Shown here piece after piece: positions 1 through 64,000 of a DNA stretch of 64,000 nucleotides. The notes under the pieces are model-generated. The model saw nothing but the letters and a program-made list of their open reading frames with translations. It was not told where the DNA came from and searched no databases. Origin of the DNA: Hydrogenophaga sp. SL48 (GTDB lineage Bacteria > Pseudomonadota > Gammaproteobacteria > Burkholderiales > Burkholderiaceae_C); the NCBI RefSeq assembly GCF_021729865.1, contig NZ_CP063400.1, positions 5,257,001 to 5,321,000 on the forward strand, given 5' to 3'. Position 1 is the first letter of the stretch, and each line of letters starts with the position of its first letter. Made by a program: the position numbers and the translations under genes.

Positions 1-1898
<1,898 letters not shown>

Positions 1899-1933
1899 CA
1901 GCGCTGGTCTTGCTGCTTGGCTAAGCTTGCCGC

Positions 1934-2854
1934 ATGAACATCACCTTCTGCTGCACCGACACCAAAGCCGAACCCTGGCTCGATGGCTTGCGCGCCGCAC
2001 TGCCCGGCGCACAGGTCGAGGTCTGGCAACCCGGCGCGCCGCAAGCCGACCACGCCGTGGTCTGGGCGCCACCCCAACAGTTTCTCGACGAACAGCAGGC
2101 GCTCAAGGGCCTGTTCAACATCGGAGCCGGGGTGGACGCGCTGCTCAAGCTGCGCCTGCCGCCCGGCGTGAAGGTGGTGCGTCTCGATGACGCGGGCATG
2201 TCGGTGCAGATGGCCGAGTACGTGTGCCACGCGGTGATCCGGCACTTCCGTGAATTCGACGGTTACGAGGCCGACGTGAAGGCGGGCCGGTGGTCGTACC
2301 GCAAGCCGCGCGAGCGCCAGGACTTCTCCGTCGGCGTGATGGGCCTGGGCGTGCTCGGCGAGCGCGTGGCCCAAGCGCTGCGGGTGTTCGAGTTTCCGGT
2401 GCACGGCTGGAGCCGCAGCCACAAGGCCATCGAGGGCGTGGTCACGCACAGCGGAGAGGCCGGGTTCGATACCTTCCTCTCAAACTGCCGGGTGCTGGTG
2501 AACCTGCTGCCGCTCACGCCCGACACGCGGGACATCCTGCGCCGCGAGACGCTGGGGCGCCTGAAGCCCGACGCTTATCTCATCAACGTGGCGCGCGGCG
2601 CGCACCTGGTCGAGGACGACCTGCTCGCGCTGCTGGAGAGCGGCCACCTGGCCGGCGCCACGCTCGACGTGTTCCGCACCGAGCCGCTGCCCGCCGAACA
2701 CCCGTTCTGGAACCACCCGAAGATCACGGTCACGCCACACACCTCCGCGCGCACGCTGCGCGAGGAAAGCATCGCGCAGATCGCGGGCAAGATCGCGGCG
2801 CTGGAGCGCGGCGACCCGGTGGCCGGGGTGGTGGACCCGGTGCGCGGATACTGA
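1934..2854 (+). CDS. ghrA: Glyoxylate/hydroxypyruvate reductase A (D-2-hydroxyacid dehydrogenase)
   Basis: This 306-residue protein is a member of the NAD(P)-dependent D-2-hydroxyacid dehydrogenases and should reduce glyoxylate and hydroxypyruvate. It has the Rossmann dinucleotide motif GLGVLG at residues 137-142. The expected catalytic set is present: Arg221 in NVARGAHLVE, Glu250 in FRTEPLP and His269 in TPHTSA. Length and the C-terminal HPFWNHPKITVTPH signature fit the GhrA subgroup. The ATG at 1934 is 35 bp after the carboxylase stop, so the two may be co-transcribed. The exact physiological substrate is not shown by the sequence. Confidence 0.85.
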   Translation: MNITFCCTDTKAEPWLDGLRAALPGAQVEVWQPGAPQADHAVVWAPPQQFLDEQQALKGLFNIGAGVDALLKLRLPPGVKVVRLDDAGMSVQMAEYVCHAVIRHFREFDGYEADVKAGRWSYRKPRERQDFSVGVMGLGVLGERVAQALRVFEFPVHGWSRSHKAIEGVVTHSGEAGFDTFLSNCRVLVNLLPLTPDTRDILRRETLGRLKPDAYLINVARGAHLVEDDLLALLESGHLAGATLDVFRTEPLPAEHPFWNHPKITVTPHTSARTLREESIAQIAGKIAALERGDPVAGVVDPVRGY

Positions 2855-2865
2855 GAGGCGGAGAG

Positions 2866-3351
2866 ATGAGCTCCACGACCTCCACCTCCACCGTTCGCCG
2901 GTTCTTCGGCCTGCTGGGCTGGATCCTTCTGGTGCCCAGTGCCCTGACCGCGCTGGGCTCGGCCTGGCTGCTGGCCTCCAGCCTGAACTTCTCGGGCGAG
3001 ATGCAGACGGCACAGGGTCGCGTGGTGGGGCACCACGACAGCTTCGTGGGAACGTCGACCCGCCGCGCGTTGGCCCAGCAGAGCATCGTGGAATTCGTGG
3101 CCAGCGATGGCCGCACCCTGCGGTTCACGGATTCGGTGCTGCGGCAGCTGCAGGCGGTGCACGAGGTCGGCGAAACGGTCACGGTGCGCTACCCGGCTCA
3201 CGATCCGTCCAGGGCCGAGATCGGCAGTTCCGGCATGTTGAAGGTCTTCATCGGCTCGGTCCTGCTGCTGTTCAGCGGCGTCGGCATGGCTGTCGGCTGG
3301 CTGTTGCTGCGCCTGCGACCCAGGCCGGGCGATGCCACCGCCATGGCCTGA
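2866..3351 (+). CDS. DUF3592 membrane protein
   Basis: A 161-residue membrane protein of the DUF3592 type. It has an N-terminal transmembrane helix (about residues 12-34), a soluble beta-rich segment with the family-like TVRYPAHDPSRAEI stretch, and a second helix near the C terminus (about residues 126-148). The start chosen is the ATG at 2866, preceded by GGCGGAGAG and only 11 bp after the ghrA stop, which suggests translation from the same transcript. Function is unknown for the family; the topology implies a small extracytoplasmic domain held by two helices. Confidence 0.7.
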   Translation: MSSTTSTSTVRRFFGLLGWILLVPSALTALGSAWLLASSLNFSGEMQTAQGRVVGHHDSFVGTSTRRALAQQSIVEFVASDGRTLRFTDSVLRQLQAVHEVGETVTVRYPAHDPSRAEIGSSGMLKVFIGSVLLLFSGVGMAVGWLLLRLRPRPGDATAMA

Positions 3352-3444
3352 GGCCGGCCGCTCCCACCGGGCCGGCGGCACCCATCCGGGGGTCACCGCC
3401 CTCTGATAGGCTGTTCCGCTTTCATGTCACCAGGGATGTCCTTC

Positions 3445-4344
3445 ATGCACCGTTGCCTCTCGCGCCCCCCGGCGCTGTTTCCCGCCCTGATCGCCGCCGC
3501 GCTCGCGCTCGGCGCCTGTTCGGCGAAGGACGAACCACAGGCCGTGTCCGCCCCGACGCGCGACGCCGCGCCCGAGATGTCCGCCAAGATGATGGCGGGC
3601 GCGCCCGCGCCCATGGCTGCCGCGGCGGGTGGCGCCGAGGCCGTGTCGCCGCGCCACATCGCCGTGAGCCACGCGCTGGAGGTGGTGGTGCCGGCCGCGC
3701 AGATCACCGAGGCCTGGAAGGCCGTGGCCGACACCTGCGCCAAGCTCGATTGCGAGGTGGTGTCCTCGTCCGTGCGCAAGGAGCTGCGCGACCAGCCCGG
3801 CGGCGCCGAGCTGGAGATGCGTGTGAACCCGAAGGACGCGCCGCAGCTGCTGGGCCAGATCGACGGCGTGGGCCGTGTGGCCTCGCACAACACCAGCAGC
3901 GAAGACAAGACCGCGCAGGTGGTCGATGTCGAGGCGCACATCAAGAACCGCACCGAGTTCCGCGACAGCCTGCGCGCGCTGCTGCAGCAACCGGGCGCCA
4001 ACCGCAAGCTGTCGGACGTGCTGGACATCCAGCAGACCCTGTCGCAGACCCAGGCCGAACTCGACAGCCACGCCACCCAGCTCAAGCTGCTGATGCAGCA
4101 GACCACGCGCCAGCACGTGCAGGTGGCGTTCCGCCCCGAGGTCACGCTGACCGAAGGCCGCGCCGCCAACCCGATCTGGACCGCGCTGCGCGACGCCGGT
4201 CAGGTGATGGCCGACAGCGTCGCCAGTCTGATCACCCTGGTGGCGGCGTTCATTCCCTGGCTGGTGCTGCTGGTGCCGCTGGGGTGGGCGCTGCGCCGCG
4301 CCTGGGCCTGGCGGGCACGCCGCCGGGCGCCGCCCGCCGCCTGA
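3445..4344 (+). CDS. DUF4349 lipoprotein with C-terminal membrane helix
   Basis: A 299-residue DUF4349-type protein. The N terminus is a lipoprotein signal with lipobox LGAC (cysteine near residue 25). It is followed by an Ala-rich linker, a central domain, a coiled-coil-like stretch (residues ~170-215, KLSDVLDIQQTLSQTQAELD) and a C-terminal transmembrane helix around SLITLVAAFIPWLVLLVPLG ending in basic residues. I chose the ATG at 3445 because CAGGGA lies about 8 bp upstream; in-frame ATGs at 3424 and 3436 are alternatives. Function is unknown; the architecture resembles periplasmic sensor or adaptor proteins anchored at both ends. Confidence 0.72.
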   Translation: MHRCLSRPPALFPALIAAALALGACSAKDEPQAVSAPTRDAAPEMSAKMMAGAPAPMAAAAGGAEAVSPRHIAVSHALEVVVPAAQITEAWKAVADTCAKLDCEVVSSSVRKELRDQPGGAELEMRVNPKDAPQLLGQIDGVGRVASHNTSSEDKTAQVVDVEAHIKNRTEFRDSLRALLQQPGANRKLSDVLDIQQTLSQTQAELDSHATQLKLLMQQTTRQHVQVAFRPEVTLTEGRAANPIWTALRDAGQVMADSVASLITLVAAFIPWLVLLVPLGWALRRAWAWRARRRAPPAA

Positions 4345-4367
4345 TTTGTCCTGAAAGAGGTTTCCCC

Positions 4368-5285
4368 ATGTCCATGTCCATGCCCACCCGTGTCCAGCTC
4401 ATCGACGTCGGCCCGCGCGACGGCCTGCAGAACGAAAAGCAGCCCGTGCCCGCCGCGGTCAAGATCGAACTCGTGCACCGCCTGCAGGCCGCCGGCCTGA
4501 AAGAGATCGAGGTCACCAGCTACGTGAGCCCGAAGTGGGTGCCGCAGATGGCCGACAACCACGAAGTCATGAGCGGCATGCGGCGCCAGGCGGGCGTGCG
4601 CTATTCGGTGCTCACGCCCAACCTCAAGGGCTTCGAGGCGGCCCTGATCGACCAGCCTCACGAGATCGTGGTGTTCGGCGCGGCCAGCGAGGCCTTCAGC
4701 CAGAAGAACATCAACTGCTCCATCGCCGAGAGCATCGAACGCTTCGCGCCCGTGGTCGCGGCGGCGAAGGCGGCCGGCATCGCCGTGCGCGGAGCGATGA
4801 GCTGCACCGTGGGCTGCCCCTACGAAGGCGAGATATCGCCCGAGCGCGTGAGCTACCTCGCGGGCCTGATGAAAGGCATCGGGGTTGAACGGGTGGACGT
4901 GGCCGACACCATCGGCGTGGGCACGCCGCGCAAGGTGCAGGCCGCCCTGGAGGCGACGCTGAAGCACTTCGAGGTGGACCACATCAGCGGCCACTTCCAC
5001 GACACCTACGGCCAGGCGCTGGTCAACACGATGGCCTCGCTGGAGCTGGGGGTCTGGAACTTCCAGTCCTCCGTGGCCGGGCTGGGCGGCTGCCCCTACG
5101 CCAAGGGCGCCACGGGCAATGTGGCGACCGAAGACGTGGTGTACCTGCTGCACGGCATGGGCATCGAAACCGGCATCGATCTCGACGCGCTGGTCGACGC
5201 GGGCCAGTACATCAGCGAGTTCCTGGGCCGCCCCAGCGGCTCGCGCGTGGCGCGCGCGCTGCTGGCCAAGCGGGCCAGCGCGTGA
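4368..5285 (+). CDS. mvaB: Hydroxymethylglutaryl-CoA lyase
   Basis: This 305-residue TIM-barrel enzyme of the HMGL-like family cleaves HMG-CoA to acetoacetate and acetyl-CoA, the last step of leucine degradation. The N-terminal substrate and metal motif DVGPRDGLQNE is present, as are the HFHDTYGQ metal-binding histidines and the catalytic-loop signature GLGGCPYAKGATGN with its cysteine. The start is the first of three near-consecutive Met codons, at 4368, after GAAAGAGG. It follows the DUF4349 gene by 23 bp. Together with the carboxylase at the window start it forms part of a leucine/isovalerate (liu-like) cluster. Confidence 0.92.
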   Translation: MSMSMPTRVQLIDVGPRDGLQNEKQPVPAAVKIELVHRLQAAGLKEIEVTSYVSPKWVPQMADNHEVMSGMRRQAGVRYSVLTPNLKGFEAALIDQPHEIVVFGAASEAFSQKNINCSIAESIERFAPVVAAAKAAGIAVRGAMSCTVGCPYEGEISPERVSYLAGLMKGIGVERVDVADTIGVGTPRKVQAALEATLKHFEVDHISGHFHDTYGQALVNTMASLELGVWNFQSSVAGLGGCPYAKGATGNVATEDVVYLLHGMGIETGIDLDALVDAGQYISEFLGRPSGSRVARALLAKRASA

Positions 5286-5293
5286 AGTGAAAC

Positions 5294-5393
5294 ACCCCCG
5301 CCGCGCTTCGCGCGACCCCCTCAAAAGGGGGCGGCACTGACCGTCCGTCCTGAGCTTTTCGAAGGGCGGCCCGGCGGTGCCCTGGGTGGCCCC
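5294..5393. repeat. GC-rich intergenic repeat with fused CTTCGA-type repeat
   Basis: This non-coding segment lies between the HMG-CoA lyase and BON genes. It contains CCGCGCTTCGCGCG, then a CCCCCTCAAAAGGGGG palindrome, then CCCGGCGGTGCCCTGGGTG. The same blocks recur near 8766, 11431, 31318 and 36828, and related sequence occurs inside uvrA and before glgP. The middle part (about 5340-5366) reads CCTGAGCTTTTCGAAGGG, matching another repeat seen in many proteobacterial genomes. Each palindrome can form a hairpin and may act as a transcription terminator or mRNA stabiliser. Confidence 0.7.
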
Positions 5394-5448
5394 GTTTCAT
5401 GCGGCGGGGTTGCGCTCCGGTGCCCTGGATAACTGATTCGGCTCTGAG

Positions 5449-5742
5449 TCAGCGGTCCGTGGCCAGCCAGGTGCGCACCTGGCTGCTGGTGGCCTGCGTG
5501 ACGCCGGGCAACTGGCTCACGACATAACGCGCCTGATCGACATCGCCAGGCTGCTGGGCCCAGCCTTGCAGGCGGGCCGTGCCTTGCGACACCTCGACGG
5601 TGATGTCCTTGGCCTTGTCTCCCATGGCGCTCACCAGGGCCTGCTGGGCGCTGGCGGCGGTGGTCGTGGCGTCGGCGGCGTGGGCCTGGATCGATCCGGC
5701 AAGACCCAGGGCGATGGCGAGGGCGGCGAGAGGGGCTTTCAT
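5449..5742 (-). CDS. Periplasmic BON-domain protein
   Basis: A 97-residue secreted protein. It has a signal peptide (MKAPLAALAIALGLAG, cleavage near QAHA-AD) followed by one BON domain of about 65 residues containing DITVEVSQGTARLQGWA. BON domains bind phospholipid or membrane surfaces and occur in OsmY-like envelope-stress proteins. The ATG at 5742 is preceded by AAGGAACCGCACC. An in-frame ATG at 5760 and a longer open frame to 5901 exist but lack a ribosome site and would bury the signal peptide. It appears monocistronic. Confidence 0.78.
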   Translation of the reverse strand: MKAPLAALAIALGLAGSIQAHAADATTTAASAQQALVSAMGDKAKDITVEVSQGTARLQGWAQQPGDVDQARYVVSQLPGVTQATSSQVRTWLATDR

Positions 5743-5922
5743 GGTGCGGTTCCTTTTCATGAAGTGGGCGCGCCACCGTTGGGCGGTGGGCGGCGGTTCC
5801 GGGGAACGGTTGGAATGCCGGTGGCCGGGTTCGTTCACTGTCCGGAAGGCACCCAGGGTGAATACCTGATGAGCGGCAAAGCTGTGCGGTGATGGTGTCA
5901 CGGCGTCTGTGCCCGGCCCGGC

Positions 5923-6708
5923 CTACCGCCCCTCGAACTTCGCCGCGCGTTGGTCCAGCCGGGCGCGCATGCCCTCGTGTTTGTCGGCCGTGGCGAAGGT
6001 GGTCTGGAACGCCGCGCGCTCGAAGGCCAGGCCGGCAGACAGCGGCGTTTCCATCGCCATCAGCACCGACTCTTTCACCAGCCGCAGCGCCACCGCCGGC
6101 AGCGCCACCAGTTGCGCGGCCAGGGCCAGCGCGCGCGGCTCGACCGCCGTGTCGTCCAGCACCTCGCTCACCAGGCCCCAGCGCTGCGCGGTCTCGGGGT
6201 TGATGGGGTCGCCCAGCAAGAGCATCTGCAGCGCGGCGTGTTTGCCCACGGCGCGCGTGAGCCGCTGCGTGGCGCCGCCGCCGGGCATGATGCCGACCTT
6301 CACCTCGGGCTGACCGAAGCGCGCGCCGTGCCCGGCCACGATCAGGTCGGCGTGCAGCGCGAGCTCGCAACCGCCGCCCAGCGCGTGGCCGTTGACCGCC
6401 GCGATCACCGGTTTGCTGCAGGCGGCGATGGCGCCCCAGAGCAGGTCGTGGCGGCGCTGCAGCAGGTCCACCGGTGTGGCGTCCACGTACTCGTTCAGGT
6501 CGGCGCCGGCGCAGAAGGCGCGGGGGCCACCGGCCAGCACGATCACGCGCACCGAGGCGTCGAGGTCGAGCCGGCGGAAGGCCTCGGCCAGCGCGCGGCG
6601 CAACGCCAGGTTGAGCGCGTTGAAGACCTCGGGCCGGTTCAGGCGCAGCAGCGCCACGCCCTCGGCCGGGCGCTCTTCCAGCAGGATGTCTGGCGGGGTG
6701 TCGCTCAT
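5923..6708 (-). CDS. Enoyl-CoA hydratase (canonical crotonase)
   Basis: A 261-residue crotonase-fold enzyme expected to hydrate 2-enoyl-CoA. The oxyanion-hole segment is AFCAGADL. Both catalytic glutamates of classical hydratases appear to be present, one in GHALGGGCELA and the other in FGQPEVKVGIMPGGG. Its ATG at 6708 overlaps the stop of the upstream crotonase gene (ATGA), so the two are translationally coupled. It is the last gene of the minus-strand catabolic operon. The substrate is inferred to be a beta-oxidation intermediate of whatever acid the operon's ligase activates. Confidence 0.87.
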   Translation of the reverse strand: MSDTPPDILLEERPAEGVALLRLNRPEVFNALNLALRRALAEAFRRLDLDASVRVIVLAGGPRAFCAGADLNEYVDATPVDLLQRRHDLLWGAIAACSKPVIAAVNGHALGGGCELALHADLIVAGHGARFGQPEVKVGIMPGGGATQRLTRAVGKHAALQMLLLGDPINPETAQRWGLVSEVLDDTAVEPRALALAAQLVALPAVALRLVKESVLMAMETPLSAGLAFERAAFQTTFATADKHEGMRARLDQRAAKFEGR

Positions 6709-7511
6709 GCCGCGTCTCCCGTGAACCGGGGCGCGCGCTTCTCGAAGAACGCGGCCACGGCCTCGGCGTGGTCGGCCGTGTGGTGCGCCAGGCCCTGCAG
6801 GCGGCCGGCGGCGTGGAGTGCTTCGTCCAGCGTGCCGGTGCGCGCCTGCTGCAGCAGCTGGCGCGTCCAGCGCAGCACCTGCGGCGGGTTGGCTGCGATG
6901 CGCCCGGCCAGGCGGAAAGCCTCGTCGAGCAAGGCCTCGGGCGCGACCACGCGCGACACCAGGCCGAAGCGCAGGGCCTCTTCGGCGTCGATGGCGTCGC
7001 CGGTGAGCGCCATCTCGGCCGCGCGCGCGTGGCCGATCACGCGCGGCAGCAGCCAGCAGCCGCCGTCGCCAGGGATGATGCCGACCTTCACGAAGCTCTC
7101 GGCGAAGCGCGCGGTGGTGGAGGCGATGCGCAGGTCGCACATGCAGGCCAGGTCGTTGCCCGCGCCGATCGCCGGGCCGTTGACCGCCGCGATGATGGGC
7201 ACCTGCAGCGCCTCGAACGCGCGCGGGATGCGCTGGATGCCTTCGCGGTAGCGCTGCGCGATCTCTTCGGGCGAGCCAGCGAACATGCCGCTGCGGTCGC
7301 GCATCTCGGCCACGTTGCCGCCCGAGCAGAAGGCGCTGCCCGCGCCGGTGAGGATGGCCACGCGCACGTTCAGGTCCGCGTTCAGCGCGGCAAAGGTCTG
7401 CTCGAAGGCCGCGAACATGGCCTCGCCGCTCAGGGCGTTGCGTGTGTCGGGCCGGTTGAGGGTGAGCAGCGCGACGTGGCCGCGCTGTTCGAGGCGGATG
7501 GGTTCGTTCAT
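6705..7511 (-). CDS. Crotonase-family enzyme lacking the usual catalytic glutamates
   Basis: A 268-residue enoyl-CoA hydratase/isomerase-family protein with oxyanion motif [11 protein letters not shown]. Where hydratases have GGGCELA this protein has GAGNDLA (Glu to Asp), and the QPE glutamate position reads ESFVKVG. It also has [11 protein letters not shown], recalling the PDxGG loop of PaaG-type isomerases. It may therefore be an isomerase, a ring-opening hydrolase or another crotonase activity rather than a hydratase. It overlaps the thiolase stop upstream (ATGA at 7511-7508) and the next crotonase downstream. Confidence 0.82.
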
Positions 7512-8722
7512 GCTTTGGTTTCCACGTTTTCAATCGCCATGGCCACGCCCTGACCCACGCCCACACACATGGTGATGAGCGCGTAGCGCCCGCCGCTGCG
7601 CTGCAGCTGCCGCGCGGCGGTGAGCACCAGGCGCGCGCCGCTCATGCCCAGCGGGTGACCGAAGGCGATGGCGCCGCCGTTCGGATTCACGTGCGGCGCG
7701 TCGTCGGGCAGGCCGAGCGCGCGGGTCACTGCCAGGCCCTGCGCAGCGAAGGCTTCGTTGAGTTCGATCACGTCGAAGTCGCCGATGCGCAGACCGGTCT
7801 GCGCCAGCAGCTTGTGCACGGCGGGTACCGGGCCGAAACCCATCACGCGCGGCGCGATGCCGGCGCTGGCGTAACCGATCACGCGGGCGACGGGCTGCAG
7901 GCCGTGGCGCTGCACGGCCGCTTCGCTGGCCATGAGCAAGGCGGCGGCGCCGTCGTTCACGCCCGACGCGTTGCCGGCGGTGACGCTGCCGTTTTGGCGG
8001 AAGGCGGGTTTGAGGCTCGCCAGGCTCTCGGCCGTGGTGTCGGCGCGCGGGTGTTCGTCTTCGCTGACCGGTGTCACCGCGCCCTTGCGGCCGGGCACCT
8101 GCACCGGAACGATCTCCTGCGCCAGCACGCCCGAGCGTTGGGCAGCTGCCGCGCGCTGCTGGCTGCGCAGCGCAAACGCGTCCTGGTCGGCGCGCGAGAT
8201 GCCGTGTTCTTCCGCCACGTTCTCGGCCGTCTCGCCCATGGCGTCCACGCCGTGCAGCTGCACCATGCGCGGGTTCACGAAGCGCCAGCCAATGGTGGAG
8301 TCGTGGATCTCGGCGTGGCGCGAAAACGCCGCCGTGGGTTTGGGCATCACCAGCGGCGCGCGGCTCATGCTCTCCACGCCGCCCGCGATGGCGAGCTGCA
8401 GGTGCCCGCAGGCCAGGCCGCGCGCGGCCTGCGCCACGGCCTCCAGCCCCGAGCCACACAGCCGGTTGACCGTGATCGCCGCCGCCGTCACCGGCAGGCC
8501 CGCGAGCAGCGCGCTCATGCGCGCCACGTTGCGGTTGTCCTCGCCCGCCTGGTTCACGTTGCCGTAGACCACCTCGTCGAGCTGGTCCCAGTCCAGCCCG
8601 GGGTGGCGGACCATCAGGGCCTGCATCGGCAATGCACCGAGGTCGTCGGTGCGGATGCCGGAGAGCGCGCCGCCGTAGCGGCCGATCGGCGTTCGCACGC
8701 CGTCACAAAGAAATGCGTTCAT
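7508..8722 (-). CDS. Acetyl-CoA acyltransferase, 3-oxoadipyl-CoA thiolase-like
   Basis: A 404-residue thiolase that cleaves a 3-oxoacyl-CoA with CoA to release acetyl-CoA. The nucleophilic cysteine is in [11 protein letters not shown]. The C-terminal catalytic His and Cys are in [11 protein letters not shown] and CVGVGQG. The N terminus, [16 protein letters not shown], closely resembles PcaF/PaaJ thiolases of aromatic-acid pathways. I start at the ATG at 8722; a GTG immediately upstream (8725) is the alternative. It is coupled to the following crotonase by a 4-bp overlap. The repeat at 8766-8842 separates it from the preceding amidohydrolase gene. Confidence 0.85.
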
Positions 8723-8765
8723 CACAAAGAAGATTCGGAAGAAACGAAGGGAAGTTCAAACCAGG

Positions 8766-8842
8766 ACGCCGCGGAACCGGCTTCGCCGGGCCGCCAGCGT
8801 CGCCCCCCTGGGGGGGTGGCGGCGAAGCCGACGCGGGGGGGG
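8766..8842. repeat. GC-rich intergenic repeat copy
   Basis: A copy of the repeat family lying between the amidohydrolase and thiolase genes of one operon. It contains GGAACCGGCTTCGCCGGGCC, a CCCCCCTGGGGGGG core and GGCGAAGCCGACGCGGGGGGG. The core can form a strong hairpin. Its location inside an apparently co-directional gene series means it could attenuate expression of the thiolase and crotonase genes. Confidence 0.65.
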
Positions 8843-9685
8843 TTACAAGCCGAGCAAGTGCTCGGCGTTCCCGTGCATGATTTTTTCCATCACCTCGGGC
8901 TTGTAGCCCAGCTCGTCCCACTCACGCAGGATGCGCTCATAGGGCAGGCTGGGGTAGTCACTGCCGAACATGATCTTGTCCTGCAGGCGGCCGCGGATGT
9001 CCACCTTGAGGTTGCCCGGGAAGTGCTTGGGCGCCCAGCCCGACATCTCCCAGTACACGTTGCCTTTGTGCAGAGCCACGGCCGTGGTCTCGTCGACCCA
9101 GGGCCAACCGGGGTGGGCCATGATGATCTTGAGGTTCGGGAAATCGGCCGCGAGCTGGTCGATGTGCTCGGGGTGGGCGTGGCGCACCAGCGCGCCGTTG
9201 CCGCCCGGCATGCCGGCACCCATGCCGGTGGTGCCCACGTCCACCATCACCGCCGCGCCCATGGCGTTGATCTCTTCGAACAGCGGGTAGTGGCGGCGGT
9301 CGCTCACGGCGAAGTGCTGCATGATGGGGTGGAAGTGAAAGCCGATGAAGCCCAGTTCCTTGATGGCCTTGCGGGCCTGGATCATCGCGATCTCGCCCTT
9401 GGCCGGTTCCACCGCGCCCCAGCACTGGATCACGCGCTGCGGGTGGCGTTTCCACATGCCGTGCACGTACTCGTTGGTGCAGGGCGGGGCGGCCACGGTG
9501 GTCTCCAGGTCGAGCGCCACGAGGCAGGCCTCGACGCCCGCGCCGGTGAACTCGGCGATCACGTCCTTTTCGCTCTTGCCCACCCAGTCGCGTTTCCAGT
9601 AGCGGGCGAGTTCGGCCGGGTAGGGCCCTTGTGATTCGATCCAGGTGGGGGTGCCCGGGTAGCAGTGCAGGTCGATGATGCGCAT
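8843..9685 (-). CDS. Amidohydrolase_2 family metal-dependent hydrolase
   Basis: A 280-residue member of the amidohydrolase_2 superfamily, which includes decarboxylases and hydrolases acting on aromatic or ring-derived acids. Metal-site motifs visible are DLHCYPG near the N terminus (a DLH variant of HxH), GFHFHP in the middle, IMAHPGWPW, and the C-terminal FGSDYPSLPY with the conserved Asp. The ATG at 9685 begins MRIIDLHC. It lies 23 bp downstream of the ligase gene and belongs to the same operon. Whether it hydrolyses a ring-cleavage product or decarboxylates a hydroxybenzoate-like acid cannot be told from sequence. Confidence 0.78.
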   Translation of the reverse strand: MRIIDLHCYPGTPTWIESQGPYPAELARYWKRDWVGKSEKDVIAEFTGAGVEACLVALDLETTVAAPPCTNEYVHGMWKRHPQRVIQCWGAVEPAKGEIAMIQARKAIKELGFIGFHFHPIMQHFAVSDRRHYPLFEEINAMGAAVMVDVGTTGMGAGMPGGNGALVRHAHPEHIDQLAADFPNLKIIMAHPGWPWVDETTAVALHKGNVYWEMSGWAPKHFPGNLKVDIRGRLQDKIMFGSDYPSLPYERILREWDELGYKPEVMEKIMHGNAEHLLGL

Positions 9686-9708
9686 GGTGTGTCTCTTGTG
9701 GTGTGGGG

Positions 9709-11382
9709 TCAGTGGGCGGTGGCGGCGGAAGCTGCGGCAGTTTGTTCGGCCTGCAGCTTCTGGGCGACCAGTTCGCCCAGCGCTTTCTTGGACACCTTGC
9801 CGAAGGTGGAGACCGGGAAGTCGGGCAAGACCTCCAGCCGCTCGGGCAGCTTGAACTTGGCGATCTCCTTGGTCAGCAGGAAGCCCACCAGTTCCTTGAG
9901 GTGCAGGGCCTTGCCCGGCTTGAGGATCACGAAGGCGCACATCTTTTCGCCCATGGCCGGGTCGGGCATGGGCACGCAGGCCACGTTCTGCACCGCGGGG
10001 TGCATGAGGATCAGGTTCTCCACCTCTTCGGCGCTGATCTTTTCGCCGCCGCGGTTGATCAGGTCCTTCTTGCGGCCCTCGACGATGTAGTTGCCGCTCG
10101 GGTGCTTGCGCATCAGGTCGCCGGAGCGGTAGAAGCCCTCGGGCGTGAACTGGCGCGCGTTGTACTCGGGCACGCCGTAGTAGCCGCGCAGCGTGTACGG
10201 CCCGCGCACGGTGAACTCGCCCACCTCGCCGTCGGGCACGGGGTTGCCTTCGTCGTCGAGCAGAAGCACCTCGTCGTCCTCGCACACCGGGCGACCGCAG
10301 GTTTCCAGCTTGACCTCTTCGGGGTCGCTGGCGCGCACGAACATCAGCGTGCCTTCGGACATGCCGAAGTTCTCCTGCACGAACACGCCGGGGATCAGCG
10401 CACGCGTCTTGGCGCGCACCTCGGGCTGCATGCGCTGGCCGCCGCTCTGGATCACTTTCAGGCTGTCGAGCCGATGGTCCTCGACCGCCGGGTCGTTGAT
10501 CAGGCGGATCAGCAGCGCGGGCACGACCTTCAGGTGCGTGACCTTGTGCTTTTCGATCAGCGCGCACATCTCGGCCGGCCGCGTGTTGCCGTGCAACACC
10601 ACCTTGGCGCCCTTGAACATGAAGCCCTGGATGCCGGGGCAGGCCAGCGGCAGGTTGTGCGCGATGGGCAGTACCAGCAGCAGCGTGGAATCGGCCGTGA
10701 TCTCGGTCACCTCGGCGGCCACCTTGGAGTTGTAGGCGTAGTCGTTGTTGGTGCGCGGGATCAGCTTGGGGATGCCGGTGGTGCCGCCCGAGAGCTGGAA
10801 GATGCAGGGGTCGGTCGGGTCGATTTTTATGTCGGCCAGGCGCGAGGCCGGCAGCGTGGCGGGCTTCTTGATCAGCTCGCGCAACGACACCTCGCCCGCG
10901 CCGGCCTCACCCAGCACGATGCGGAACCTCAGCGACGGGTTCTCGGCCTGCACGCGGGTGATCACTGGCGCAAAGGCGAAGTCGCCCGACGTGTCGGGGT
11001 AGACCGCCGTCGTGGCGCCGGACAGCTGAACGAACTGGCTGATCTCGGCGTAGCGGTGGGTGACCAGGGCCGCGATGGGGATGCAGCCGATCTTCTGCAG
11101 CGCGAAATACAGCACCACGAACTCGTGCACGTTGGGCAGCGTGGGCACCACGCGGTCGAGTGGCTGCAGGCCGAGTTCGAGCAGGTTGAGCGCGAGGTTG
11201 GAGCTGACGCGGTCGAGCTCGGCGTAGGTGTAGATCACGTCGCCGTCGATCAGCGCCACGCGGTCCGCGTGCTGTCTGAACACCGCGTCGAATTCCTGCG
11301 CCAGCGACCGGTCCTGCCAGTAGCCCTTGGCGCGGTAGCGCGCGGCGTAGTCGGGAGGAAAGGGAACGAATCCTTCAAGCAT
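9709..11382 (-). CDS. Aryl-acid AMP/CoA ligase (2,3-dihydroxybenzoate-AMP ligase-like)
   Basis: A 557-residue ANL-superfamily adenylate-forming enzyme. The P-loop-like motif is LSGGTTGIPKLIPR. Further motifs are NFGMSEGTL, YRSGDLM, GRKKDLINRGGEKIS and the C-terminal catalytic lysine region STFGKVSKKAL. The N terminus (FPPDYAARYRAKGYWQD) resembles EntE/DhbE, which adenylate 2,3-dihydroxybenzoate or salicylate. With no carrier protein or siderophore genes nearby, a degradative aryl- or alicyclic-CoA ligase role is more likely. The ATG at 11382 has an ideal AGGAGA 7 bp upstream; an upstream in-frame alternative start adds 20 residues. Confidence 0.83.
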   Translation of the reverse strand: MLEGFVPFPPDYAARYRAKGYWQDRSLAQEFDAVFRQHADRVALIDGDVIYTYAELDRVSSNLALNLLELGLQPLDRVVPTLPNVHEFVVLYFALQKIGCIPIAALVTHRYAEISQFVQLSGATTAVYPDTSGDFAFAPVITRVQAENPSLRFRIVLGEAGAGEVSLRELIKKPATLPASRLADIKIDPTDPCIFQLSGGTTGIPKLIPRTNNDYAYNSKVAAEVTEITADSTLLLVLPIAHNLPLACPGIQGFMFKGAKVVLHGNTRPAEMCALIEKHKVTHLKVVPALLIRLINDPAVEDHRLDSLKVIQSGGQRMQPEVRAKTRALIPGVFVQENFGMSEGTLMFVRASDPEEVKLETCGRPVCEDDEVLLLDDEGNPVPDGEVGEFTVRGPYTLRGYYGVPEYNARQFTPEGFYRSGDLMRKHPSGNYIVEGRKKDLINRGGEKISAEEVENLILMHPAVQNVACVPMPDPAMGEKMCAFVILKPGKALHLKELVGFLLTKEIAKFKLPERLEVLPDFPVSTFGKVSKKALGELVAQKLQAEQTAAASAATAH

Positions 11383-11430
11383 GGAAGTCTCCTGAAAAAC
11401 AAAGAACGCAAGAGGTCTGGCCGGCGGTAA

Positions 11431-11513
11431 CGCCCAGGGCACCGCCGGGCTGGCTTTGCCAGACGGCCAGTGCCGCCCCCTTGAGGGGGTCGCGCGCAGC
11501 GCGGCGGGGGTGG
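11431..11513. repeat. GC-rich intergenic repeat copy
   Basis: A repeat copy between the SDR and ligase genes. It contains CGCCCAGGGCACCGCCGGGC, CTGGCTTTGCCAG and CCCCCTTGAGGGGG followed by CGCGCGCAGCGCGG. It is the inverse orientation of the copy at 5294 and ends one base before the SDR stop codon. Confidence 0.65.
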
Positions 11514-11514
11514 G

Positions 11515-12288
11515 TCAGGTTGAACTGGTGAAACCGCCGTCGATGACGACGACCTCACCCGTGACGAAGCGCATGCCGGTGATGAGGTTCAGCATCACCT
11601 CGGCCACGTCGTCGGCGGTCACGCAGCGCTTGAGCGGCGTGGCCTTGGCGCGGGCACCCATGAGCGCGTCGTACTTGTCGCCCAACATGCGTTCCATCCA
11701 GTCGCCCTCCATCCAGCCGGGGGCGACGGCGTTCACGCGGATGTCCGGCCCCAGGTTCCAGGCCATCATCTTGGTCAGGCTCACCACGGCGGCCTTGCTG
11801 GCGGCGTACGGTGGCGGCTGCGGGCCGGGGCGCAGGCCCACGATGCTCGCGGTGTTGACGATGGACGGCTCACCGCCCTGTTCCTTGCTTTTCCTCAGCA
11901 GCGCCACGGCCGCACGGCTCACCTGGAAGTTGCCGCGCACGTTGACCGCGAAGGTGCGGTCCCAGGCGTCCATGTCCAGGCTCTCCAGGTCCTTGACCTT
12001 CCAGGTCGCGGTGGTGCCGGCGTTGTTGATCAGCGCGTCGAGGTGACCGAAGGCCTCGCCCACCTTCGCCAGCATCTGGCGCACCGCCGCGTCGTCGCTC
12101 ACGTCGCACTGCAGCAGCAGGGTTTGGGCGCCCAGGGCCTGGGCTTCTTCTGCCACGGCCTGCGCGGCCTTGGCGCTCGATGCGTAGTTGATGGCGACGT
12201 CAAAACCGGCGGCCGCGAGGGCCAGCACGGCGCTGCGGCCGATGCCGGTGCCGCCGCCGGTGACGAGGGCCTTTTTGCGGGTGGTCAT
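11515..12288 (-). CDS. Short-chain dehydrogenase/reductase (FabG-like)
   Basis: A 257-residue classical SDR. The cofactor motif GGGTGIG is followed by NNAGTT. The catalytic Ser lies in VNTASIVG and the Tyr-Lys pair in PPYAASKAA. Such enzymes oxidise or reduce a hydroxyl/keto group, here plausibly a 3-hydroxyacyl-CoA or ring alcohol intermediate. The ATG at 12288 has AGGAG about 10 bp upstream; an in-frame upstream start would add seven residues. It lies between the Bug receptor and the ligase in the same orientation. Confidence 0.83.
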   Translation of the reverse strand: MTTRKKALVTGGGTGIGRSAVLALAAAGFDVAINYASSAKAAQAVAEEAQALGAQTLLLQCDVSDDAAVRQMLAKVGEAFGHLDALINNAGTTATWKVKDLESLDMDAWDRTFAVNVRGNFQVSRAAVALLRKSKEQGGEPSIVNTASIVGLRPGPQPPPYAASKAAVVSLTKMMAWNLGPDIRVNAVAPGWMEGDWMERMLGDKYDALMGARAKATPLKRCVTADDVAEVMLNLITGMRFVTGEVVVIDGGFTSST

Positions 12289-12381
12289 GGGAAGGTGCTC
12301 CTGTCTCAAAAGGGATGGGCCGAGTTCGTCCCGGGCACCGGCTTGTCCGGTACCTTCGGGCCGAGAAAAGGGAAGGGCGGT

Positions 12382-13356
12382 TTACTGCGCTTGCACGCCG
12401 AGCTCGTTCACCAGGCGCTTCATCGCGCCCTGCTGCTGCACGAAAAACTCGTGCGCGCCGGCCACGCTGTCCTGGCGCGGGTACACGCCCATGTCGCCCA
12501 GGCGGGCGGTCACCTCGGGCGAGGCGGTGATGCGGTTCACGTCGGCGTTGATGCGCTCGACGATGGCGGCCGGCGTGCCGGCGGGCACGATGATCTGGAA
12601 CCAGCCGATGGCCTCGTAGCCCGGGTAGGTCTCGGCCACGGCCGGCACGTCGATGCCCGGCAGGCGCTTGGCCGATGTCACCCCGATGGCGCGCAGCCGG
12701 CCCGACTTCACGTGCTGCAGCAGGCCGGGCACGCCGTCCACGGTGAGCGTCGCGTCGCCCGACAACACCGCCGTCACGGCCTCGGGCGGCGCGCGGAAGG
12801 GGACGGTGAACAGGCCCATCGCGCCCGCCTTGCTGACCATTTCACCGGCCAGGTGGGGGAGCGAATTGAGCTGCGGTGCCGCGAAGTTCACCTTGCCGGG
12901 GTGGGCCTTGGCGTGCTTCGCCAGATCGGCCACCGACTGGATGCCGCTGCTCGACGGTACCGCGAGCATCAGCGGGCTGATGCCCACCGTGGCGGCCGAG
13001 GTGAGGTCGGTGTCGGGGTTGAACTGGGGGTTCTTGAACACCAGCGGCGTGATGGTGCCCATGGCTGCGGGCACGAAGCCGATGGTGTAGCCGTCCGGGG
13101 CCGAGCGAGCCAGCGCCGACATGCCGGGGATGCCGCCCGCGCCGGGCTTGTTGTCCACGATCACGCCCTGGCCCCAGGCGGCGGCCAGCTTCTCGCCCAC
13201 GATGCGGGCGATCACGTCGGGCGCGGCGCCGGCACCGGCCGGCACGATCAAACGCACCGGCTTGCTGGGCCAGGCCTGGGCCATGGCCTGGGTGCTGGCC
13301 AGCGCAAGCAGGGAGAGGGCGGCCTGCAGAACGCCGCGCTTGGAAATCAGGGTCAT
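12382..13356 (-). CDS. Tripartite tricarboxylate transporter substrate-binding (Bug) protein
   Basis: A 324-residue periplasmic receptor of the Bug family. The signal peptide (MTLISKRGVLQAALSLLALA, cleavage after QAMA) is followed by WPSKPVRLIVPAGAG and the GVIVDNKPGAGG motif typical of Bug proteins. Such receptors bind carboxylates and are often encoded without the TctAB permease, as here. It is the first gene of the minus-strand catabolic operon, with GGAGACACGAC before the ATG, and faces the LysR gene. It probably delivers or senses the operon's substrate. Confidence 0.87.
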   Translation of the reverse strand: MTLISKRGVLQAALSLLALASTQAMAQAWPSKPVRLIVPAGAGAAPDVIARIVGEKLAAAWGQGVIVDNKPGAGGIPGMSALARSAPDGYTIGFVPAAMGTITPLVFKNPQFNPDTDLTSAATVGISPLMLAVPSSSGIQSVADLAKHAKAHPGKVNFAAPQLNSLPHLAGEMVSKAGAMGLFTVPFRAPPEAVTAVLSGDATLTVDGVPGLLQHVKSGRLRAIGVTSAKRLPGIDVPAVAETYPGYEAIGWFQIIVPAGTPAAIVERINADVNRITASPEVTARLGDMGVYPRQDSVAGAHEFFVQQQGAMKRLVNELGVQAQ

Positions 13357-13457
13357 GTCGTGTCTCCGGATCGTTGGTGTGGTGAGTCCCCGGCATCGGG
13401 GCTGGAGCGGACTGTAGGCACGCACGCCGTTTCAAATAAGATGGCGCGATCCACAAA

Positions 13458-13473
13458 GCGATTCACAAATCGC
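13458..13473. promoter_or_regulatory. Dyad in LysR/Bug divergent promoter region
   Basis: The 143-bp gap between the divergent Bug and LysR genes contains the perfect inverted repeat GCGATT-CACA-AATCGC. A related half-site, GCGATCCACAAAGCG, lies just upstream. The AT-containing dyad and its position next to the LysR start fit a LysR-type operator, but binding is inferred. Confidence 0.45.
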
Positions 13474-13499
13474 ATCCCCCCTGTCGCACACACCCGCCC

Positions 13500-14393
13500 A
13501 TGAAACTCGACCAGTTGCAGCACCTGATGGCCATCGTCGAACACGGCAGCCTGCGCTCGGCGGCCAAGCGGCTGGACGTGCCGCAGCCCGCGCTGACGCG
13601 CAGCGTGCGGGCGCTGGAGAGGGAGCTGGGGGTGAGCCTGTTTGCGCGCCAGACCACGGGCATGGTGCTGACCGCCGAAGGGGTGCGCTTTCACCGGCGG
13701 GCCTGCGTGATCACCAGCGAGGCGCGGCGCGCGCGCGAGGAGGTGCAGCAGCCCGGGCCCAACTACGAGGGCACGGTCTCGGTGGCGCTGTCCATCATGC
13801 CGCACCTGGGCATGCTGCCCGACGCGCTGCCGGTGTTCCGCCGCACCTACCCCAAGGTGAAGCTCAACCTCACCGAGAGCCTGATGCCGGCGGTGGAAGG
13901 CGCGCTGCGCGACGGCAGCGTGGACTTCTACCTGGGCGCCGCGCCCTGGCTGAAACCCGCGCCGGGGCTGGCGCTGCAGCACCTGTGCGACAACACTCGC
14001 GTGGTCGTCTGCCGCAAGGGGCATCCGCTGGCGCGGGTGCGCAGCCTCAAGGCGCTGGCGGGCGCCGAGTGGGCGACCACCACCATCGACCACAACGCCG
14101 AAGAAGACCTGGCGCGGCTGTTTGCTTCCCACGGGCAGGCCGCGCCGCGCGTGATGTTGAGCGCGCACTCGGCGCTGTCGGTCGAGGTGGCGCTGGTGCA
14201 GACCGACCTGCTCGCCATGCTGCCCAAACAGTGGATGAGCTTTGCCATGACGCGCGACCTGCTGGACGTGATTCCCGTGCGCGAGCGCCTGCCCGCGCCG
14301 GCCATTGTGTTGGTGCGCCGGCCGGATTTGCCGTTGTCGCCGCCTTCGGAGTTCTTCTGCGACGTGCTGCTGCGCGGCCTGCCGCGCGGCTGA
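13500..14393 (+). CDS. LysR-family transcriptional regulator
   Basis: A 297-residue LysR regulator with an N-terminal winged helix-turn-helix (MKLDQLQHLMAIVEHGSLRS, then AAKRLDVPQPALTRSVRALE). A periplasmic-binding-protein-like effector domain follows from about residue 90. It is divergent from the ligase/amidohydrolase/crotonase operon and most likely controls it in response to a pathway acid or CoA thioester. Start at the ATG at 13500; there is no strong Shine-Dalgarno sequence. Confidence 0.88.
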   Translation: MKLDQLQHLMAIVEHGSLRSAAKRLDVPQPALTRSVRALERELGVSLFARQTTGMVLTAEGVRFHRRACVITSEARRAREEVQQPGPNYEGTVSVALSIMPHLGMLPDALPVFRRTYPKVKLNLTESLMPAVEGALRDGSVDFYLGAAPWLKPAPGLALQHLCDNTRVVVCRKGHPLARVRSLKALAGAEWATTTIDHNAEEDLARLFASHGQAAPRVMLSAHSALSVEVALVQTDLLAMLPKQWMSFAMTRDLLDVIPVRERLPAPAIVLVRRPDLPLSPPSEFFCDVLLRGLPRG

Positions 14394-14396
14394 GCC

Positions 14397-15311
14397 TCAG
14401 CGCGCCACGGCGCGCCGGATGAAGTCGCCCAGCGGTCCGCTCACCGTGGTGTCGGCGGTGCCGATGGAGGCGCCGGGCGAGAAGTGGTTGTGGTGCCGCC
14501 ACCAGTGCAGCGCGGGCTGGAAGCCGTGTTGCCCCACCAGCCGCGCGAACAGCTCGCCGGCCTGCACCTGCATCTGCAACAGGTCGCGTTCGGCGGCGGC
14601 GACCAGCAGCGGGAAGGGCGCTGCGTCGATCTGCTCCACGACGCTGGCCTCGTCCCAGGTGGCGGTGTCGGGGCCGAAATAGGCCTCGTTGCGCGGGTCG
14701 GGCGAGGGGATGTGCAGCGCCTCGCGTGCGAGCCCTTCGAGCCGTGCGTGGTAAGGGCCGGAGAGCAGGGCGGCGCCGGCGATGCGCCAGCCCGGCGGCT
14801 GGAAACGGCGCATCAAAGTGGCCGCGGCCACGTGCGCCGCACCCGCCGATTCACCCACCAGGACCACACGCCCGGGATCGGCGCCCCAGGTCGGCGCCAG
14901 CGCCTGCAGGGCCAACCAGACGGCCGCCACGTCCTCGGGCCCGCTCGGCCAGCGGGCTTCGGGCGCGAGCCGGTAGTTGGCGAGCACCGTGACCAGGCCC
15001 TGCCTGGCGCCCCACCAGCCGATGTTGGCCCGGTCCTGTTTGTCGCCGCGCAGGAAACCGCCGCCGTGAAAAAACACCAGCAGGGGCGCCCCTTCGGGTG
15101 CCGGCCCAGCCGGCAGGTAGACGTCGAAGCGGTGGCGCGGGTGCCCGCCGTAGGGCAGATCTGGCCGGCAGCGCAGGCCGTCGCGTGGCTGTTCGGCGAG
15201 CCAGGGGGCGTACAGGGCCTGCACGCCCGGCGGGGTGGCGGCCGGGCCCAGGGCGGCGAGCGCGGCGATCAGGGCCGGGGGCATGGGGTCGTGGGGCGGC
15301 GGGGTGGTCAT
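14397..15311 (-). CDS. Alpha/beta hydrolase (hormone-sensitive-lipase type esterase)
   Basis: A 304-residue carboxylesterase-like protein. The oxyanion-hole motif is FFHGGGFLRGD. The nucleophile elbow is GESAGAAH, with the serine in GxSxG. The acid and histidine are probably in AERDLLQMQ and HHNHFSPGAS. It overlaps no neighbour but converges tightly on the LysR gene (3 bp between stops). The ATG at 15311 or 15284 could start the protein; neither has a clear ribosome site. The substrate is unknown. Confidence 0.8.
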   Translation of the reverse strand: MTTPPPHDPMPPALIAALAALGPAATPPGVQALYAPWLAEQPRDGLRCRPDLPYGGHPRHRFDVYLPAGPAPEGAPLLVFFHGGGFLRGDKQDRANIGWWGARQGLVTVLANYRLAPEARWPSGPEDVAAVWLALQALAPTWGADPGRVVLVGESAGAAHVAAATLMRRFQPPGWRIAGAALLSGPYHARLEGLAREALHIPSPDPRNEAYFGPDTATWDEASVVEQIDAAPFPLLVAAAERDLLQMQVQAGELFARLVGQHGFQPALHWWRHHNHFSPGASIGTADTTVSGPLGDFIRRAVAR

Positions 15312-15505
15312 GCGGTGGGGTGGGGTCTGTGGTTCGCGCGATGGTGGCGCGGGACGGGGGTGCGGGGAAGATGGCGAACGGCACCGGGCGATCTGTTTCC
15401 GGCATCTCCCTGCGTCGGGCCCAGCCGCTTCCGGGCGCCCCGCAGCGCGCCGGGGCCTTGCAGAAACGGGCATCATCTCGGGCTGATCAAAACTTGGAGT
15501 GGGTT

Positions 15506-16171
15506 GTGGAACTGAACGTCTGGTTGGCCTATTTCGCGGCGGCCTGGGTGATCGCGCTGTCGCCCGGCTCGGGCGCGGTGCTGTCGATGACGCACGGCCT
15601 GGCCTATGGCGTGCGCCGCACGGGGGCCACCATCGTGGGCCTGCAGCTGGGGCTGATGGTGATCCTGCTGGTGGCCGGGGTGGGCGTGGGGGCGCTGCTG
15701 ATGGCCTCGGCCACCGCCTTCACGGTGGTCAAGGTGGTGGGCGCGGCCTACCTGATCTGGCTGGGCTGGCGGCAGTGGGTGTCGCCGGTGGACCCGGCGC
15801 CCGCTGCGCCGTCCGGGTTGACCCAGGCAGCCGCGCCAGCGGCCCGCGACAGCGCCGGCCCCAGCGTCCGCGAGCGCGTGTTGCTCGGCTTTTTCACCAA
15901 CGTGACCAACCCCAAAGGCATCGTCTTCATGGTCGCGGTGCTGCCGCAGTTCATCGACCCCGCGCGCAGCCTGGGGCTGCAGCTGCTGATCCTGCTGGTG
16001 ACCACGGTGTTCACCGACGTGCTGGTGATGCACGGTTACGCGTTCCTCGCCTCGCGCGCGCAGCGCTGGCTGGCGACCGCCAAGGCGCGCCGCGCGCAGA
16101 ACCGCGTGTTCGGCGGCGTGCTCATGGCCATGGGCGCGAGCCTGTTCATGGTCAAAAGAGCCGTGGCCTGA
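15506..16171 (+). CDS. LysE/RhtB-family amino-acid exporter
   Basis: A 221-residue inner-membrane protein with about six transmembrane helices. It carries LysE/RhtB hallmarks: LSPGSGAVLSMTHGLAYG near the N terminus and GFFTNVTNPKGIVFM in the middle. Members export amino acids, homoserine lactone or related metabolites. The start is a GTG at 15506 with GGAG six bases upstream; no ATG begins the conserved N-terminal helix. The gene is divergent from the esterase. Confidence 0.85.
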   Translation: MELNVWLAYFAAAWVIALSPGSGAVLSMTHGLAYGVRRTGATIVGLQLGLMVILLVAGVGVGALLMASATAFTVVKVVGAAYLIWLGWRQWVSPVDPAPAAPSGLTQAAAPAARDSAGPSVRERVLLGFFTNVTNPKGIVFMVAVLPQFIDPARSLGLQLLILLVTTVFTDVLVMHGYAFLASRAQRWLATAKARRAQNRVFGGVLMAMGASLFMVKRAVA

Positions 16172-16203
16172 ATGCCTGCGGCCGACCGATACCATTCGTG
16201 CGC

Positions 16204-16725
16204 ATGAACGAACCCGTCTTGAACCCCCCCGAACGATCCGCCGGCGTGCAGCGCGTCACCGACGCCCTGGCCGCGCTCGGCCACCCGCACGCGCCCGTGA
16301 TGCTGAGTGACGCCGCGCGCACCGCGCAGCAGGCGGCCGATGCCCTGGGCGTGGCGCTGGGCCAGATCGCCAAGAGCATCATCTTCCGCCGCAAGACGGA
16401 CGACGTGGCCGTGCTCGTCATCACCTCGGGCGACCTGCGCGTGGACGAGAAGAAGGTGCAGGCCATCGTCTGCGCCGAGGGGGGCAAGCTGGGTCGGGCC
16501 GACGCTGATTTCGTGAAAGACAAGACCGGCTTCTCCATCGGCGGTGTCTCGCCGCTGGCGCACGCCACGCCGCCCGTGACGCTGATCGACGACCAGCTGT
16601 TCCGCTTCGACGTGATCTGGGCGGCGGCGGGCCATCCGCACGGGGTGTTCCGCCTCACGCCCCACGACCTGCAACACCTCACCGGCGCGCCCGTGCACGA
16701 CGTGACCGTGCCCGCCATGCCCTGA
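16204..16725 (+). CDS. YbaK/EbsC-family aminoacyl-tRNA deacylase
   Basis: A 173-residue YbaK-type editing domain that hydrolyses mischarged aminoacyl-tRNA (Cys-tRNA(Pro)/Ala-tRNA(Pro) in characterised members). The characteristic segment is QIAKSIIFRRKTDDVAVLVI, followed by KLGRADADFVKDKTGFSIGG with the conserved Lys and glycine-rich G-S/V-P loop. It starts 32 bp after the LysE-family gene and ends five bases before the DUF1289 gene, suggesting a short operon. Confidence 0.82.
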   Translation: MNEPVLNPPERSAGVQRVTDALAALGHPHAPVMLSDAARTAQQAADALGVALGQIAKSIIFRRKTDDVAVLVITSGDLRVDEKKVQAIVCAEGGKLGRADADFVKDKTGFSIGGVSPLAHATPPVTLIDDQLFRFDVIWAAAGHPHGVFRLTPHDLQHLTGAPVHDVTVPAMP

Positions 16726-16730
16726 CCCCC

Positions 16731-16997
16731 ATGTTCCTCAAGAAGCTGTTTGCCCGAACCCCGGCGCCCGTGCCCCGGGTGCTGCCCCTGATCAACCTCG
16801 AGGACGCGCGCGCGCGCCACGTGGACCCCGAGGTGCCGTCGCCCTGCATCTCGGTGTGCCAGATGAACCCCGCCACCGACCTCTGCAGCGGCTGCTACCG
16901 CACGGTGGACGAGATCGCGGCCTGGAGCGGGCTGGACGATCCGGAGCGGCTCGTCGTGTGGGAGCGCATCGAGGCGCGGCAGCAGCCCCAGGTGTGA
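16731..16997 (+). CDS. DUF1289 small cysteine protein
   Basis: An 88-residue protein with the DUF1289 signature SPCISVCQMNPATDLCSGCY, i.e. four cysteines in CxxxC-x8-CxxC arrangement, then a Trp-rich tail (AAWSGLDDPERLVVWERI). The cysteine pattern suggests metal or iron-sulfur binding; no function is established. It begins 5 bp after the YbaK stop and sits 28 bp before the HCCA isomerase-like gene. Confidence 0.8.
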   Translation: MFLKKLFARTPAPVPRVLPLINLEDARARHVDPEVPSPCISVCQMNPATDLCSGCYRTVDEIAAWSGLDDPERLVVWERIEARQQPQV

Positions 16998-17025
16998 ACC
17001 GGCATCGGATCGAAAGGCCCTCACC

Positions 17026-17739
17026 ATGACCGCGACCGACTTCGACCCCGCGCCCCCGTCCGTCACCCTGCACGAGCTGACCTTTTTCTACGACCCGATT
17101 TCGCCCTACGCGCACCTGGCGTTCGAGAGGTTGCCGCAGGCGCTCATGGGCCTGAGCGTGCACGTGCGCTACCGGCCTGTGCTGTTCGCCGCACTGCTGA
17201 AGGCACACGGGCAGCTCGGCCCGGCCGAGATCCCGGGCAAGCGCGAATGGACCTACCGGCAGATGGCCTGGCTCGCTCACCAACAGGGCGTAAGGCTCGA
17301 CATGCCGGCGGCCCACCCGTTCAACCCGCTCTCGCTGTTGCGGCTGGGGTTGTGCACCGCCACCGACGACGCGCCCGGTGACACCAACCGCTACGTGACC
17401 GGGCTGCTGTTCCAGCACGTGTGGCACGGCGGGCTGGACGCCACCGACCCCGCGCGCCTGGCCGCGCTGCAGGCCCGGCTGCAGGACCACATGGCCGAGC
17501 GGCAAAAGCCCTGGCACGCGCCCGACAGCGACACCGTGAAACAGCGGCTGCGCGACAACACCGAGGCCGCGCTCGCCGCCGGACTGTTCGGCGTGCCGTC
17601 GATCGTGGTGAACGGGCGCGTGTTCTGGGGGCAGGACGCCCTGCCCATGCTGCGTGCCTGCCTGGACGGCGACCCCTGGTTCCAGTCCGGCGCCTGGGAG
17701 GCGGCGGACCAGCTGCCGGCCGGGGTGCGCCGAGGTTGA
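17026..17739 (+). CDS. 2-hydroxychromene-2-carboxylate isomerase-like (DsbA-family) protein
   Basis: A 237-residue thioredoxin-fold protein of the HCCA isomerase/kappa-GST group. The N terminus, FFYDPISPYAHLAF, carries the Ser-Pro-Tyr active-site segment, and the C-terminal domain has GLFGVPSIVVNGRVFWGQD. HCCA isomerases act in naphthalene degradation, but many homologs occur outside that pathway and no naphthalene genes are present here. It likely handles glutathione-dependent isomerisation of an unknown compound. Confidence 0.8.
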   Translation: MTATDFDPAPPSVTLHELTFFYDPISPYAHLAFERLPQALMGLSVHVRYRPVLFAALLKAHGQLGPAEIPGKREWTYRQMAWLAHQQGVRLDMPAAHPFNPLSLLRLGLCTATDDAPGDTNRYVTGLLFQHVWHGGLDATDPARLAALQARLQDHMAERQKPWHAPDSDTVKQRLRDNTEAALAAGLFGVPSIVVNGRVFWGQDALPMLRACLDGDPWFQSGAWEAADQLPAGVRRG

Positions 17740-17873
17740 TCCCCGCGGTTTTCTTGATCCGGCGCATGGCGCGGACCCCGGTGCTTGACTAGACTGCTCG
17801 CAGGTTGACGCCGCGTGCCACGTCGCGCGATGGGACCGCACCGCCATGCCCCTCACTCACAAGGAGATCCGCC

Positions 17874-18311
17874 ATGTTCAAGAAAATCCTCGTTCCCACC
17901 GACGGTTCCGCGCTCGCGCAAAGCGCGGCCACCACCGCCGCCCAGCTGGCCAAAAGCCAGGGCGCTGAGGTGATCGGCGTCTATGTGATCGACCCCTTCC
18001 CCTACATCGGCATGGGCGAAGCATCGGCGGCCGGGCTTCAGTCTTACCTGACCGAGTCCCGCAACCTGGCGGGGCAGGCGCTCGACGCGCTGGGCAAGGT
18101 CTGCGCCGCCGAAGGCGTGCCCTTTGCTGGCGACACCATCGAGCGCAATGTGGTCTACGAAGGTGTGATCGAAACCGCCCAGGCCGAGGGTTGCGACCTG
18201 ATCGTGATGGCTTCGCACGGTCGCCAGGGCATGAAAGCATTGATCCTGGGGAGCGTGGCTCAGAAGGTGCTGACCCACGCCAGTGTGCCGGTGATGATCG
18301 TCAAGGGGTGA
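17874..18311 (+). CDS. Universal stress protein UspA-family
   Basis: A 145-residue single-domain Usp. The N-terminal strand is FKKILVPTDGSALAQ. The ATP-binding loop is ASHGRQGMKALILGSVAQKV, and the protein ends ASVPVMIVK. Presence of the G-x2-G...GS motif indicates an ATP-binding type. AAGGAG precedes the ATG at 17874; a longer open frame from 17805 lacks such a site. It seems monocistronic. Usp proteins support survival during starvation or other stress. Confidence 0.88.
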   Translation: MFKKILVPTDGSALAQSAATTAAQLAKSQGAEVIGVYVIDPFPYIGMGEASAAGLQSYLTESRNLAGQALDALGKVCAAEGVPFAGDTIERNVVYEGVIETAQAEGCDLIVMASHGRQGMKALILGSVAQKVLTHASVPVMIVKG

Positions 18312-18462
18312 CGACGGTGCAGCGGCTTCGCCACACGCGGCGGCAGGAACACAGTCTTTTGGGTGACAAGTTCCTGGCCAGAGTGTAGCGATTCGTAACA
18401 GATGCGGGATGTGTAACGTTTCAAGGAACGGGGTCGGATGAGGCTACGTAGAGTCGCCTCTC

Positions 18463-20364
18463 ATGCGAACGCACCTTCCACCCGATTCGTCCTTCTGTCC
18501 GACCGGTTTGTTGCGGTGGATGGCCTGCGTCAGCCTGCTGGCCGTGCTGGCCTCATGCGGAGGTGGAGAGGCCGAGAGAGGCGCTGGCACTGACACCGCC
18601 GCCAAGGCGTCGGCGGCTGCCGACGACGGCGGTGGCGCGCAGGGCTCCTTGTCGGAAGGATCGCCGTCGTCCTGGGCCGGGGTGATGGGCCCGATCGACG
18701 ACACCCTGTCGAAGATCGGGATTTCGGGCGGGCCCAAGGCGCTCACCTCCCAGGGGGACGCTGTCAGGCTGGCCCATCAGGCCACGTTCGGCCCGACCGA
18801 GGCCCTGGTCCGAGAGATCGGGGAAGAGGGCGCCACGCACTGGATCGCCGACCAGATGAGCCTTCGGCGGACCTTCAAACGGTCGCTCACCGGCACCGAG
18901 GTCGTGCCGATGCCGCTGTCGCGCTACACCAGCGGTGGCACCAACGCGGTTCACAAACACACCAGCAGCACCGTGGAGTTCTGCCAGGGCAGGGGAGACA
19001 ACTGCTGGCGCGACTGGTCATCGAGCACCCCGCTGGTCTGGGACTTCTACCGCAACGCCGTCAACAGCCCCGACCAGCTGCGCCAGCGCGTCGGCCTGGC
19101 CCTGCAGCAGCTGATGGTGGTGTCCAACTTCGAGGTGTCGGGTACCTACGGACTGCGCAACTACAACAACATGCTGCTGGACCACGCGTTCGGCAACTAC
19201 CGCGACCTGTTGCGCAAGGTGATCCTCTCGCCGGTGATGGGCGATTACCTGGACCACGTCAACAACGACAAGCTGGCGCCCAACGAGAACTTCGCGCGCG
19301 AGCTGCTGCAGCTGTTTTCGCTGGGCACCTGCGAGCTCAACACCGACGGCACGCTCAAGAGCGGCGCCTGCATCCCGACCTACAACAACGAGCAGGTGCG
19401 CGCCTACGCCTTCGCGCTCACCGGCTGGACCTACCCCGCCGGCGGCGCGACGCCCTGGGGCTGCTGGCCACGGGGAGCGAACTGCCAGTTCTACGACGGC
19501 GACATGGTCACGGTGGCGGCCTTTCACGACACCCAGCCGCGCGCGCTGCTGTCGGGTGTTTCGCTGGCCTCGGGGCACAGCGCCGCCACCGCGCTCGACG
19601 CGGTGCTCACCAGCCTGATGAACCACCCCAACATCGGGCCCTTCGTCAGCCGCCACCTGATCCAGCAGCTGGTCACCAGCAACCCGAGCCCGGCCTACGT
19701 GCAGCGTGTGGTCACGGCCTTCAACACCGGTCGTTTTGATCGCTTCGGGAGGGGGGTCAAGGGCGACCTCGCGGCCACCGTGGCCGCCGTGCTCCTCGAC
19801 GGCGAGGCCCGGTCGGCGGCGACCAGCAACGGCGGGCGCCTGCGCGAGCCCATCCAGCTGTTCACCGGCGCCGTGCGCGCCCTCAACGGTCGCACCGACG
19901 GCGACGCGCTGGGCTGGTGGTGGGGCGAGGAGTTGCGGCAACACGCCTTCCGCTCGCCCTCGGTCTTCAACTTCTACCCGCCGGACTACCCGGTGGCCGG
20001 CACGCCGCTGGTGGGGCCGGCCTTCGGCATCCACAACGCCAACACCGCGCTCAACCGCCTCAACTTCCTGAACTACCTGATCATGTGGGACGGCTCCAAT
20101 CCCTCGTCCAGTGTGCCGAACGCGGTGGGTACCAAGGTGAACCTGAGCGCGTTCACGACCGATGCGACCAACCCGGAGCGGCTGGTGGACCGCCTGTCGT
20201 TGCTGGTGCTGGGCGAGCGGTTGCCCGATGCGTCTCGGAACGCGGTGCTCACCGCCGTGAGCAGCATCACGCAGAGCAACAGCGGTAGCGCTTACCTGAC
20301 CACCCGCGTCAAGCAGGCCGCCTTCCTGGTGTTGGCCTCCCCGCAGTACCAGATGACCCGTTGA
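18463..20364 (+). CDS. DUF1800 secreted lipoprotein
   Basis: A 633-residue DUF1800 protein. The N terminus is a lipoprotein signal ([17 protein letters not shown], lipobox ASC) followed by a low-complexity Ala/Gly linker. The family core then begins near residue 100 with [20 protein letters not shown]. Conserved family features include [17 protein letters not shown] and [10 protein letters not shown]. It is paired with a DUF1501 gene 8 bp downstream; this pairing is widespread. The family's biochemical role is unknown, and export of both suggests they act together in the envelope. Confidence 0.85.
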
Positions 20365-20371
20365 GATCCAC

Positions 20372-21841
20372 ATGACACACCCCCATTCCATGGAAGCGCT
20401 GCTGATGAACCGCCGTCGCTGGCTGAAGCTGGGCGGGGCCTCCCTCGCGGGAGCCTTCGGTGCGGGCAGCCTCTCGGCCCTGCTCCAGAACCCGGTCAAT
20501 GCCCAGGCCGACGGCTACCGGGCGCTGGTGTGCGTGTTCCTCTACGGCGGCAACGACGGCATGAACATGGTGGTGCCGACCGACGCCACGCGCCATGGCC
20601 AGTACGCCGCCGTCCGGCAGACCCTGGCGCTGCCGCAAAGCAGCCTGATTCCGATCACCGGCACCGGCTTCGGCCTGCACCCGTCCATGACGGCGCTGGC
20701 CTCGGTGTGCAACGCTCAGAAGATCGTGCCGGTGATGAACGTGGGCCCGCTGTTCGGCCCCTTGACCAAGGCAGAGTTCCGCAGCCTGCCCGACACGCAC
20801 CAGCTCATCCCCGACAACCTGTTTTCCCACTCCGACCAGCAGATCCAGTGGGAGTCGTCGAGCGCGACCTCGCTGGTGCGCACGGGCTGGGGCGGGCGCG
20901 CGGTGGACGCCATGATCACCGCGAACCCCTCGATGAACCCGGTGATCTCCGTGGGCGGCAACGGCCACTACGGCCTGTCGGCTTGGGGCACACCGCTGGT
21001 GCTGCCTGGCCCGGGTGGCACCTTCGGTGTCGACAACCTGACGAGCACGGGGGCCACCACCGTGGCGCGCAAAGCGGCACTGGAGGCGATGTATGCCTCG
21101 GCCAACCTGGGCAGCGCCAACGTGCTGCTGGGCAGCTACGCGCAACAGCAGCGCACGGCTTTCGAGATGTCGACCCGGCTCGGCACGATCGTGAAAGTCA
21201 GGCCCGCGCCGACAGCGCCCACCGCGATCGACACCGCGTTTGCGCCGCTCACCGACGCCAGCGGCAACATCACCACGCCCCTGGGCCGCCAGCTGTACCA
21301 GGTGGCCAAACTCATCCAGGGCCGCGCGACAGTGCAGGGCGACAAACAGATTTTCTTTGCGCAGCAGGGCGGCTTCGACACCCACAATGAGCAGATCGCC
21401 GCCACCAGCCTGGTGGGCGAGCACGCCCGGCTGATGCAGTCCCTGGCGGATGCCATGGCCTGCTTCTACAACGCCATGAATGCCATCAACATGGGCCACA
21501 ACGTGACCCTGTTCACCCAGAGCGACTTCGGCCGGACCTTCGCGCCCAACAGCAGTTCCGGCACCGACCACGCCTGGGGCAACCACCACCTGGTCATGGG
21601 TGGGGCGGTCAACGGGGGCGCGGTCTACGGCACCTACCCGACCTTGGTGCTGGGTGGGCCGGACGATGTGGGCGAGGCCAGCTGGGAGCGGCAAGGCCGC
21701 TGGATTCCCACGACCGGCGTCGACCAGTACGCCGCCACCTTGCTCAAATGGTTCGGCGCCAACGACAGCCAGCTCAACACCATCCTGCCCAACCTCACCA
21801 ACTTCGGTTCGGCCCGCGACCTCGGCTTCCTGGCCGCCTGA
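20372..21841 (+). CDS. DUF1501 Tat-exported protein
   Basis: A 489-residue DUF1501 protein. It has a twin-arginine signal, [20 protein letters not shown], beginning at residue 12 of the called ORF, and a core with [30 protein letters not shown] and [20 protein letters not shown]. The last two motifs recall alkaline-phosphatase-superfamily metal sites (Asp/His). The Tat signal implies folding with a cofactor or metal before export. A start at the internal ATG before NRRRW is also possible. It is co-transcribed with the DUF1800 gene. Confidence 0.85.
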
Positions 21842-21859
21842 TCGCGGGCGGCGGTGCGT

Positions 21860-22993
21860 TCACCGCCGGAAGCGGCCCGAGTCGTCGATGATGGACAGGT
21901 CGACGAACTCCAGGCCGGTGTGGTCGCTCGGGCCGTAGCCCAGCTCCAGCCCGCCGAGGTCCAGCTTCTTCAGGCCTTCCAGTGCGTCGCGCAGCTTGGC
22001 CCGCGTCGGGTTGGCGCCCGCGCGCTGCAGCCCGGCCACCAGCACCTTGGCGGCCGCATAACCCTCCAGCATCGCCGGACTCAGGCCTTCCAGGCCCTTG
22101 GCCTTCGCGAGGTCGCCTGCCTCCTTCACGATGGCCGCGGCCAGCGAACGCTCGTTGGGAAACACCTGGGTGACGATGGTGCCGGTCGCGTTGGCGCCCA
22201 GCGACTTCACGAAGCCGCCCGAGGCGTTGTTGGAGTTGGTGATGATCTGCGCCCGCGAACCGGCTTTGCGGATCGCCGCGATGCCGTCCGCGACGGCCAC
22301 GCCCGACCCGATGAACAGCACGGCCTGGGCCCCCGAACTGGCCACCAGTGGTGCGAGGCGGCTGTAGTCGGGCTTGGCCCGGTCGAACTTCTCGATGAAC
22401 AGCGGTGTCTTGCTGACGGAGGCAAAACCCTTCTGGGCGCCCTCGAGCAGGTCGGCGCCGAAGCTGTCGTCCACGTGCACCACACCGATGCGGTGAATGC
22501 CGATCAGGCTCAGGTGCTGCACCGCGCGCTCCGATTCGCGCTGGTAGGGCGCGCGCACGTTGAACAGCCAGGGGTGCGTGGGTTTGTGCAACGCCATGGC
22601 GCCGGTCGACGGCGCCACCAGTGGCACCTTGAATTCATCGAGCAGGGGAATGATGGCCTGGGTGTGCGGGGTGCCACGGGTGAGGAAAAGGCTGAGCACC
22701 TGCCGGTCGGTGATCAGGGTGCGGGCGTTGTCGGCCGCGAGTTTCGGGTCGAACTTGTCGTCCAGGGACTCAAGCTCGATCTTCTGTCCGTTGATGCCGC
22801 CTTTGGCGTTGATCGCGTCGAAATAGAGCTTCGCGCCATCGGTCGTCTCCTTGACCCCGGCGGCCACGGCGCCGCTGAAACCGGCGGTCTGGCCGATGCG
22901 CAGCTGTGCCCAGGTGGGGGTGGCCAGGGCCGAGAACAAGGCCGCTGCGGCGAGGGTCAGGCGCAGATGGCCTGGGCGGGGGGTGTTTTTCAT
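21860..22993 (-). CDS. Branched-chain amino-acid-type ABC transporter substrate-binding protein (LivK-like)
   Basis: A 377-residue periplasmic binding protein. The signal peptide spans MKNTPRPGHLRLTLAAAALF to TWAQ. Two lobes typical of the Peripla_BP_6 family follow (IGQTAGFSGAVAAGVKETTD; VVHVDDSFGADLLEGAQKGF). AAGGAGACAACGAG precedes the ATG at 22993. No permease or ATPase genes lie nearby, so it is an orphan receptor. It converges on the DUF1501 gene. The ligand is unknown. Confidence 0.83.
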   Translation of the reverse strand: MKNTPRPGHLRLTLAAAALFSALATPTWAQLRIGQTAGFSGAVAAGVKETTDGAKLYFDAINAKGGINGQKIELESLDDKFDPKLAADNARTLITDRQVLSLFLTRGTPHTQAIIPLLDEFKVPLVAPSTGAMALHKPTHPWLFNVRAPYQRESERAVQHLSLIGIHRIGVVHVDDSFGADLLEGAQKGFASVSKTPLFIEKFDRAKPDYSRLAPLVASSGAQAVLFIGSGVAVADGIAAIRKAGSRAQIITNSNNASGGFVKSLGANATGTIVTQVFPNERSLAAAIVKEAGDLAKAKGLEGLSPAMLEGYAAAKVLVAGLQRAGANPTRAKLRDALEGLKKLDLGGLELGYGPSDHTGLEFVDLSIIDDSGRFRR

Positions 22994-23124
22994 CTCGTTG
23001 TCTCCTTCTGTGCACACAGTCTATGGGGCCGGTGCCGCTTGGGGATTGTGGAAATGACGTAACGCCGCAGCGGCCCGATGGCTGGCGCTCCTAGAATGTT
23101 TGCCTCTCCACCGGAAGCCCCTTC

Positions 23125-26100
23125 ATGTCTGATGCGCACCCGCTCCTGAACCCCTCTTCTTCGCCCGAGCCTGGGGAGGCCGCGCAGGCCCCCGCAGAAA
23201 CCGGGCTGATCCGCATCCGGGGCGCGCGCCAGCACAACCTGAAAAACATCGACCTCGACATCCGCACTGGTGAGCTCACGGTGGTGACCGGGCCCAGCGG
23301 CTCGGGCAAGTCCAGCCTGGTGTTTGACACGCTGTTCGCCGAGGGCCAGCGCCGCTACGTGGAGACCTTCAGCGCCTACGCGCGCCAGTTCCTCGACCGC
23401 ATGGACAAGCCGGCGGTGGATCGGGTGGACGGCGTGCCGCCCGCCATCGCCATCGACCAGACCAACCCGGTGCGCAGCTCGCGCTCGACGGTGGGCACGA
23501 TGACCGAGCTGAACGACCACCTGAAGCTGCTGTTCGCGCGCGGCGCCGACCTGTTCGACCGCGAGACCGCGCTGCCGGTGCGGCACGATTCGCCGGAGTC
23601 GATCTACGCCGAGTTGCAGAAGCGTTGTGTGGGATTCACCGCCGGGCCGCCCCAAGGTGAATCAGCCCCCTCGGGGGGCAGCGAACCACGCGCAGCGGGG
23701 AGCGTGGGGGCAAATGGTTCCGATCCCCGGCTGGTCGTGACCTTCCCGGTCGAGCTGCCCGCCAGCACCACACCCGAAGAAATCGAACAGTGGCTCTCTG
23801 CCAGCGGTTACACGCGGGTGCAGGCCGAACGGATCGTCCAGCGCGCTGCGCCGGCGCCCGATGCCAAAGCGGCGAAAGCCGCCAAAACCACCAAGGCCAA
23901 GGGTGCTGCGCCCAGCGAATCGGTGAAGGTGCTCGACGTGGTGGCCGACCGCTTCCGCATCGGCACCGCCGAGCAGGTGCGTGTGATGGAGGCCATCGAA
24001 GCCGGCCTCAAGCGCGGCAGCGGCAAGCTGATGGTGTATGTGCTGGGCGAGGAGGGAGCGAGCCGCCCCGACGCCGGGCCGCCCCAAGGCGGGGCAGCCC
24101 CCTCGGGGGGCAGCGAACCACGCGCAGCGGGGAGCGTGGGGGCCTCCATCGTCTGGCGGTTCTCGACCGGCCTGCATTGCCCCGAAAGCGACATCCGCTA
24201 CACCGACCCGACGCCGTCGATGTTCTCGTTCAACTCGGCCGTGGGCGCCTGCGAGGCCTGCCGCGGTTTCGGCCGCGTGATCGGGGTGGACTACGGGCTC
24301 GTGATCCCGAACGACAAGCTCACCTTGCGCAACGGCGCGATCAAGATCTTCCAGACCCCCGCCTGGAAAGAAGCGCAGGACGACCTGATGCGCCACGCTG
24401 AAAGCGCGGGCATCCCGCGCGACACGCCCTGGAACAAACTCACGCCCGAGCAGCAGCACTGGGTCAAGGCCGGTTCGCCGAACTGGAACGGCAAGTGGAA
24501 CCAGCACTGGTTCGGCATCGCGCGCTTCTTCGAGTACCTGGAGAGCAAGGCCTACAAGATGCACATCCGCGTGCTCTTGTCCAAGTACCGCAGCTACACC
24601 GAATGCCCGAGCTGCGGCGGCGCGCGCCTGAAGACCGACAGCCTGCTCTGGCGCATCGGCACCAAGGCCCAGGCCGACGCGGTGCTGCCGCCCGAAAGAC
24701 GCTACCTGCCGAAGGGCGTGAAATGGTCGCGTGCGCAGCTGGAGGCTTTGCCCGGCCTGTGTCTGCACGACCTGATGCTGCTGCCGCTGGACAAGTTGCG
24801 GGTGTTTTTTGCGGCGCTGGACAAGACGCTGGTCCCGGCGGGCTCGGACCTCGCGGGGGCCGGCCAGGCGCAGGCGGTGCGCCTGCTGTTCGAAGAAATC
24901 AACACCCGCATCCGCTACCTGTGTGAGGTCGGCATCGGTTACCTCACGCTGGACCGCCAGAGCCGCACGCTCAGCGGCGGCGAGGTGCAGCGCATCAACC
25001 TCACCACGGCGCTCGGCACCTCGCTGGTGAACACGCTCTTCGTGCTCGACGAACCCAGCATCGGCCTGCACCCGCGCGACATGGCGCGCATCAACGACGC
25101 CATGCTGCGCCTGCGCGACGCGGGCAACACGCTGGTGGTGGTGGAGCACGACCCGGCCGTGATGCTGGCCGCCGACCGCCTGATCGACATGGGCCCAGGC
25201 CCGGGCGAGCGCGGCGGACAGATCGTGTTCGACGGCACGCCCGAAGCGATCCGCAGCGCCGACACGCTGACCGGCGCCTACCTCGGCGCGCGCAAGACCG
25301 TGGGCATGGGCTTCAAGCGCATGGTGACCGACAGCACGCCCAGGCTCATCCTCGAAGGCGCGCGCGAACACAACCTGCAGAACGTGAGTGTCGAGTTCCC
25401 ACTGCAGCGGCTGGTGGTGATCACCGGCGTGTCCGGCTCGGGCAAGTCGAGCCTGATCCAGGACGTGCTCGCGCCCGCGCTGCTGCGCCACTTCGGCAAG
25501 TCCACCGACGCGCCGGGCGCACACGACCGCCTGCTCGGCGCCGACTTCCTGAGCGAGGTCGTTTTCGTCGACCAGTCGCCCATCGGCAAGACCGCGCGCT
25601 CCAACCCGGTGAGCTATGTGGGCGCCTGGGACGCCGTGCGCGCCCTGTTTGCCGACGCGCCGCTGTCGCGTCAGCGCAGCTACACCGCGAGCAAGTTCAG
25701 CTTCAACAGCGGCGACGGGCGTTGCCCCACCTGTGGCGGCTCCGGCTTCGAGCACGTGGAGATGCAGTTCCTGAGCGACGTGTATTTGCGCTGCCCGGAT
25801 TGCGACGGCAAACGCTACCGGCCCGAGATTCTGGAAGTGAAGATTGAACGCGGTGCCCGCTGGTTCAACGTGGCCGACGTGCTGGACCTCACCGTGAGCG
25901 AGGCCGCCGCGCTGTTTGCGGCCGATCGCGAAGTCATCCGCGCGCTGCAGCCCATCGTGGACGTGGGGCTGGAGTACGTGAAACTGGGTCAGCCGGTGCC
26001 CACGCTCTCGGGCGGCGAGGCGCAGCGCCTGAAGCTCGCGGGCTTTCTCGCCGAGGCCGCCAAGACGGCGAGCGCCAGCCGCCAGCCGATCTCGCGCAAG

Positions 26101-29100
26101 GGCACGCTGTTCCTGTTCGACGAACCCACCACCGGCCTGCACTTCGACGACATCGCCAAGCTCATGCGCTCGCTGCGCAAGTTGCTGGACGCCGGGCATT
26201 CACTGATCGTGATCGAGCACAACCTCGATGTGATCCGCGCCGCCGACTGGCTGATCGACCTCGGTCCCGAGGGGGGTGCGGGCGGTGGCCTGGTGGTGGC
26301 CGAGGGCGCGCCCGAAGAGGTGCGGCAACACGCCAGCAGCCACACCGCCAAGGCCCTGCGCGACTACGCCGAGTCCATGGGCGAGGTGCACGCGGTGCAC
26401 GAAGGCCGGCTGGTCGACTACCTGAAGCAGCCGCAGCGCCAGCGGGCTTCGGCCGCGCGCGCCGCGGGCCACAGCAACGCCATCCGCATCGTCAACGCCA
26501 AGGAGCACAACCTCAAGAACCTGAGCGTGGACATCCCGCGCGGCCAGTTCAACGTGATCTCCGGCGTGAGCGGTTCGGGCAAGTCCACGCTGGCCTTCGA
26601 CATCCTGTTCAACGAAGGCCAGCGGCGCTACCTCGAATCGCTCAACGCCTACGCGCGCAGCATCGTGCAGCCGGCCGGCCGGCCCGAGGTGGATGCGGTC
26701 TACGGCATCCCGCCCACGGTGGCGATCGAGCAGCGGCTCAGCCGCGGCGGGCGCAAGAGCACGGTGGGCACCACCACCGAGGTCTGGCACTTCCTGCGCC
26801 TGCTCTACGTGAAGCTGGGAACACAGCATTGCGTGCACGACGGCGCTGCGGTCATGCCGCAGAGCCCCGAGAGCATCGCCGCCGCCATCCTCACGCGCTA
26901 CGCCGGCCAACACATCGGCCTGCTGGCGCCGCTGGTGGTCAACCGCAAAGGCGTCTACACCGAGCTGGCCGACTGGGCGCGCCCTCGCGGCCACACGCAC
27001 CTGCGCGTGGACGGCGAGTTCCTGCCCACCAGCGGTTTCCCGCGCATCGACCGCTTCAAGGAGCACACCATCGAACTGCCGGTGGCCGACGGCGTGGTGG
27101 ACCCGGCCAACGAGGCCTGGTTGCGCAGCCAGCTCAGCAAGGCGCTGGAGATCGGCAAAGGGCAGGTGCATGTGCTGCACCAGATGCAGGGCCTGGCGCA
27201 GGCCATGGTGGACGGCACGTCCACCGTGGGCCTGGGCAAACTGGAGGTCTTCTCCACCAACCGCGCCTGCCCGGTCTGCGCAACCAGCTACCCCGAGCTG
27301 GACCCGCGCCTGTTTTCGTACAACAGCAAACACGGCTGGTGCCCCGACTGCGTGGGCACGGGCCTGGCGCTCTCGCGCGAGCAGCGCAAGGCGCTGGACG
27401 ATTCGGTGCGCGACGACAACGAACGTGGCCGCGAACAGAGTTTCGCCGAGCCCGAGGTGGAAGACCTGGCCGATCGACCCTGCCCGGCTTGCGAAGGCAC
27501 CCGTCTCAATGCGCAGGCCCGTGCGGTGAAGTTCGGCGGTGTGGGGATCACCGACGTGGCCCGTCTGTCGGTGAATGAAGTCCGCTCTTGGGTGCAGGGC
27601 TTGCTGAAAGTGGCCGCGCTGACGAGCCGCGAAGCCGACATCGCGCGCGACCTGCTGCCCGAGATCGAAAGCCGCCTCGCCTTTCTCGAAGAGGTGGGCC
27701 TGAACTACCTCACGCTCGACCGCGGCGCGCCCACGCTCAGCGGTGGCGAGGCGCAGCGCATCCGCCTGGCCGCGCAGCTCGGCAGCAACCTGCAGGGCGT
27801 GTGTTACGTGCTCGACGAACCCACCATCGGCCTGCACGCCCGCGACAACGCCATCCTGCTCAACGCCCTGCACAAGCTCGGCGAGATGGGCAACACCCTG
27901 GTGGTGGTGGAACACGACGAAGACACCATCCGCCGCGCCGACCACATCATCGACATCGGTCCCAGCGCGGGCAAACGCGGTGGTCGTGTGGTGGCGCAGG
28001 GAACGGTCGCCGACCTGTCTGCGAATGAAGAGTCCGTCACCGGGCGCTACCTGCTGCACGCGATGAAACACCCGCTGCAGCCGCGGCGAGCCGTGGATGC
28101 GGCGGCTCCTGCACTCGAAGTCCGCGGCGCCAAGCTGCACAACCTGCAGAACCTCAACGTCGCCGTCCCCCTGCAACGCCTGGTCGTCATCACCGGCGTC
28201 AGCGGCTCCGGCAAATCCACCATCGCGCGCGACGTGCTGCTCACCAACGCGGCCGCCGCGGTGTCCGCCCGCAGCACCTTCGCCGGTCGTCAGGCCTGGG
28301 ACAACGACGGCGTGCGCCCGGCCTGGGTGGGCTGCGACAAGCTGCTGGGCTCCGAGGTGGTGGACCGCGTGCTCGAAGTCGACCAGACCCCCATCGGCAA
28401 AACGCCGCGCAGCTGCCCGGCCACCTACATCGGTTTCTGGGACACGGTGCGCAAGCTGTTTGCCGACACGCTGGAAGCCAAGGCGCGCGGCTACGGCCCG
28501 GGCCGCTTCAGCTTCAACACCGGCGAAGGCCGCTGCCCGGGCTGCGAAGGGCAGGGCATGCGCACCATCGAGATGAGCTTCCTGCCCGACGTGAAAGTGC
28601 CCTGCGAGGTCTGCCACGGCGCGCGCTTCAACCCCGAGACCCTGGCCGTGAGCTGGAAGGGCAAGAGCATCGGCGACGTGCTGCAGATGGAGGTGGACGA
28701 GGCGGTGGGGTTCTTCGCCAGCATGCCCAACATCAGCCACCCGCTGCAGCTGCTGAAAGACGTGGGCCTGGGGTACCTCACGCTCGGCCAGCCCAGCCCC
28801 ACGCTCAGCGGCGGCGAGGCGCAGCGCATCAAGCTCGTCACCGAACTCAGCAAGGTGCGCGACGACGTCACGCGCCGCGGCCAGAAGGCGCCGCACACGC
28901 TGTATGTGCTCGACGAGCCGACCGTGGGCCTGCACATGGCCGACGTGGAAAAGCTCATCCGCGTGCTGCACCGCCTGGTGGATGGTGGTCACAGCGTGAT
29001 CGTGATCGAGCACGATCTGGACGTGATGGCCGAAGCCGACTGGATCATCGACCTCGGCCCCGAAGGCGGCTCGGGTGGCGGACGCATCGTGGCGGCGACC

Positions 29101-29193
29101 ACGCCGGAAGCCGTGGTGCGGCTGGGCACGCACACCGGCAAGGTGTTGGGGCCCGTGCTGGCCCGTGGCGCTCCAGTGGCGCTGGTGGCCTGA
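23125..29193 (+). CDS. uvrA: Double-length UvrA (two tandem UvrA units) with repeat-derived insertions
   Basis: A 2022-residue excinuclease ABC subunit A-like ATPase. Ordinary UvrA is about 940-1000 residues with two ABC modules. This protein has four Walker A motifs, G(P/V)SGSGKS(S/T), at residues about 56, 768, 1147 and 1691. It also has four LSGGE(V/A)QR signatures and matching LDEP Walker B segments, i.e. two UvrA units fused head to tail. CxxC zinc-module pairs are visible ([35 protein letters not shown]). Residues 173-196 and 317-340 are nearly identical 24-residue insertions encoded by copies of the GC-rich intergenic repeat. The product should bind damaged DNA and is probably a second UvrA (UvrA2-like) paralog rather than the housekeeping one. 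Confidence 0.9.
23641..23712 (+). repeat. Intergenic repeat copy inserted in frame in uvrA (copy 1)
   Basis: Seventy-two bases encode [20 protein letters not shown] plus SVGA (uvrA residues 173-196). The DNA (GGGCCGCCCCAAGG, CCCCCTCGGGGGGCAGCGA, GCGGGGAGCGTGGGGG) matches the tandem repeat next to glgP at 60454-60621 and a second copy 432 bp downstream. A length that is a multiple of three keeps the frame open. Confidence 0.85.
24073..24144 (+). repeat. Intergenic repeat copy inserted in frame in uvrA (copy 2)
   Basis: The second 72-base in-frame copy encodes [20 protein letters not shown] plus SVGA (uvrA residues 317-340). It has the same reading frame and boundaries as copy 1 and differs mainly at codons 6-8. 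The two copies bracket a lysine/alanine-rich segment of the first UvrA unit. Confidence 0.85.
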
Positions 29194-29228
29194 GGTCTTC
29201 CGGGGCCCCGGCGGTGTGGTGCCGCCGT

Positions 29229-30131
29229 TCAGGGGCGCCCGGCGCCCGGCACGCTGACCGTCGTGGTCCAGATCGCGGCCTCGCGTGCCGCCTGGCGGGC
29301 GTGTTCGTTGAAGTCCGGGGCGACACAGACGAACAGGGTGCGCCCGTCCGGGCCGCCCAGCGTGCAGGCGAACGCGCCCTGGTCGCCGGTGGAAAGGCTG
29401 TCGAGCACCTCGCCGCCGGGGGCCATGCGCACCACGCGGTGGCCGACGGCGTCGGCGAACCAGACCGCGCCGTCGGCGTCGAGTGTGGCGCCGTCGGGCG
29501 CGGCCTTCAGGCTGCCCAGCACCGAGGCCATGTCGGTCAGCGCAGGCAGGTCGCCGAAGCGGGCCCAGTCGCGGCGGGGGCCCAGGCTGCCATCGGCCCG
29601 GATGTCGAAGGCCGAGATGCGGTTGCCCATGGTCTCGCCCACGATCAGGGTCTGGCCATCGGGCGTGATCATGCTGCCGTTGGGGAAGTAGAGCCCGGTG
29701 GCCGCTTCGTGCACCGAGCCGTCGGGATCAACCCGCGCCAGCGTGGCCGTGTGCGGCGTGCCGCCGCCCATCAGGTCGAAGCCGAAGTTGCCGACGTAGG
29801 CGCGGCCCTGGGCATCGACCACCATGTCGTTGGCGTGGCCGCCCGCCACCGACGACAGGTCGGCGTGGGTGACGAGTTGGCCGTCGGCTTCCTGCCGCAG
29901 GACCCGGCGGTCGCGCATCGACACCACCAGCAGGCGGCCGTCGGGCAGCCAGCCCATGCCCGAGGGTTGCCCGGGCACCTCGGCCACCGGCGTCACCTCG
30001 CCCTGCAGGTCCACCCGCACGATCTGGTGGGTGTAGAAGTCCGACAGCCAGAGCTGCCCGTCGTGCCAGCGTGGGCTTTCAAAGAAGGTGTAACCCGAGA
30101 TGAACGGCGAAAAAGGCGCGGGGATGCTCAT
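29229..30131 (-). CDS. SMP-30/gluconolactonase-family beta-propeller protein
   Basis: A 300-residue SMP-30/LRE-like six-bladed propeller, probably a calcium- or zinc-dependent lactonase. Family features are the early metal-site Glu in FFESPRWHDGQLWLSDF, HANDMVVDAQGRAYVGNFG and YFPNGSMITPDG (Asn ligand), and DADGAVWFADAVGHRVVR. CAGGAGACACC precedes the ATG at 30131; the longer open frame upstream is not supported. It converges on uvrA with 35 bp between. The substrate lactone is unknown. Confidence 0.83.
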   Translation of the reverse strand: MSIPAPFSPFISGYTFFESPRWHDGQLWLSDFYTHQIVRVDLQGEVTPVAEVPGQPSGMGWLPDGRLLVVSMRDRRVLRQEADGQLVTHADLSSVAGGHANDMVVDAQGRAYVGNFGFDLMGGGTPHTATLARVDPDGSVHEAATGLYFPNGSMITPDGQTLIVGETMGNRISAFDIRADGSLGPRRDWARFGDLPALTDMASVLGSLKAAPDGATLDADGAVWFADAVGHRVVRMAPGGEVLDSLSTGDQGAFACTLGGPDGRTLFVCVAPDFNEHARQAAREAAIWTTTVSVPGAGRP

Positions 30132-30258
30132 GGTGTCTCCTGAATGTTGTGGGGGCGGGAACGGCGCCACCTTAGGGCACGACCCTGGCCGGCCGCAAGC
30201 AGAACCAATCACCTGCGCGACGCGGCGCTCCGCGAAGCCCGTGCGGTACCCTGCGCCG

Positions 30259-30576
30259 ATGGAACACCAGGTCATCCACATCCACCCGGCCGCGCCACCC
30301 CAGCCGGCCGAGGGCGCGCCCTGCAACGGCTGCGGCGTGTGTTGCCTGGCCGAGCCCTGCCCGCTGGGCCAGCTGATCTCGCGCAAACGCACGGGTGCCT
30401 GCGACGCGCTGCGCTGGAGCGACGCCGAGGCTCGGTACCGCTGTGGCGTGCTGAGCGACACCGCGGGCGTGCTCGGTGCCCGCTGGCGCTGGGCCGCGCC
30501 GCTGCTGCGCCGGCTGGCACGGCGCTGGATCGCGGCGGGCATCGGCTGCGACGCGAGCCTGCAGAGCCAGCGGTGA
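30259..30576 (+). CDS. YkgJ-like cysteine-cluster protein
   Basis: A 105-residue protein with an N-terminal cysteine cluster, PCNGCGVCCLAEPCPLGQ, and further cysteines in GACDALRW, RYRCGVL and GIGCDAS. This pattern is typical of YkgJ/CxxCxxCC proteins thought to bind zinc or an iron-sulfur cluster. Function is unknown. It is divergent from the lactonase and lies 10 bp before the methyltransferase gene, likely in one transcript. Confidence 0.75.
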   Translation: MEHQVIHIHPAAPPQPAEGAPCNGCGVCCLAEPCPLGQLISRKRTGACDALRWSDAEARYRCGVLSDTAGVLGARWRWAAPLLRRLARRWIAAGIGCDASLQSQR

Positions 30577-30586
30577 CAATGTCCGC

Positions 30587-31315
30587 ATGCTGATCTGGCC
30601 CCTTCCCGCCCTGCTGACCTGGGCACTTGCCTGGGGCGTGTTCCTGGGGTTGCGAGCGAGCGGGCTGGGCGCCGTGGCGGCCTTCGTGCTGGCGCTGCTG
30701 GTCTCGGGCCTGCCGGCCTGGACGGGGCGCACGCCGTGGCGCCGCGTGTTCATGCTGGGCGGTTTCCCGCTCTCGCTGCTGGCCACAGGCGCGGCGGGCG
30801 GTCTGCCGGGCTGGGTCTGGCTGCTGCCGCTGGCGCTGCTGCTCGCGCTGTACCCGCTCAACACCTGGCGCGACGCGCCGCTGTTTCCCACACCCACCTT
30901 GGCGCTGAAGGGCCTGGCCCTGAAAGCGCCGCTGCCCGAGGGCGCGCAGGTGGTGGACGCGGGTTGTGGGCTCGGTGCCGGCCTGAAGGCCTTGCGCGGC
31001 GAATACCCGATGGCCCAGCTTCACGGCCTGGAGTGGAGCTGGCCGCTCACGCTGCTGTGCGCGCTGCGCTGCCGCTTTGCCCGCGTGCGCCGGGCCGACA
31101 TCTGGGCCACCGACTGGTCAGGGTATGACCTGGTGTACCTGTTTCAGCGCCCCGAGAGCATGGCCCGCGCGATGGAGAAGGCGACCGCCGAACTGCAGCC
31201 GGGCGCCTGGCTGGTGAGCCTGGAGTTCGAGGCCGTGGGCTGGAAGCCGAAGGCCAGGCTGGAGTCGGTGGCTGGCAAGCCGGTCTGGCTCTACCAGGCG
31301 CCGTTCCAGCGCTGA
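30587..31315 (+). CDS. Membrane-anchored class I SAM methyltransferase
   Basis: A 242-residue protein. The N-terminal third consists of three hydrophobic helices (residues ~1-25, 27-45 and 54-90). It is followed by a Rossmann methyltransferase domain with SAM motif VVDAGCGLGAGL and a downstream DLVYLFQRPES strand-loop. It resembles putative class I methyltransferases without known substrate. The topology places the catalytic domain next to the inner membrane. It starts 10 bp after the cysteine-cluster gene. Confidence 0.75.
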   Translation: MLIWPLPALLTWALAWGVFLGLRASGLGAVAAFVLALLVSGLPAWTGRTPWRRVFMLGGFPLSLLATGAAGGLPGWVWLLPLALLLALYPLNTWRDAPLFPTPTLALKGLALKAPLPEGAQVVDAGCGLGAGLKALRGEYPMAQLHGLEWSWPLTLLCALRCRFARVRRADIWATDWSGYDLVYLFQRPESMARAMEKATAELQPGAWLVSLEFEAVGWKPKARLESVAGKPVWLYQAPFQR

Positions 31316-31317
31316 AA

Positions 31318-31455
31318 TGGTCTCCCCCCGCAGCGCTTCGCGCTACCCCCACGGGGGCTGAGGGCCGTGGCTCCAAGCCTGCCTGCGTAGGCTTGGACAG
31401 CCCGAAGAAGCCTCACCGTCCGGCAAAGCCGGCCCGGCGGTGCCCTGGGTGCACC
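31318..31455. repeat. GC-rich intergenic repeat copy with extra hairpin
   Basis: A repeat copy after the methyltransferase gene. It contains CCCCCCGCAGCGCTTCGCGC and CCCCCACGGGGG, then the perfect hairpin TCCAAGCCT/AGGCTTGGA (31372-31380 with 31389-31397), then GGCAAAGCCGGCCCGGCGGT and GCCCTGGGTG. The outer blocks match the copy at 5294-5393, so the inner hairpin looks like a variant insert between conserved ends. It could terminate transcription of the methyltransferase operon. Confidence 0.65.
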
Positions 31456-31507
31456 GCGTCATGGGCAGGTTGTGGCGCTTCCCGCGGCCTGGAAAACAGA
31501 TTGGGCT

Positions 31508-31894
31508 TCAGCGCCAGATCACCCAGACCCAGGCGAGCGCCAGCAGCGCCATCCCCCACAGCAGCAGTCGGGTGCGCACCCGCAACACCTCCACCGCGGC
31601 CACCAGCCTGGCGTTCTGCTCGGCGAGTTCGGCCAGGGTCTGTGTGAGCTGGTCCTGCGCCTGGGCCTGGCTGTCGATCTGTTGCTGTGCCGCGAGCAGG
31701 CGCTGGTGCAGCGCTGCCGCGCTGGGCGGTTCGGCCGAGGGCATGGGGATCACGCTGTCGCCAGCAGCGGGCACGCTCTTGGGGGCGCGCTGACGCTCCA
31801 TCAGCTTGCGCGCGGCGTTCAGCACCTTGGGCGCGTGTTCGATCACGTCGCCCCAGGGGATCACCTTGAGCGCAACGAGCCAGGGAATGGCCAT
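31508..31894 (-). CDS. Small coiled-coil protein with C-terminal membrane anchor
   Basis: An unrecognised 128-residue protein. It starts MAIPWLVALKVIPWGDVI, has a linker rich in Pro/Ala/Ser, then a coiled-coil-like stretch (AALHQRLLAAQQQIDSQAQA to EVLRV, about residues 55-105). It ends in a single helix, LLLWGMALLALAWVWVIW, giving a tail-anchored topology. AAAGGA precedes the ATG at 31894. Upstream in-frame extension is possible but lacks a ribosome site. Function is unknown; it is divergent from the YeeE/YedE gene. Confidence 0.68.
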   Translation of the reverse strand: MAIPWLVALKVIPWGDVIEHAPKVLNAARKLMERQRAPKSVPAAGDSVIPMPSAEPPSAAALHQRLLAAQQQIDSQAQAQDQLTQTLAELAEQNARLVAAVEVLRVRTRLLLWGMALLALAWVWVIWR

Positions 31895-32052
31895 GGGGGA
31901 GTCCTTTGTGGGTGGAAAAACGGCTGCGGTGGGAGCGGGCCAGCAGCTTAACCCGCGTGCCAGATGCGTCCGGGCTTGCGCAGCGTCAACCCTTGGAGCG
32001 GTTGGGTGGCATAACATGCTCAACTGCGCATATACAGATAAATGGAATCATC

Positions 32053-33129
32053 ATGGACTGGACGACCGGGATCGAACGCTGGGGCGAACCCACGGTGCTC
32101 GCGCTGTGCGGGCTGGCGGTGGGGCTGGGTTTCGGCTTTTTTGCACAGCGCTCGCGCTTTTGCCTGCGCGCGGCGGTGGTGGAGTTCTGGCACGGCAAGT
32201 TCGGCGAGAAGCTGGCCGTGTGGCTGCTGGCGTTCGCCACGGCGGTGGTGGTGGTGCAGCTGTTCGTGGTGAGCGGGACGCTGGACGTGAGCACCGCGCG
32301 CCAGCTCGCCACCCGCGGCAGCCTCTCGGGCGCGCTGGTGGGCGGGCTGATCTTCGGCGTGGGCATGGTCATGACCCGCGGCTGCGCCAGCCGCTTGCTG
32401 GTGCTGTCGGCCAACGGCAACCTGCGGGCGTTGCTCTCGGGCCTGGTCTTTGCGGTGACGGCGCAGGCGGCGCTCGGCGGCGCGCTGGCGCCACTGCGCG
32501 AGGCCATCGCCGGCTGGTGGGTGGTGGACGGTGGCCCCTCGCGCAGCCTGCTGGCCCTGATGGGCGTGGGCCCGATGGACGGTCTGGCCTTTGGGGCGCT
32601 GTGGCTGGTGGTGGCCGGGTTCTTTGCCCATCACAGCGGCTGGAGCTTCTGGAAGTGGGCCGGCGGCGTCGGCACGGGCCTGATGGTGGCGCTGGCCTGG
32701 GCCGGCACCTACCAGGTGATGAGCCACTCCTTCGAACCGGTGCAGATCCAGGGGCTCACCTTCAGTGGCCCCTCGGCCGAGTGGCTGATGCGCGTGCTGG
32801 CCGAGCCCGGTGAGCCCTGGACCTTCGGTCTGGGCCTGATGCCCGGGGTGTTCGTCGGCTCGCTGATCGGTGCGCTGGTCGGGGGCGACTGGAAGCTCGA
32901 AGGTTTCGGCGGCGGCTACACCATGCCGCGCTACATCGTGGGGGCCATCTTCATGGGCTTCGGTTCCATGCTGGCCGGCGGCTGCGCGGTCGGCGCGGGC
33001 ATGACGGGCGGTGCCATCTTCGCCGTGACCGCCTGGCTCACGCTGGGCGGCATGTGGGTGGGCGGCGGCCTGGCCGACCGGCTGTTCGACAGGGCGCACG
33101 CCCCCGCGCCGGCCCCGGCCGTGCCCTGA
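32053..33129 (+). CDS. YeeE/YedE-family membrane transporter
   Basis: A 358-residue polytopic inner-membrane protein of the YeeE/YedE (TsuA-like, sulphur transport) family. The family's conserved cysteine segments are present: AQRSRFCLRAAVVE near the N terminus, GMVMTRGCASRLLVL, and AGGCAVGAGMTGGAI in the C-terminal half. Characterised members take up thiosulfate; close substrate identity is inferred. It is preceded by a short AT-rich promoter-like stretch (CATATACAGATAAAT, near 32029-32043). Its TGA stop directly abuts the stop codon of the converging MFS gene. Confidence 0.83.
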   Translation: MDWTTGIERWGEPTVLALCGLAVGLGFGFFAQRSRFCLRAAVVEFWHGKFGEKLAVWLLAFATAVVVVQLFVVSGTLDVSTARQLATRGSLSGALVGGLIFGVGMVMTRGCASRLLVLSANGNLRALLSGLVFAVTAQAALGGALAPLREAIAGWWVVDGGPSRSLLALMGVGPMDGLAFGALWLVVAGFFAHHSGWSFWKWAGGVGTGLMVALAWAGTYQVMSHSFEPVQIQGLTFSGPSAEWLMRVLAEPGEPWTFGLGLMPGVFVGSLIGALVGGDWKLEGFGGGYTMPRYIVGAIFMGFGSMLAGGCAVGAGMTGGAIFAVTAWLTLGGMWVGGGLADRLFDRAHAPAPAPAVP

Positions 33130-34371
33130 TCAACCCGCTCGGTGGGCGCGGCGCAGCAGCCACCAGCCCGGCCCGGCCACCGCGAGCAGCAGCGCGGGAA
33201 AGCCCAGCACCGGCGCCCAGTCCAGCATGGCCGCGCCCAGGGCCGGCGCCAGCACGCCACCCAGCGTGTACGACAGCACCAGCACGGCGGTGCTGTTGAC
33301 CAGGGTGATGCCTTCTTCGCGCGAGCCGATGTCGATCATGGCCAGCGTGTAGAGGCAGCCACCCGCGCCGCCCCACAGAAACGCCACCGGCGCGGCCAGC
33401 CAGGGCGTCTGCGCCACGAACGGGATCACCAGCGTGGCCAGCAGCGTGATGACGGCGCAGCCGTGCAGCAGCCGAAGCCGCACCGTGTGGGCGTCGCCGA
33501 AACGCCGTCGCGGGTGGGCGCTCATCCGATCGGCCAGCAGGCCGGCGGGCAGCATCATCAGCGCGCTGCCCAGGCCGCTGGCCGAGACCAGCAGCGTCGC
33601 CGCCGTGACCCCCAGGCCCAGGCTCAGGCCGTACAGCGGCAGGATGGACGTGAGCCCGCTCTCGAAAAAGCCGCCGACAAAGCCCACCGTCATGATCAGC
33701 GGGTGGGCGCGCAGGGCGTGCCACACGCCGTGCAGGCCCACGCGCGCGCTGTGCGCGTCGGCGGCGCTGGGCAGCGGCGGGATCAGCAGGCTCCAGACCA
33801 GCCCGATGGCCAGGCTGCCCAGCACCAGCCACAGCGCCACCGGGTTCTGTGGGCCGACCCACGCCAGCAGCGCGGGGCCGATCACGAAGGTGGTGCCCAC
33901 CATGGTCTCGAACAGACCGACCATGCGCCCGCGTTGCTGCGGCGGCGCGAACTCGGCCACCACCGCCTCGGCCAGCACCCAGCGCAGGCCCGAGGCCGCG
34001 CCGGCGATGAAATCGAGCACGAACCACGCCGGCAGCCAGTCGGTGAACAGAAAGCCCGTGGTGCTCACCACCGGCACCGCCGCCGCCAGCCAGAGCGTGG
34101 GCCGCCGCCCCAGCCGCTGCGTGATGGCCGAGGCAAACGGTGTGATGACGAACACCCCCACCCAGCCGCTGGCCGCGAACAGCCCGGCCAGGGTGGTGGA
34201 CACGTCGGCGCCCTTGAGCCGCAACAGCAGCAGCGGCAGCAGCATGAAATAGCCCACCAGCTCGAAGAAGGTGGAGCCGAAGATGGCCCAGAGGCCGAGC
34301 CGGGCATGGGGCGGTGGCGCCGCGGGCAGGGCGGTGCCGCTGTGGCCGGGTGGCAGCGGGTGTTCGCTCAC
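33130..34371 (-). CDS. MFS transporter
   Basis: A 413-residue major facilitator with about 12 transmembrane helices. The loop 2-3 region reads FASAITQRLGRRPTLW, the usual MFS signature position. It starts at a GTG (34371) that overlaps the HAD phosphatase stop (GTGA), implying translational coupling. The substrate cannot be assigned. Its stop codon abuts the YeeE/YedE stop, leaving no space for an independent terminator. Confidence 0.82.
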   Translation of the reverse strand: MSEHPLPPGHSGTALPAAPPPHARLGLWAIFGSTFFELVGYFMLLPLLLLRLKGADVSTTLAGLFAASGWVGVFVITPFASAITQRLGRRPTLWLAAAVPVVSTTGFLFTDWLPAWFVLDFIAGAASGLRWVLAEAVVAEFAPPQQRGRMVGLFETMVGTTFVIGPALLAWVGPQNPVALWLVLGSLAIGLVWSLLIPPLPSAADAHSARVGLHGVWHALRAHPLIMTVGFVGGFFESGLTSILPLYGLSLGLGVTAATLLVSASGLGSALMMLPAGLLADRMSAHPRRRFGDAHTVRLRLLHGCAVITLLATLVIPFVAQTPWLAAPVAFLWGGAGGCLYTLAMIDIGSREEGITLVNSTAVLVLSYTLGGVLAPALGAAMLDWAPVLGFPALLLAVAGPGWWLLRRAHRAG

Positions 34372-35183
34372 GAGGCCTCCCGCGCCGAGAGCACGGCCTG
34401 CGCCACCTCGGCAAAACCGGCGCCGCGCTCGCGCTGCGTCACATACCGCGGCCGGTGCGCGAGCCGGTCCCAGAAGCGAGCCACATTGGCCACGCCCACG
34501 CTGTGAGGGCAGTGGCCGAACATGGTGGCGTCGTTGGTCGAGTCGCCGACATAGACCCAGCGCCGCAGCTCGGCGTCGAGGTCGCGGCCGAGCCGCTCGC
34601 GCACGATCCAGCGAGCGCCGGCCAGCTTGTCGTGGCCGCCGATCCAGCCGTTGATGTGGATCGAGCTCACGGTGGCGTTCAGCCCGCCGTCCTGCATCAG
34701 CCGCACCACCTGAGCGATGGTCGCCTCGTCCAGTTGCGTGAACTCGCTGTGGTCGATGGCGATGTCGGTTTCGCGGCCGGGGCTGTCCTGCGACAGCCGG
34801 GTGTGCGGCAGCGCGCTCAGGATGTGCTGCGCCACCGCCTGCAGCTGGGTTGCGTTGGCGCGCCGCGTGGCCTCGTCCTGCAGCCAGGCCTTGCACAGCG
34901 CGCCGTCCGCCCCGCGCCACAAGGCCACGGCGCCGTTCTCCGCGACGATGGCGTTCACCGGCCAGGCCAGTGCAAAGGCCTCGCTCCAGCCCGCCGGGCG
35001 CCCGGTGATGGCGAACACCGGCAGGCCGACCGCGCGCAGCCGGTGCAGTGCGGCCAGCGCGTCGGGCGTGATGGCGCCTTCGGTGGTGAGCGTGTCGTCG
35101 ATGTCGGTGAGCACCCCGTGGATGCCGGCGCGCTCGGTCTGCGGCCAGTCGGCCAGTGACGGGGAAAGGGGGAAGTGGGGCAT
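34368..35183 (-). CDS. HAD-IIB phosphatase (trehalose/mannosyl-glycerate phosphatase-like)
   Basis: A 271-residue HAD superfamily hydrolase with motif I LTDIDDTLTTEG (nucleophile Asp and acid/base Asp), a motif II-like FAITGRPAGW, and motif IV VYVGDSTNDATMFGH. A cap domain lies between residues ~90 and 200. The length and GRPAGWSEA segment match HAD-IIB enzymes that dephosphorylate sugar phosphates. The ATG at 35183 has no purine-rich ribosome site upstream, so initiation may be weak or leaderless. It is divergent from ahcY and coupled to the MFS gene. Confidence 0.8.
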   Translation of the reverse strand: MPHFPLSPSLADWPQTERAGIHGVLTDIDDTLTTEGAITPDALAALHRLRAVGLPVFAITGRPAGWSEAFALAWPVNAIVAENGAVALWRGADGALCKAWLQDEATRRANATQLQAVAQHILSALPHTRLSQDSPGRETDIAIDHSEFTQLDEATIAQVVRLMQDGGLNATVSSIHINGWIGGHDKLAGARWIVRERLGRDLDAELRRWVYVGDSTNDATMFGHCPHSVGVANVARFWDRLAHRPRYVTQRERGAGFAEVAQAVLSAREAS

Positions 35184-35204
35184 AAAGGGGGAGCAGTTTC
35201 GCAG

Positions 35205-35233
35205 ATGTCAAAAAACCGGGGCTGCGGTAGAAT
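35205..35233 (+). promoter_or_regulatory. Probable ahcY promoter
   Basis: A -10-like TAGAAT at 35228-35233 is preceded by a 17-bp spacer and a -35-like ATGTCA at 35205-35210. The predicted start of transcription falls just before the riboswitch 5' strand at 35242, as expected for a leader RNA. Inferred from sequence only. Confidence 0.5.
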
Positions 35234-35241
35234 CCCCCGAT

Positions 35242-35319
35242 CCGAGGAGCGTTGCAGCGCACCCCTGACCACCGGTCAGCGTGGGGCGTGAGGCTCGGAA
35301 ATCCATGCAACGACGCTCA
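35242..35319 (+). ncRNA. S-adenosylhomocysteine (SAH) riboswitch
   Basis: The ahcY leader contains the SAH riboswitch pattern. CCGAGGAGCGTTGCA at 35242 pairs in two ways: CCGAG with CTCGG (35294-35298) forms P1, and GAGCGTTGCA with the downstream TGCAACGACGCTC (35306-35318) forms the pseudoknot helix. Between them is a hairpin, CACCCCTGACC...GGTCAGCGTGGGG. Known SAH riboswitches occur in Proteobacteria before SAH hydrolase genes and raise expression when SAH accumulates. A T-rich run (35340-35347) follows. Confidence 0.9.
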
Positions 35320-35392
35320 TCCACTGACGTGTGATGGGCTTTTTTTTGCCTGTTCATGCCAGTGGTTCTTGCCAACCTCATCTGGAGTTTCC

Positions 35393-36826
35393 ATGAACGC
35401 TCGCATCCCGACCGCCGTCAACACCGACTGCGCCATCACCGACATCAGCCTGGCCGCCTGGGGCCGCAAAGAAATCCGCATCGCCGAGACCGAAATGCCC
35501 GGCCTGATGGCGATCCGCGAAGAGTTCGCCAAGGCGCAGCCGCTCAAGGGCGCGCGCGTCACCGGCTCGCTGCACATGACCATCCAGACGGCCGTGCTGA
35601 TCGAAACCCTGCAGGCCCTGGGTGCCCAGGTGCGCTGGGCCTCGTGCAACATCTTCTCCACGCAGGACCACGCCGCCGCCGCCATCGCCGCCAGCGGCAC
35701 GCCGGTGTTCGCCATCAAGGGCGAGAGCCTGGCCGACTACTGGGACTACACGCACCGCATCTTTGAATTCGGCGCCGCCGGCACCGAAGGCGAAGGCCCG
35801 AACATGATCCTGGACGACGGCGGCGACGCCACCATGCTCATGCACCTGGGCAAGCAGGCCGAGAAGGACCAGAGCGTGCTGGCCAACCCCACGAGCGAAG
35901 AAGAGCAGATCGTCTTCGCCGCCATCAAGGCCAAGCTGGCCGTGGACCCGACCTGGTACAGCCGCAAGGGCGCGCAGATCATCGGCGTGACCGAAGAGAC
36001 CACCACCGGCGTGCACCGCCTGAAGGAAATGAGCGTCAAGGGCTCGCTGATGTTCCGCGCCATCAACGTGAACGACTCGGTGACCAAGAGCAAGTTCGAC
36101 AACCTGTACGGCTGCCGCGAGAGCCTGGTGGACGGCATCAAGCGCGCCACCGACGTGATGATCGCCGGCAAGGTCGCCTGCGTGGCCGGCTACGGCGACG
36201 TGGGCAAGGGCTCGGCCCAGGCCCTGCGCGCCCTGAGCGCCCAGGTCTGGGTGACCGAGATCGACCCCATCAACGCCCTGCAGGCCGCGATGGAAGGTTA
36301 CAAGGTCGTGACCATGGAATACGCCGCCGACAAGGCCGACATCTTCGTGACCACGACCGGCAACAAGGACGTGATCCGCCACGAGCACATGGTCGCCATG
36401 AAGGACCAGGCCATCGTCTGCAACATCGGCCACTTTGACAACGAGATCCAGGTCGCCACGCTGGAACAGTACGAGTGGGAAGAGATCAAGCCCCAGGTCG
36501 ATCACGTGATCTTCCCGGACGGCAAGCGCATCATCCTGCTGGCCAAGGGCCGTCTGGTGAACCTGGGCTGCGGCACCGGCCACCCCAGCTTCGTGATGTC
36601 GTCGAGCTTCGCCAACCAGACCATCGCACAGATCGAACTGTTCACGCACAGCGATTTCTACGAAGTGGGCAAGGTCTATGTGTTGCCCAAGCACCTGGAC
36701 GAGAAGGTCGCGCGCCTGCACCTGAAGAAGGTGGGCGCCATGCTGACCGAGCTGAGCGACGAGCAGGCCGCGTACATCGGCGTGCCGAAGCAGGGCCCGT
36801 ACAAGCCCGACACGTATCGGTACTGA
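35393..36826 (+). CDS. ahcY: Adenosylhomocysteinase
   Basis: A 477-residue SAH hydrolase that splits SAH into adenosine and homocysteine and so drives methylation. Visible motifs are [14 protein letters not shown], the NAD-binding [14 protein letters not shown], and the C-terminal KPDTYRY ending typical of the family. The proteobacterial insertion around [15 protein letters not shown] is present. GGAG precedes the ATG at 35393. It lies directly downstream of the SAH riboswitch. Downstream are tlyA and metF, giving a methyl-cycle neighbourhood. Confidence 0.97.
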
Positions 36827-36827
36827 G

Positions 36828-36910
36828 TACCCCCCGCGCCGCCTTCGGCGTCACCCCCCAAGGGGGCGGCGCTGGCGGCCCGGCGGAGCCGGTTCCGCGG
36901 CGCCCTGGGG
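36828..36910. repeat. GC-rich intergenic repeat copy
   Basis: A repeat copy between ahcY and tlyA. It contains CCGCGCCGCCTTCGGCG, CCCCCCAAGGGGG, and GGCCCGGCGGAGCCGGTTCC followed by GCGCCCTGGGG. It shares end blocks with the copies at 5294 and 31318 and can fold into hairpins. It probably ends or attenuates the ahcY transcript. Confidence 0.65.
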
Positions 36911-36976
36911 TCTCGCGGCCTTCGGACCGCTCGTTTCGCTCCGGCGAAGTCGCTTTACCCGTTGCATTGAGTCTCC

Positions 36977-37744
36977 ATGCGTGCCGATCAATTGCTCGTT
37001 GACCGCGGCCTTGCCGCATCCCGTTCGCAGGCCCAACGGCTGATCGCCGCGGGGGTGCGCTGGCGTGTGTCACCCGGCGACTGGAAAGCCGTCACCAAAA
37101 ACGGCGAGGAGCTGCGCGAGACGGTGGAGCTGGAGCTGCTGGACACGGCGGAGTCCCGCTTTGTGTCGCGCGGTGGCTTGAAGCTCGACGGCGCACTCAC
37201 GCACTGTGGCCTCGACGTGACCGGTCAACGCTGCCTCGACGTGGGGCAGAGCAGCGGTGGTTTCACGGACTGCCTGCTGCAACGCGGCGCCGCAGCGGTG
37301 GTGGGCGTGGACGTGGGCCAGGGCCAGTTGCACCCCAAGCTGCGCAGCGATGCGCGGGTGGCCTGCATCGAGAAATGCAACGCCCGCGAACTCACGGCGG
37401 AGCAACTGGTGCAAACCGGGGGCGAGGCCGCTTCCGCACCGTTCGACCTGATCGTGGGGGACCTGTCGTTCATCTCGCAGACGCTGGTGTGGCCGGCCAT
37501 CGTGCCGCTGTTGAAAGACGGTGGCCACCTGCTGATGCTGGTGAAGCCGCAGTTCGAACTGCAGCCGGGCCAGATTGGCAAGGGAGGCCTGGTGAAGGAC
37601 GCGGCGAGCTATGTGCTGGTGCGCGAGCGCATCACGCTGGCCTGTGTGGACAACGGTCTGACACTGCAGGATTTTTTTGAAAGTGCCATCACCGGCGGTG
37701 ACGGCAACCGCGAATTTTTCGTCTGGGCGAAGCGGGCTGCGTGA
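36977..37744 (+). CDS. tlyA: TlyA-family rRNA methyltransferase/hemolysin-like protein
   Basis: A 255-residue protein with an N-terminal S4 RNA-binding domain (MRADQLLVDRGLAASRSQAQ) and an FtsJ-like methyltransferase domain (SRGGLKLDGAL; CLDVGQSSGGFTDCLLQRGA). The motif FDLIVGDLSFIS follows, with catalytic-tetrad lysine and aspartate positions in FVSRGGLKL, GDLSF and LVKPQFE. Characterised TlyA proteins 2'-O-methylate cytidines in 16S/23S rRNA. Being a SAM-dependent enzyme, it fits its place between ahcY and metF. Confidence 0.87.
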   Translation: MRADQLLVDRGLAASRSQAQRLIAAGVRWRVSPGDWKAVTKNGEELRETVELELLDTAESRFVSRGGLKLDGALTHCGLDVTGQRCLDVGQSSGGFTDCLLQRGAAAVVGVDVGQGQLHPKLRSDARVACIEKCNARELTAEQLVQTGGEAASAPFDLIVGDLSFISQTLVWPAIVPLLKDGGHLLMLVKPQFELQPGQIGKGGLVKDAASYVLVRERITLACVDNGLTLQDFFESAITGGDGNREFFVWAKRAA

Positions 37745-37782
37745 AGCTGTCCCGCGGACCCGGCGCTCGACAAGGAACCACC

Positions 37783-38613
37783 ATGGCGCTGCCATTGAGT
37801 TTTGAATTCTTCCCGCCCAAGACGCCCGAAGGCGTCGAGAAACTGCGCGCCGTGCGCCAGCAGCTGTATGTGCAGAAGCCCGAGTTCTGCTCGGTGACCT
37901 ACGGCGCCGGCGGTTCCACGCAGCAGGGCACCTTCGACACCGTGGGTGCGATCCTCGCCGAGGGCGTGGACGCGGCCTCGCACTTCTCGTGCATCGGCGC
38001 CACCAAGGCCAGCGTGCGCGAGCAGCTCGCCACGCTCAAGGCCATGGGCGTGAAGCGCCTGGTGGCGTTGCGCGGCGACCTGCCCAGCGGCTACGGCATC
38101 GGTGGCGAGTTCCACCACGCCAGCGATCTGGTGGCCTTCATCCGCGAAGAGACCGGGCGCGACTTCCACATCGAGGTGGCGGCCTACCCGGAAATCCACC
38201 CGCAGGCCAAGTCGCCCGAGGCCGACCTGCAGGCCTATGTGAGCAAGGTCCAGGCCGGCGCGGACTCGGCCATCACGCAGTATTTCTACAACAGCGACGC
38301 CTACTTCCGCTTCGTGGACGACGCGCACAAGCTGGGTGCCACCGTGCCGGTGGTGCCGGGCATCATGCCCATCGGCAGCTCCACGCAGCTGATGCGTTTC
38401 TCCGACGCCTGCGGCGCCGAGATCCCGCGCTGGATCCGCCTTCGCCTGCAAGGCTACGGCGACGACATCGCGTCCATCAAGGCCTTTGGTCTGGACGTGG
38501 TGACCGACCTGTGCGACCAGCTCCGCAGCGCCGGCGCGCCCGCTTTGCACTTCTACACCATGAACCAGAGCGCGGCCACGCTGGAGATCGTGAAGCGGCT
38601 GCAGCTGGGATAA
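37783..38613 (+). CDS. metF: 5,10-methylenetetrahydrofolate reductase
   Basis: A 276-residue FAD-dependent TIM-barrel enzyme making 5-methyl-THF for methionine synthesis. Hallmarks are the N-terminal SFEFFPPKTPEG with the catalytic glutamate, SVTYGAGGST, ALRGDLP, and ITQYFYN with VPGIMPI. AAGGA precedes the ATG at 37783; the longer frame from 37741 overlaps the tlyA stop and is less likely. It is co-oriented with ahcY and tlyA and likely belongs to methionine-cycle expression. Confidence 0.95.
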   Translation: MALPLSFEFFPPKTPEGVEKLRAVRQQLYVQKPEFCSVTYGAGGSTQQGTFDTVGAILAEGVDAASHFSCIGATKASVREQLATLKAMGVKRLVALRGDLPSGYGIGGEFHHASDLVAFIREETGRDFHIEVAAYPEIHPQAKSPEADLQAYVSKVQAGADSAITQYFYNSDAYFRFVDDAHKLGATVPVVPGIMPIGSSTQLMRFSDACGAEIPRWIRLRLQGYGDDIASIKAFGLDVVTDLCDQLRSAGAPALHFYTMNQSAATLEIVKRLQLG

Positions 38614-38650
38614 GGTGCCGGGCTGGCCGACAACACCTGAGAGGACCGCC

Positions 38651-39202
38651 ATGCCCATTCGCCCACGATCACGAACCCGCTGCGGCCGCGCACTGACCGC
38701 GCTGCTGTGGGTGGCCTTGCTGGCCGGCTGCTCCGCACCCGTTCCCGCGCCGGTGGGTGCGGCCCGCAGCGCCGACGCGGTGGACAGCGGCCGACCCGCC
38801 GCTGCTCCGCCCGCGTCCCCATCCGTCTCAGTGCCTCCGGCGGAACCGCCTGCGAGCGTGGACCCTTCTCCCGAGCTGGCCCCGCCCGCTGTCACCCCGT
38901 CGGCCCCCGATCAGCTGATCGACCGTGGGCTGGCGTCCTGGTACGGGCGCCGGTTTCACGGCCGCCGCACCGCCAGCGGTGAGCGCTACGACATGCACGA
39001 TTTCACCGCCGCGCACAAGACCCTGCCGTTCGGCACCCGGGTGCGGGTGCGCAGCCTGCAGACCGGCAAGGAGGTGGTGGTGCGCATCAATGACCGAGGC
39101 CCTTACCGGCACCGGCGCATCATCGACCTGAGCCAGGCCGCGATCACGGCGCTGGGCGTGCGCCACCGGGGCGTGACCTCGGTGGAGTTGCTGAGAGAAT
39201 GA
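38651..39202 (+). CDS. rlpA: RlpA-like septal ring lipoprotein (DPBB domain)
   Basis: A 183-residue lipoprotein with signal LLWVALLAGC (lipobox LAGC), then a Pro/Ala-rich spacer, then a double-psi beta-barrel domain from GLASWYGRRFHGRRTASGE to the C terminus. RlpA proteins bind glycan strands lacking stem peptides and some are lytic transglycosylases. The family's catalytic His/Asp appear present (ASWYG...FHG and INDRGPY). There is no SPOR domain. GAGAGGACC precedes the ATG. Confidence 0.85.
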   Translation: MPIRPRSRTRCGRALTALLWVALLAGCSAPVPAPVGAARSADAVDSGRPAAAPPASPSVSVPPAEPPASVDPSPELAPPAVTPSAPDQLIDRGLASWYGRRFHGRRTASGERYDMHDFTAAHKTLPFGTRVRVRSLQTGKEVVVRINDRGPYRHRRIIDLSQAAITALGVRHRGVTSVELLRE

Positions 39203-39254
39203 CGCCGGCCGCGCGGAGTCCCTGGCGCGGCCAACCATCCAGGAGACCCGCAAC

Positions 39255-40532
39255 ATGAAAATCGAAACCATCGCCGTGCACGGCGGCTACACCCCCGACC
39301 CCACCACCAAGGCGGTGGCGGTGCCGATCTACCAGACCGTGGCCTACGCGTTCGACGACACGCAACACGGCGCCGACCTGTTCGACCTCAAGGTGGCGGG
39401 CAACATCTACAGCCGCATCATGAACCCGACCAATGGCGTGCTCGAAGCGCGCCTGGCGGCACTCGAAGGCGGCATCGGCGCGCTGGCCATGGCCTCGGGC
39501 ATGGCGGCGATCACGGCCGCGATCCAGACCATTGCCGAGTCGGGCGACAACATCGTCTCGGCCTCCACGCTCTACGGCGGCACCTACAACCTGTTCGCCC
39601 ACACCTTCCCGCAGCAGGGCATCACCGTGCGTTTCGCCGACCCGCGCGACCCGGCCGCGTTCGCCGCGCTGATCGACGAGCGCACCAAGGCGATCTACTG
39701 CGAGTCCATCGGCAACCCGCTGGGCAACGTGACCGACATCGGCGCGCTGGCCGCCGTGGCCCACGCCGCCGGCGTGCCGCTGATCGTGGACAACACCGTG
39801 ACCAGCCCCTACCTGTGCCGCCCGTTTGAACACGGCGCCGACATCGTGGTGCACTCGCTGACCAAATACCTCGGCGGCCACGGCACCACCATCGGTGGCG
39901 CCATCGTCGACAGCGGCAAATTCCCGTGGGCGGAGCACAAGGCCCGCTTCAAGCGCCTGAACGAACCCGACGTGAGCTACCACGGCGTGGTTTACACCGA
40001 AGCGCTGGGCGCGGCGGCCTACATCGGCCGTGCGCGCGTGGTGCCGCTGCGCAACATGGGCGCGGCGCTCTCGCCGATGAACGCGTTCCAGATCCTGCAG
40101 GGCATCGAGACCCTGGCGCTGCGCATGGACCGCATCTGCGAGAACGCGGTCAAGGTCGCCACGCACCTGCAGAACCACCCCAAGGTGGACTGGGTCAACT
40201 ACGCCGGCCTGCCCGGCCACAAGGACCACGCGCTGGTGCAGCAATACATGGGTGGTCGCGCCTCCGGCATCATCAGCTTCGGCCTGAAGTCGGCCGACGC
40301 GATTGCGGCCGGCACACGTTTCCAGGACGCGCTGCAGCTCTTCACCCGCCTGGTCAACATCGGCGACGCCAAGTCGCTGGCCTGCCACCCGGCCACCACC
40401 ACGCACCGCCAGCTCAACCCCGACGAGATGAAGAAGGCCGGCGTGAGCCCCGACATGGTTCGCCTGTCGATCGGCATCGAGCACATTGACGACCTGATGG
40501 CCGATCTGGAGCAGGCGCTGGCGAAGGTGTGA
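39255..40532 (+). CDS. metY: O-acetylhomoserine (thiol)-lyase / aminocarboxypropyltransferase
   Basis: A 425-residue PLP-dependent Cys/Met-metabolism enzyme that makes homocysteine from O-acetylhomoserine and sulfide. The PLP lysine is in [16 protein letters not shown]. Other signatures are [13 protein letters not shown] and the C-terminal [20 protein letters not shown]. The length (~425-430) and the sequence around the lysine fit MetY rather than MetB or MetZ. AGGAGACCCGCAAC precedes the ATG. A strong terminator follows at 40554. Confidence 0.93.
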
Positions 40533-40553
40533 AGCACCGCCAGCGTTCATGAA

Positions 40554-40579
40554 GAGGCCCGCTTCGGCGGGTCTTTTTT
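40554..40579 (+). terminator. Rho-independent terminator after metY
   Basis: The hairpin GGCCCGC-TTCG-GCGGGTC (40556-40573) has a stable TTCG tetraloop and is followed by six T residues. It lies 22 bp after the metY stop. Confidence 0.88.
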
Positions 40580-40696
40580 CTGGCGCCCGTTGCGCACCCG
40601 TCTTGATCTCGCGCAGTCACAGGCGCCATTCCCGTGGCATATTGGGTTGCTCTGGTCGCGGTGGCACAGCGGCCTGGCGGACAAGGAGGAAGACAC

Positions 40697-42418
40697 ATGG
40701 ACAGACCCTGGCTCAGTCAATACCCGGCCGGCGTGCCGGCGGACATCGACGTTCAGCGATTCGCTTCACTCAAGGACGTGCTGGCCAGCAGCTGCGCACG
40801 GTTTGCCGACCGGCCGGCCTACAGCTCGATGGGCACGGCGATGAGCTTTCGCGAGCTCGACGATGCCAGCCGTGCCTTCGCCGCCTGGCTGCAGAAGGTG
40901 GCGGGTCTCCAGCGCGGCGATCGGGTCGCCCTCATGATGCCCAATCTGCTGCAGTACCCGGTGGCGCTGTTCGGCGTGTTGCGCGCCGGCATGGTGGTGG
41001 TGAATGTCAACCCCTTGTACACCCCGCGCGAGCTGGAGCACCAGCTGAAGGACGCCGGCGCCCGGGCGATCGTGGTGGTGGAGAACTTTGCCCACACGCT
41101 GGAGCAGGTGATCGGTGCCACCCAGGTGCGCGCGGTGGTGACGACGCAGGTGGGTGATTTGTTGCCACCGTTGAAGCGGCTGCTGACGAACGCGGTGGTC
41201 AAACATGTGAGGAAGCTGGTGCCCCCGTGGCGGCTGGCCGGCGCCGTGGACTTCAGGCATGCGCTGTCGGCGGGCCGCGCGCAGACGCTCGACGACGTCC
41301 CTCTCCAGCACGGCGATCTCGCTTTCCTTCAGTACACCGGCGGGACCACCGGGGTGGCCAAGGGCGCGATGCTCAGTCACGGCAACATGGTCGCCAACGT
41401 GCTCCAGGTGGCCGCGTGGATGTCGCCCAACCTGAACGACGGCGAGGAGACGCTGATCCTCCCGCTGCCGATGTACCACGTGTTTGCACTGACCGGTGCG
41501 CTGTCCTTCTTCTGCAAGGGGGCGCAGGCGGTGCTGATTCCCAACCCGCGCGATCTGCCGGCCTTCCTCCAGGTGCTGCGGAAGACCCGCTTCACCGCGA
41601 TCATCGGGGTCAACACCCTGTTCCGCGCCCTGCTCGACGCACCGGGTTTCGCCGAGGTGAACCTGGGTTCCCTCAAGCTGGCGGTGGCCGGCGGCATGGC
41701 GGTGCAGCATGTGGTGGCGCACCGCTGGAAAGAGCGGGCGGGCGTGCCCCTGGTGGAGGGCTATGGCCTCACCGAGAGCGCCCCGGTGGCGATCGCCAAC
41801 CCGGTCACCATCCCGGAATGGAGCGGCCAGATCGGCGTGCCGCTGCCGAGCACGGAGGCGGCCATTCTGGACGACGACGACGCGCCGGTTGCACTCGGCG
41901 AGGTGGGCGAAATCTGCCTGCGCGGCCCGCAGGTGATGCAGGGCTACTGGAACCATCCCGAGGAGACGGCCAAGGCATTCACCGCCGACGGCTGGCTGCG
42001 CACCGGTGACATGGGTGTGATGGACGAACGCGGCAGCATCCGCATCACCGACCGCAAGAAGGACATGATCGTGGTCTCGGGTTTCAAGGTGTTCCCCAAC
42101 GAGATCGAGGACGTGCTGACCATGCACCCCGGGGTGCTGGAGGCCGCGGCGATCGGCGTGCGCGACGAGCGTTCGGGCGAGGCGGTCAAGGTGGTGATCG
42201 TGCCCATCACTCCGGGGCTGACCGAAGCCGAGGTGCTCGCGCACTGCAAGCTGCACCTGACCGGCTACAAGATGCCGCGTGTGGTGGAGTTTCGCAGTGA
42301 GCCGTTGCCCAAGACCAACATCGGCAAGATCCTGCGCCGCGAACTGCGCAATGGTGCGGTTGCGACGGCGGCGTTGACGGCCCCCGTGGCCTCATCCCGG
42401 CCTGCCGGGCCGGGTTGA
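40697..42418 (+). CDS. Long-chain-fatty-acid/acyl-CoA ligase (FadD-like)
   Basis: A 573-residue ANL-superfamily ligase. Motifs are YTGGTTGVAKGAMLSHGN, GYGLTESAPVA, GWLRTGDMG, DRKKDMIVVSGFKVFPNEIE (the last being typical of FadD) and the C-terminal PKTNIGKILRREL. ACAAGGAGGAAGACAC precedes the ATG at 40697. It converges on paaE. Because a paaK phenylacetate-CoA ligase is not visible here, a role in activating phenylacetate cannot be excluded, but the motif pattern favours fatty acids. Confidence 0.85.
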   Translation: MDRPWLSQYPAGVPADIDVQRFASLKDVLASSCARFADRPAYSSMGTAMSFRELDDASRAFAAWLQKVAGLQRGDRVALMMPNLLQYPVALFGVLRAGMVVVNVNPLYTPRELEHQLKDAGARAIVVVENFAHTLEQVIGATQVRAVVTTQVGDLLPPLKRLLTNAVVKHVRKLVPPWRLAGAVDFRHALSAGRAQTLDDVPLQHGDLAFLQYTGGTTGVAKGAMLSHGNMVANVLQVAAWMSPNLNDGEETLILPLPMYHVFALTGALSFFCKGAQAVLIPNPRDLPAFLQVLRKTRFTAIIGVNTLFRALLDAPGFAEVNLGSLKLAVAGGMAVQHVVAHRWKERAGVPLVEGYGLTESAPVAIANPVTIPEWSGQIGVPLPSTEAAILDDDDAPVALGEVGEICLRGPQVMQGYWNHPEETAKAFTADGWLRTGDMGVMDERGSIRITDRKKDMIVVSGFKVFPNEIEDVLTMHPGVLEAAAIGVRDERSGEAVKVVIVPITPGLTEAEVLAHCKLHLTGYKMPRVVEFRSEPLPKTNIGKILRRELRNGAVATAALTAPVASSRPAGPG

Positions 42419-42500
42419 CGCCGGTCGGCGCTCAGCTCACGGCCCTGGGGCCGACGAGACCGTCACGCCGCGTCCCGGCGGTGCAGCGCCTGGTGCAGGA

Positions 42501-43610
42501 TCACCTCTCGTCGTAGCTCACCACCAGTTGATCGGTGGTGGGCCGCGCCTGGCAGCTGAGCACAAAGCCCTTCTCGGTTTCCCAGGGCTCCAGCGTGAAG
42601 TTCTTGTCCATCGTGACCGCGCCTTCCATCACCTTGGCGCGGCAGGTGCAGCACACGCCGCCGCGGCACGACCAGGGCAGGTCCAGGCCGGCGTTGAGCG
42701 CCACGTCGAGCACGTGCTCGTCCTTGCCCATGCGCAACTGGTGCGGCTTGCCATCGAGCACCACGGTCAGCGCCACTTCGCCGTCGGTGCGAACGGCCGG
42801 GTGGCCGAGCACGGCGGCCTGACGCTGATCGGTGGGCAGGGCGTCCAGCGTCGGCGAAGTGAATCTCTCGGTGTGCACACGGTCGGGCCGCACGCCGGCC
42901 GCCAGCAGCGCTTGCTCGGTCGCTTCGATCATGGCCTCGGGGCCGCAGATGAAGACCTCGTCCATGCTGCCCACGGGCAGCAGTGCGCCGATGAGCTCGC
43001 GCACCTTGTCGCCGTCGATGCGGCCTTCGAGCAGCGGCACTTCCTGCGCCTGGCGCGAGAGCACGTGGATCAGCGTGAGGCGGCCGGGGTACTTGTCCTT
43101 CAGGTCCTGCAGCGCTTCGTTGAACATCACGCTGGCCATGCGGCGGTTGCCGTAGACCAGGGTGAATTTCGCCTCGGGCGACTCCTCCAGTGTGCTGGCC
43201 ATGATGGACAGGATGGGTGTGATGCCCGAACCCGCCGCGAAGCCCACGCGGTGGATGGCGCGGGGTTTGTGGACGGTGAAGCGGCCGTCGGGCGGCATCA
43301 CGCGCAGGGTGTCGCCGGCTTTCAGTTCGGCCGCCGCCCAGTTGGAGAACACGCCGCCTTCGACCGGGCGGATGCCCAGCGTGAGTTCGCCCTGCCGCGT
43401 GAGCAGGCTGCGCGGGCTGCTGATCGAATAGCTGCGCCGCACGTCCTGCCCGCCGATGGTGGTGCGCAGCGTGAGGAACTGACCCGGTTCGAAGGTGAAG
43501 GCGTCGCGCAGTTCCGGCGGAATGCGCAGCGACACCGCCACCGATCCGGCTGCCTCGGGGTGGATGCGCGAGACGGTGAGCTCGTGGAAGCGGGGGGCGG
43601 CGTTGCTCAT
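42501..43610 (-). CDS. paaE: Phenylacetyl-CoA 1,2-epoxidase reductase subunit PaaE
   Basis: A 369-residue ferredoxin-NAD(P)H reductase that supplies electrons to the PaaABC(E) epoxidase. It has an N-terminal FAD domain (RRSYSISSP), an NAD domain (FAAGSGITPILSIM; FICGPEAMIEATEQAL) and a C-terminal plant-type 2Fe-2S domain with LPWSCRGGVCCTCRAKV. The ATG at 43610 lies 5 bp after the paaD stop. It is the last gene of the paaABCDE operon. Confidence 0.95.
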   Translation of the reverse strand: MSNAAPRFHELTVSRIHPEAAGSVAVSLRIPPELRDAFTFEPGQFLTLRTTIGGQDVRRSYSISSPRSLLTRQGELTLGIRPVEGGVFSNWAAAELKAGDTLRVMPPDGRFTVHKPRAIHRVGFAAGSGITPILSIMASTLEESPEAKFTLVYGNRRMASVMFNEALQDLKDKYPGRLTLIHVLSRQAQEVPLLEGRIDGDKVRELIGALLPVGSMDEVFICGPEAMIEATEQALLAAGVRPDRVHTERFTSPTLDALPTDQRQAAVLGHPAVRTDGEVALTVVLDGKPHQLRMGKDEHVLDVALNAGLDLPWSCRGGVCCTCRAKVMEGAVTMDKNFTLEPWETEKGFVLSCQARPTTDQLVVSYDER

Positions 43611-43614
43611 GGTG

Positions 43615-44139
43615 TCAGTACGGCTTGAAGTAGTCGAAGGGTTCCAGGCAGTCGAGGCACTTGAAGAGTGCTTTGCACGCGGTGGAGCCAAAGGGCGAGG
43701 TTTCCGTGGTGTTGTGCGAGCCGCACTGGGGGCAGGGCACCGCGGTGTGACTGACCGCGTGGCGGCTGAACTTCACCACCCCGGCGGGCGTGTCGGCATG
43801 GCTGCCGCATTGCGGCGGCGCGATGCCATAGGCGCGCAGCTTCTCGCGCGCTTCGTCGCTCATCCAGTCGGTGGTCCAGGCGGGCGAGAGCTGCGTGATG
43901 ACGCGGCCGGGCAGTCCGGCGGCGCTCAGGGCCGCGTGGATGTCGTCCTCGATCTGGCCCATGGCCGGGCAGCCGCTGTAGGTGGGCGTGATCACCACCT
44001 CGGGCACGCCGTCGGCGCCCTCGCGCACCCCGCGCAGGATGCCCAGTTCGCGCAGGCTGATGACTGGAATCTCCGGGTCGGCCAGGTGCGCCAGTGCCTC
44101 GGTGATGGCCTGCAGCGAAGCGTGGGTGGCCGCATCCAT
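43615..44139 (-). CDS. paaD: Phenylacetyl-CoA epoxidase maturation protein PaaD
   Basis: A 174-residue MIP18/DUF59-family protein, with N-terminal DPEIPVISLRELGILRGV and TPTYSGCPAMGQIEDDI. Its C-terminal zinc-ribbon-like part has CPQCGSHNT and KALFKCLDCLEPFDYFKPY. PaaD is needed for full epoxidase activity, probably by iron-sulfur assembly. I use the ATG at 44139; a GTG at 44148 overlapping the paaC stop (GTGA) is an equally plausible coupled start. Confidence 0.93.
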   Translation of the reverse strand: MDAATHASLQAITEALAHLADPEIPVISLRELGILRGVREGADGVPEVVITPTYSGCPAMGQIEDDIHAALSAAGLPGRVITQLSPAWTTDWMSDEAREKLRAYGIAPPQCGSHADTPAGVVKFSRHAVSHTAVPCPQCGSHNTTETSPFGSTACKALFKCLDCLEPFDYFKPY

Positions 44140-44144
44140 GGTGT

Positions 44145-44987
44145 TCACCAGACGGCGGTCGGGTGCGCTCGGGCCAGGCTCTGCATCTCGGCCAGCAGGA
44201 AACCCAGGTGCTCGGAGTGCACGCCTACATGGCCCTGGGCCACGTAGCCCGCGTGCGGTTGGTCGTGGCGCGTGAGCGTGGCCTCGGCCAGGGTGTCGTT
44301 CACCAGCGCATTCCAGTGATCGCGCAGCGTTGCCGTGTCCACGCCGCTGCCGTTGGATGCAGCCGCCTGTTCGGCGGGCGACGCCTGCCAGAAGGCTTCG
44401 CAGTACGGCAGCAGGTGGTCCAGCGCGGCCTGCGCGCGGCGGTGGGATTCTTCGGTGCCGTCGCCGAAGCGCACCAGCCAGTCCGATGCGTGGCGCAGGT
44501 GGTAGCTCACCTCCTTCAGCGACTTGGCCGCGATGCCGGCCAGCTGCGCATCCTTCGACGCCTGCAGGCTGTCCCACACCAGCACCATGAGCGCGCTGAC
44601 GAGGAAGTTGCGCGCGATGGTCACGGCGTAATCGCGCTCGCTCACCGCGTAGCCCACCAGCGGGCCGTGGTGCGGCAGCTCCATCAGCGTGTGATTGCGG
44701 AACTCGGCGGTGTCGCGGAAATAGGCCAGCGTGTCTTCGGCGATCAGGCCGTTCTGGCGCGCGCCCTGCAGGTGCGCGAAACGCTGGGCCTCGGCTGGGT
44801 CGGCGTTGATGAGGCGGGCCGCGTGCTGGTAGAGCAGGCGCGCCTGGCCGATCAGGTCCAGGCTGTTGTTGGCCAGCGCCAGGTCCTCTTCGAGGACGGG
44901 GCCGTGGCCACACCACTCGGCGTTGCGCTGGCCGAGCACCAGGGCGTTGTCGGCCAGGTGCAGCAAATACTCAACCGGCGCCGCCAT
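44145..44987 (-). CDS. paaC: Phenylacetyl-CoA 1,2-epoxidase structural subunit PaaC
   Basis: A 280-residue ferritin-like structural partner of the catalytic subunit PaaA. Recognisable segments are EEDLALANNSLDLIGQARLL, RNFLVSALM and KEVSYHLRHASDWLVRFGDG. The start ATG at 44987 overlaps the paaB stop (TGATG); a GTG one codon upstream is the alternative. It is fully embedded in the paa operon. Confidence 0.95.
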   Translation of the reverse strand: MAAPVEYLLHLADNALVLGQRNAEWCGHGPVLEEDLALANNSLDLIGQARLLYQHAARLINADPAEAQRFAHLQGARQNGLIAEDTLAYFRDTAEFRNHTLMELPHHGPLVGYAVSERDYAVTIARNFLVSALMVLVWDSLQASKDAQLAGIAAKSLKEVSYHLRHASDWLVRFGDGTEESHRRAQAALDHLLPYCEAFWQASPAEQAAASNGSGVDTATLRDHWNALVNDTLAEATLTRHDQPHAGYVAQGHVGVHSEHLGFLLAEMQSLARAHPTAVW

Positions 44988-45334
44988 CACATGTGCCCCA
45001 CTTTTTCAGGAATGTCGTAGAAGGTCGGGTGGCGGTAGATCTTGTCGGCCGCCGGGTCGAAGAAGCTGTCCTTGCTGTCGGGCTCGCTGGCGGTGATGGC
45101 GTTGGACGGCAGCACCCAGATGCTCACCCCTTCCTGGCGGCGGGTGTAGACGTCGCGAGCCATCTGCAGCGCGTGTTGTGCGTCGCTGGCGTGCAGGCTG
45201 CCGCAGTGTTTGTGTTCCAGGCCCTGCTTGCTGCGGACGAAGACTTCCCAGAGCGGCCATTCTTTCAGTGCGGGTGTTGATGCGGGCGCTCCCTCTCCCT
45301 TGGGGAGAGGGTTGGGGTGAGGGCTTTTGTTCAT
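44987..45334 (-). CDS. paaB: Phenylacetyl-CoA epoxidase subunit PaaB with repeat-encoded N-terminal extension
   Basis: A 115-residue PaaB; typical PaaB is about 95 residues and begins just before WPLYEVFVR. The conserved core here is [20 protein letters not shown] through [20 protein letters not shown]. The first ~20 residues ([20 protein letters not shown]) are encoded by a palindromic repeat, and the peptide [10 protein letters not shown] is its translation. The ATG overlaps the paaA stop (ATGA), so the extension is translated unless a different initiation codon is used. Confidence 0.93.
45290..45324. repeat. Palindromic CCCTCTCCC/GGGAGAGGG repeat inside paaB
   Basis: CCCTCTCCC (45292-45300), TTG spacer, GGGAGAGGG (45304-45312), then TTGGGGTGAGGG. 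This is a widespread proteobacterial intergenic palindrome, here located within the 5' end of the paaB coding region. Confidence 0.85.
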
Positions 45335-46353
45335 GCGGCTTCCTTCAGGTTGCGGGCTTGCTGTCTGGCGGCGTGGGCCATGGCGGCGTCGCGCACCCAC
45401 TGGCCTTGTTCGTGGGCTTTCACGCGGGTGGCCAGGCGTTCCTTGTTGCAGGGGCCGTGGCCGTTGACCACGGCCCAGAACTCGTCCCAGTCGATCACGC
45501 CGTAGTCCCAGTGCCCACGCGCTTCGTTCCACTTCAGGTCGGGGTCCGGCAGGGTCACGCCCAGCACCTCGGCCTGCGGCACGGTGGCGTCCACGAACTT
45601 TTGCCGCAGGTCGTCGTTCGAGATGCGCTTGATGCCCCAGCGCATGCCCTGCACGCTGTTGGGGCTGTCGGCGTCGGGCGGGCCGAACATGGCCAGGCAT
45701 TTCCACCAATAGCGGTTGACGGCGTCCTGCACCATGGCTTTTTGCTCAGCCGTGCCCTGCATCATCACCAGCAGGGCCTCGTAACCCTGGCGCTGGTGGA
45801 AGCTCTCTTCCTTGCAGACGCGGATCATGGCCCGGGCGTAAGGCCCGTAGCTGCAGCGGCACAGCGGGATCTGGTTCATGATCGCCGCGCCGTCCACCAG
45901 CCAGCCGATCACGCCCACGTCGGCCCAGTTCAGCGTCGGGTAATTGAAGATGGAGCTGTACTTGGCTTTGCCGCTGTGCAGCCCGTCGAGCATCTGGTCG
46001 CGGCTGGTGCCGAGGGTCTCGGCGGCGCTGTACAGATAGAGGCCGTGGCCGCCTTCGTCCTGCACCTTGGCGATCAGGATGGCCTTGCGCTTGAGGCTGG
46101 GCGCGCGGCTGATCCAGTTGCCCTCCGGCAGCATGCCCACGATCTCGCTGTGCGCATGCTGGCTGATCTGGCGCACCAGGGTCTTGCGGTAGGCCTCGGG
46201 CATCCAGTCGCGCGGCTCGATCTTGCCGTCGGCGTCGATCACGGCATCGAAATGGGTTTGCAAGGCCGTGTCTTCGGCGCTGGCCGGCGCTGCGACGGCC
46301 TTCAGGCCGGGCTTGGCCTCACTGTCGGCGACCGAAAAAGATTGGGTGTACAT
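45331..46353 (-). CDS. paaA: Phenylacetyl-CoA 1,2-epoxidase catalytic subunit PaaA
   Basis: A 340-residue diiron ferritin-like monooxygenase that epoxidises the ring of phenylacetyl-CoA. Iron-ligand regions are visible: [19 protein letters not shown], and [19 protein letters not shown] with the ExxH pair. AGGAGACGCGC precedes the ATG at 46353. It is first in the paaABCDE operon and overlaps paaB by 4 bp. A TetR-type palindrome lies 57-84 bp upstream of the start. Confidence 0.96.
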
Positions 46354-46409
46354 GCGCGTCTCCTGACCCCGAAACCGGGTGCCTGATGGGGTGAGACGGC
46401 AGTATATGC

Positions 46410-46437
46410 AATTAACCGACCGATCGGTTGGTTAATT
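46410..46437. promoter_or_regulatory. TetR-type (PaaR-like) operator upstream of paaA
   Basis: A 28-bp near-perfect palindrome centred on CGATCG with half-site AATTAACCGACCGA; 13 of 14 positions pair. It overlaps the predicted -35 region of the paaA promoter, next to a -10-like TATACT (minus strand, 46401-46406). The ACCGACCGATCGGT-type core is the kind bound by TetR-family PaaR regulators of Betaproteobacteria. No TetR gene is present in the window. Confidence 0.7.
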
Positions 46438-46490
46438 GAGGCGGGTGCGATCAGGGTTTTCCGGGGGGTGGGTGTCATTGCAGTGGCGCC

Positions 46491-46905
46491 ATGTTCGCCA
46501 CCATGGATCGCACGACCGGGTTTCCTTTCTCGTGGAAGGCCGCAGGCCGGTCGGTGGCCGTGGCGTATGCCATGTTGTTCGCCCCCTTGGTGTCGGGTGA
46601 GCCTGTGGATCGCCAGACCCGTTGTGGTCTGCCCGGCTTTCGCGCGGCGCTGGAGGCACGGATCAATGCCGTCCGGGCCCAGCCACGGATGTGCGGGTCC
46701 AGGGCCATGCCCGCTGTGCACCCCCTTTGAAAACCTGGCGTGGGGCGAGCTCTCGGTGGAGGGGGTGATCGCGGGCTGGCTGTCCAGCCCCGGGCACTGC
46801 AGCAACCTGATGAGCCGCGACTTCGCCGAGTTCGGTGCCAGCTGCGTGCAGCAAACGGCCAGCCCCAACGTCCCCTACTGGGCGCTGGTGCTGGCACGGC
46901 CTTGA
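46491..46905 (+). pseudogene. Broken CAP-domain (SCP/PR-1-like) secreted protein gene
   Basis: Two frames together resemble the ends of a CAP-domain protein. Frame A, from the ATG at 46491, has a signal-like N terminus and RINAVRAQPRMCGSRAMPA, stopping at 46730. Frame B then gives ENLAWGELSVEGVIAGWLSS, PGHCSNLMSRDFAEFGAS and PYWALVLARP, the C-terminal CAP signature, ending at 46905. The junction lies near 46700-46735. The central ~60 residues expected between these blocks, including the first conserved His/Glu region, are missing, so a deletion plus frameshift inactivated the gene. It is divergent from paaA. Confidence 0.72.
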
Positions 46906-46918
46906 GCCGGCGCAGCGG

Positions 46919-47833
46919 TCAGCCGCCAGTGTCGAGCGTTTGTGCCTTGCCCCGGCCGCGGCCGAGGTGGGTCAGCAACTGGGGCAGTGCAACCTGCAGC
47001 GCCGCCTTGAGCGTGTGCGGCGGGTTGATGACAAACATGCCGCTGGCGGTCAGGCCGGGCCGGTCGTCCGGGCCGTCTGTGGGGTCCTGGCCGATGGCCA
47101 GGGTGGCGTTCAGCCACGGCCGCTGGGCCTGGTTGGCCAAGGTCTTGAGGCGCCGGGGCAGGTCGTGCGCCTCGGGCCGCGGGATGATGGGGTACCAGAC
47201 CAGGTAGGTGCCGGTCGGGAAGCGGCGCATGATTTCCTGTATGCAGGCGCTCACTTTGCCGTAATCGCTTTTGATCTCGTAACTGGGGTCGATCAGGACG
47301 GCCGCGCGCTTGGAGCCTGTGGCCGATGGCGGCGGCGGCAGCAGAGGTTTGACGCCTTCAAAACCGTCCTGCAGCGCCACCGCGATCTGGCGGCCCGCTT
47401 CGAGTTGGCCGATGTTGGCCGTCAGCGTGCGGCTGTCGGTGGGGTGCAGTTCGAACAGCTTGAGCTTGTCGCGTGACTCGGTGCGCAGCAGCGAATGCAG
47501 GACAAACGGCGACCCGGGGTAGACGCGCAGCAGGCCCGAGGGGTTGAAGCTGGTGATCAGGTCCAGATAGTCGTCGATGGCCGGCGCGGCGGGCACGGGC
47601 GCCGCCCCCGCCGGACGCAGCGCGGCCATCAGCTTGACCACGCCGTCCTTGGCCTCGCCGCCGGTTTCCGTGTAGTCACCATCCAGGCGGTACAGTCCGG
47701 CGCCAGCGTGGGTGTCGATCAGGGTGATGCCCGCCTCTTTCTGCATCAAATGGCGCAGGGTGGCGATCAAGGTGATGTGCTTGAGCACATCGGCATGGTT
47801 GCCTGCGTGGAAGGCGTGTCGGTAACTGAACAT
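46919..47833 (-). CDS. rlmJ: 23S rRNA (adenine(2030)-N6)-methyltransferase RlmJ
   Basis: A 304-residue SAM-dependent methyltransferase. The N terminus MFSYRHAFHAGNHADVLKH is the RlmJ hallmark. It is followed by LIDTHAGAGLYRL, DYLDLITSFNPSGLLRVYPG and the catalytic-type motif RAAVLIDPSYEIKSDY (DPPY-like). The ATG at 47833 begins the family's invariant N terminus; a longer frame to 47923 is not supported. It faces the CAP pseudogene with 13 bp between ends. Confidence 0.93.
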   Translation of the reverse strand: MFSYRHAFHAGNHADVLKHITLIATLRHLMQKEAGITLIDTHAGAGLYRLDGDYTETGGEAKDGVVKLMAALRPAGAAPVPAAPAIDDYLDLITSFNPSGLLRVYPGSPFVLHSLLRTESRDKLKLFELHPTDSRTLTANIGQLEAGRQIAVALQDGFEGVKPLLPPPPSATGSKRAAVLIDPSYEIKSDYGKVSACIQEIMRRFPTGTYLVWYPIIPRPEAHDLPRRLKTLANQAQRPWLNATLAIGQDPTDGPDDRPGLTASGMFVINPPHTLKAALQVALPQLLTHLGRGRGKAQTLDTGG

Positions 47834-47942
47834 GCCTGAATGGTAGCGCCGGGCCGGGTTGGCCGGGGGTAGTGGTGCAGTTTGAGCCCCACTATATTTA
47901 CAAAGCCTAGCCCAGGACTGCACTGCGTGCTAGCCTACCTGC

Positions 47943-48101
47943 ATGCCGAAAAAAGACTTTTCACAGATCGCTTTCGACGTGGTGCAGAGAGCCACGGGAG
48001 AGAGGCCTAAGCAGCAGCCGAAGCCCCAAAAAGAAACCGCGCCCAAGGAGACCAAGGGCGCGGCTCAAGGCGGGCAAACCAAAAAAGCTGCTTCAAAGTA
48101 G
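47943..48101 (+). CDS. Small lysine/glutamine-rich protein
   Basis: A 52-residue open frame starting MPKKDFSQIAFDVVQRATGE and ending in a Pro/Gln/Lys-rich tail (QPKPQKETAP, QTKKAASK). It has a short folded-looking head and a basic disordered tail. It overlaps the 3' end of the P63C gene by 9 bp in convergent orientation. I do not recognise its function. Position at the edge of the accessory island suggests it belongs to that island. Confidence 0.55.
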   Translation: MPKKDFSQIAFDVVQRATGERPKQQPKPQKETAPKETKGAAQGGQTKKAASK

Positions 48102-49112
48102 TGGAAGCGTGTCGCCCTTCTTTGTGAACGCCCTGTTCATGATGGACATGAACGAATCCCATTCGTCAGATGCCCTCATGAACCCTATGACAGCGTACAA
48201 GTGTTGGGCCAAAGCTGGATTCCCAATATCTTCCGTCAGCCATTGATGGTGCTTGGCCTTTCTGCGACCCATCCCGTCTGATGGGTTTTTCCGCTCCAGC
48301 TCTCTCAGCACGCCTGGACCAAGGCGCTCATAAATCAAGTCTTTGATGTAGTAGCTGACAACACCAGGGCGGCGTGATGAACCAGTCCACCGCCATTTCT
48401 TCAGCCTGTAAAGCTCCTGGAAAAATTCATCTGGGAACGCCTTAACCCATGCCGCAAGCTCGGCTCTCAGGAACCGCTCAAGGTAAGCCTGCAAGGCGTC
48501 GCGGGCTCTAACTTGCTGATACCCGGTGGCCTCGTCAACGAGCGCAACAATCCCGGTTTCCGCAAGGCCCCGAACCAGCATGTCTGCCTTCTGCGCGATG
48601 TGTATTTGGCTCGGCAAAAGCAGCTTCTGATCCCTTGCTCTCAAGTACACGTTACATACTTGCGGCAATGCCTCAGCCCTGAATCCATAGCCAGAGCCAC
48701 CTGTTGGAAGCCTAAATTTTACGGGTCTTGTCGACTCGAAAAGTTCTTTTGAAATCAATGGCTTAAGGTTGGATGCGGCCAGAAAAGCGGGTAGGTTGTC
48801 GACCTCATCGCTCGACGCCGCGCCGGTCCCTCCTTTTGCCTTTTTTGATCGCCCAATGGCCGACAGAAAACCCTCCTGCGTTAGAACCCGAGTCCCGTCG
48901 CTCAGCACGTAACAAGGTATCTCGGCTTCAAGGAGCTTAAGAGGGCGATCCAGCGACCCGTATTCAGCCATAGGCAGTGCTGGATCGTCCTGACGAGCCT
49001 TCTTCGCAAGGCCGCCCTTCCTGGCAATTTCACTTCTTCGCTCTGGCGTTAGTTTTTCCGCTCTGGCGACACCGCCTTTTGCTCTACCCACTGGTTTTTC
49101 AGGTTCGATCAT
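48093..49112 (-). CDS. P63C-domain protein (prophage/mobile-element associated)
   Basis: A 339-residue protein. The N terminus is basic (GRAKGGVARAEKLTPERRSE, with KGGLAKKA). The P63C region occupies the second half: RFLRAELAAWVKAFPDEFFQ, ELYRLKKWRWTG, then YYIKDLIYERLGPGVLREL. P63C domains occur in phage and mobile-element proteins, sometimes fused to KilA/Bro-N-type DNA-binding parts; function is unknown. The start codon (48-bp reading TGATC/ATGC region, 49110-49112) lies inside one copy of a 10-bp inverted repeat, suggesting autoregulation. Confidence 0.8.
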   Translation of the reverse strand: MIEPEKPVGRAKGGVARAEKLTPERRSEIARKGGLAKKARQDDPALPMAEYGSLDRPLKLLEAEIPCYVLSDGTRVLTQEGFLSAIGRSKKAKGGTGAASSDEVDNLPAFLAASNLKPLISKELFESTRPVKFRLPTGGSGYGFRAEALPQVCNVYLRARDQKLLLPSQIHIAQKADMLVRGLAETGIVALVDEATGYQQVRARDALQAYLERFLRAELAAWVKAFPDEFFQELYRLKKWRWTGSSRRPGVVSYYIKDLIYERLGPGVLRELERKNPSDGMGRRKAKHHQWLTEDIGNPALAQHLYAVIGFMRASDEWDSFMSIMNRAFTKKGDTLPLL

Positions 49113-49194
49113 GCAAGCACTCCTTCAGAAAAGTGCTTGCATCATGGCATACGCATGCTTAGCATGCAAGCACAAAGTGAAAACGTGCTTGCAT
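49111..49194. promoter_or_regulatory. Four phased ATGCAAGCAC operator-like sites
   Basis: The divergent promoter region of the P63C and transposase genes holds four exact copies of ATGCAAGCAC or its complement, at 49111-49120, 49133-49142, 49164-49173 and 49185-49194. They alternate in orientation, forming two hairpins with 12- and 11-base loops. Start-to-start distances are 22, 31 and 21 bp, close to whole DNA turns. The first copy overlaps the P63C start codon. Confidence 0.7.
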
Positions 49195-49244
49195 AAAGCA
49201 ATGTTACGAAATACAATTCAAACTGACTTATGCGAAAGCAGTCC

Positions 49245-50090
49245 ATGAACAAGCTCTCCATCCAAGACCGCGTTGCCATCCTGAACATCCTCTCCGAAGG
49301 CGCAGGCATCAACGCTGCTTCACGGATCACGGGGAAGAGCAAGAACACGGTGTTGAAGCTGCTGGCCGAAGTGGGGCAGGCCTGCGCTGCGTATCAAGAT
49401 CGCGTCATGGTCAACCTGCCGTGCAAGCGCATCGAATGCGATGAAATCTGGTCCTTCGTCGGCGCCAAGCAAAAGAACGTGCGCGATGACGATGAAGCCC
49501 ATGCCGACTATGGCGATTGCTACACCTTCACCGCCATCGACCCCGACACAAAGCTGATGCCTTGCTGGTTGGTTGGGGTGCGTACCGCACGATGCGCTCA
49601 GGACTTCATGGCCGATCTGGCGCCCCGTCTTGCAAAGCGCGTGCAACTCACCACGGACGGCCTGCAGGTCTACGTCGATGCAGTTGAGAACGCATTCCGT
49701 GGAAATGTGGACTACGGCATGCTGAACAAGTCCTATGCAGGCGAAGCCATGCAGAAGGAGGCAAAGCGCCGCTACAGCCCGGCCACCTTGACCAGCGTGG
49801 AGAAAATCCGCGTGTTCGGCAACCCGGTAGAGGCCGACATCAGCACGTCAATCGTTGAGCGTGCGAACCTGAGCATGCGGATGGGGATGCGCCGCTTCAC
49901 ACGGCTGACCAACGCTTTCAGCAAGAAGCTTGAGAACCATATGCACGCGGTCAGCTTCTACTTCATGGCCTACAACTTCGTGAAGATTCACAAGACCATC
50001 AAGACCACGCCAGCCATGGAAGCCGGTGTGACTGATTTCCTGTGGAGCATGGAAGACATCGTGATGATGTCGGAGACGATGGGGCAATAA
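49245..50090 (+). CDS. DDE transposase (IS1-like family), no visible IS ends
   Basis: A 281-residue transposase-like protein with an N-terminal HTH (VAILNILSEGAGINAASRIT) and a DDE-type catalytic core. The acidic residues are in RIECDEIWSFVGAKQKN, QLTTDGLQVY and STSIVERANLSMRM. The C-terminal segment is RFTRLTNAFSKKLENHMHAV. I start at the ATG at 49245, where the family N terminus (MNKLS) begins; an in-frame ATG at 49230 adds five residues. I see no terminal inverted repeats or target duplication, so it may be a stranded or domesticated copy. Confidence 0.8.
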   Translation: MNKLSIQDRVAILNILSEGAGINAASRITGKSKNTVLKLLAEVGQACAAYQDRVMVNLPCKRIECDEIWSFVGAKQKNVRDDDEAHADYGDCYTFTAIDPDTKLMPCWLVGVRTARCAQDFMADLAPRLAKRVQLTTDGLQVYVDAVENAFRGNVDYGMLNKSYAGEAMQKEAKRRYSPATLTSVEKIRVFGNPVEADISTSIVERANLSMRMGMRRFTRLTNAFSKKLENHMHAVSFYFMAYNFVKIHKTIKTTPAMEAGVTDFLWSMEDIVMMSETMGQ

Positions 50091-50114
50091 AAAAGCCCGC
50101 TGATGCGGGCTTTT
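50091..50114. terminator. Bidirectional terminator between transposase and small-gene pair
   Basis: AAAA-GCCCGC-TGAT-GCGGGC-TTTT: a GC stem with A run and T run on the two sides, able to serve both converging transcripts. It starts immediately after the transposase stop codon. Confidence 0.85.
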
Positions 50115-50129
50115 GGCGACAAAAAAATC

Positions 50130-50297
50130 TCAAGCGTGCTCGGGCAAAGTGGGCACGCAAGGCTCTTCGGCCAGAAGTTTATCTAGCGCAGCATTCACTG
50201 AGCGAATCTCAGAAATCGCTTCTTCGAGCGCCATACTGGTATCGCGAGCATTCTTTGGATGAAGCATCGCGAAGAGATCGAATTTTAGATCTTTCAT
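50130..50297 (-). CDS. Small unknown protein, second gene of island pair
   Basis: A 55-residue protein (MKDLKFDLFAMLHPKNARDT to PTLPEHA). It is mostly helical and acidic, with EEAISEIRSVNAALDKLLAE as a likely amphipathic helix. Start at the ATG at 50297 after AAAGGCGGTGAAC; an in-frame start at 50327 would overlap the upstream gene. I do not recognise it. It lies 22 bp downstream of the 138-residue gene in the same direction. Confidence 0.55.
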   Translation of the reverse strand: MKDLKFDLFAMLHPKNARDTSMALEEAISEIRSVNAALDKLLAEEPCVPTLPEHA

Positions 50298-50319
50298 GTT
50301 CACCGCCTTTCTCTTTCTG

Positions 50320-50736
50320 TTACACAACTGCCTGCTTGGTCAATTTTTCTATAGCCTGGGTGTATCTAGGCTCATCGTTGTTCTTCAACGCATCCGCCAG
50401 ATCCTGCACCCACAAAATCTGCTGCTTTGAGTTTGAAACCAGCCGCTGCTCTGAGTAGTCAAGCACATGATGGATCCCATCCAGCAACGCCTCAATGGCC
50501 TTCAAACTAAGAATGATGTCCTCAATAGAAGGACTGATCTTGTCTGAGAACTTTTCAAAGCCGAACTTGAAATGCACCTTCAGAATCTTGTCGGCTGTCT
50601 GGAAAATTTCTCCCCAGATTACCTCTACTTGACTGGCGACAGAACTCCAAGCCTGCTGTGCTGTGGGATTCATCTCTTGTTCTTGAAGTTCCGCTGTTCT
50701 CGCTTCCACGTCTGTTCCCTTATCTAAAACTGCCAT
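50320..50736 (-). CDS. Unknown helical protein, first gene of island pair
   Basis: A 138-residue, predominantly helical soluble protein (SSVASQVEVIWGEIFQTADK; SIEDIILSLKAIEALLDGIH) ending EKLTKQAVV. There is no signal peptide or membrane segment. Base composition and codon use are less GC-rich than in the flanking chromosome. Start at the ATG at 50736 after GTGGGGAC; ATGs at 50748 and 50766 are alternatives. I do not recognise the family. Forming a two-gene unit with the 55-residue gene, it is an accessory cassette candidate. Confidence 0.58.
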   Translation of the reverse strand: MAVLDKGTDVEARTAELQEQEMNPTAQQAWSSVASQVEVIWGEIFQTADKILKVHFKFGFEKFSDKISPSIEDIILSLKAIEALLDGIHHVLDYSEQRLVSNSKQQILWVQDLADALKNNDEPRYTQAIEKLTKQAVV

Positions 50737-51052
50737 GTCCCCACACATAGAAGGAAGTGCATGCAAAAATTACATCACTAGCACACACCTACGAGCAGCC
50801 TTAGATTGTACTTATAACGAGGATCCTCTGCATAGACTTTAGTGGATACGTATCCACACACTACACGCAGTGGCCGGTATGTCAAGATATATAACGACAG
50901 GCGGAGCGAGGACTTGAGTTCTCGTGCTACTTCCTGGCTTTATGAGGTTGCTGCGCTGCAACATGCTGTACGTGTGCACAGTCTCCTGTAGCGTTCAACT
51001 ACTTTGTAACCACCTCGGTTCAAAGTGAACCATGACCTGGCCGGGTGGCTAC
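50737..51052. other. Non-coding, AT-richer edge of the accessory island
   Basis: No convincing gene is seen. The stretch contains a perfect 16-bp palindrome, GTGGATACGTATCCAC (50842-50857), and a shorter inverted pair GTTGC/GCAAC near 50946. It separates the island's last gene from the rplM promoter. No att-like direct repeat matching the other side of the island was found by eye. Confidence 0.5.
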
Positions 51053-51082
51053 TTGCCACGCCACGCCCAAAAATCGTACAAT
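51053..51082 (+). promoter_or_regulatory. Probable rplM-rpsI promoter
   Basis: TTGCCA (51053-51058), 18-bp spacer, TACAAT (51077-51082): a good sigma-70 match. Transcription from here gives a leader of about 120 bases before rplM. Confidence 0.65.
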
Positions 51083-51207
51083 CAAAGGCTTCGCAGCGAT
51101 TCAGTGGCTCCGCGACGAAGCACCAAATCCCACCTAAGAGTCTTCCATCAGAGAAGAACCGACCGTGGAAAAGAGCCCGCCAAACCACCTCTTTGCAGAG
51201 AAAACTC

Positions 51208-51639
51208 ATGACTACTACGTTCAGCGCCAAACCAGCTGACGTGAAGCACGAGTGGTTTGTGATTGACGCGACCGACAAGGTCCTCGGACGAGTTGCCAGT
51301 GAAGTGGCTCTCCGTTTGCGCGGCAAACACAAGGCCATTTACACGCCTCACGTCGATACCGGTGACTTCATCGTCATCATCAACGCATCCAAGATCCGTG
51401 TCACGGGCACCAAGTCCACCGACAAGATCTACTACCGTCACTCGGGCTACCCCGGCGGTATCTATGCCACCAACTTCCGCGACATGCAGGCCAAGCACCC
51501 CGGCCGCGCGCTCGAGAAGGCCGTCAAGGGCATGCTGCCCAAAGGTCCTCTGGGCTACGCCATGATCAAGAAGCTCAAGGTGTACGGCGGTGCCGAGCAT
51601 CCCCACACCGCCCAACAGCCGCAAGTGCTGGACATCTAA
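51208..51639 (+). CDS. rplM: 50S ribosomal protein L13
   Basis: A 143-residue L13. The N-terminal [20 protein letters not shown] and the C-terminal [20 protein letters not shown] plus [11 protein letters not shown] are diagnostic. The ATG at 51208 matches the family N terminus ([12 protein letters not shown]). It forms the universal rplM-rpsI operon, with rpsI 12 bp downstream. Confidence 0.98.
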
Positions 51640-51651
51640 AGGAGCCTCAAG

Positions 51652-52044
51652 ATGATTGGTGAATGGAACAATGGCACCGGCCGTCGCAAATCCAGCGTCG
51701 CCCGCGTGTTTCTGAAAAAAGGCTCCGGCCAGATCGTGGTCAATGGCAAGGACATCCAGGCCTACTTCGGCCGCGAGACCTCCATCATGATCTGCAAGCA
51801 GCCCCTGCTGCTGACCAACCATGCCGAGACCTTCGACGTGATGGTCAACGTGCACGGCGGTGGAGAATCCGGCCAGGCCGGTGCGGTGCGTCATGGCATC
51901 ACCCGCGCCCTGATCGACTACGACGCCACACTCAAGTCCGGTCTGTCGCAAGCTGGCTTCGTGACCCGCGATGCCCGCGAAGTCGAACGTAAAAAGGTCG
52001 GTCTGCGTTCCGCACGCCGCGCCAAGCAGTTCAGCAAGCGCTAA
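51652..52044 (+). CDS. rpsI: 30S ribosomal protein S9
   Basis: A 130-residue S9 with [19 protein letters not shown] near the N terminus and the basic C-terminal tail [15 protein letters not shown] that reaches the ribosomal P site. AAGGAG precedes the ATG. It is followed by a strong terminator. Confidence 0.98.
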
Positions 52045-52067
52045 CCAGCGCCTGGTCTCTGCCGCAG

Positions 52068-52103
52068 AAACCGCCTTCAAGCCTGGCTTGGGGCGGTTTT
52101 TGT
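52068..52103 (+). terminator. Rho-independent terminator after rpsI
   Basis: A two-part stem, AAACCGCC...CAAGCC-T-GGCTTG...GGCGGTTT, ends in a T-rich tract (TTTTTGTTTT). It lies 23 bp after the rpsI stop. Confidence 0.88.
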
Positions 52104-52139
52104 TTTCTGTGGCCCGTTTCTTGTTAAAGGGGTTGGCAT

Positions 52140-52847
52140 ATGAGGTTGCGCCTGTTGCGCAGAAGAATGACGGTGAGTGCGCCGCGCATGGCGATCCGCA
52201 GTGCCACGCCTTGGCCGCTTCGCTGGTTGCTCGCGGCTGTGGTGCTGGGGTTCTCGGGCGCACTGGCGCTGTGGGCCTTTGAGTTCGGCAAAGAGATTGC
52301 CGGGCTTGAGCGCAACGCCAAACAGGAGCTGGAGCAGTTGCGCAGCGAGGTGCAGGCATTGCGTGCCGACCTGGGCAAGGCACGGTCGGTCGTCAACACG
52401 TCGGAAAGCCTCTTGACCGCAGAGAAGGCCGCGCAGGCGCAGCTGATGTTGCAGATCGGCCAGTTGCAGGCCGACAATCAGTCGCTGCGCAGCGACCTCG
52501 GCTTCTTCGAGCGCCTGATCCCCGCCGCAGGAAGCGATGCGCTGAGCATCCGTGGCTTGCAGATCGAGCGCGTGGCTGAAGCTCAGCTCAGATGGCAAGT
52601 CCTGATGATTCAGGCAGAAAAAAATGCCCCCGATTTCAAAGGACAGCTGGAGGTGAGTTTCACCGGAACGCTGGATGGTCGTCCATGGACGGCATTGCAC
52701 GCGCCTGCCCCCTCACCGGTGCTGATCAAGGGCTCTCTGCGCCAAGAGGGCCTTGTGGACGTTCCGCCGCAGGCCGTGGTAAAAATCGTGACCGCGAAAA
52801 TCTTGCAGGGCGGGGCCGTGAAGGTTCTGCACACCATCAAACTCTGA
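52140..52847 (+). CDS. Membrane-anchored coiled-coil protein (DUF6776-like)
   Basis: A 235-residue protein with an N-terminal transmembrane helix (WLLAAVVLGFSGALALWAF), then a coiled coil (roughly residues 55-120: LERNAKQELEQLRSEVQALR and following), then a C-terminal beta-rich domain. It is conserved next to bactofilin genes in related bacteria and may be a partner of the bactofilin scaffold. AAAGGGG precedes the ATG at 52140. The bactofilin gene begins 30 bp downstream. Confidence 0.72.
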   Translation: MRLRLLRRRMTVSAPRMAIRSATPWPLRWLLAAVVLGFSGALALWAFEFGKEIAGLERNAKQELEQLRSEVQALRADLGKARSVVNTSESLLTAEKAAQAQLMLQIGQLQADNQSLRSDLGFFERLIPAAGSDALSIRGLQIERVAEAQLRWQVLMIQAEKNAPDFKGQLEVSFTGTLDGRPWTALHAPAPSPVLIKGSLRQEGLVDVPPQAVVKIVTAKILQGGAVKVLHTIKL

Positions 52848-52877
52848 CCTCCGTCTCTCCTGAACCACCCCCCCCCC

Positions 52878-53276
52878 ATGTTTGGCAAAAAAAAACAACC
52901 CCCCATCAAAAGCCTGATCGCCCAGGGAACGCGCATTGAAGGCAATGTGGTGTTCCACGATGGACTTCGCGTGGATGGCGAAGTGGTCGGAGACATCCGC
53001 GCGAGCGACGAGCAGCCCAGCATTCTGGTGATCAGCGAGTCGGCCAGTGTGAGTGGCCAGATCCATGCGGATCACGTCATCATCAATGGCACCGTCAAGG
53101 GTCCCGTGTTTGCCTTCGACCTGCTGGAGTTGCAGCCCAAAGCCCGCATCGAAGGGGATGTGTCCTACAAGGCGCTGGAAATGCACCAGGGTGCCACGAT
53201 CTCCGGCCAGCTCAGGCCCATGACCGGCGGCCTCGAAGACAAACCCACACTGAAATTGGCGGCAAACAACGGGTGA
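52878..53276 (+). CDS. Bactofilin (polymer-forming cytoskeletal protein)
   Basis: A 132-residue bactofilin. The short polar N terminus (MFGKKKQPPIKSLIAQGTRI) is followed by the right-handed beta-helix core with repeated hydrophobic strands (IEGNVVFHDGLRVDGEVVGD and similar). Bactofilins form filaments that position cell-wall enzymes. The start codon is preceded by ten C residues and no Shine-Dalgarno sequence, and codons 4-6 contain nine A residues. It is co-oriented with the upstream coiled-coil gene and with erpA. Confidence 0.88.
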   Translation: MFGKKKQPPIKSLIAQGTRIEGNVVFHDGLRVDGEVVGDIRASDEQPSILVISESASVSGQIHADHVIINGTVKGPVFAFDLLELQPKARIEGDVSYKALEMHQGATISGQLRPMTGGLEDKPTLKLAANNG

Positions 53277-53390
53277 GCACAATCCCGAGCGTTTTGCTAT
53301 AGCATTGCATTTCGTCGTGAGTGAAGGGCATTCACGATACCCTTTTCGGACTTGGGTCAAGGCCCGATTCCCCACCATTCAAGGACACGC

Positions 53391-53756
53391 ATGAGCGCCG
53401 TCGCCGACAACATTCAGACCGACATGCCAGCACCGCTGGTCTTCACCGACAGTGCCGCGGCGAAAGTGGCCGAGCTGGTGGCCGAAGAAGGCAATCCCGA
53501 CCTGAAACTGCGCGTGTTTGTGCAAGGGGGCGGGTGCTCGGGGTTCCAGTACGGATTCACGTTTGACGAAGTGGTCAACGAGGACGACACGACGATGACC
53601 AAGAACGGCGTGTCGCTGCTGATCGACGCGATGAGCTACCAGTACCTGGTGGGGGCTGAGATTGACTACAAGGAAGACTTGGAAGGCGCCCAGTTCGTGA
53701 TCAAGAACCCCAACGCCAGCACTACCTGCGGGTGTGGATCGAGCTTCAGCGTCTGA
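53391..53756 (+). CDS. erpA: Iron-sulfur cluster insertion protein ErpA
   Basis: A 121-residue A-type Fe-S carrier. The three ligand cysteines are in [14 protein letters not shown] and [21 protein letters not shown] precedes the ATG at 53391, where the typical N terminus begins. It passes [4Fe-4S]/[2Fe-2S] clusters to apoproteins. It ends before a bidirectional terminator shared with the converging M23 peptidase gene. Confidence 0.96.
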
Positions 53757-53775
53757 GCCCGCTGGGCGGCCGCAA

Positions 53776-53806
53776 ATAAAAAAGGAGCGCATGGCGCTCC
53801 TTTTTT
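53776..53806. terminator. Bidirectional terminator between erpA and M23 peptidase genes
   Basis: AAAAAA-GGAGCGC-ATG-GCGCTCC-TTTTTT: a perfect 7-bp stem (53784-53800) with A and T runs on either side, placed between converging genes. Confidence 0.92.
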
Positions 53807-53829
53807 ATTGCCGCTCGAAAGCGGGGGGG

Positions 53830-55329
53830 TCATTCGGCGCTGGCTTGCAGCACGGTGGCGGCCGCGTTGAGGCTCAGCCGCTGTTGTTGGGCGACGGCTT
53901 CAAAACGGGCGCGGAAGGCCTGGTTGAGAGGGATGTTCTCGCTCTGGCGTGCGATCTCCAGCGGATCCTGGTGCACGCCTTTGACTCGGAACTCGAAATG
54001 CAGGTGCGGACCGGTGGAGGCGCCGGTGGATCCGACGGCACCGACGAAGTCGCCCTGTGACACCTTCTGACCGGTGCGCACGTCAATGCGACTCAGGTGG
54101 GCGAAGAGGGTGGACTGGTTGTCTCTGTGGGTGATCTCGACGACGTTGCCATAACCGCGCTGGACGCCCGCGAACGTCACCACGCCATCGCCGATCGTGC
54201 GCACCGGGGTGCCAGTGGGGGCGGCGTAGTCAATGCCGAGATGGGCCTTCTGCTTGCCCGAGATCGGGTGGAAGCGCATGCCGTAGCCGCTGCTCACGCG
54301 CGAAAACTCGAGGGGCGAACCCAGGAATGACTTGCGCGAGCTCTCCCCGTTGAAGCCGTAAAAGGCACCCTTTTGCCCTGGTTCCTCGAACCACACTGCC
54401 GCGTGCGTGCGTCCGTTGTTGACAAATTCGGCACTCAGCAGGCGGCCGGCACGCATCGTTTCGCCATCGGCTTCGAGGTTTTCGTAGACCACGCTGAAGC
54501 GGTCGCCCTGGCGCAGGTCGCGACGGAAATCGATGTCGCTGGCGAACACTTCCGCCAGTTGCACGGCCACGCTGTCGGGCAGGTTGGCCGCGTCGGTGGC
54601 GGCGAACAGCGAACTGTGGATCACGCCACTGGCCAGGCGGACCTGTGCGGTCAGTTCACCGCTTTCCCGGCTGACCTTGAATCCGTCCGGCCCGTTTTCG
54701 ACCACCATTCGCTGAAACACGCGACCGTCGTCTGGCACCCAGCGTGCGCTCAGGCGATGCAGCGCCTGCTGGTCGTTCGTTTCGACGGTGACCAGTTTGC
54801 CGATCCTGCCTTCGAACAGCTGCCGGGCCTGCGGGTCGCTTTGCAGCAGGGCCACGGCGGCGGGGTCGCGCACATCCAGGCGCTGCAGCAGGCTCTGGGC
54901 GGTGTCGTCGCGGCGCACGGTGTCGCTGCGGTACAGCGTCAATGGAATGGTGGCACCCAGACTCAGGTCTGCGAGTGGACGCAACGGCAGTTCTTCAACG
55001 ACCTCGCGCACCGGCAACAGGGCCGCGTCGGGCGCGAGGGGCGCGATGCCGAAAGCGGTCACACCGGTGCCAAGCAGCAGCGCACCAATACCAGCCATGA
55101 TGCGGCGTGGATGGCGAGCGAGGCTGTCGAGGACCGCTTGAGGGGTGGACCGTGCCAGTTGGGGCAGCTTGTCTGTGCGGGAAGAAGAAATCAAGATCGA
55201 TGTCCGGCAGAAGTGGCGGGGGGCGCCACCCGTCGATAGGGGTGTTCGGGTCGCATCAGCCAGGGCATCGACGTGGGCCACGGCTCGCCCTCTAAAATCC
55301 GGGCTCGCGAAACCCAAAAGTATAGTCAC
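53830..55329 (-). CDS. M23 family metallopeptidase (murein endopeptidase)
   Basis: A membrane-anchored peptidoglycan endopeptidase of the M23/LytM type. A transmembrane helix ([19 protein letters not shown]) lies near residue 78-97 of the longest frame. A periplasmic region with an OapA/SLT-like part follows, then the C-terminal LytM domain with [20 protein letters not shown] and GPHLHFEF, which carry the zinc ligands HxxxD and HxH. The start is unsettled. The outermost ATG (55329) leaves only 31 bp to tyrS, whereas a TTG at 55194 would leave a normal promoter space and a short cytoplasmic tail. Confidence 0.85.
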
Positions 55330-55360
55330 ATCACCCCGTGATGCATCTGAAAAAACCCTT

Positions 55361-56623
55361 ATGAATCACAGCGAAATCGATACCAAAGGTGTTCAAAAAC
55401 CGCTCGTTGCCGGTGTCGGACTGACGGACGGCGTGCGCGAAGCGCTGGAGGTGACATTGCGGGGGTGTGAGGAGTTGATTCCGCACGACGACTGGGTGAA
55501 AAAGCTCACGCGGTCTGAGCAGACGGGCGTGCCACTGCGCATCAAGCTCGGGCTGGACCCGACCGCGCCCGACATCCACATCGGCCACACGGTGGTGCTC
55601 AACAAGATGCGCCAGCTGCAGGACCTGGGGCACCAGGTGATCTTCCTGATCGGCGACTTCACCAGCCTGATCGGCGACCCTTCCGGGCGGAACAACACAC
55701 GCCCGCCGCTGACCAGCGAGCAGATCAAGGCCAACGCCGAAACCTACTACAGGCAGGCCAGCCTGGTGCTGGACCCGGCCAAGACCGAGATCCGTTACAA
55801 CAGTGAGTGGTCGCTTCCATTGGGTTCGATGGGCATGATCCAGCTGGCGGCCAAGTACACCGTGGCACGCATGATGGAGCGCAACGATTTCCACGACCGT
55901 TTCAAGGCCGGCACGCCGATCAGCGTGCACGAGTTCCTGTACCCGCTGATGCAGGGCTACGACTCGGTGGCCTTGAAGAGCGACCTGGAGCTCGGTGGCA
56001 CGGACCAGAAGTTCAACCTGCTGATGGGGCGCCACCTGCAGCAGGAGTACGGCCAGGAGCCCCAGTGCATCCTGACGATGCCGCTGCTCGAAGGCCTGGA
56101 CGGCATCGACAAGATGTCCAAGAGCAAGAACAACTACATCGGCATCACCGAAGAGGCGAACAGCATGTTCGCCAAGGTGCTGTCAATCAGCGACACGCTG
56201 ATGTGGCGCTGGTTCACGCTGCTGTCGTTCAAGTCGCTGGCCGAGATCGAAGCGCTCAAAAAAGAGGTCGAAGGCGGGCGCAACCCGAAGGACGCGAAGG
56301 TGATGCTGGCCAAGGAGATCACCACGCGGTTCCACAGCGCGGCCGCCGCTGACTCGGCCGAGCAGGATTTCGTCAACCGCAGCAAGGGCGGTGTGCCGGA
56401 TCAGATTCCCGAGGTGACGCTGTCGGGGGCGCCCATGGGCATCGCTGCGCTGCTCAATGCGGCGGGCCTGGTGGCGTCCAACGGCGAGGGCAACCGGTTG
56501 ATCGACGGCGGCGGTGTGCGCATCGACTCTTCGGTGGTCAGCGACAAGGGGCTGAAGCTGGGTGCCGGGGTGTATGTGGTGCAGGTTGGCAAGCGGAAGT
56601 TTGCTCGGGTCACGCTTTCATAA
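55361..56623 (+). CDS. tyrS: Tyrosyl-tRNA synthetase
   Basis: A 420-residue class I aminoacyl-tRNA synthetase. The HIGH motif is in [15 protein letters not shown] and the KMSKS motif in [17 protein letters not shown]-terminal S4-like RNA-binding domain follows ([20 protein letters not shown]). The length and KMSKS type match the TyrZ-like/TyrS form of Betaproteobacteria. The ATG at 55361 begins the ORF's conserved part. It is divergent from the M23 peptidase gene. Confidence 0.95.
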
Positions 56624-56630
56624 ACCTGCA

Positions 56631-56884
56631 CCTCGCGGGATCGGGGCGCCAGCGCGCTCTGTTCCGTTCGTGTCCCCCGGACCGGCTGCGCCGGTCCTCC
56701 TCCTTGACCTCACTGCACAGAGCGCGCTGGCGCCCCGATCCGAGGTGATGTGGGCGCTCAACTGTGGGCGTGCCCGGGTGTGCGCGGTCTGACGCGATGG
56801 GTGGATGGCGCAGCGAAGTAAAGGAGGAGGGCTGGCGCAGCCAGCCCGGGGGACATGAGCGGAGCCGTCCGCCCCATCGCGTCA
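56631..56884. repeat. Double inverted-repeat element (two nested hairpins in opposite orientation)
   Basis: After tyrS, two stem-loops occur. The first has 25-bp perfect arms at 56638-56662 and 56717-56741 around an inner hairpin GGACCGG-CTGCG-CCGGTCC. The second has 12-bp arms, TGACGCGATGGG (56790-56801) with its complement at 56873-56884, around an inner hairpin GGCTGG-CGCAG-CCAGCC. The inner blocks (56672-56705 and 56821-56853) are inverted copies of each other, with paired changes that keep base pairing. Together they resemble a REPIN/BIME-like unit. Confidence 0.75.
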
Positions 56885-56916
56885 GGCCATGAAGCCACGT
56901 GTGAACGAACCAGGAC

Positions 56917-57609
56917 TCAGCGCGCCCCAGCCTTCTCCAGCAAAGAAACCATCGCCGAGTACCCACGGGCCTTCGCCAGCGCCAAAGGTGTCTGACCACT
57001 GCGGTCCGCCAGCTGCAGGTTCGCCCCCGCATCGATCAGCGCCTTCAACGTCGCCTGGTGACGCGCACCCCCATCGCCCAGCACGATGGATTCGATCACC
57101 GCCGTCCAGTGCAGGTTGTTCACGTGGTCCAGCGGCGCGCCAGCGGCGATCAGCTGCCTCACCACGCCGTCATGCCCCAGGTGGGCCGCCGCGATCAGGG
57201 CGGTGCCGTCGTAGCGGCTGGTCACCTGTTTCGCGCTCGCGCCCAGCTGCAACAACACCTTCAGCGTGTCCTCGTCGTCCGCCACCGATGCGATGGTGAC
57301 GGCGTCGTAGCGGTCGCTTTCCAGCTTGTTCAGGCCGGCGCCGGATGTCACCAGCGCCCGAATCACCTCGCGCTGGCGGGCGAATGTGGCCACGTGCAGC
57401 GGCGTGCGTCCGTACCCATCGACGGCGTTCAGTGCCGCACCCGACGACGTGAGGCGCTGGACCTTGGCCACGTCGCCCTTGTGCGCCGCCATGTGCAGGC
57501 CCGTGTAGGCCACTGCCTCGGCCGTACTGGGTGCGACCTGGGCCTGGACCGACACGCCAGCCAACGTCAGCGACAAGGCCAGCGAAATGACCCGGAGGGG
57601 CGTTTTCAT
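56917..57609 (-). CDS. Secreted ankyrin-repeat protein
   Basis: A 230-residue exported protein. The signal peptide MKTPLRVISLALSLTLAGVS (cleavage near VQAQ) is followed by about five ankyrin repeats (for example GLHMAAHKGDVAKVQRLTSS, YGRTPLHVATFARQREVIRA). The last repeat runs to the C terminus. Its ATG at 57609 overlaps the stop of the GlcG-family gene (ATGA), so the two are translationally coupled. Periplasmic ankyrin proteins in other bacteria act in oxidative-stress defence, but the role here is unknown. Confidence 0.85.
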   Translation of the reverse strand: MKTPLRVISLALSLTLAGVSVQAQVAPSTAEAVAYTGLHMAAHKGDVAKVQRLTSSGAALNAVDGYGRTPLHVATFARQREVIRALVTSGAGLNKLESDRYDAVTIASVADDEDTLKVLLQLGASAKQVTSRYDGTALIAAAHLGHDGVVRQLIAAGAPLDHVNNLHWTAVIESIVLGDGGARHQATLKALIDAGANLQLADRSGQTPLALAKARGYSAMVSLLEKAGAR

Positions 57610-58097
57610 TTCAGCAGGTCCGCAACCTTGGCAATGCCGGCGTTGGCGCACTGCTCGTCCAGATGACCGCCGGGCGCACCGCCCACACCCACCGCACCAA
57701 TCACTTCGTTGCCCACCTTCACCGGCACGCCGCCGCCCAGCACCAGGAAGCCGGGGATGTCCACCAGCGTCGCCGCGCCGGGGTTCTTCTGCACGTTCTC
57801 CAGCATCGCGGCGGTGGTGTTGCGGGCCGAGGCCGAGGTGTAGGCCTTGCCTTGGGCGGCGCCGATGGTGTGCGGGCCGGCGTTGTCGGCGCGCTGCAGG
57901 GCGCGCAGGTTGCCGGCGCGGTCGACCACGGCGGCGGTCACGTTGTAGCCCGCGGCGCTGCACGACGCGACGGTGGCGGCGGCAATCTGGTTGGCGAGGT
58001 CCAGCGACATGTTCTTCTCGGTGCGCACGGCCTGCGCGCTGGCGGCGGTGGCGATCAGGGACAGGGCGAGGGTGGATGCAAAAACGGTGGCTTTCAT
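57606..58097 (-). CDS. Secreted GlcG/HbpS-family heme-binding-like protein
   Basis: A 163-residue DUF336 (GlcG/HbpS) protein with a signal peptide (MKATVFASTLALSLIATAAS, cleavage after AQA). Family motifs are VVDRAGNLRALQRADNAGPH, GKAYTSASARNTTA and GGGVPVKVGNEVIGAVGVGG. HbpS of Streptomyces binds heme outside the cell and modulates the SenS/SenR two-component system. Here a two-component system lies immediately upstream in the same orientation. An 18-bp palindrome lies about 100 bp upstream of the start. Confidence 0.85.
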   Translation of the reverse strand: MKATVFASTLALSLIATAASAQAVRTEKNMSLDLANQIAAATVASCSAAGYNVTAAVVDRAGNLRALQRADNAGPHTIGAAQGKAYTSASARNTTAAMLENVQKNPGAATLVDIPGFLVLGGGVPVKVGNEVIGAVGVGGAPGGHLDEQCANAGIAKVADLLK

Positions 58098-58191
58098 GGG
58101 GTTCTCCTTCGGGTGTGTGCGGTTCGATCAACCGTGGGAGAACTGTAAAAATTCACGGCCTTCGCCACCATTCGGGCGGCTACGCGCGGTG

Positions 58192-58209
58192 CTCCGTAGA
58201 ACTACGGAG
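58192..58209. promoter_or_regulatory. Perfect palindrome upstream of glcG-like/ankyrin operon
   Basis: CTCCGTAG-AA-CTACGGAG: a perfect 18-bp inverted repeat, centred 103 bp before the GlcG-family start and overlapping the stop codon of the response-regulator gene. It is a good candidate binding site for that regulator. Confidence 0.55.
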
Positions 58210-58840
58210 TGCCGCCGTTGCTCTCGGCGTCCACCAGCGCGGCGTAGTGGCGGATCAGCTGCGCCAGCGACTCGGCCTGCAGCTTGGCGAACAGGTTGGC
58301 GCGGTGGCTTTCCACCGTGCGCGGCGAGAGCTCGAGCGCGCGGCCGATCTCCTTGTTGGTCAGGCCGGCGACGATGAAGCCCAGCACCTCGCGCTCGCGC
58401 TCGGACAGCTGCGCGTAGCGCTCGCGCGCGGCGCGGTCGGCCTGGTGGCGCTCGCGCGAGCGCACGTGCTGGCGCACCGCGTTCTGCAGCGCCTCGATCA
58501 GCAGCTCGTCGTTGACCGGTTTCTCCAGGAACTCGGCCGCGCCGGCCTTGAAGGCGCGGCGGCACATGTCCACCGTGCCGTGGCCGGTGAGCATGATCAC
58601 CGGCTGGTCCACGCCCTGCGCCACCAGCGTGTCGAGCACCGCCAGGCCGCTGATGCCGGGCATGCGCACGTCGAGCACGATGGCGCCGATGCCTTCGCGG
58701 TCGAAGCCGCCAAGGAAGGCCTGCGGGTCGGCCCAGGTCGTGACGCGCAGTCCCACCGTGCCGATCAGCAGGGCGAGACCCTCGCGAACGGCCGCGTCGT
58801 CGTCGATCAGGTGGATGGTGGGTGACAGGGTAGGGCTCAC
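58202..58840 (-). CDS. FixJ/LuxR-family response regulator
   Basis: A 212-residue two-domain regulator. The receiver domain has the acidic pocket in IHLIDDDAAVREGL, the phosphoacceptor Asp in VLDVRMPGISG, the conserved Thr in MLTGHGTVDM and the Lys in EFLEKPVNDE. The LuxR HTH is LSEREREVLGFIVAGLTNKE. The start is a GTG at 58840 with GGAGGAAG upstream. It follows the histidine kinase gene and precedes the GlcG/ankyrin pair. Confidence 0.92.
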   Translation of the reverse strand: MSPTLSPTIHLIDDDAAVREGLALLIGTVGLRVTTWADPQAFLGGFDREGIGAIVLDVRMPGISGLAVLDTLVAQGVDQPVIMLTGHGTVDMCRRAFKAGAAEFLEKPVNDELLIEALQNAVRQHVRSRERHQADRAARERYAQLSEREREVLGFIVAGLTNKEIGRALELSPRTVESHRANLFAKLQAESLAQLIRHYAALVDAESNGGTP

Positions 58841-58901
58841 AAGGCTTCCTCCGCTCTTTGGGCTTCGGGGCGAGCTTGCTTGGGGTGGACCGGCGCGGTG
58901 C

Positions 58902-60383
<1,482 letters not shown>

Positions 60384-60453
60384 GCGGCTGATTCTGGCAC
60401 GCACGCCGCCGGATCAGAGTCTCATCGATCCGCGCAACGGCGGAGTGTGAGGC

Positions 60454-60621
60454 TCAGCCGGGCCAGCCGCCGGGCCGCCCCAAGGCAGGCCCAGCCCCCT
60501 CGGGGGGCAGCGACCCGCGTAGCGGCGGAGCGTGGGGTCAGCCGGGCCAGCCGCCGGGCCGCCCCAAGGCAGGCCCAGCCCCCTCGGGGGGCAGCGACCC
60601 GCGTAGCGGCGGAGCGTGGGG
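60454..60621. repeat. Perfect 84-bp tandem duplication of the GC-rich repeat
   Basis: Two identical 84-bp units (60454-60537 and 60538-60621) contain GGGCCGCCCCAAGG, CCCCCTCGGGGGGCAGCGA and CGTAGCGGCGGAGCGTGGGG. A degenerate third partial unit precedes them (about 60434-60453). The array ends one base before the glgP stop codon. The units match the in-frame insertions in uvrA. Confidence 0.92.
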
Positions 60622-60622
60622 G

Positions 60623-63100
60623 TCACCCAAACAGCGGCTTCACGTTCCAGATGTCGTCGGCGTATTCGCGGATGGTGCGGTCGGAGGAGAACATGCCCAT
60701 GCCGGCCACGTTCATGATCGCGTGGTGGGCCCACTCGCTGGGGCGGCGGTACAGCTCGTCCACCTTCAGCTGGGTCGCGACGTAGTCGGCGTAGTCGGCC
60801 AGCAGCAGGTAGTAGTCCGATTCGAGCAGCGTGCGCGTGATGTCGTGGAAGCGGTTGGGCTCTTCGGGGCTGAAGGCGCCTTCGGCGATGCGGTCGATCG
60901 CGGTCTTGAGGTCGTAGTTGTGGTCGTAATAGCGGCGCGGGTTGTAGCCGCTGGCGCGCAGGGCCGCGACCTGCTCAGTGCGGTTGCCGAAGATGAAGAT
61001 GTGCTCCAGCCCCACGTTTTGGGCGATCTCGATGTTGGCGCCGTCCCAGGTGCCGATGGTCAGTGCGCCGTTGAGCGCGAACTTCATGTTGCCGGTGCCC
61101 GAGGCCTCGGTGCCGGCGGTGGAGATCTGCTCGGACAGGTCGGCCGCGGGAATGATGACCTCGGCCAGCGACACGCGGTAGTTCGGCAGGAACACCACCT
61201 TGAGCTTGTCGCCGATGCGCTTGTCGTGGTTGACGGTGCGTGCCACGTCGTTGATCAGCTTGATCACCAGCTTGGCCATGTAGTAGGCCGAGGCCGCCTT
61301 GCCGCCGAAGATCACGGTGCGCGGCACCCAGTTGGCGTTGGGGCGCGCCAGGATCTGGTGGTAGCGCGTCACCACGTGCAAGACGTTGAGCAGCTGGCGC
61401 TTGTACTCGTGCATGCGCTTGATCTGCACGTCGAACAGGCTCTCTGGGTCGACCACGATGCCGGTCTCTTTGGCGATGCGTTCGGCCAGGCGCTGTTTGT
61501 TTTGTGCCTTGGCCAGTCGGAACGCGCTCTGGAACTCGGTGTCGTCGGCCAGCGCGCGCAGTTGCGCCAGCTCGCCGAGGTGGCGGCGCCAGGTGGTGCC
61601 GATGCGCGCGTCGATCAGCGCCGAGAGCGGCCGGTTGGCCTGCGAGAGCCAGCGGCGCGGCGTGATGCCGTTGGTCTTGTTGTTGAAGCGCTCGGGCCAC
61701 AGGCGAGCGAAGTCGGCAAAGATGGTCTCCACCATCAGCTGGCTGTGCAGGGCCGACACGCCGTTGACCTTGTGGCTGGCCAGCACCGAGAGGTAGGCCA
61801 TGCGCACGCGGCGCTGGCCGTGTTCGTCGATCAGGGAGATGCGGCGCAGCAGCTCGTTTTCACCCGGGAAGCGGTCGTGCACCTCGGCGAGGAAACGCGC
61901 GTTCAGGTCGTAGATGATGCGCAGGTGGCGCGGCAGCAGGCGGCCCATCAGCTCCACCGGCCAGGTCTCCAGCGCCTCGCTCATCAGCGTGTGGTTGGTG
62001 TAGCTGAAGATGCGCTGGCACAGGTCCCAGGCGGCGTCCCACTCCACGTGGTGCTCGTCCACCAGGATGCGCATCAGCTCGGGCACGGCCAGCGCCGGGT
62101 GGGTGTCGTTGAGGTGGATGGCGACCTTGTCGGCGAGCTGGTCGAAGCTGCCGTGGTGCTTCAGGTAGCGGCGCACGATGTCCTGCAGCGAGGCGCTGAC
62201 GAAGAAGTACTCCTGGCGCAGGCGCAGCTCCTTGCCGTGTTCGGTGCTGTCGTCGGGGTAGAGCACGCGCGAGACGTTTTCCGACTGGTTCTTGGCTTCG
62301 ACCGCGCGCATGTAGTCGCCCTTGTTGAAGGCGTCGAGGTTGATGCCGCTGGAGGCGCGCGCGGTCCACAGGCGCAATGTGGCGACGCTGCTGAGCTCGT
62401 GGCCGGGCACGCCGCTGTCGTAGGCGGTGGCGATCACATCGTCGGTGTCGACCCAGCGCACGTGCTCGCCTTCCTGGACCAGCCGGCCGCCGAACTGCAC
62501 GGGGTAGCTGAACTCGGGGCGCATGAATTCCCAGGGGTTGCCGTTGACCAGCCAGTAGTCCGGCTCTTCGACCTGGCGCCCGTCGACGATGCGCTGCGCG
62601 AACATGCCGAAGTCGTAGCGGATGCCGTAGCCCATGCCGGGCAGGCCTACCGTGGCCATGGAGTCGAGGAAACAGGCGGCCAGGCGACCCAGGCCCCCGT
62701 TGCCCAGGCCGGCGTCGGTTTCCAGGTCGATCAACGCGTCGAAGTCGGCGCCGAGCTGGGTGCAGGCGGTCTTCGCGTCGTCGTAGATGCCGACCGCGAG
62801 CAGGGCGTTGGTGAGCGCGCGCCCGGTGAGGAACTCCAGCGAGAGGTAGTACACGCGCTTGGCATCGTTGTCCTGTGTCACGGCCAGGGTCTCGCGCCAG
62901 CGGTGCATGGTGCGGTCGCGCACCGCGTGGAACAGGGCAAACAGCCAGTCGCGGCGCGTGGCCGAGCGCAGGTCTTTGCCCACCGCGTAGACCAGCCGGT
63001 TGGCGATGGACTTGCGCAGCGCATCCACCGTGTTGTCCAGATGGTCGTACTCGAACGGTGCGGTGGCGGTGCCGACGGTGGGGGTCAAGGGGGTGTTCAT
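60623..63100 (-). CDS. glgP: Glycogen phosphorylase
   Basis: An 825-residue PLP-dependent alpha-glucan phosphorylase releasing glucose-1-phosphate from glycogen or maltodextrin. The PLP-lysine region is EASGTGNMKFALNGALTIGT. Other family segments are GNGGLGRLAACFLDSMATVG and KRMHEYKRQLLN. The start ATG at 63100 has a modest GGGGGT region upstream. It follows glgA by 36 bp, so the two genes form a glycogen operon. The 84-bp tandem repeat lies directly after its stop. Confidence 0.96.
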   Translation of the reverse strand: MNTPLTPTVGTATAPFEYDHLDNTVDALRKSIANRLVYAVGKDLRSATRRDWLFALFHAVRDRTMHRWRETLAVTQDNDAKRVYYLSLEFLTGRALTNALLAVGIYDDAKTACTQLGADFDALIDLETDAGLGNGGLGRLAACFLDSMATVGLPGMGYGIRYDFGMFAQRIVDGRQVEEPDYWLVNGNPWEFMRPEFSYPVQFGGRLVQEGEHVRWVDTDDVIATAYDSGVPGHELSSVATLRLWTARASSGINLDAFNKGDYMRAVEAKNQSENVSRVLYPDDSTEHGKELRLRQEYFFVSASLQDIVRRYLKHHGSFDQLADKVAIHLNDTHPALAVPELMRILVDEHHVEWDAAWDLCQRIFSYTNHTLMSEALETWPVELMGRLLPRHLRIIYDLNARFLAEVHDRFPGENELLRRISLIDEHGQRRVRMAYLSVLASHKVNGVSALHSQLMVETIFADFARLWPERFNNKTNGITPRRWLSQANRPLSALIDARIGTTWRRHLGELAQLRALADDTEFQSAFRLAKAQNKQRLAERIAKETGIVVDPESLFDVQIKRMHEYKRQLLNVLHVVTRYHQILARPNANWVPRTVIFGGKAASAYYMAKLVIKLINDVARTVNHDKRIGDKLKVVFLPNYRVSLAEVIIPAADLSEQISTAGTEASGTGNMKFALNGALTIGTWDGANIEIAQNVGLEHIFIFGNRTEQVAALRASGYNPRRYYDHNYDLKTAIDRIAEGAFSPEEPNRFHDITRTLLESDYYLLLADYADYVATQLKVDELYRRPSEWAHHAIMNVAGMGMFSSDRTIREYADDIWNVKPLFG

Positions 63101-63136
63101 GGTCTCGGTTCGAAAACGGTGAGCGGGTGGTCTGCG

Positions 63137-64000
63137 TCAAGCAGAAGCTGTGCCAGTGGCATCGGCGCGGGCCTGCTGGTAGACCCGCAGGGTGTCGGTG
63201 GCGGCGCGTTCCCAGCCGAAGCGCAGCGCCATGGCGTGGCGCTGCACGGCCTGCCAGTCGGCCGGGCGGCGGCGCAGCGCAAAGGCGCGGCGCAGGGCGG
63301 CCATGAGGCTGGCCACGTCGAAGTCCTGGAAGACGAAGCCGCTGGCGCTGCCGTCATCGAGGTTTTCGAGGCTGCAGTCGACCACCGTGTCGGCCAGTCC
63401 GCCCACGGCGCGCACCAGCGGGAGCGTGCCGTAGCGCAGGCCATAGAGCTGGGTCAGGCCACAGGGCTCGAAGCGCGAGGGCACCAGGATCACGTCGCTG
63501 CCGGCGATCACGGTGTGGGCCAAGGCCTCGTCGTAGCCGATGTGCAGGGCCACGGCGCCCGGGTGGCGCTGGGCCGCGTGCTGCAGCGCCTGTTCGATCA
63601 GCGGGTCGCCCGCGCCCAGCACGGCCAGCTGGCCGCCACGTCGCACCAGCTCGTCGACCACACCGGGCAGCAGGTGCAGGCCCTTCTGCTCGGTCAGGCG
63701 GCTCACGACACAGAACAGCAGCGCGTCCGGCTGGGCCTTCAGGCCCATGCGCTGCTGCAGCCGTGCCTTGGCCGCAGCCTTGCCGCGCAGGTCGTCGGCG
63801 CTGTAACCGGGTTGCACCAGCGCATCGCCCGCGGGGTTCCAGATCGCGTCGTCGACGCCGTTGAGGATGCCGTGCAGGCGGTCGCGCCGCTCGCGCAGCA
63901 CGCCATCGAGCCCGCAGCCCTGCTCCTCACCCGTGATTTCGCGCGCGTAGCTCGGGCTCACCGTGGTGATGGCGTCGCTGTATTGCAGGCCGGCCTTCAT
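63137..64000 (-). CDS. glgA: Glycogen synthase, 5' part outside window
   Basis: The visible C-terminal 287 residues of an ADP-glucose glycogen synthase (GT5). They begin within MKAGLQYSDAITTVSPSYA and include SRLTEQKGLHLLP and SRFEPCGLTQLYGLRYGTLP with the conserved E-x7-E catalytic region. The gene continues past position 64000, so the N-terminal starch-synthase catalytic domain (with the KxGG motif) is not seen. It is upstream of glgP in the same orientation. Confidence 0.93.
   Translation of the reverse strand: MKAGLQYSDAITTVSPSYAREITGEEQGCGLDGVLRERRDRLHGILNGVDDAIWNPAGDALVQPGYSADDLRGKAAAKARLQQRMGLKAQPDALLFCVVSRLTEQKGLHLLPGVVDELVRRGGQLAVLGAGDPLIEQALQHAAQRHPGAVALHIGYDEALAHTVIAGSDVILVPSRFEPCGLTQLYGLRYGTLPLVRAVGGLADTVVDCSLENLDDGSASGFVFQDFDVASLMAALRRAFALRRRPADWQAVQRHAMALRFGWERAATDTLRVYQQARADATGTASA

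What the first reader, a model, noticed from the sequence alone, without database searches (positions are those of the whole stretch)
23641..24144. GC-rich intergenic repeat inserted twice, in frame, in uvrA
Two nearly identical 72-bp segments encode 24-residue blocks (AGPPQG...[16 protein letters not shown]) in the first unit of the double UvrA. Their DNA matches the tandem repeat beside glgP and relates to other intergenic copies. A mobile or expanding intergenic repeat has thus entered an essential-type repair gene at multiples of three bases, in the same reading frame both times. This looks like an element that can supply tolerated linker peptides.
Basis: seen in the sequence. Interest (0 to 1): 0.72.

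Follow-up and report, generated by a model that had tools for sequence, protein, structure and literature searches.

The report
Structured repeat inserted in-frame in uvrA
A short, hairpin-forming DNA repeat that is scattered through this bacterial genome has landed twice inside a DNA-repair gene without breaking its reading frame, adding nearly the same linker peptide each time, as related repeats do in other bacteria and other genes.

Summary
Confirmed. The double-UvrA gene (window 23125-29193, 2022 aa) holds two ~71-nt copies of a repeat found at about 76 places in this Hydrogenophaga-like genome. The closest of 80 fetched orthologues lack both blocks; H. aromaticivorans has block 1 but not block 2, so block 2 looks younger. 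Other genera carry the repeat in UvrA at the same or other sites, in both orientations and several frames. Thirteen copies lie in frame inside 11 genes of this genome, and others in recG, topB, rep, valS and metX of relatives. It works like Rickettsia palindromic elements and like REPs already reported inside uvrA genes. It may be the beta-proteobacterial repeat element (BRE), whose sequence I could not check. How it spreads is unknown: no fixed target duplication and no linked transposase were found.

The parts
23125..29193 (+). uvrA-type gene, two UvrA units fused (2022 aa), uninterrupted reading frame
23633..23711 (+). repeat copy 1 with its own stem: 5' arm 23633-23640 (GATTCACC), loop 23641-23655, 3' arm 23656-23663 (GGTGAATC), constant hairpin 23665-23679, third hairpin about 23686-23700, tail 23701-23711
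24065..24143 (+). repeat copy 2: 5' arm 24065-24072, 3' arm 24088-24095 (7 of 8 positions pair), constant hairpin 24097-24111, tail 24133-24143
23641..23712 (+). 24-codon peptide block 1, [24 protein letters not shown], loop between helix 157-172 and strand 202-212 of the model
24073..24144 (+). 24-codon peptide block 2, [24 protein letters not shown], loop between strands 301-307 and 342-347 of the model
60469..60537 (+). first copy of the tandem array after glgP (intergenic form)
60553..60622 (+). second copy of the tandem array after glgP (intergenic form)
60623..63100 (-). glycogen phosphorylase gene whose stop codon abuts the array

Best explanation
The two blocks are copies of a dispersed, hairpin-forming repeat of Comamonadaceae (unit mostly 81-87 nt, three hairpins) that was copied into the gene in two separate events. 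Shown: dispersal, lineage-specific presence, in-frame insertion, covarying stem, phase bias, position in predicted loops. Inferred: new copies arise in every position and phase, and selection removes those that shift or stop the frame or encode a harmful peptide. The survivors in genes are then multiples of three, in loops, and read in the single low-charge, Gly/Ala/Ser/Pro/Thr-rich phase of each strand (APSGGSEP forward, SLPPEGA reverse). Between genes the copies often stand directly after a stop codon. The agent that copies the repeat is not identified; strand exchange or template switching at hairpins, or an HUH-type transposase acting in trans, are the candidates.
For: Own-genome count: 83 sites against 0 for the reversed control. 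Thirteen in-frame internal copies in 11 genes, with family models matching on both sides of the copy (for uvrA). Empty sites: L055, L074, L060 and L057 lack both blocks; P0001 lacks block 2 only. Ten copies in 9 of 81 UvrA genes, at several different sites (the 80 orthologues are the best 80 of 582 found; the L105 copy is weak). Phase: + 20 of 23 in phase 2 and - 20 of 21 in phase 0, although 36 of these 44 had all three phases of their strand open; collapsed to independent sites 13 of 17 and 15 of 16, binomial p 3e-4 and 8e-7 against 1/3, the favoured phase being chosen on the same data. In the consensus, the used frames have 1 R+K and 70-79% G/A/S/P/T, the others 3-6 R+K and 43-65%. Control: genes beside non-internal copies show no such phase (- strand phases 0/1/2 = 8/13/13). 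Stem 1: 6 of 6 pairs with changes on both sides; over the 12 pairs tested 98 such cells against 26.0 shuffled, 0 of 500. Both blocks fall in loops with low pLDDT inside an otherwise confident region.
Against: No duplication of fixed length or position: among 95 copies without a neighbouring copy the best fixed-offset 4-mer match occurs in 4; there is a small unexplained excess of flanking matches (mean 4.39 against 4.11, 0 of 150 shuffles; 7 nt or more: 4 against 2.1, reached by 25 of 150, first seen). Junctions in UvrA replace rather than simply split the flank, so clean transposition is not shown. The one Y1_Tnp gene found (308632) has no copy beside it. In UvrA itself other phases also occur (L060 +0, L094 +1, L117 -2, and ten matches of other-phase motifs in 9 of 120 homologues). 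Same-site copies in several genera (recG 5, metX 3 and others) could mean old insertions kept, not frequent new ones. In-gene status outside this genome rests on codon scores, only partly checked by family models.
Confidence: 0.8

Rival explanations
1. The blocks are an ancient UvrA sub-domain that happens to be GC-rich and repeat-like, lost in many relatives.
For: Block 1 is shared by several Hydrogenophaga and by Xenophilus at the same site; site 254 carries a block in this genome, L058, L062, L188 and a number of listed homologues.
Against: The same DNA lies in intergenic spaces and in unrelated genes and at other UvrA sites in other frames and on the other strand. The closest fetched orthologues lack it. 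The orthologues from Ralstonia, Cupriavidus, Pandoraea, Caballeronia and Burkholderia (L119, L122, L126, L128-L131) showed no insert of 12 or more residues matching the repeat.
Confidence: 0.03
2. One old insertion per site, inherited vertically and lost often, explains the same-site copies; there is little present-day movement.
For: Each same-site group shares orientation and phase, and mostly subtype (recG, metX, valS, topB, fadB-like, yhiN-like).
Against: Repeat identity in same-site pairs (0.84-0.99) is in most pairs above that of the coding flanks (0.67-0.93), though part of this comes from choosing loci by an exact core. Block 2 is absent from H. aromaticivorans, which has block 1. Copies at UvrA site 1407 are in opposite orientations in L055 and L060.
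Confidence: 0.35
3. The repeat is a structured RNA or protein-binding element selected for function wherever it lies, and the in-gene copies are regulatory.
For: Covarying stem 1; of 63 non-internal copies 40 have a gene converging on their 3' end, and in 28 of these 40 its stop codon lies within -3 to 12 nt; in Bordetella an 80-nt transcript comes from a region with a BRE copy (PMC3110155, passages).
Against: In stem 1, G-U and A-C cells are equally common in the pair-type table (8 each, counted by eye), which gives no sign of one functional RNA strand. In-gene copies occur in both orientations. Several members of tandem arrays lack the stem-1 match. No Rfam match.
Confidence: 0.2
4. The matching stem arms arise without selection, by template-switch correction of imperfect palindromes during replication (mechanism recalled, not from a call).
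For: The stem sequence differs from copy to copy while loop and tail stay nearly fixed; covariation shows no strand preference.
Against: No direct test here; later units of two arrays keep unmatched arms.
Confidence: 0.45

Closest known systems
Beta-proteobacterial repeat element (BRE), Hot et al. 2011, PMC3110155 (section 14 read, other passages seen)
   Same: Beta-proteobacteria including several Comamonadaceae; unit 75-91 bp against mostly 81-87 here; tandem arrays of variable number; mostly intergenic, some 'located entirely within coding sequences'.
   Different: Sequences are only in its figure and supplement, which were not available, so identity is untested. GC averages 69.0% (63.7-78.9) in Bordetella against 79.0% (63.9-87.7) in 122 copies here. 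No reading-phase or stem covariation analysis was seen in the parts I read.
Rickettsia palindromic elements (RPE), as reviewed in PMC2229807 (passages)
   Same: Dispersed repeat found between genes and in frame inside conserved protein genes, tolerated by at least one tested product.
   Different: 105-146 bp long stem-loop with terminal inverted repeats, in Rickettsia; here three short hairpins in a GC-rich clade, with a copy-specific stem.
Intragenic GTAG/CGTC REPs, 'GTAG- and CGTC-tagged palindromic DNA repeats in prokaryotes' 2013, PMC3733652 (section 15 read, passages of other sections)
   Same: Repeats inside DNA-repair genes, including double insertions in uvrA of Opitutus terrae and Thioalkalivibrio; intergenic copies close to stop codons; subfamilies with alternative complementary stem residues.
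   Different: Small tagged hairpins (20-40 bp by its abstract); our repeat is longer and has no such tag at an end by eye. A search of the paper for six genera (Delftia, Acidovorax, Comamonas, Polaromonas, Variovorax, Burkholderia) found none.
PARCEL palindromic coding repeats, PMC2996958 (abstract)
   Same: 25-residue repeats encoded by DNA with dyad symmetry and spread within genomes.
   Different: Amphipathic domains in ORFs of unknown function, many membrane-targeted, not linkers in conserved enzymes.

Membership tests
BRE (beta-proteobacterial repeat element) | Unit length 75-91 bp, often in tandem | tested here: met
   Array periods 81, 83, 84, 85, 87 (one pair 115)
BRE (beta-proteobacterial repeat element) | Beta-proteobacterial distribution, Comamonadaceae included | tested here: met
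   Exact 16-mer in 219 of 299 family genomes and 4 of 117 other-family genomes of the order; 7 plasmid records, in Acidovorax, Rhodoferax, Variovorax, Azoarcus, Burkholderia, Paraburkholderia. Outside the order only the plasmid and phage collections were searched.
BRE (beta-proteobacterial repeat element) | GC content near 69% | tested here: inconclusive
   Mean 79.0%; 44 of 122 copies lie at or below the published maximum
BRE (beta-proteobacterial repeat element) | Sequence match to the Bordetella BRE | not testable with these tools
   Sequence only in figure and supplement; a motif search of the library did not list this paper
Rickettsia palindromic element | In-frame copies inside conserved protein genes | tested here: met
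   13 copies in 11 genes of this genome
Rickettsia palindromic element | Long palindrome of 105-146 bp with terminal inverted repeats | tested here: not met
   Three short hairpins in about 80 nt
GTAG/CGTC REP with RAYT | 20-40 bp hairpin with GTAG or CGTC tag at one end | tested here: not met
   About 80-nt unit; no such tag at an end of alignment A2, by eye
GTAG/CGTC REP with RAYT | Cognate tyrosine transposase flanked by the repeat | tested here: not met
   One Y1_Tnp gene, no copy near 308632
MITE | Target-site duplication | tested here: inconclusive
   No duplication at a fixed offset in 95 copies; a small excess of flanking matches over shuffles remains
MITE | Terminal inverted repeats matching a resident transposon | not tested
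   No transposon ends were compared

The most novel reading that the evidence does not exclude
Part of this repeat family has become a gene-dwelling mobile linker: a subtype (tail GAACCACGCGCAGCGGGGAGCG) whose length and coding on both strands make it harmless in exactly one phase per strand, spreads from gene to gene across a bacterial family, and recurs in DNA-repair and recombination genes (uvrA, recG at two sites, topB, rep), as unrelated REPs do elsewhere.
Probability: 0.2. Interest if true: 0.75.

Novelty: new variant of a known kind. Interest (0 to 1): 0.52.

Why it matters
Bacteria of a mostly free-living family (recalled) are shown to hold repeats inside conserved enzymes, so the question raised by the Rickettsia elements (are such inserts merely tolerated, or useful?) can be tested in culture. 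The near-exclusive use of one phase per strand, when most of the six frames are open, gives a countable footprint of selection on inserted peptides. The recurrence in uvrA, recG, topB and rep, in a repeat with no evident relation to those in which repair genes were earlier noted as targets, makes that older suggestion testable by a whole-family count.

Tried and rejected
Fixed target-site duplications: not found; a small general excess of flanking matches stays unexplained, and one copy (own 4747228) has a 10-nt flanking direct repeat. N-terminal fusion as the main reason why ATG often abuts the copy: rejected, because the flanking ATGA looks mostly like the stop codon of the neighbour and downstream genes show no phase preference. 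A linked RAYT: not found. Rfam families: no match to the repeat in the window at gathering scores (the one match is an SAH riboswitch elsewhere) and none in one array locus at E up to 5. Phages: no match. Subtype G against in-gene location: strong in this genome (8 of 12 against 3 of 45, p 4e-5; 8 of 14 against 3 of 43, p 2e-4 after I moved two copies by eye; a third subtype, 2 of 18 internal, left out) but weak elsewhere (loose in-frame calls, my count from the listing: 23 of 28 against 15 of 28; strict calls: 17 of 28 against 14 of 28), so I do not build on it. Rows dropped before counts: 7 of 83 sites with low score; 3 of 140 copies without a recognisable head; own-genome loci L182, L197, L216, L234 from the family sample; own_1119885, I_L227, I_L231, I_L235, G_L190 before collapsing to sites, with five sites then added by hand; the degenerate L105 copy left out of that phase count; array members left out of alignment A2 and. 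Alignment A3 of 60 further copies was made but its pairs were not counted.

Full report
What is there. The window is 5257001-5321000 of a complete 5.43-Mb genome. Named UvrA relatives nearest to it are Hydrogenophaga (also L124 and MAGs). The double-UvrA gene 23125-29193 has no internal stop and contains two copies of the repeat, at 23641-23711 and 24073-24143. The distance of 432 nt keeps both in the same phase. The genome also has a normal UvrA, so the interrupted gene is a second, larger UvrA and not the only one.

The repeat family. A 20-nt core with up to three mismatches hits 83 places, 44 on one strand and 39 on the other, against none for the reversed pattern. After scoring, 76 remain. 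Copies stand alone or in tandem with spacings of 81-87 nt, one pair at 115. The exact 16-mer core occurs in 219 of 299 genomes of the family, own genome included (reversed control: one hit seen, in G195), and in 4 of 117 genomes of other families of the order.

Structure. While reading the UvrA insertions I saw that the variable spacer after CCCCAAG is the reverse complement of the bases just upstream of GCCGGGCCG in the same copy. Over 137 of 140 copies the mean longest match is 6.53 bp, 90 of them with 6 bp or more; with partners shuffled the mean is 3.98, the highest of 500 shuffles being 4.26. On an alignment of 62 copies from this genome, all six stem-1 pairs show changes on both sides; over the 12 pairs of stems 1 and 2 there are 98 such cells against 26.0 in shuffles, 0 of 500 reaching it; sliding the partner by one to three columns destroys the signal. 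A second hairpin (GCCCCC-TCG-GGGGGC) is nearly constant. A third, CC.C..G.GG, also varies in a matched way by eye, which I did not count. In the pair-type table stem 1 has 8 G-U and 8 A-C cells, so there is no sign that one RNA strand is the selected one. Template-switch correction of palindromes would explain this without function; selection on structure is the alternative.

Insertion, not an old domain. Eighty orthologues were fetched, the best 80 of 582 found. All 80 have a long open frame (1751-2268 codons). Insertions scoring far above their shuffles against the repeat occur in L088, L058, L062, L094, L117, L055 and L060 besides this genome; L105 is weaker. The sites, orientations and frames differ. 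L055 and L074, 96% and 95% identical in aligned residues, have neither block. Among the 120 listed best matches to residues 150-345, 28 carry a block in the two common frames by a motif search, which misses the variant in P0006; H. aromaticivorans (P0001) has block 1 and lacks block 2, and Ottowia oryzae (P0099) has two blocks in tandem. The 120 were chosen by similarity, so 28 of 120 is not a rate.

Other genes. A codon-score scan called 18 of 76 copies in frame. Thirteen of these, in 11 genes, hold up against family models: uvrA twice, xdhA twice, a DUF2126 gene, two acyl-CoA dehydrogenases, an AidB-like gene, a biotin carboxylase, glnE, a MadB-type ATPase, cobQ and a salicylyl-CoA hydroxylase (uvrA 61). 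The other five, four of them array members, were not checked. The cobQ copy fell short of the stricter score and is kept on the family model. In 56 sampled copies of other genomes, the loose scan called 38 in frame (my count) and the strict one 31. Genes checked by NCBIfam include recG (two sites), topB, rep, uvrA, valS, metX, moeA, glpK, creD, cobQ and biotin carboxylase. Several sites recur in different genera: recG in 5 genomes, metX in 3, valS, topB, a fadB-like gene and a yhiN-like gene in 2 each, cobQ and biotin carboxylase in this genome and one other. Of 19 independent sites in other genomes by my count, 5 are in repair or recombination genes (recG twice, topB, rep, uvrA); I have no proper background rate, so this is a lead.

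Reading phase. Taking the phase of CCCCCTCGGGGGGCAG, 20 of 23 forward in-gene copies use phase 2 (PSGGS) and 20 of 21 reverse ones use phase 0 (LPPEG), although 36 of these 44 had all three phases of their strand open. Collapsed to independent sites, with the deviating UvrA sites added, it is 13 of 17 and 15 of 16; the favoured phases were chosen on the same data, so the p-values are somewhat flattering. Genes next to non-internal copies show no such preference: reverse phases 8, 13, 13 and forward phases 1, 4, 3 for phases 0, 1, 2 (one of the reverse phase-0 cases is the cobQ copy, which family models place inside the gene). In the consensus, the two preferred phases are the ones with a single basic residue and the most G/A/S/P/T. 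The simplest reading is that copies in the other phases are removed because their Arg-rich peptides do harm. In UvrA the bias is looser.

Place in the protein. The model of residues 1-525 is good for 150-350 outside its loops (pLDDT mostly 85-94) and poor in much of the rest (mean 61.5). Both blocks are low-confidence loops between secondary-structure elements: block 1 between helix 157-172 and strand 202-212, block 2 between strands 301-307 and 342-347. By recalled domain knowledge this is the UvrB-interaction domain. In the alignment of the block-free relative L055 to 2r6f, both insertion points lie at or beside gaps.

Junctions. No duplication at a fixed offset was found. After leaving out copies with a neighbouring copy, 95 remain with a small excess of flanking matches (mean 4.39 against 4.11; 0 of 150 shuffles), not significant for matches of 7 nt or more (4 against 2.1; 25 of 150). 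I cannot say whether this is local composition or a faint trace of how copies arise.

Intergenic copies. In 40 of 63 non-internal copies a gene converges on the 3' end of the copy, and in 28 of these 40 its stop codon is within -3 to 12 nt, as described for REPs (PMC3733652, section 15 read).

Literature. In-frame repeats in genes are known: RPE (PMC2229807, passages), intragenic REPs including uvrA of Opitutus and Thioalkalivibrio (PMC3733652), and BRE, some of which lie within coding sequences (PMC3110155, section 14). Searches for such repeats by topic, name, motif or peptide listed no description of this repeat's phase bias or covarying stem; only open-licence papers were searched and the BRE supplement was not available.

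Verdict. The case is a strong example of a known kind, with a copy-specific covarying stem and a marked phase bias as features I did not see described.

Noticed in passing
UvrA orthologues among L056-L134, linkers at alignment sites 489, 826, 1017, 1381, 1567: The same gene carries many other lineage-specific in-frame inserts with recurring peptides (SPHPNLPPEGEG, LGSDPN, TVRAEPVEAGSTRSTSQ, SSYGGGTPKSSP, HSERSEE), which look like further dispersed repeat families: double UvrA may be a general sink for repeats.
   Followed up: no
window 35238-35325 (+): SAH riboswitch above the Rfam gathering score.
   Followed up: no
L174 (own genome, copy at 4747228): A copy flanked by a 10-nt direct repeat TTCATGTCAG on both sides, the best candidate for a true target duplication or a recent event.
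   Followed up: no
L238 (own genome 308632-308913): The only Y1_Tnp (RAYT-like) gene found in the genome; no copy of this repeat beside it.
   Followed up: partly
L015 (own 5123968) and L174 (own 4748317): Copies a few codons after the probable start of trpG-like and NiFe-hydrogenase genes in + phase 2, possible N-terminal extensions.
   Followed up: partly
P0099 (Ottowia oryzae UvrA, residues about 250-305): Two tandem in-frame blocks at one site: the tandem array has grown inside a coding gene.
   Followed up: no
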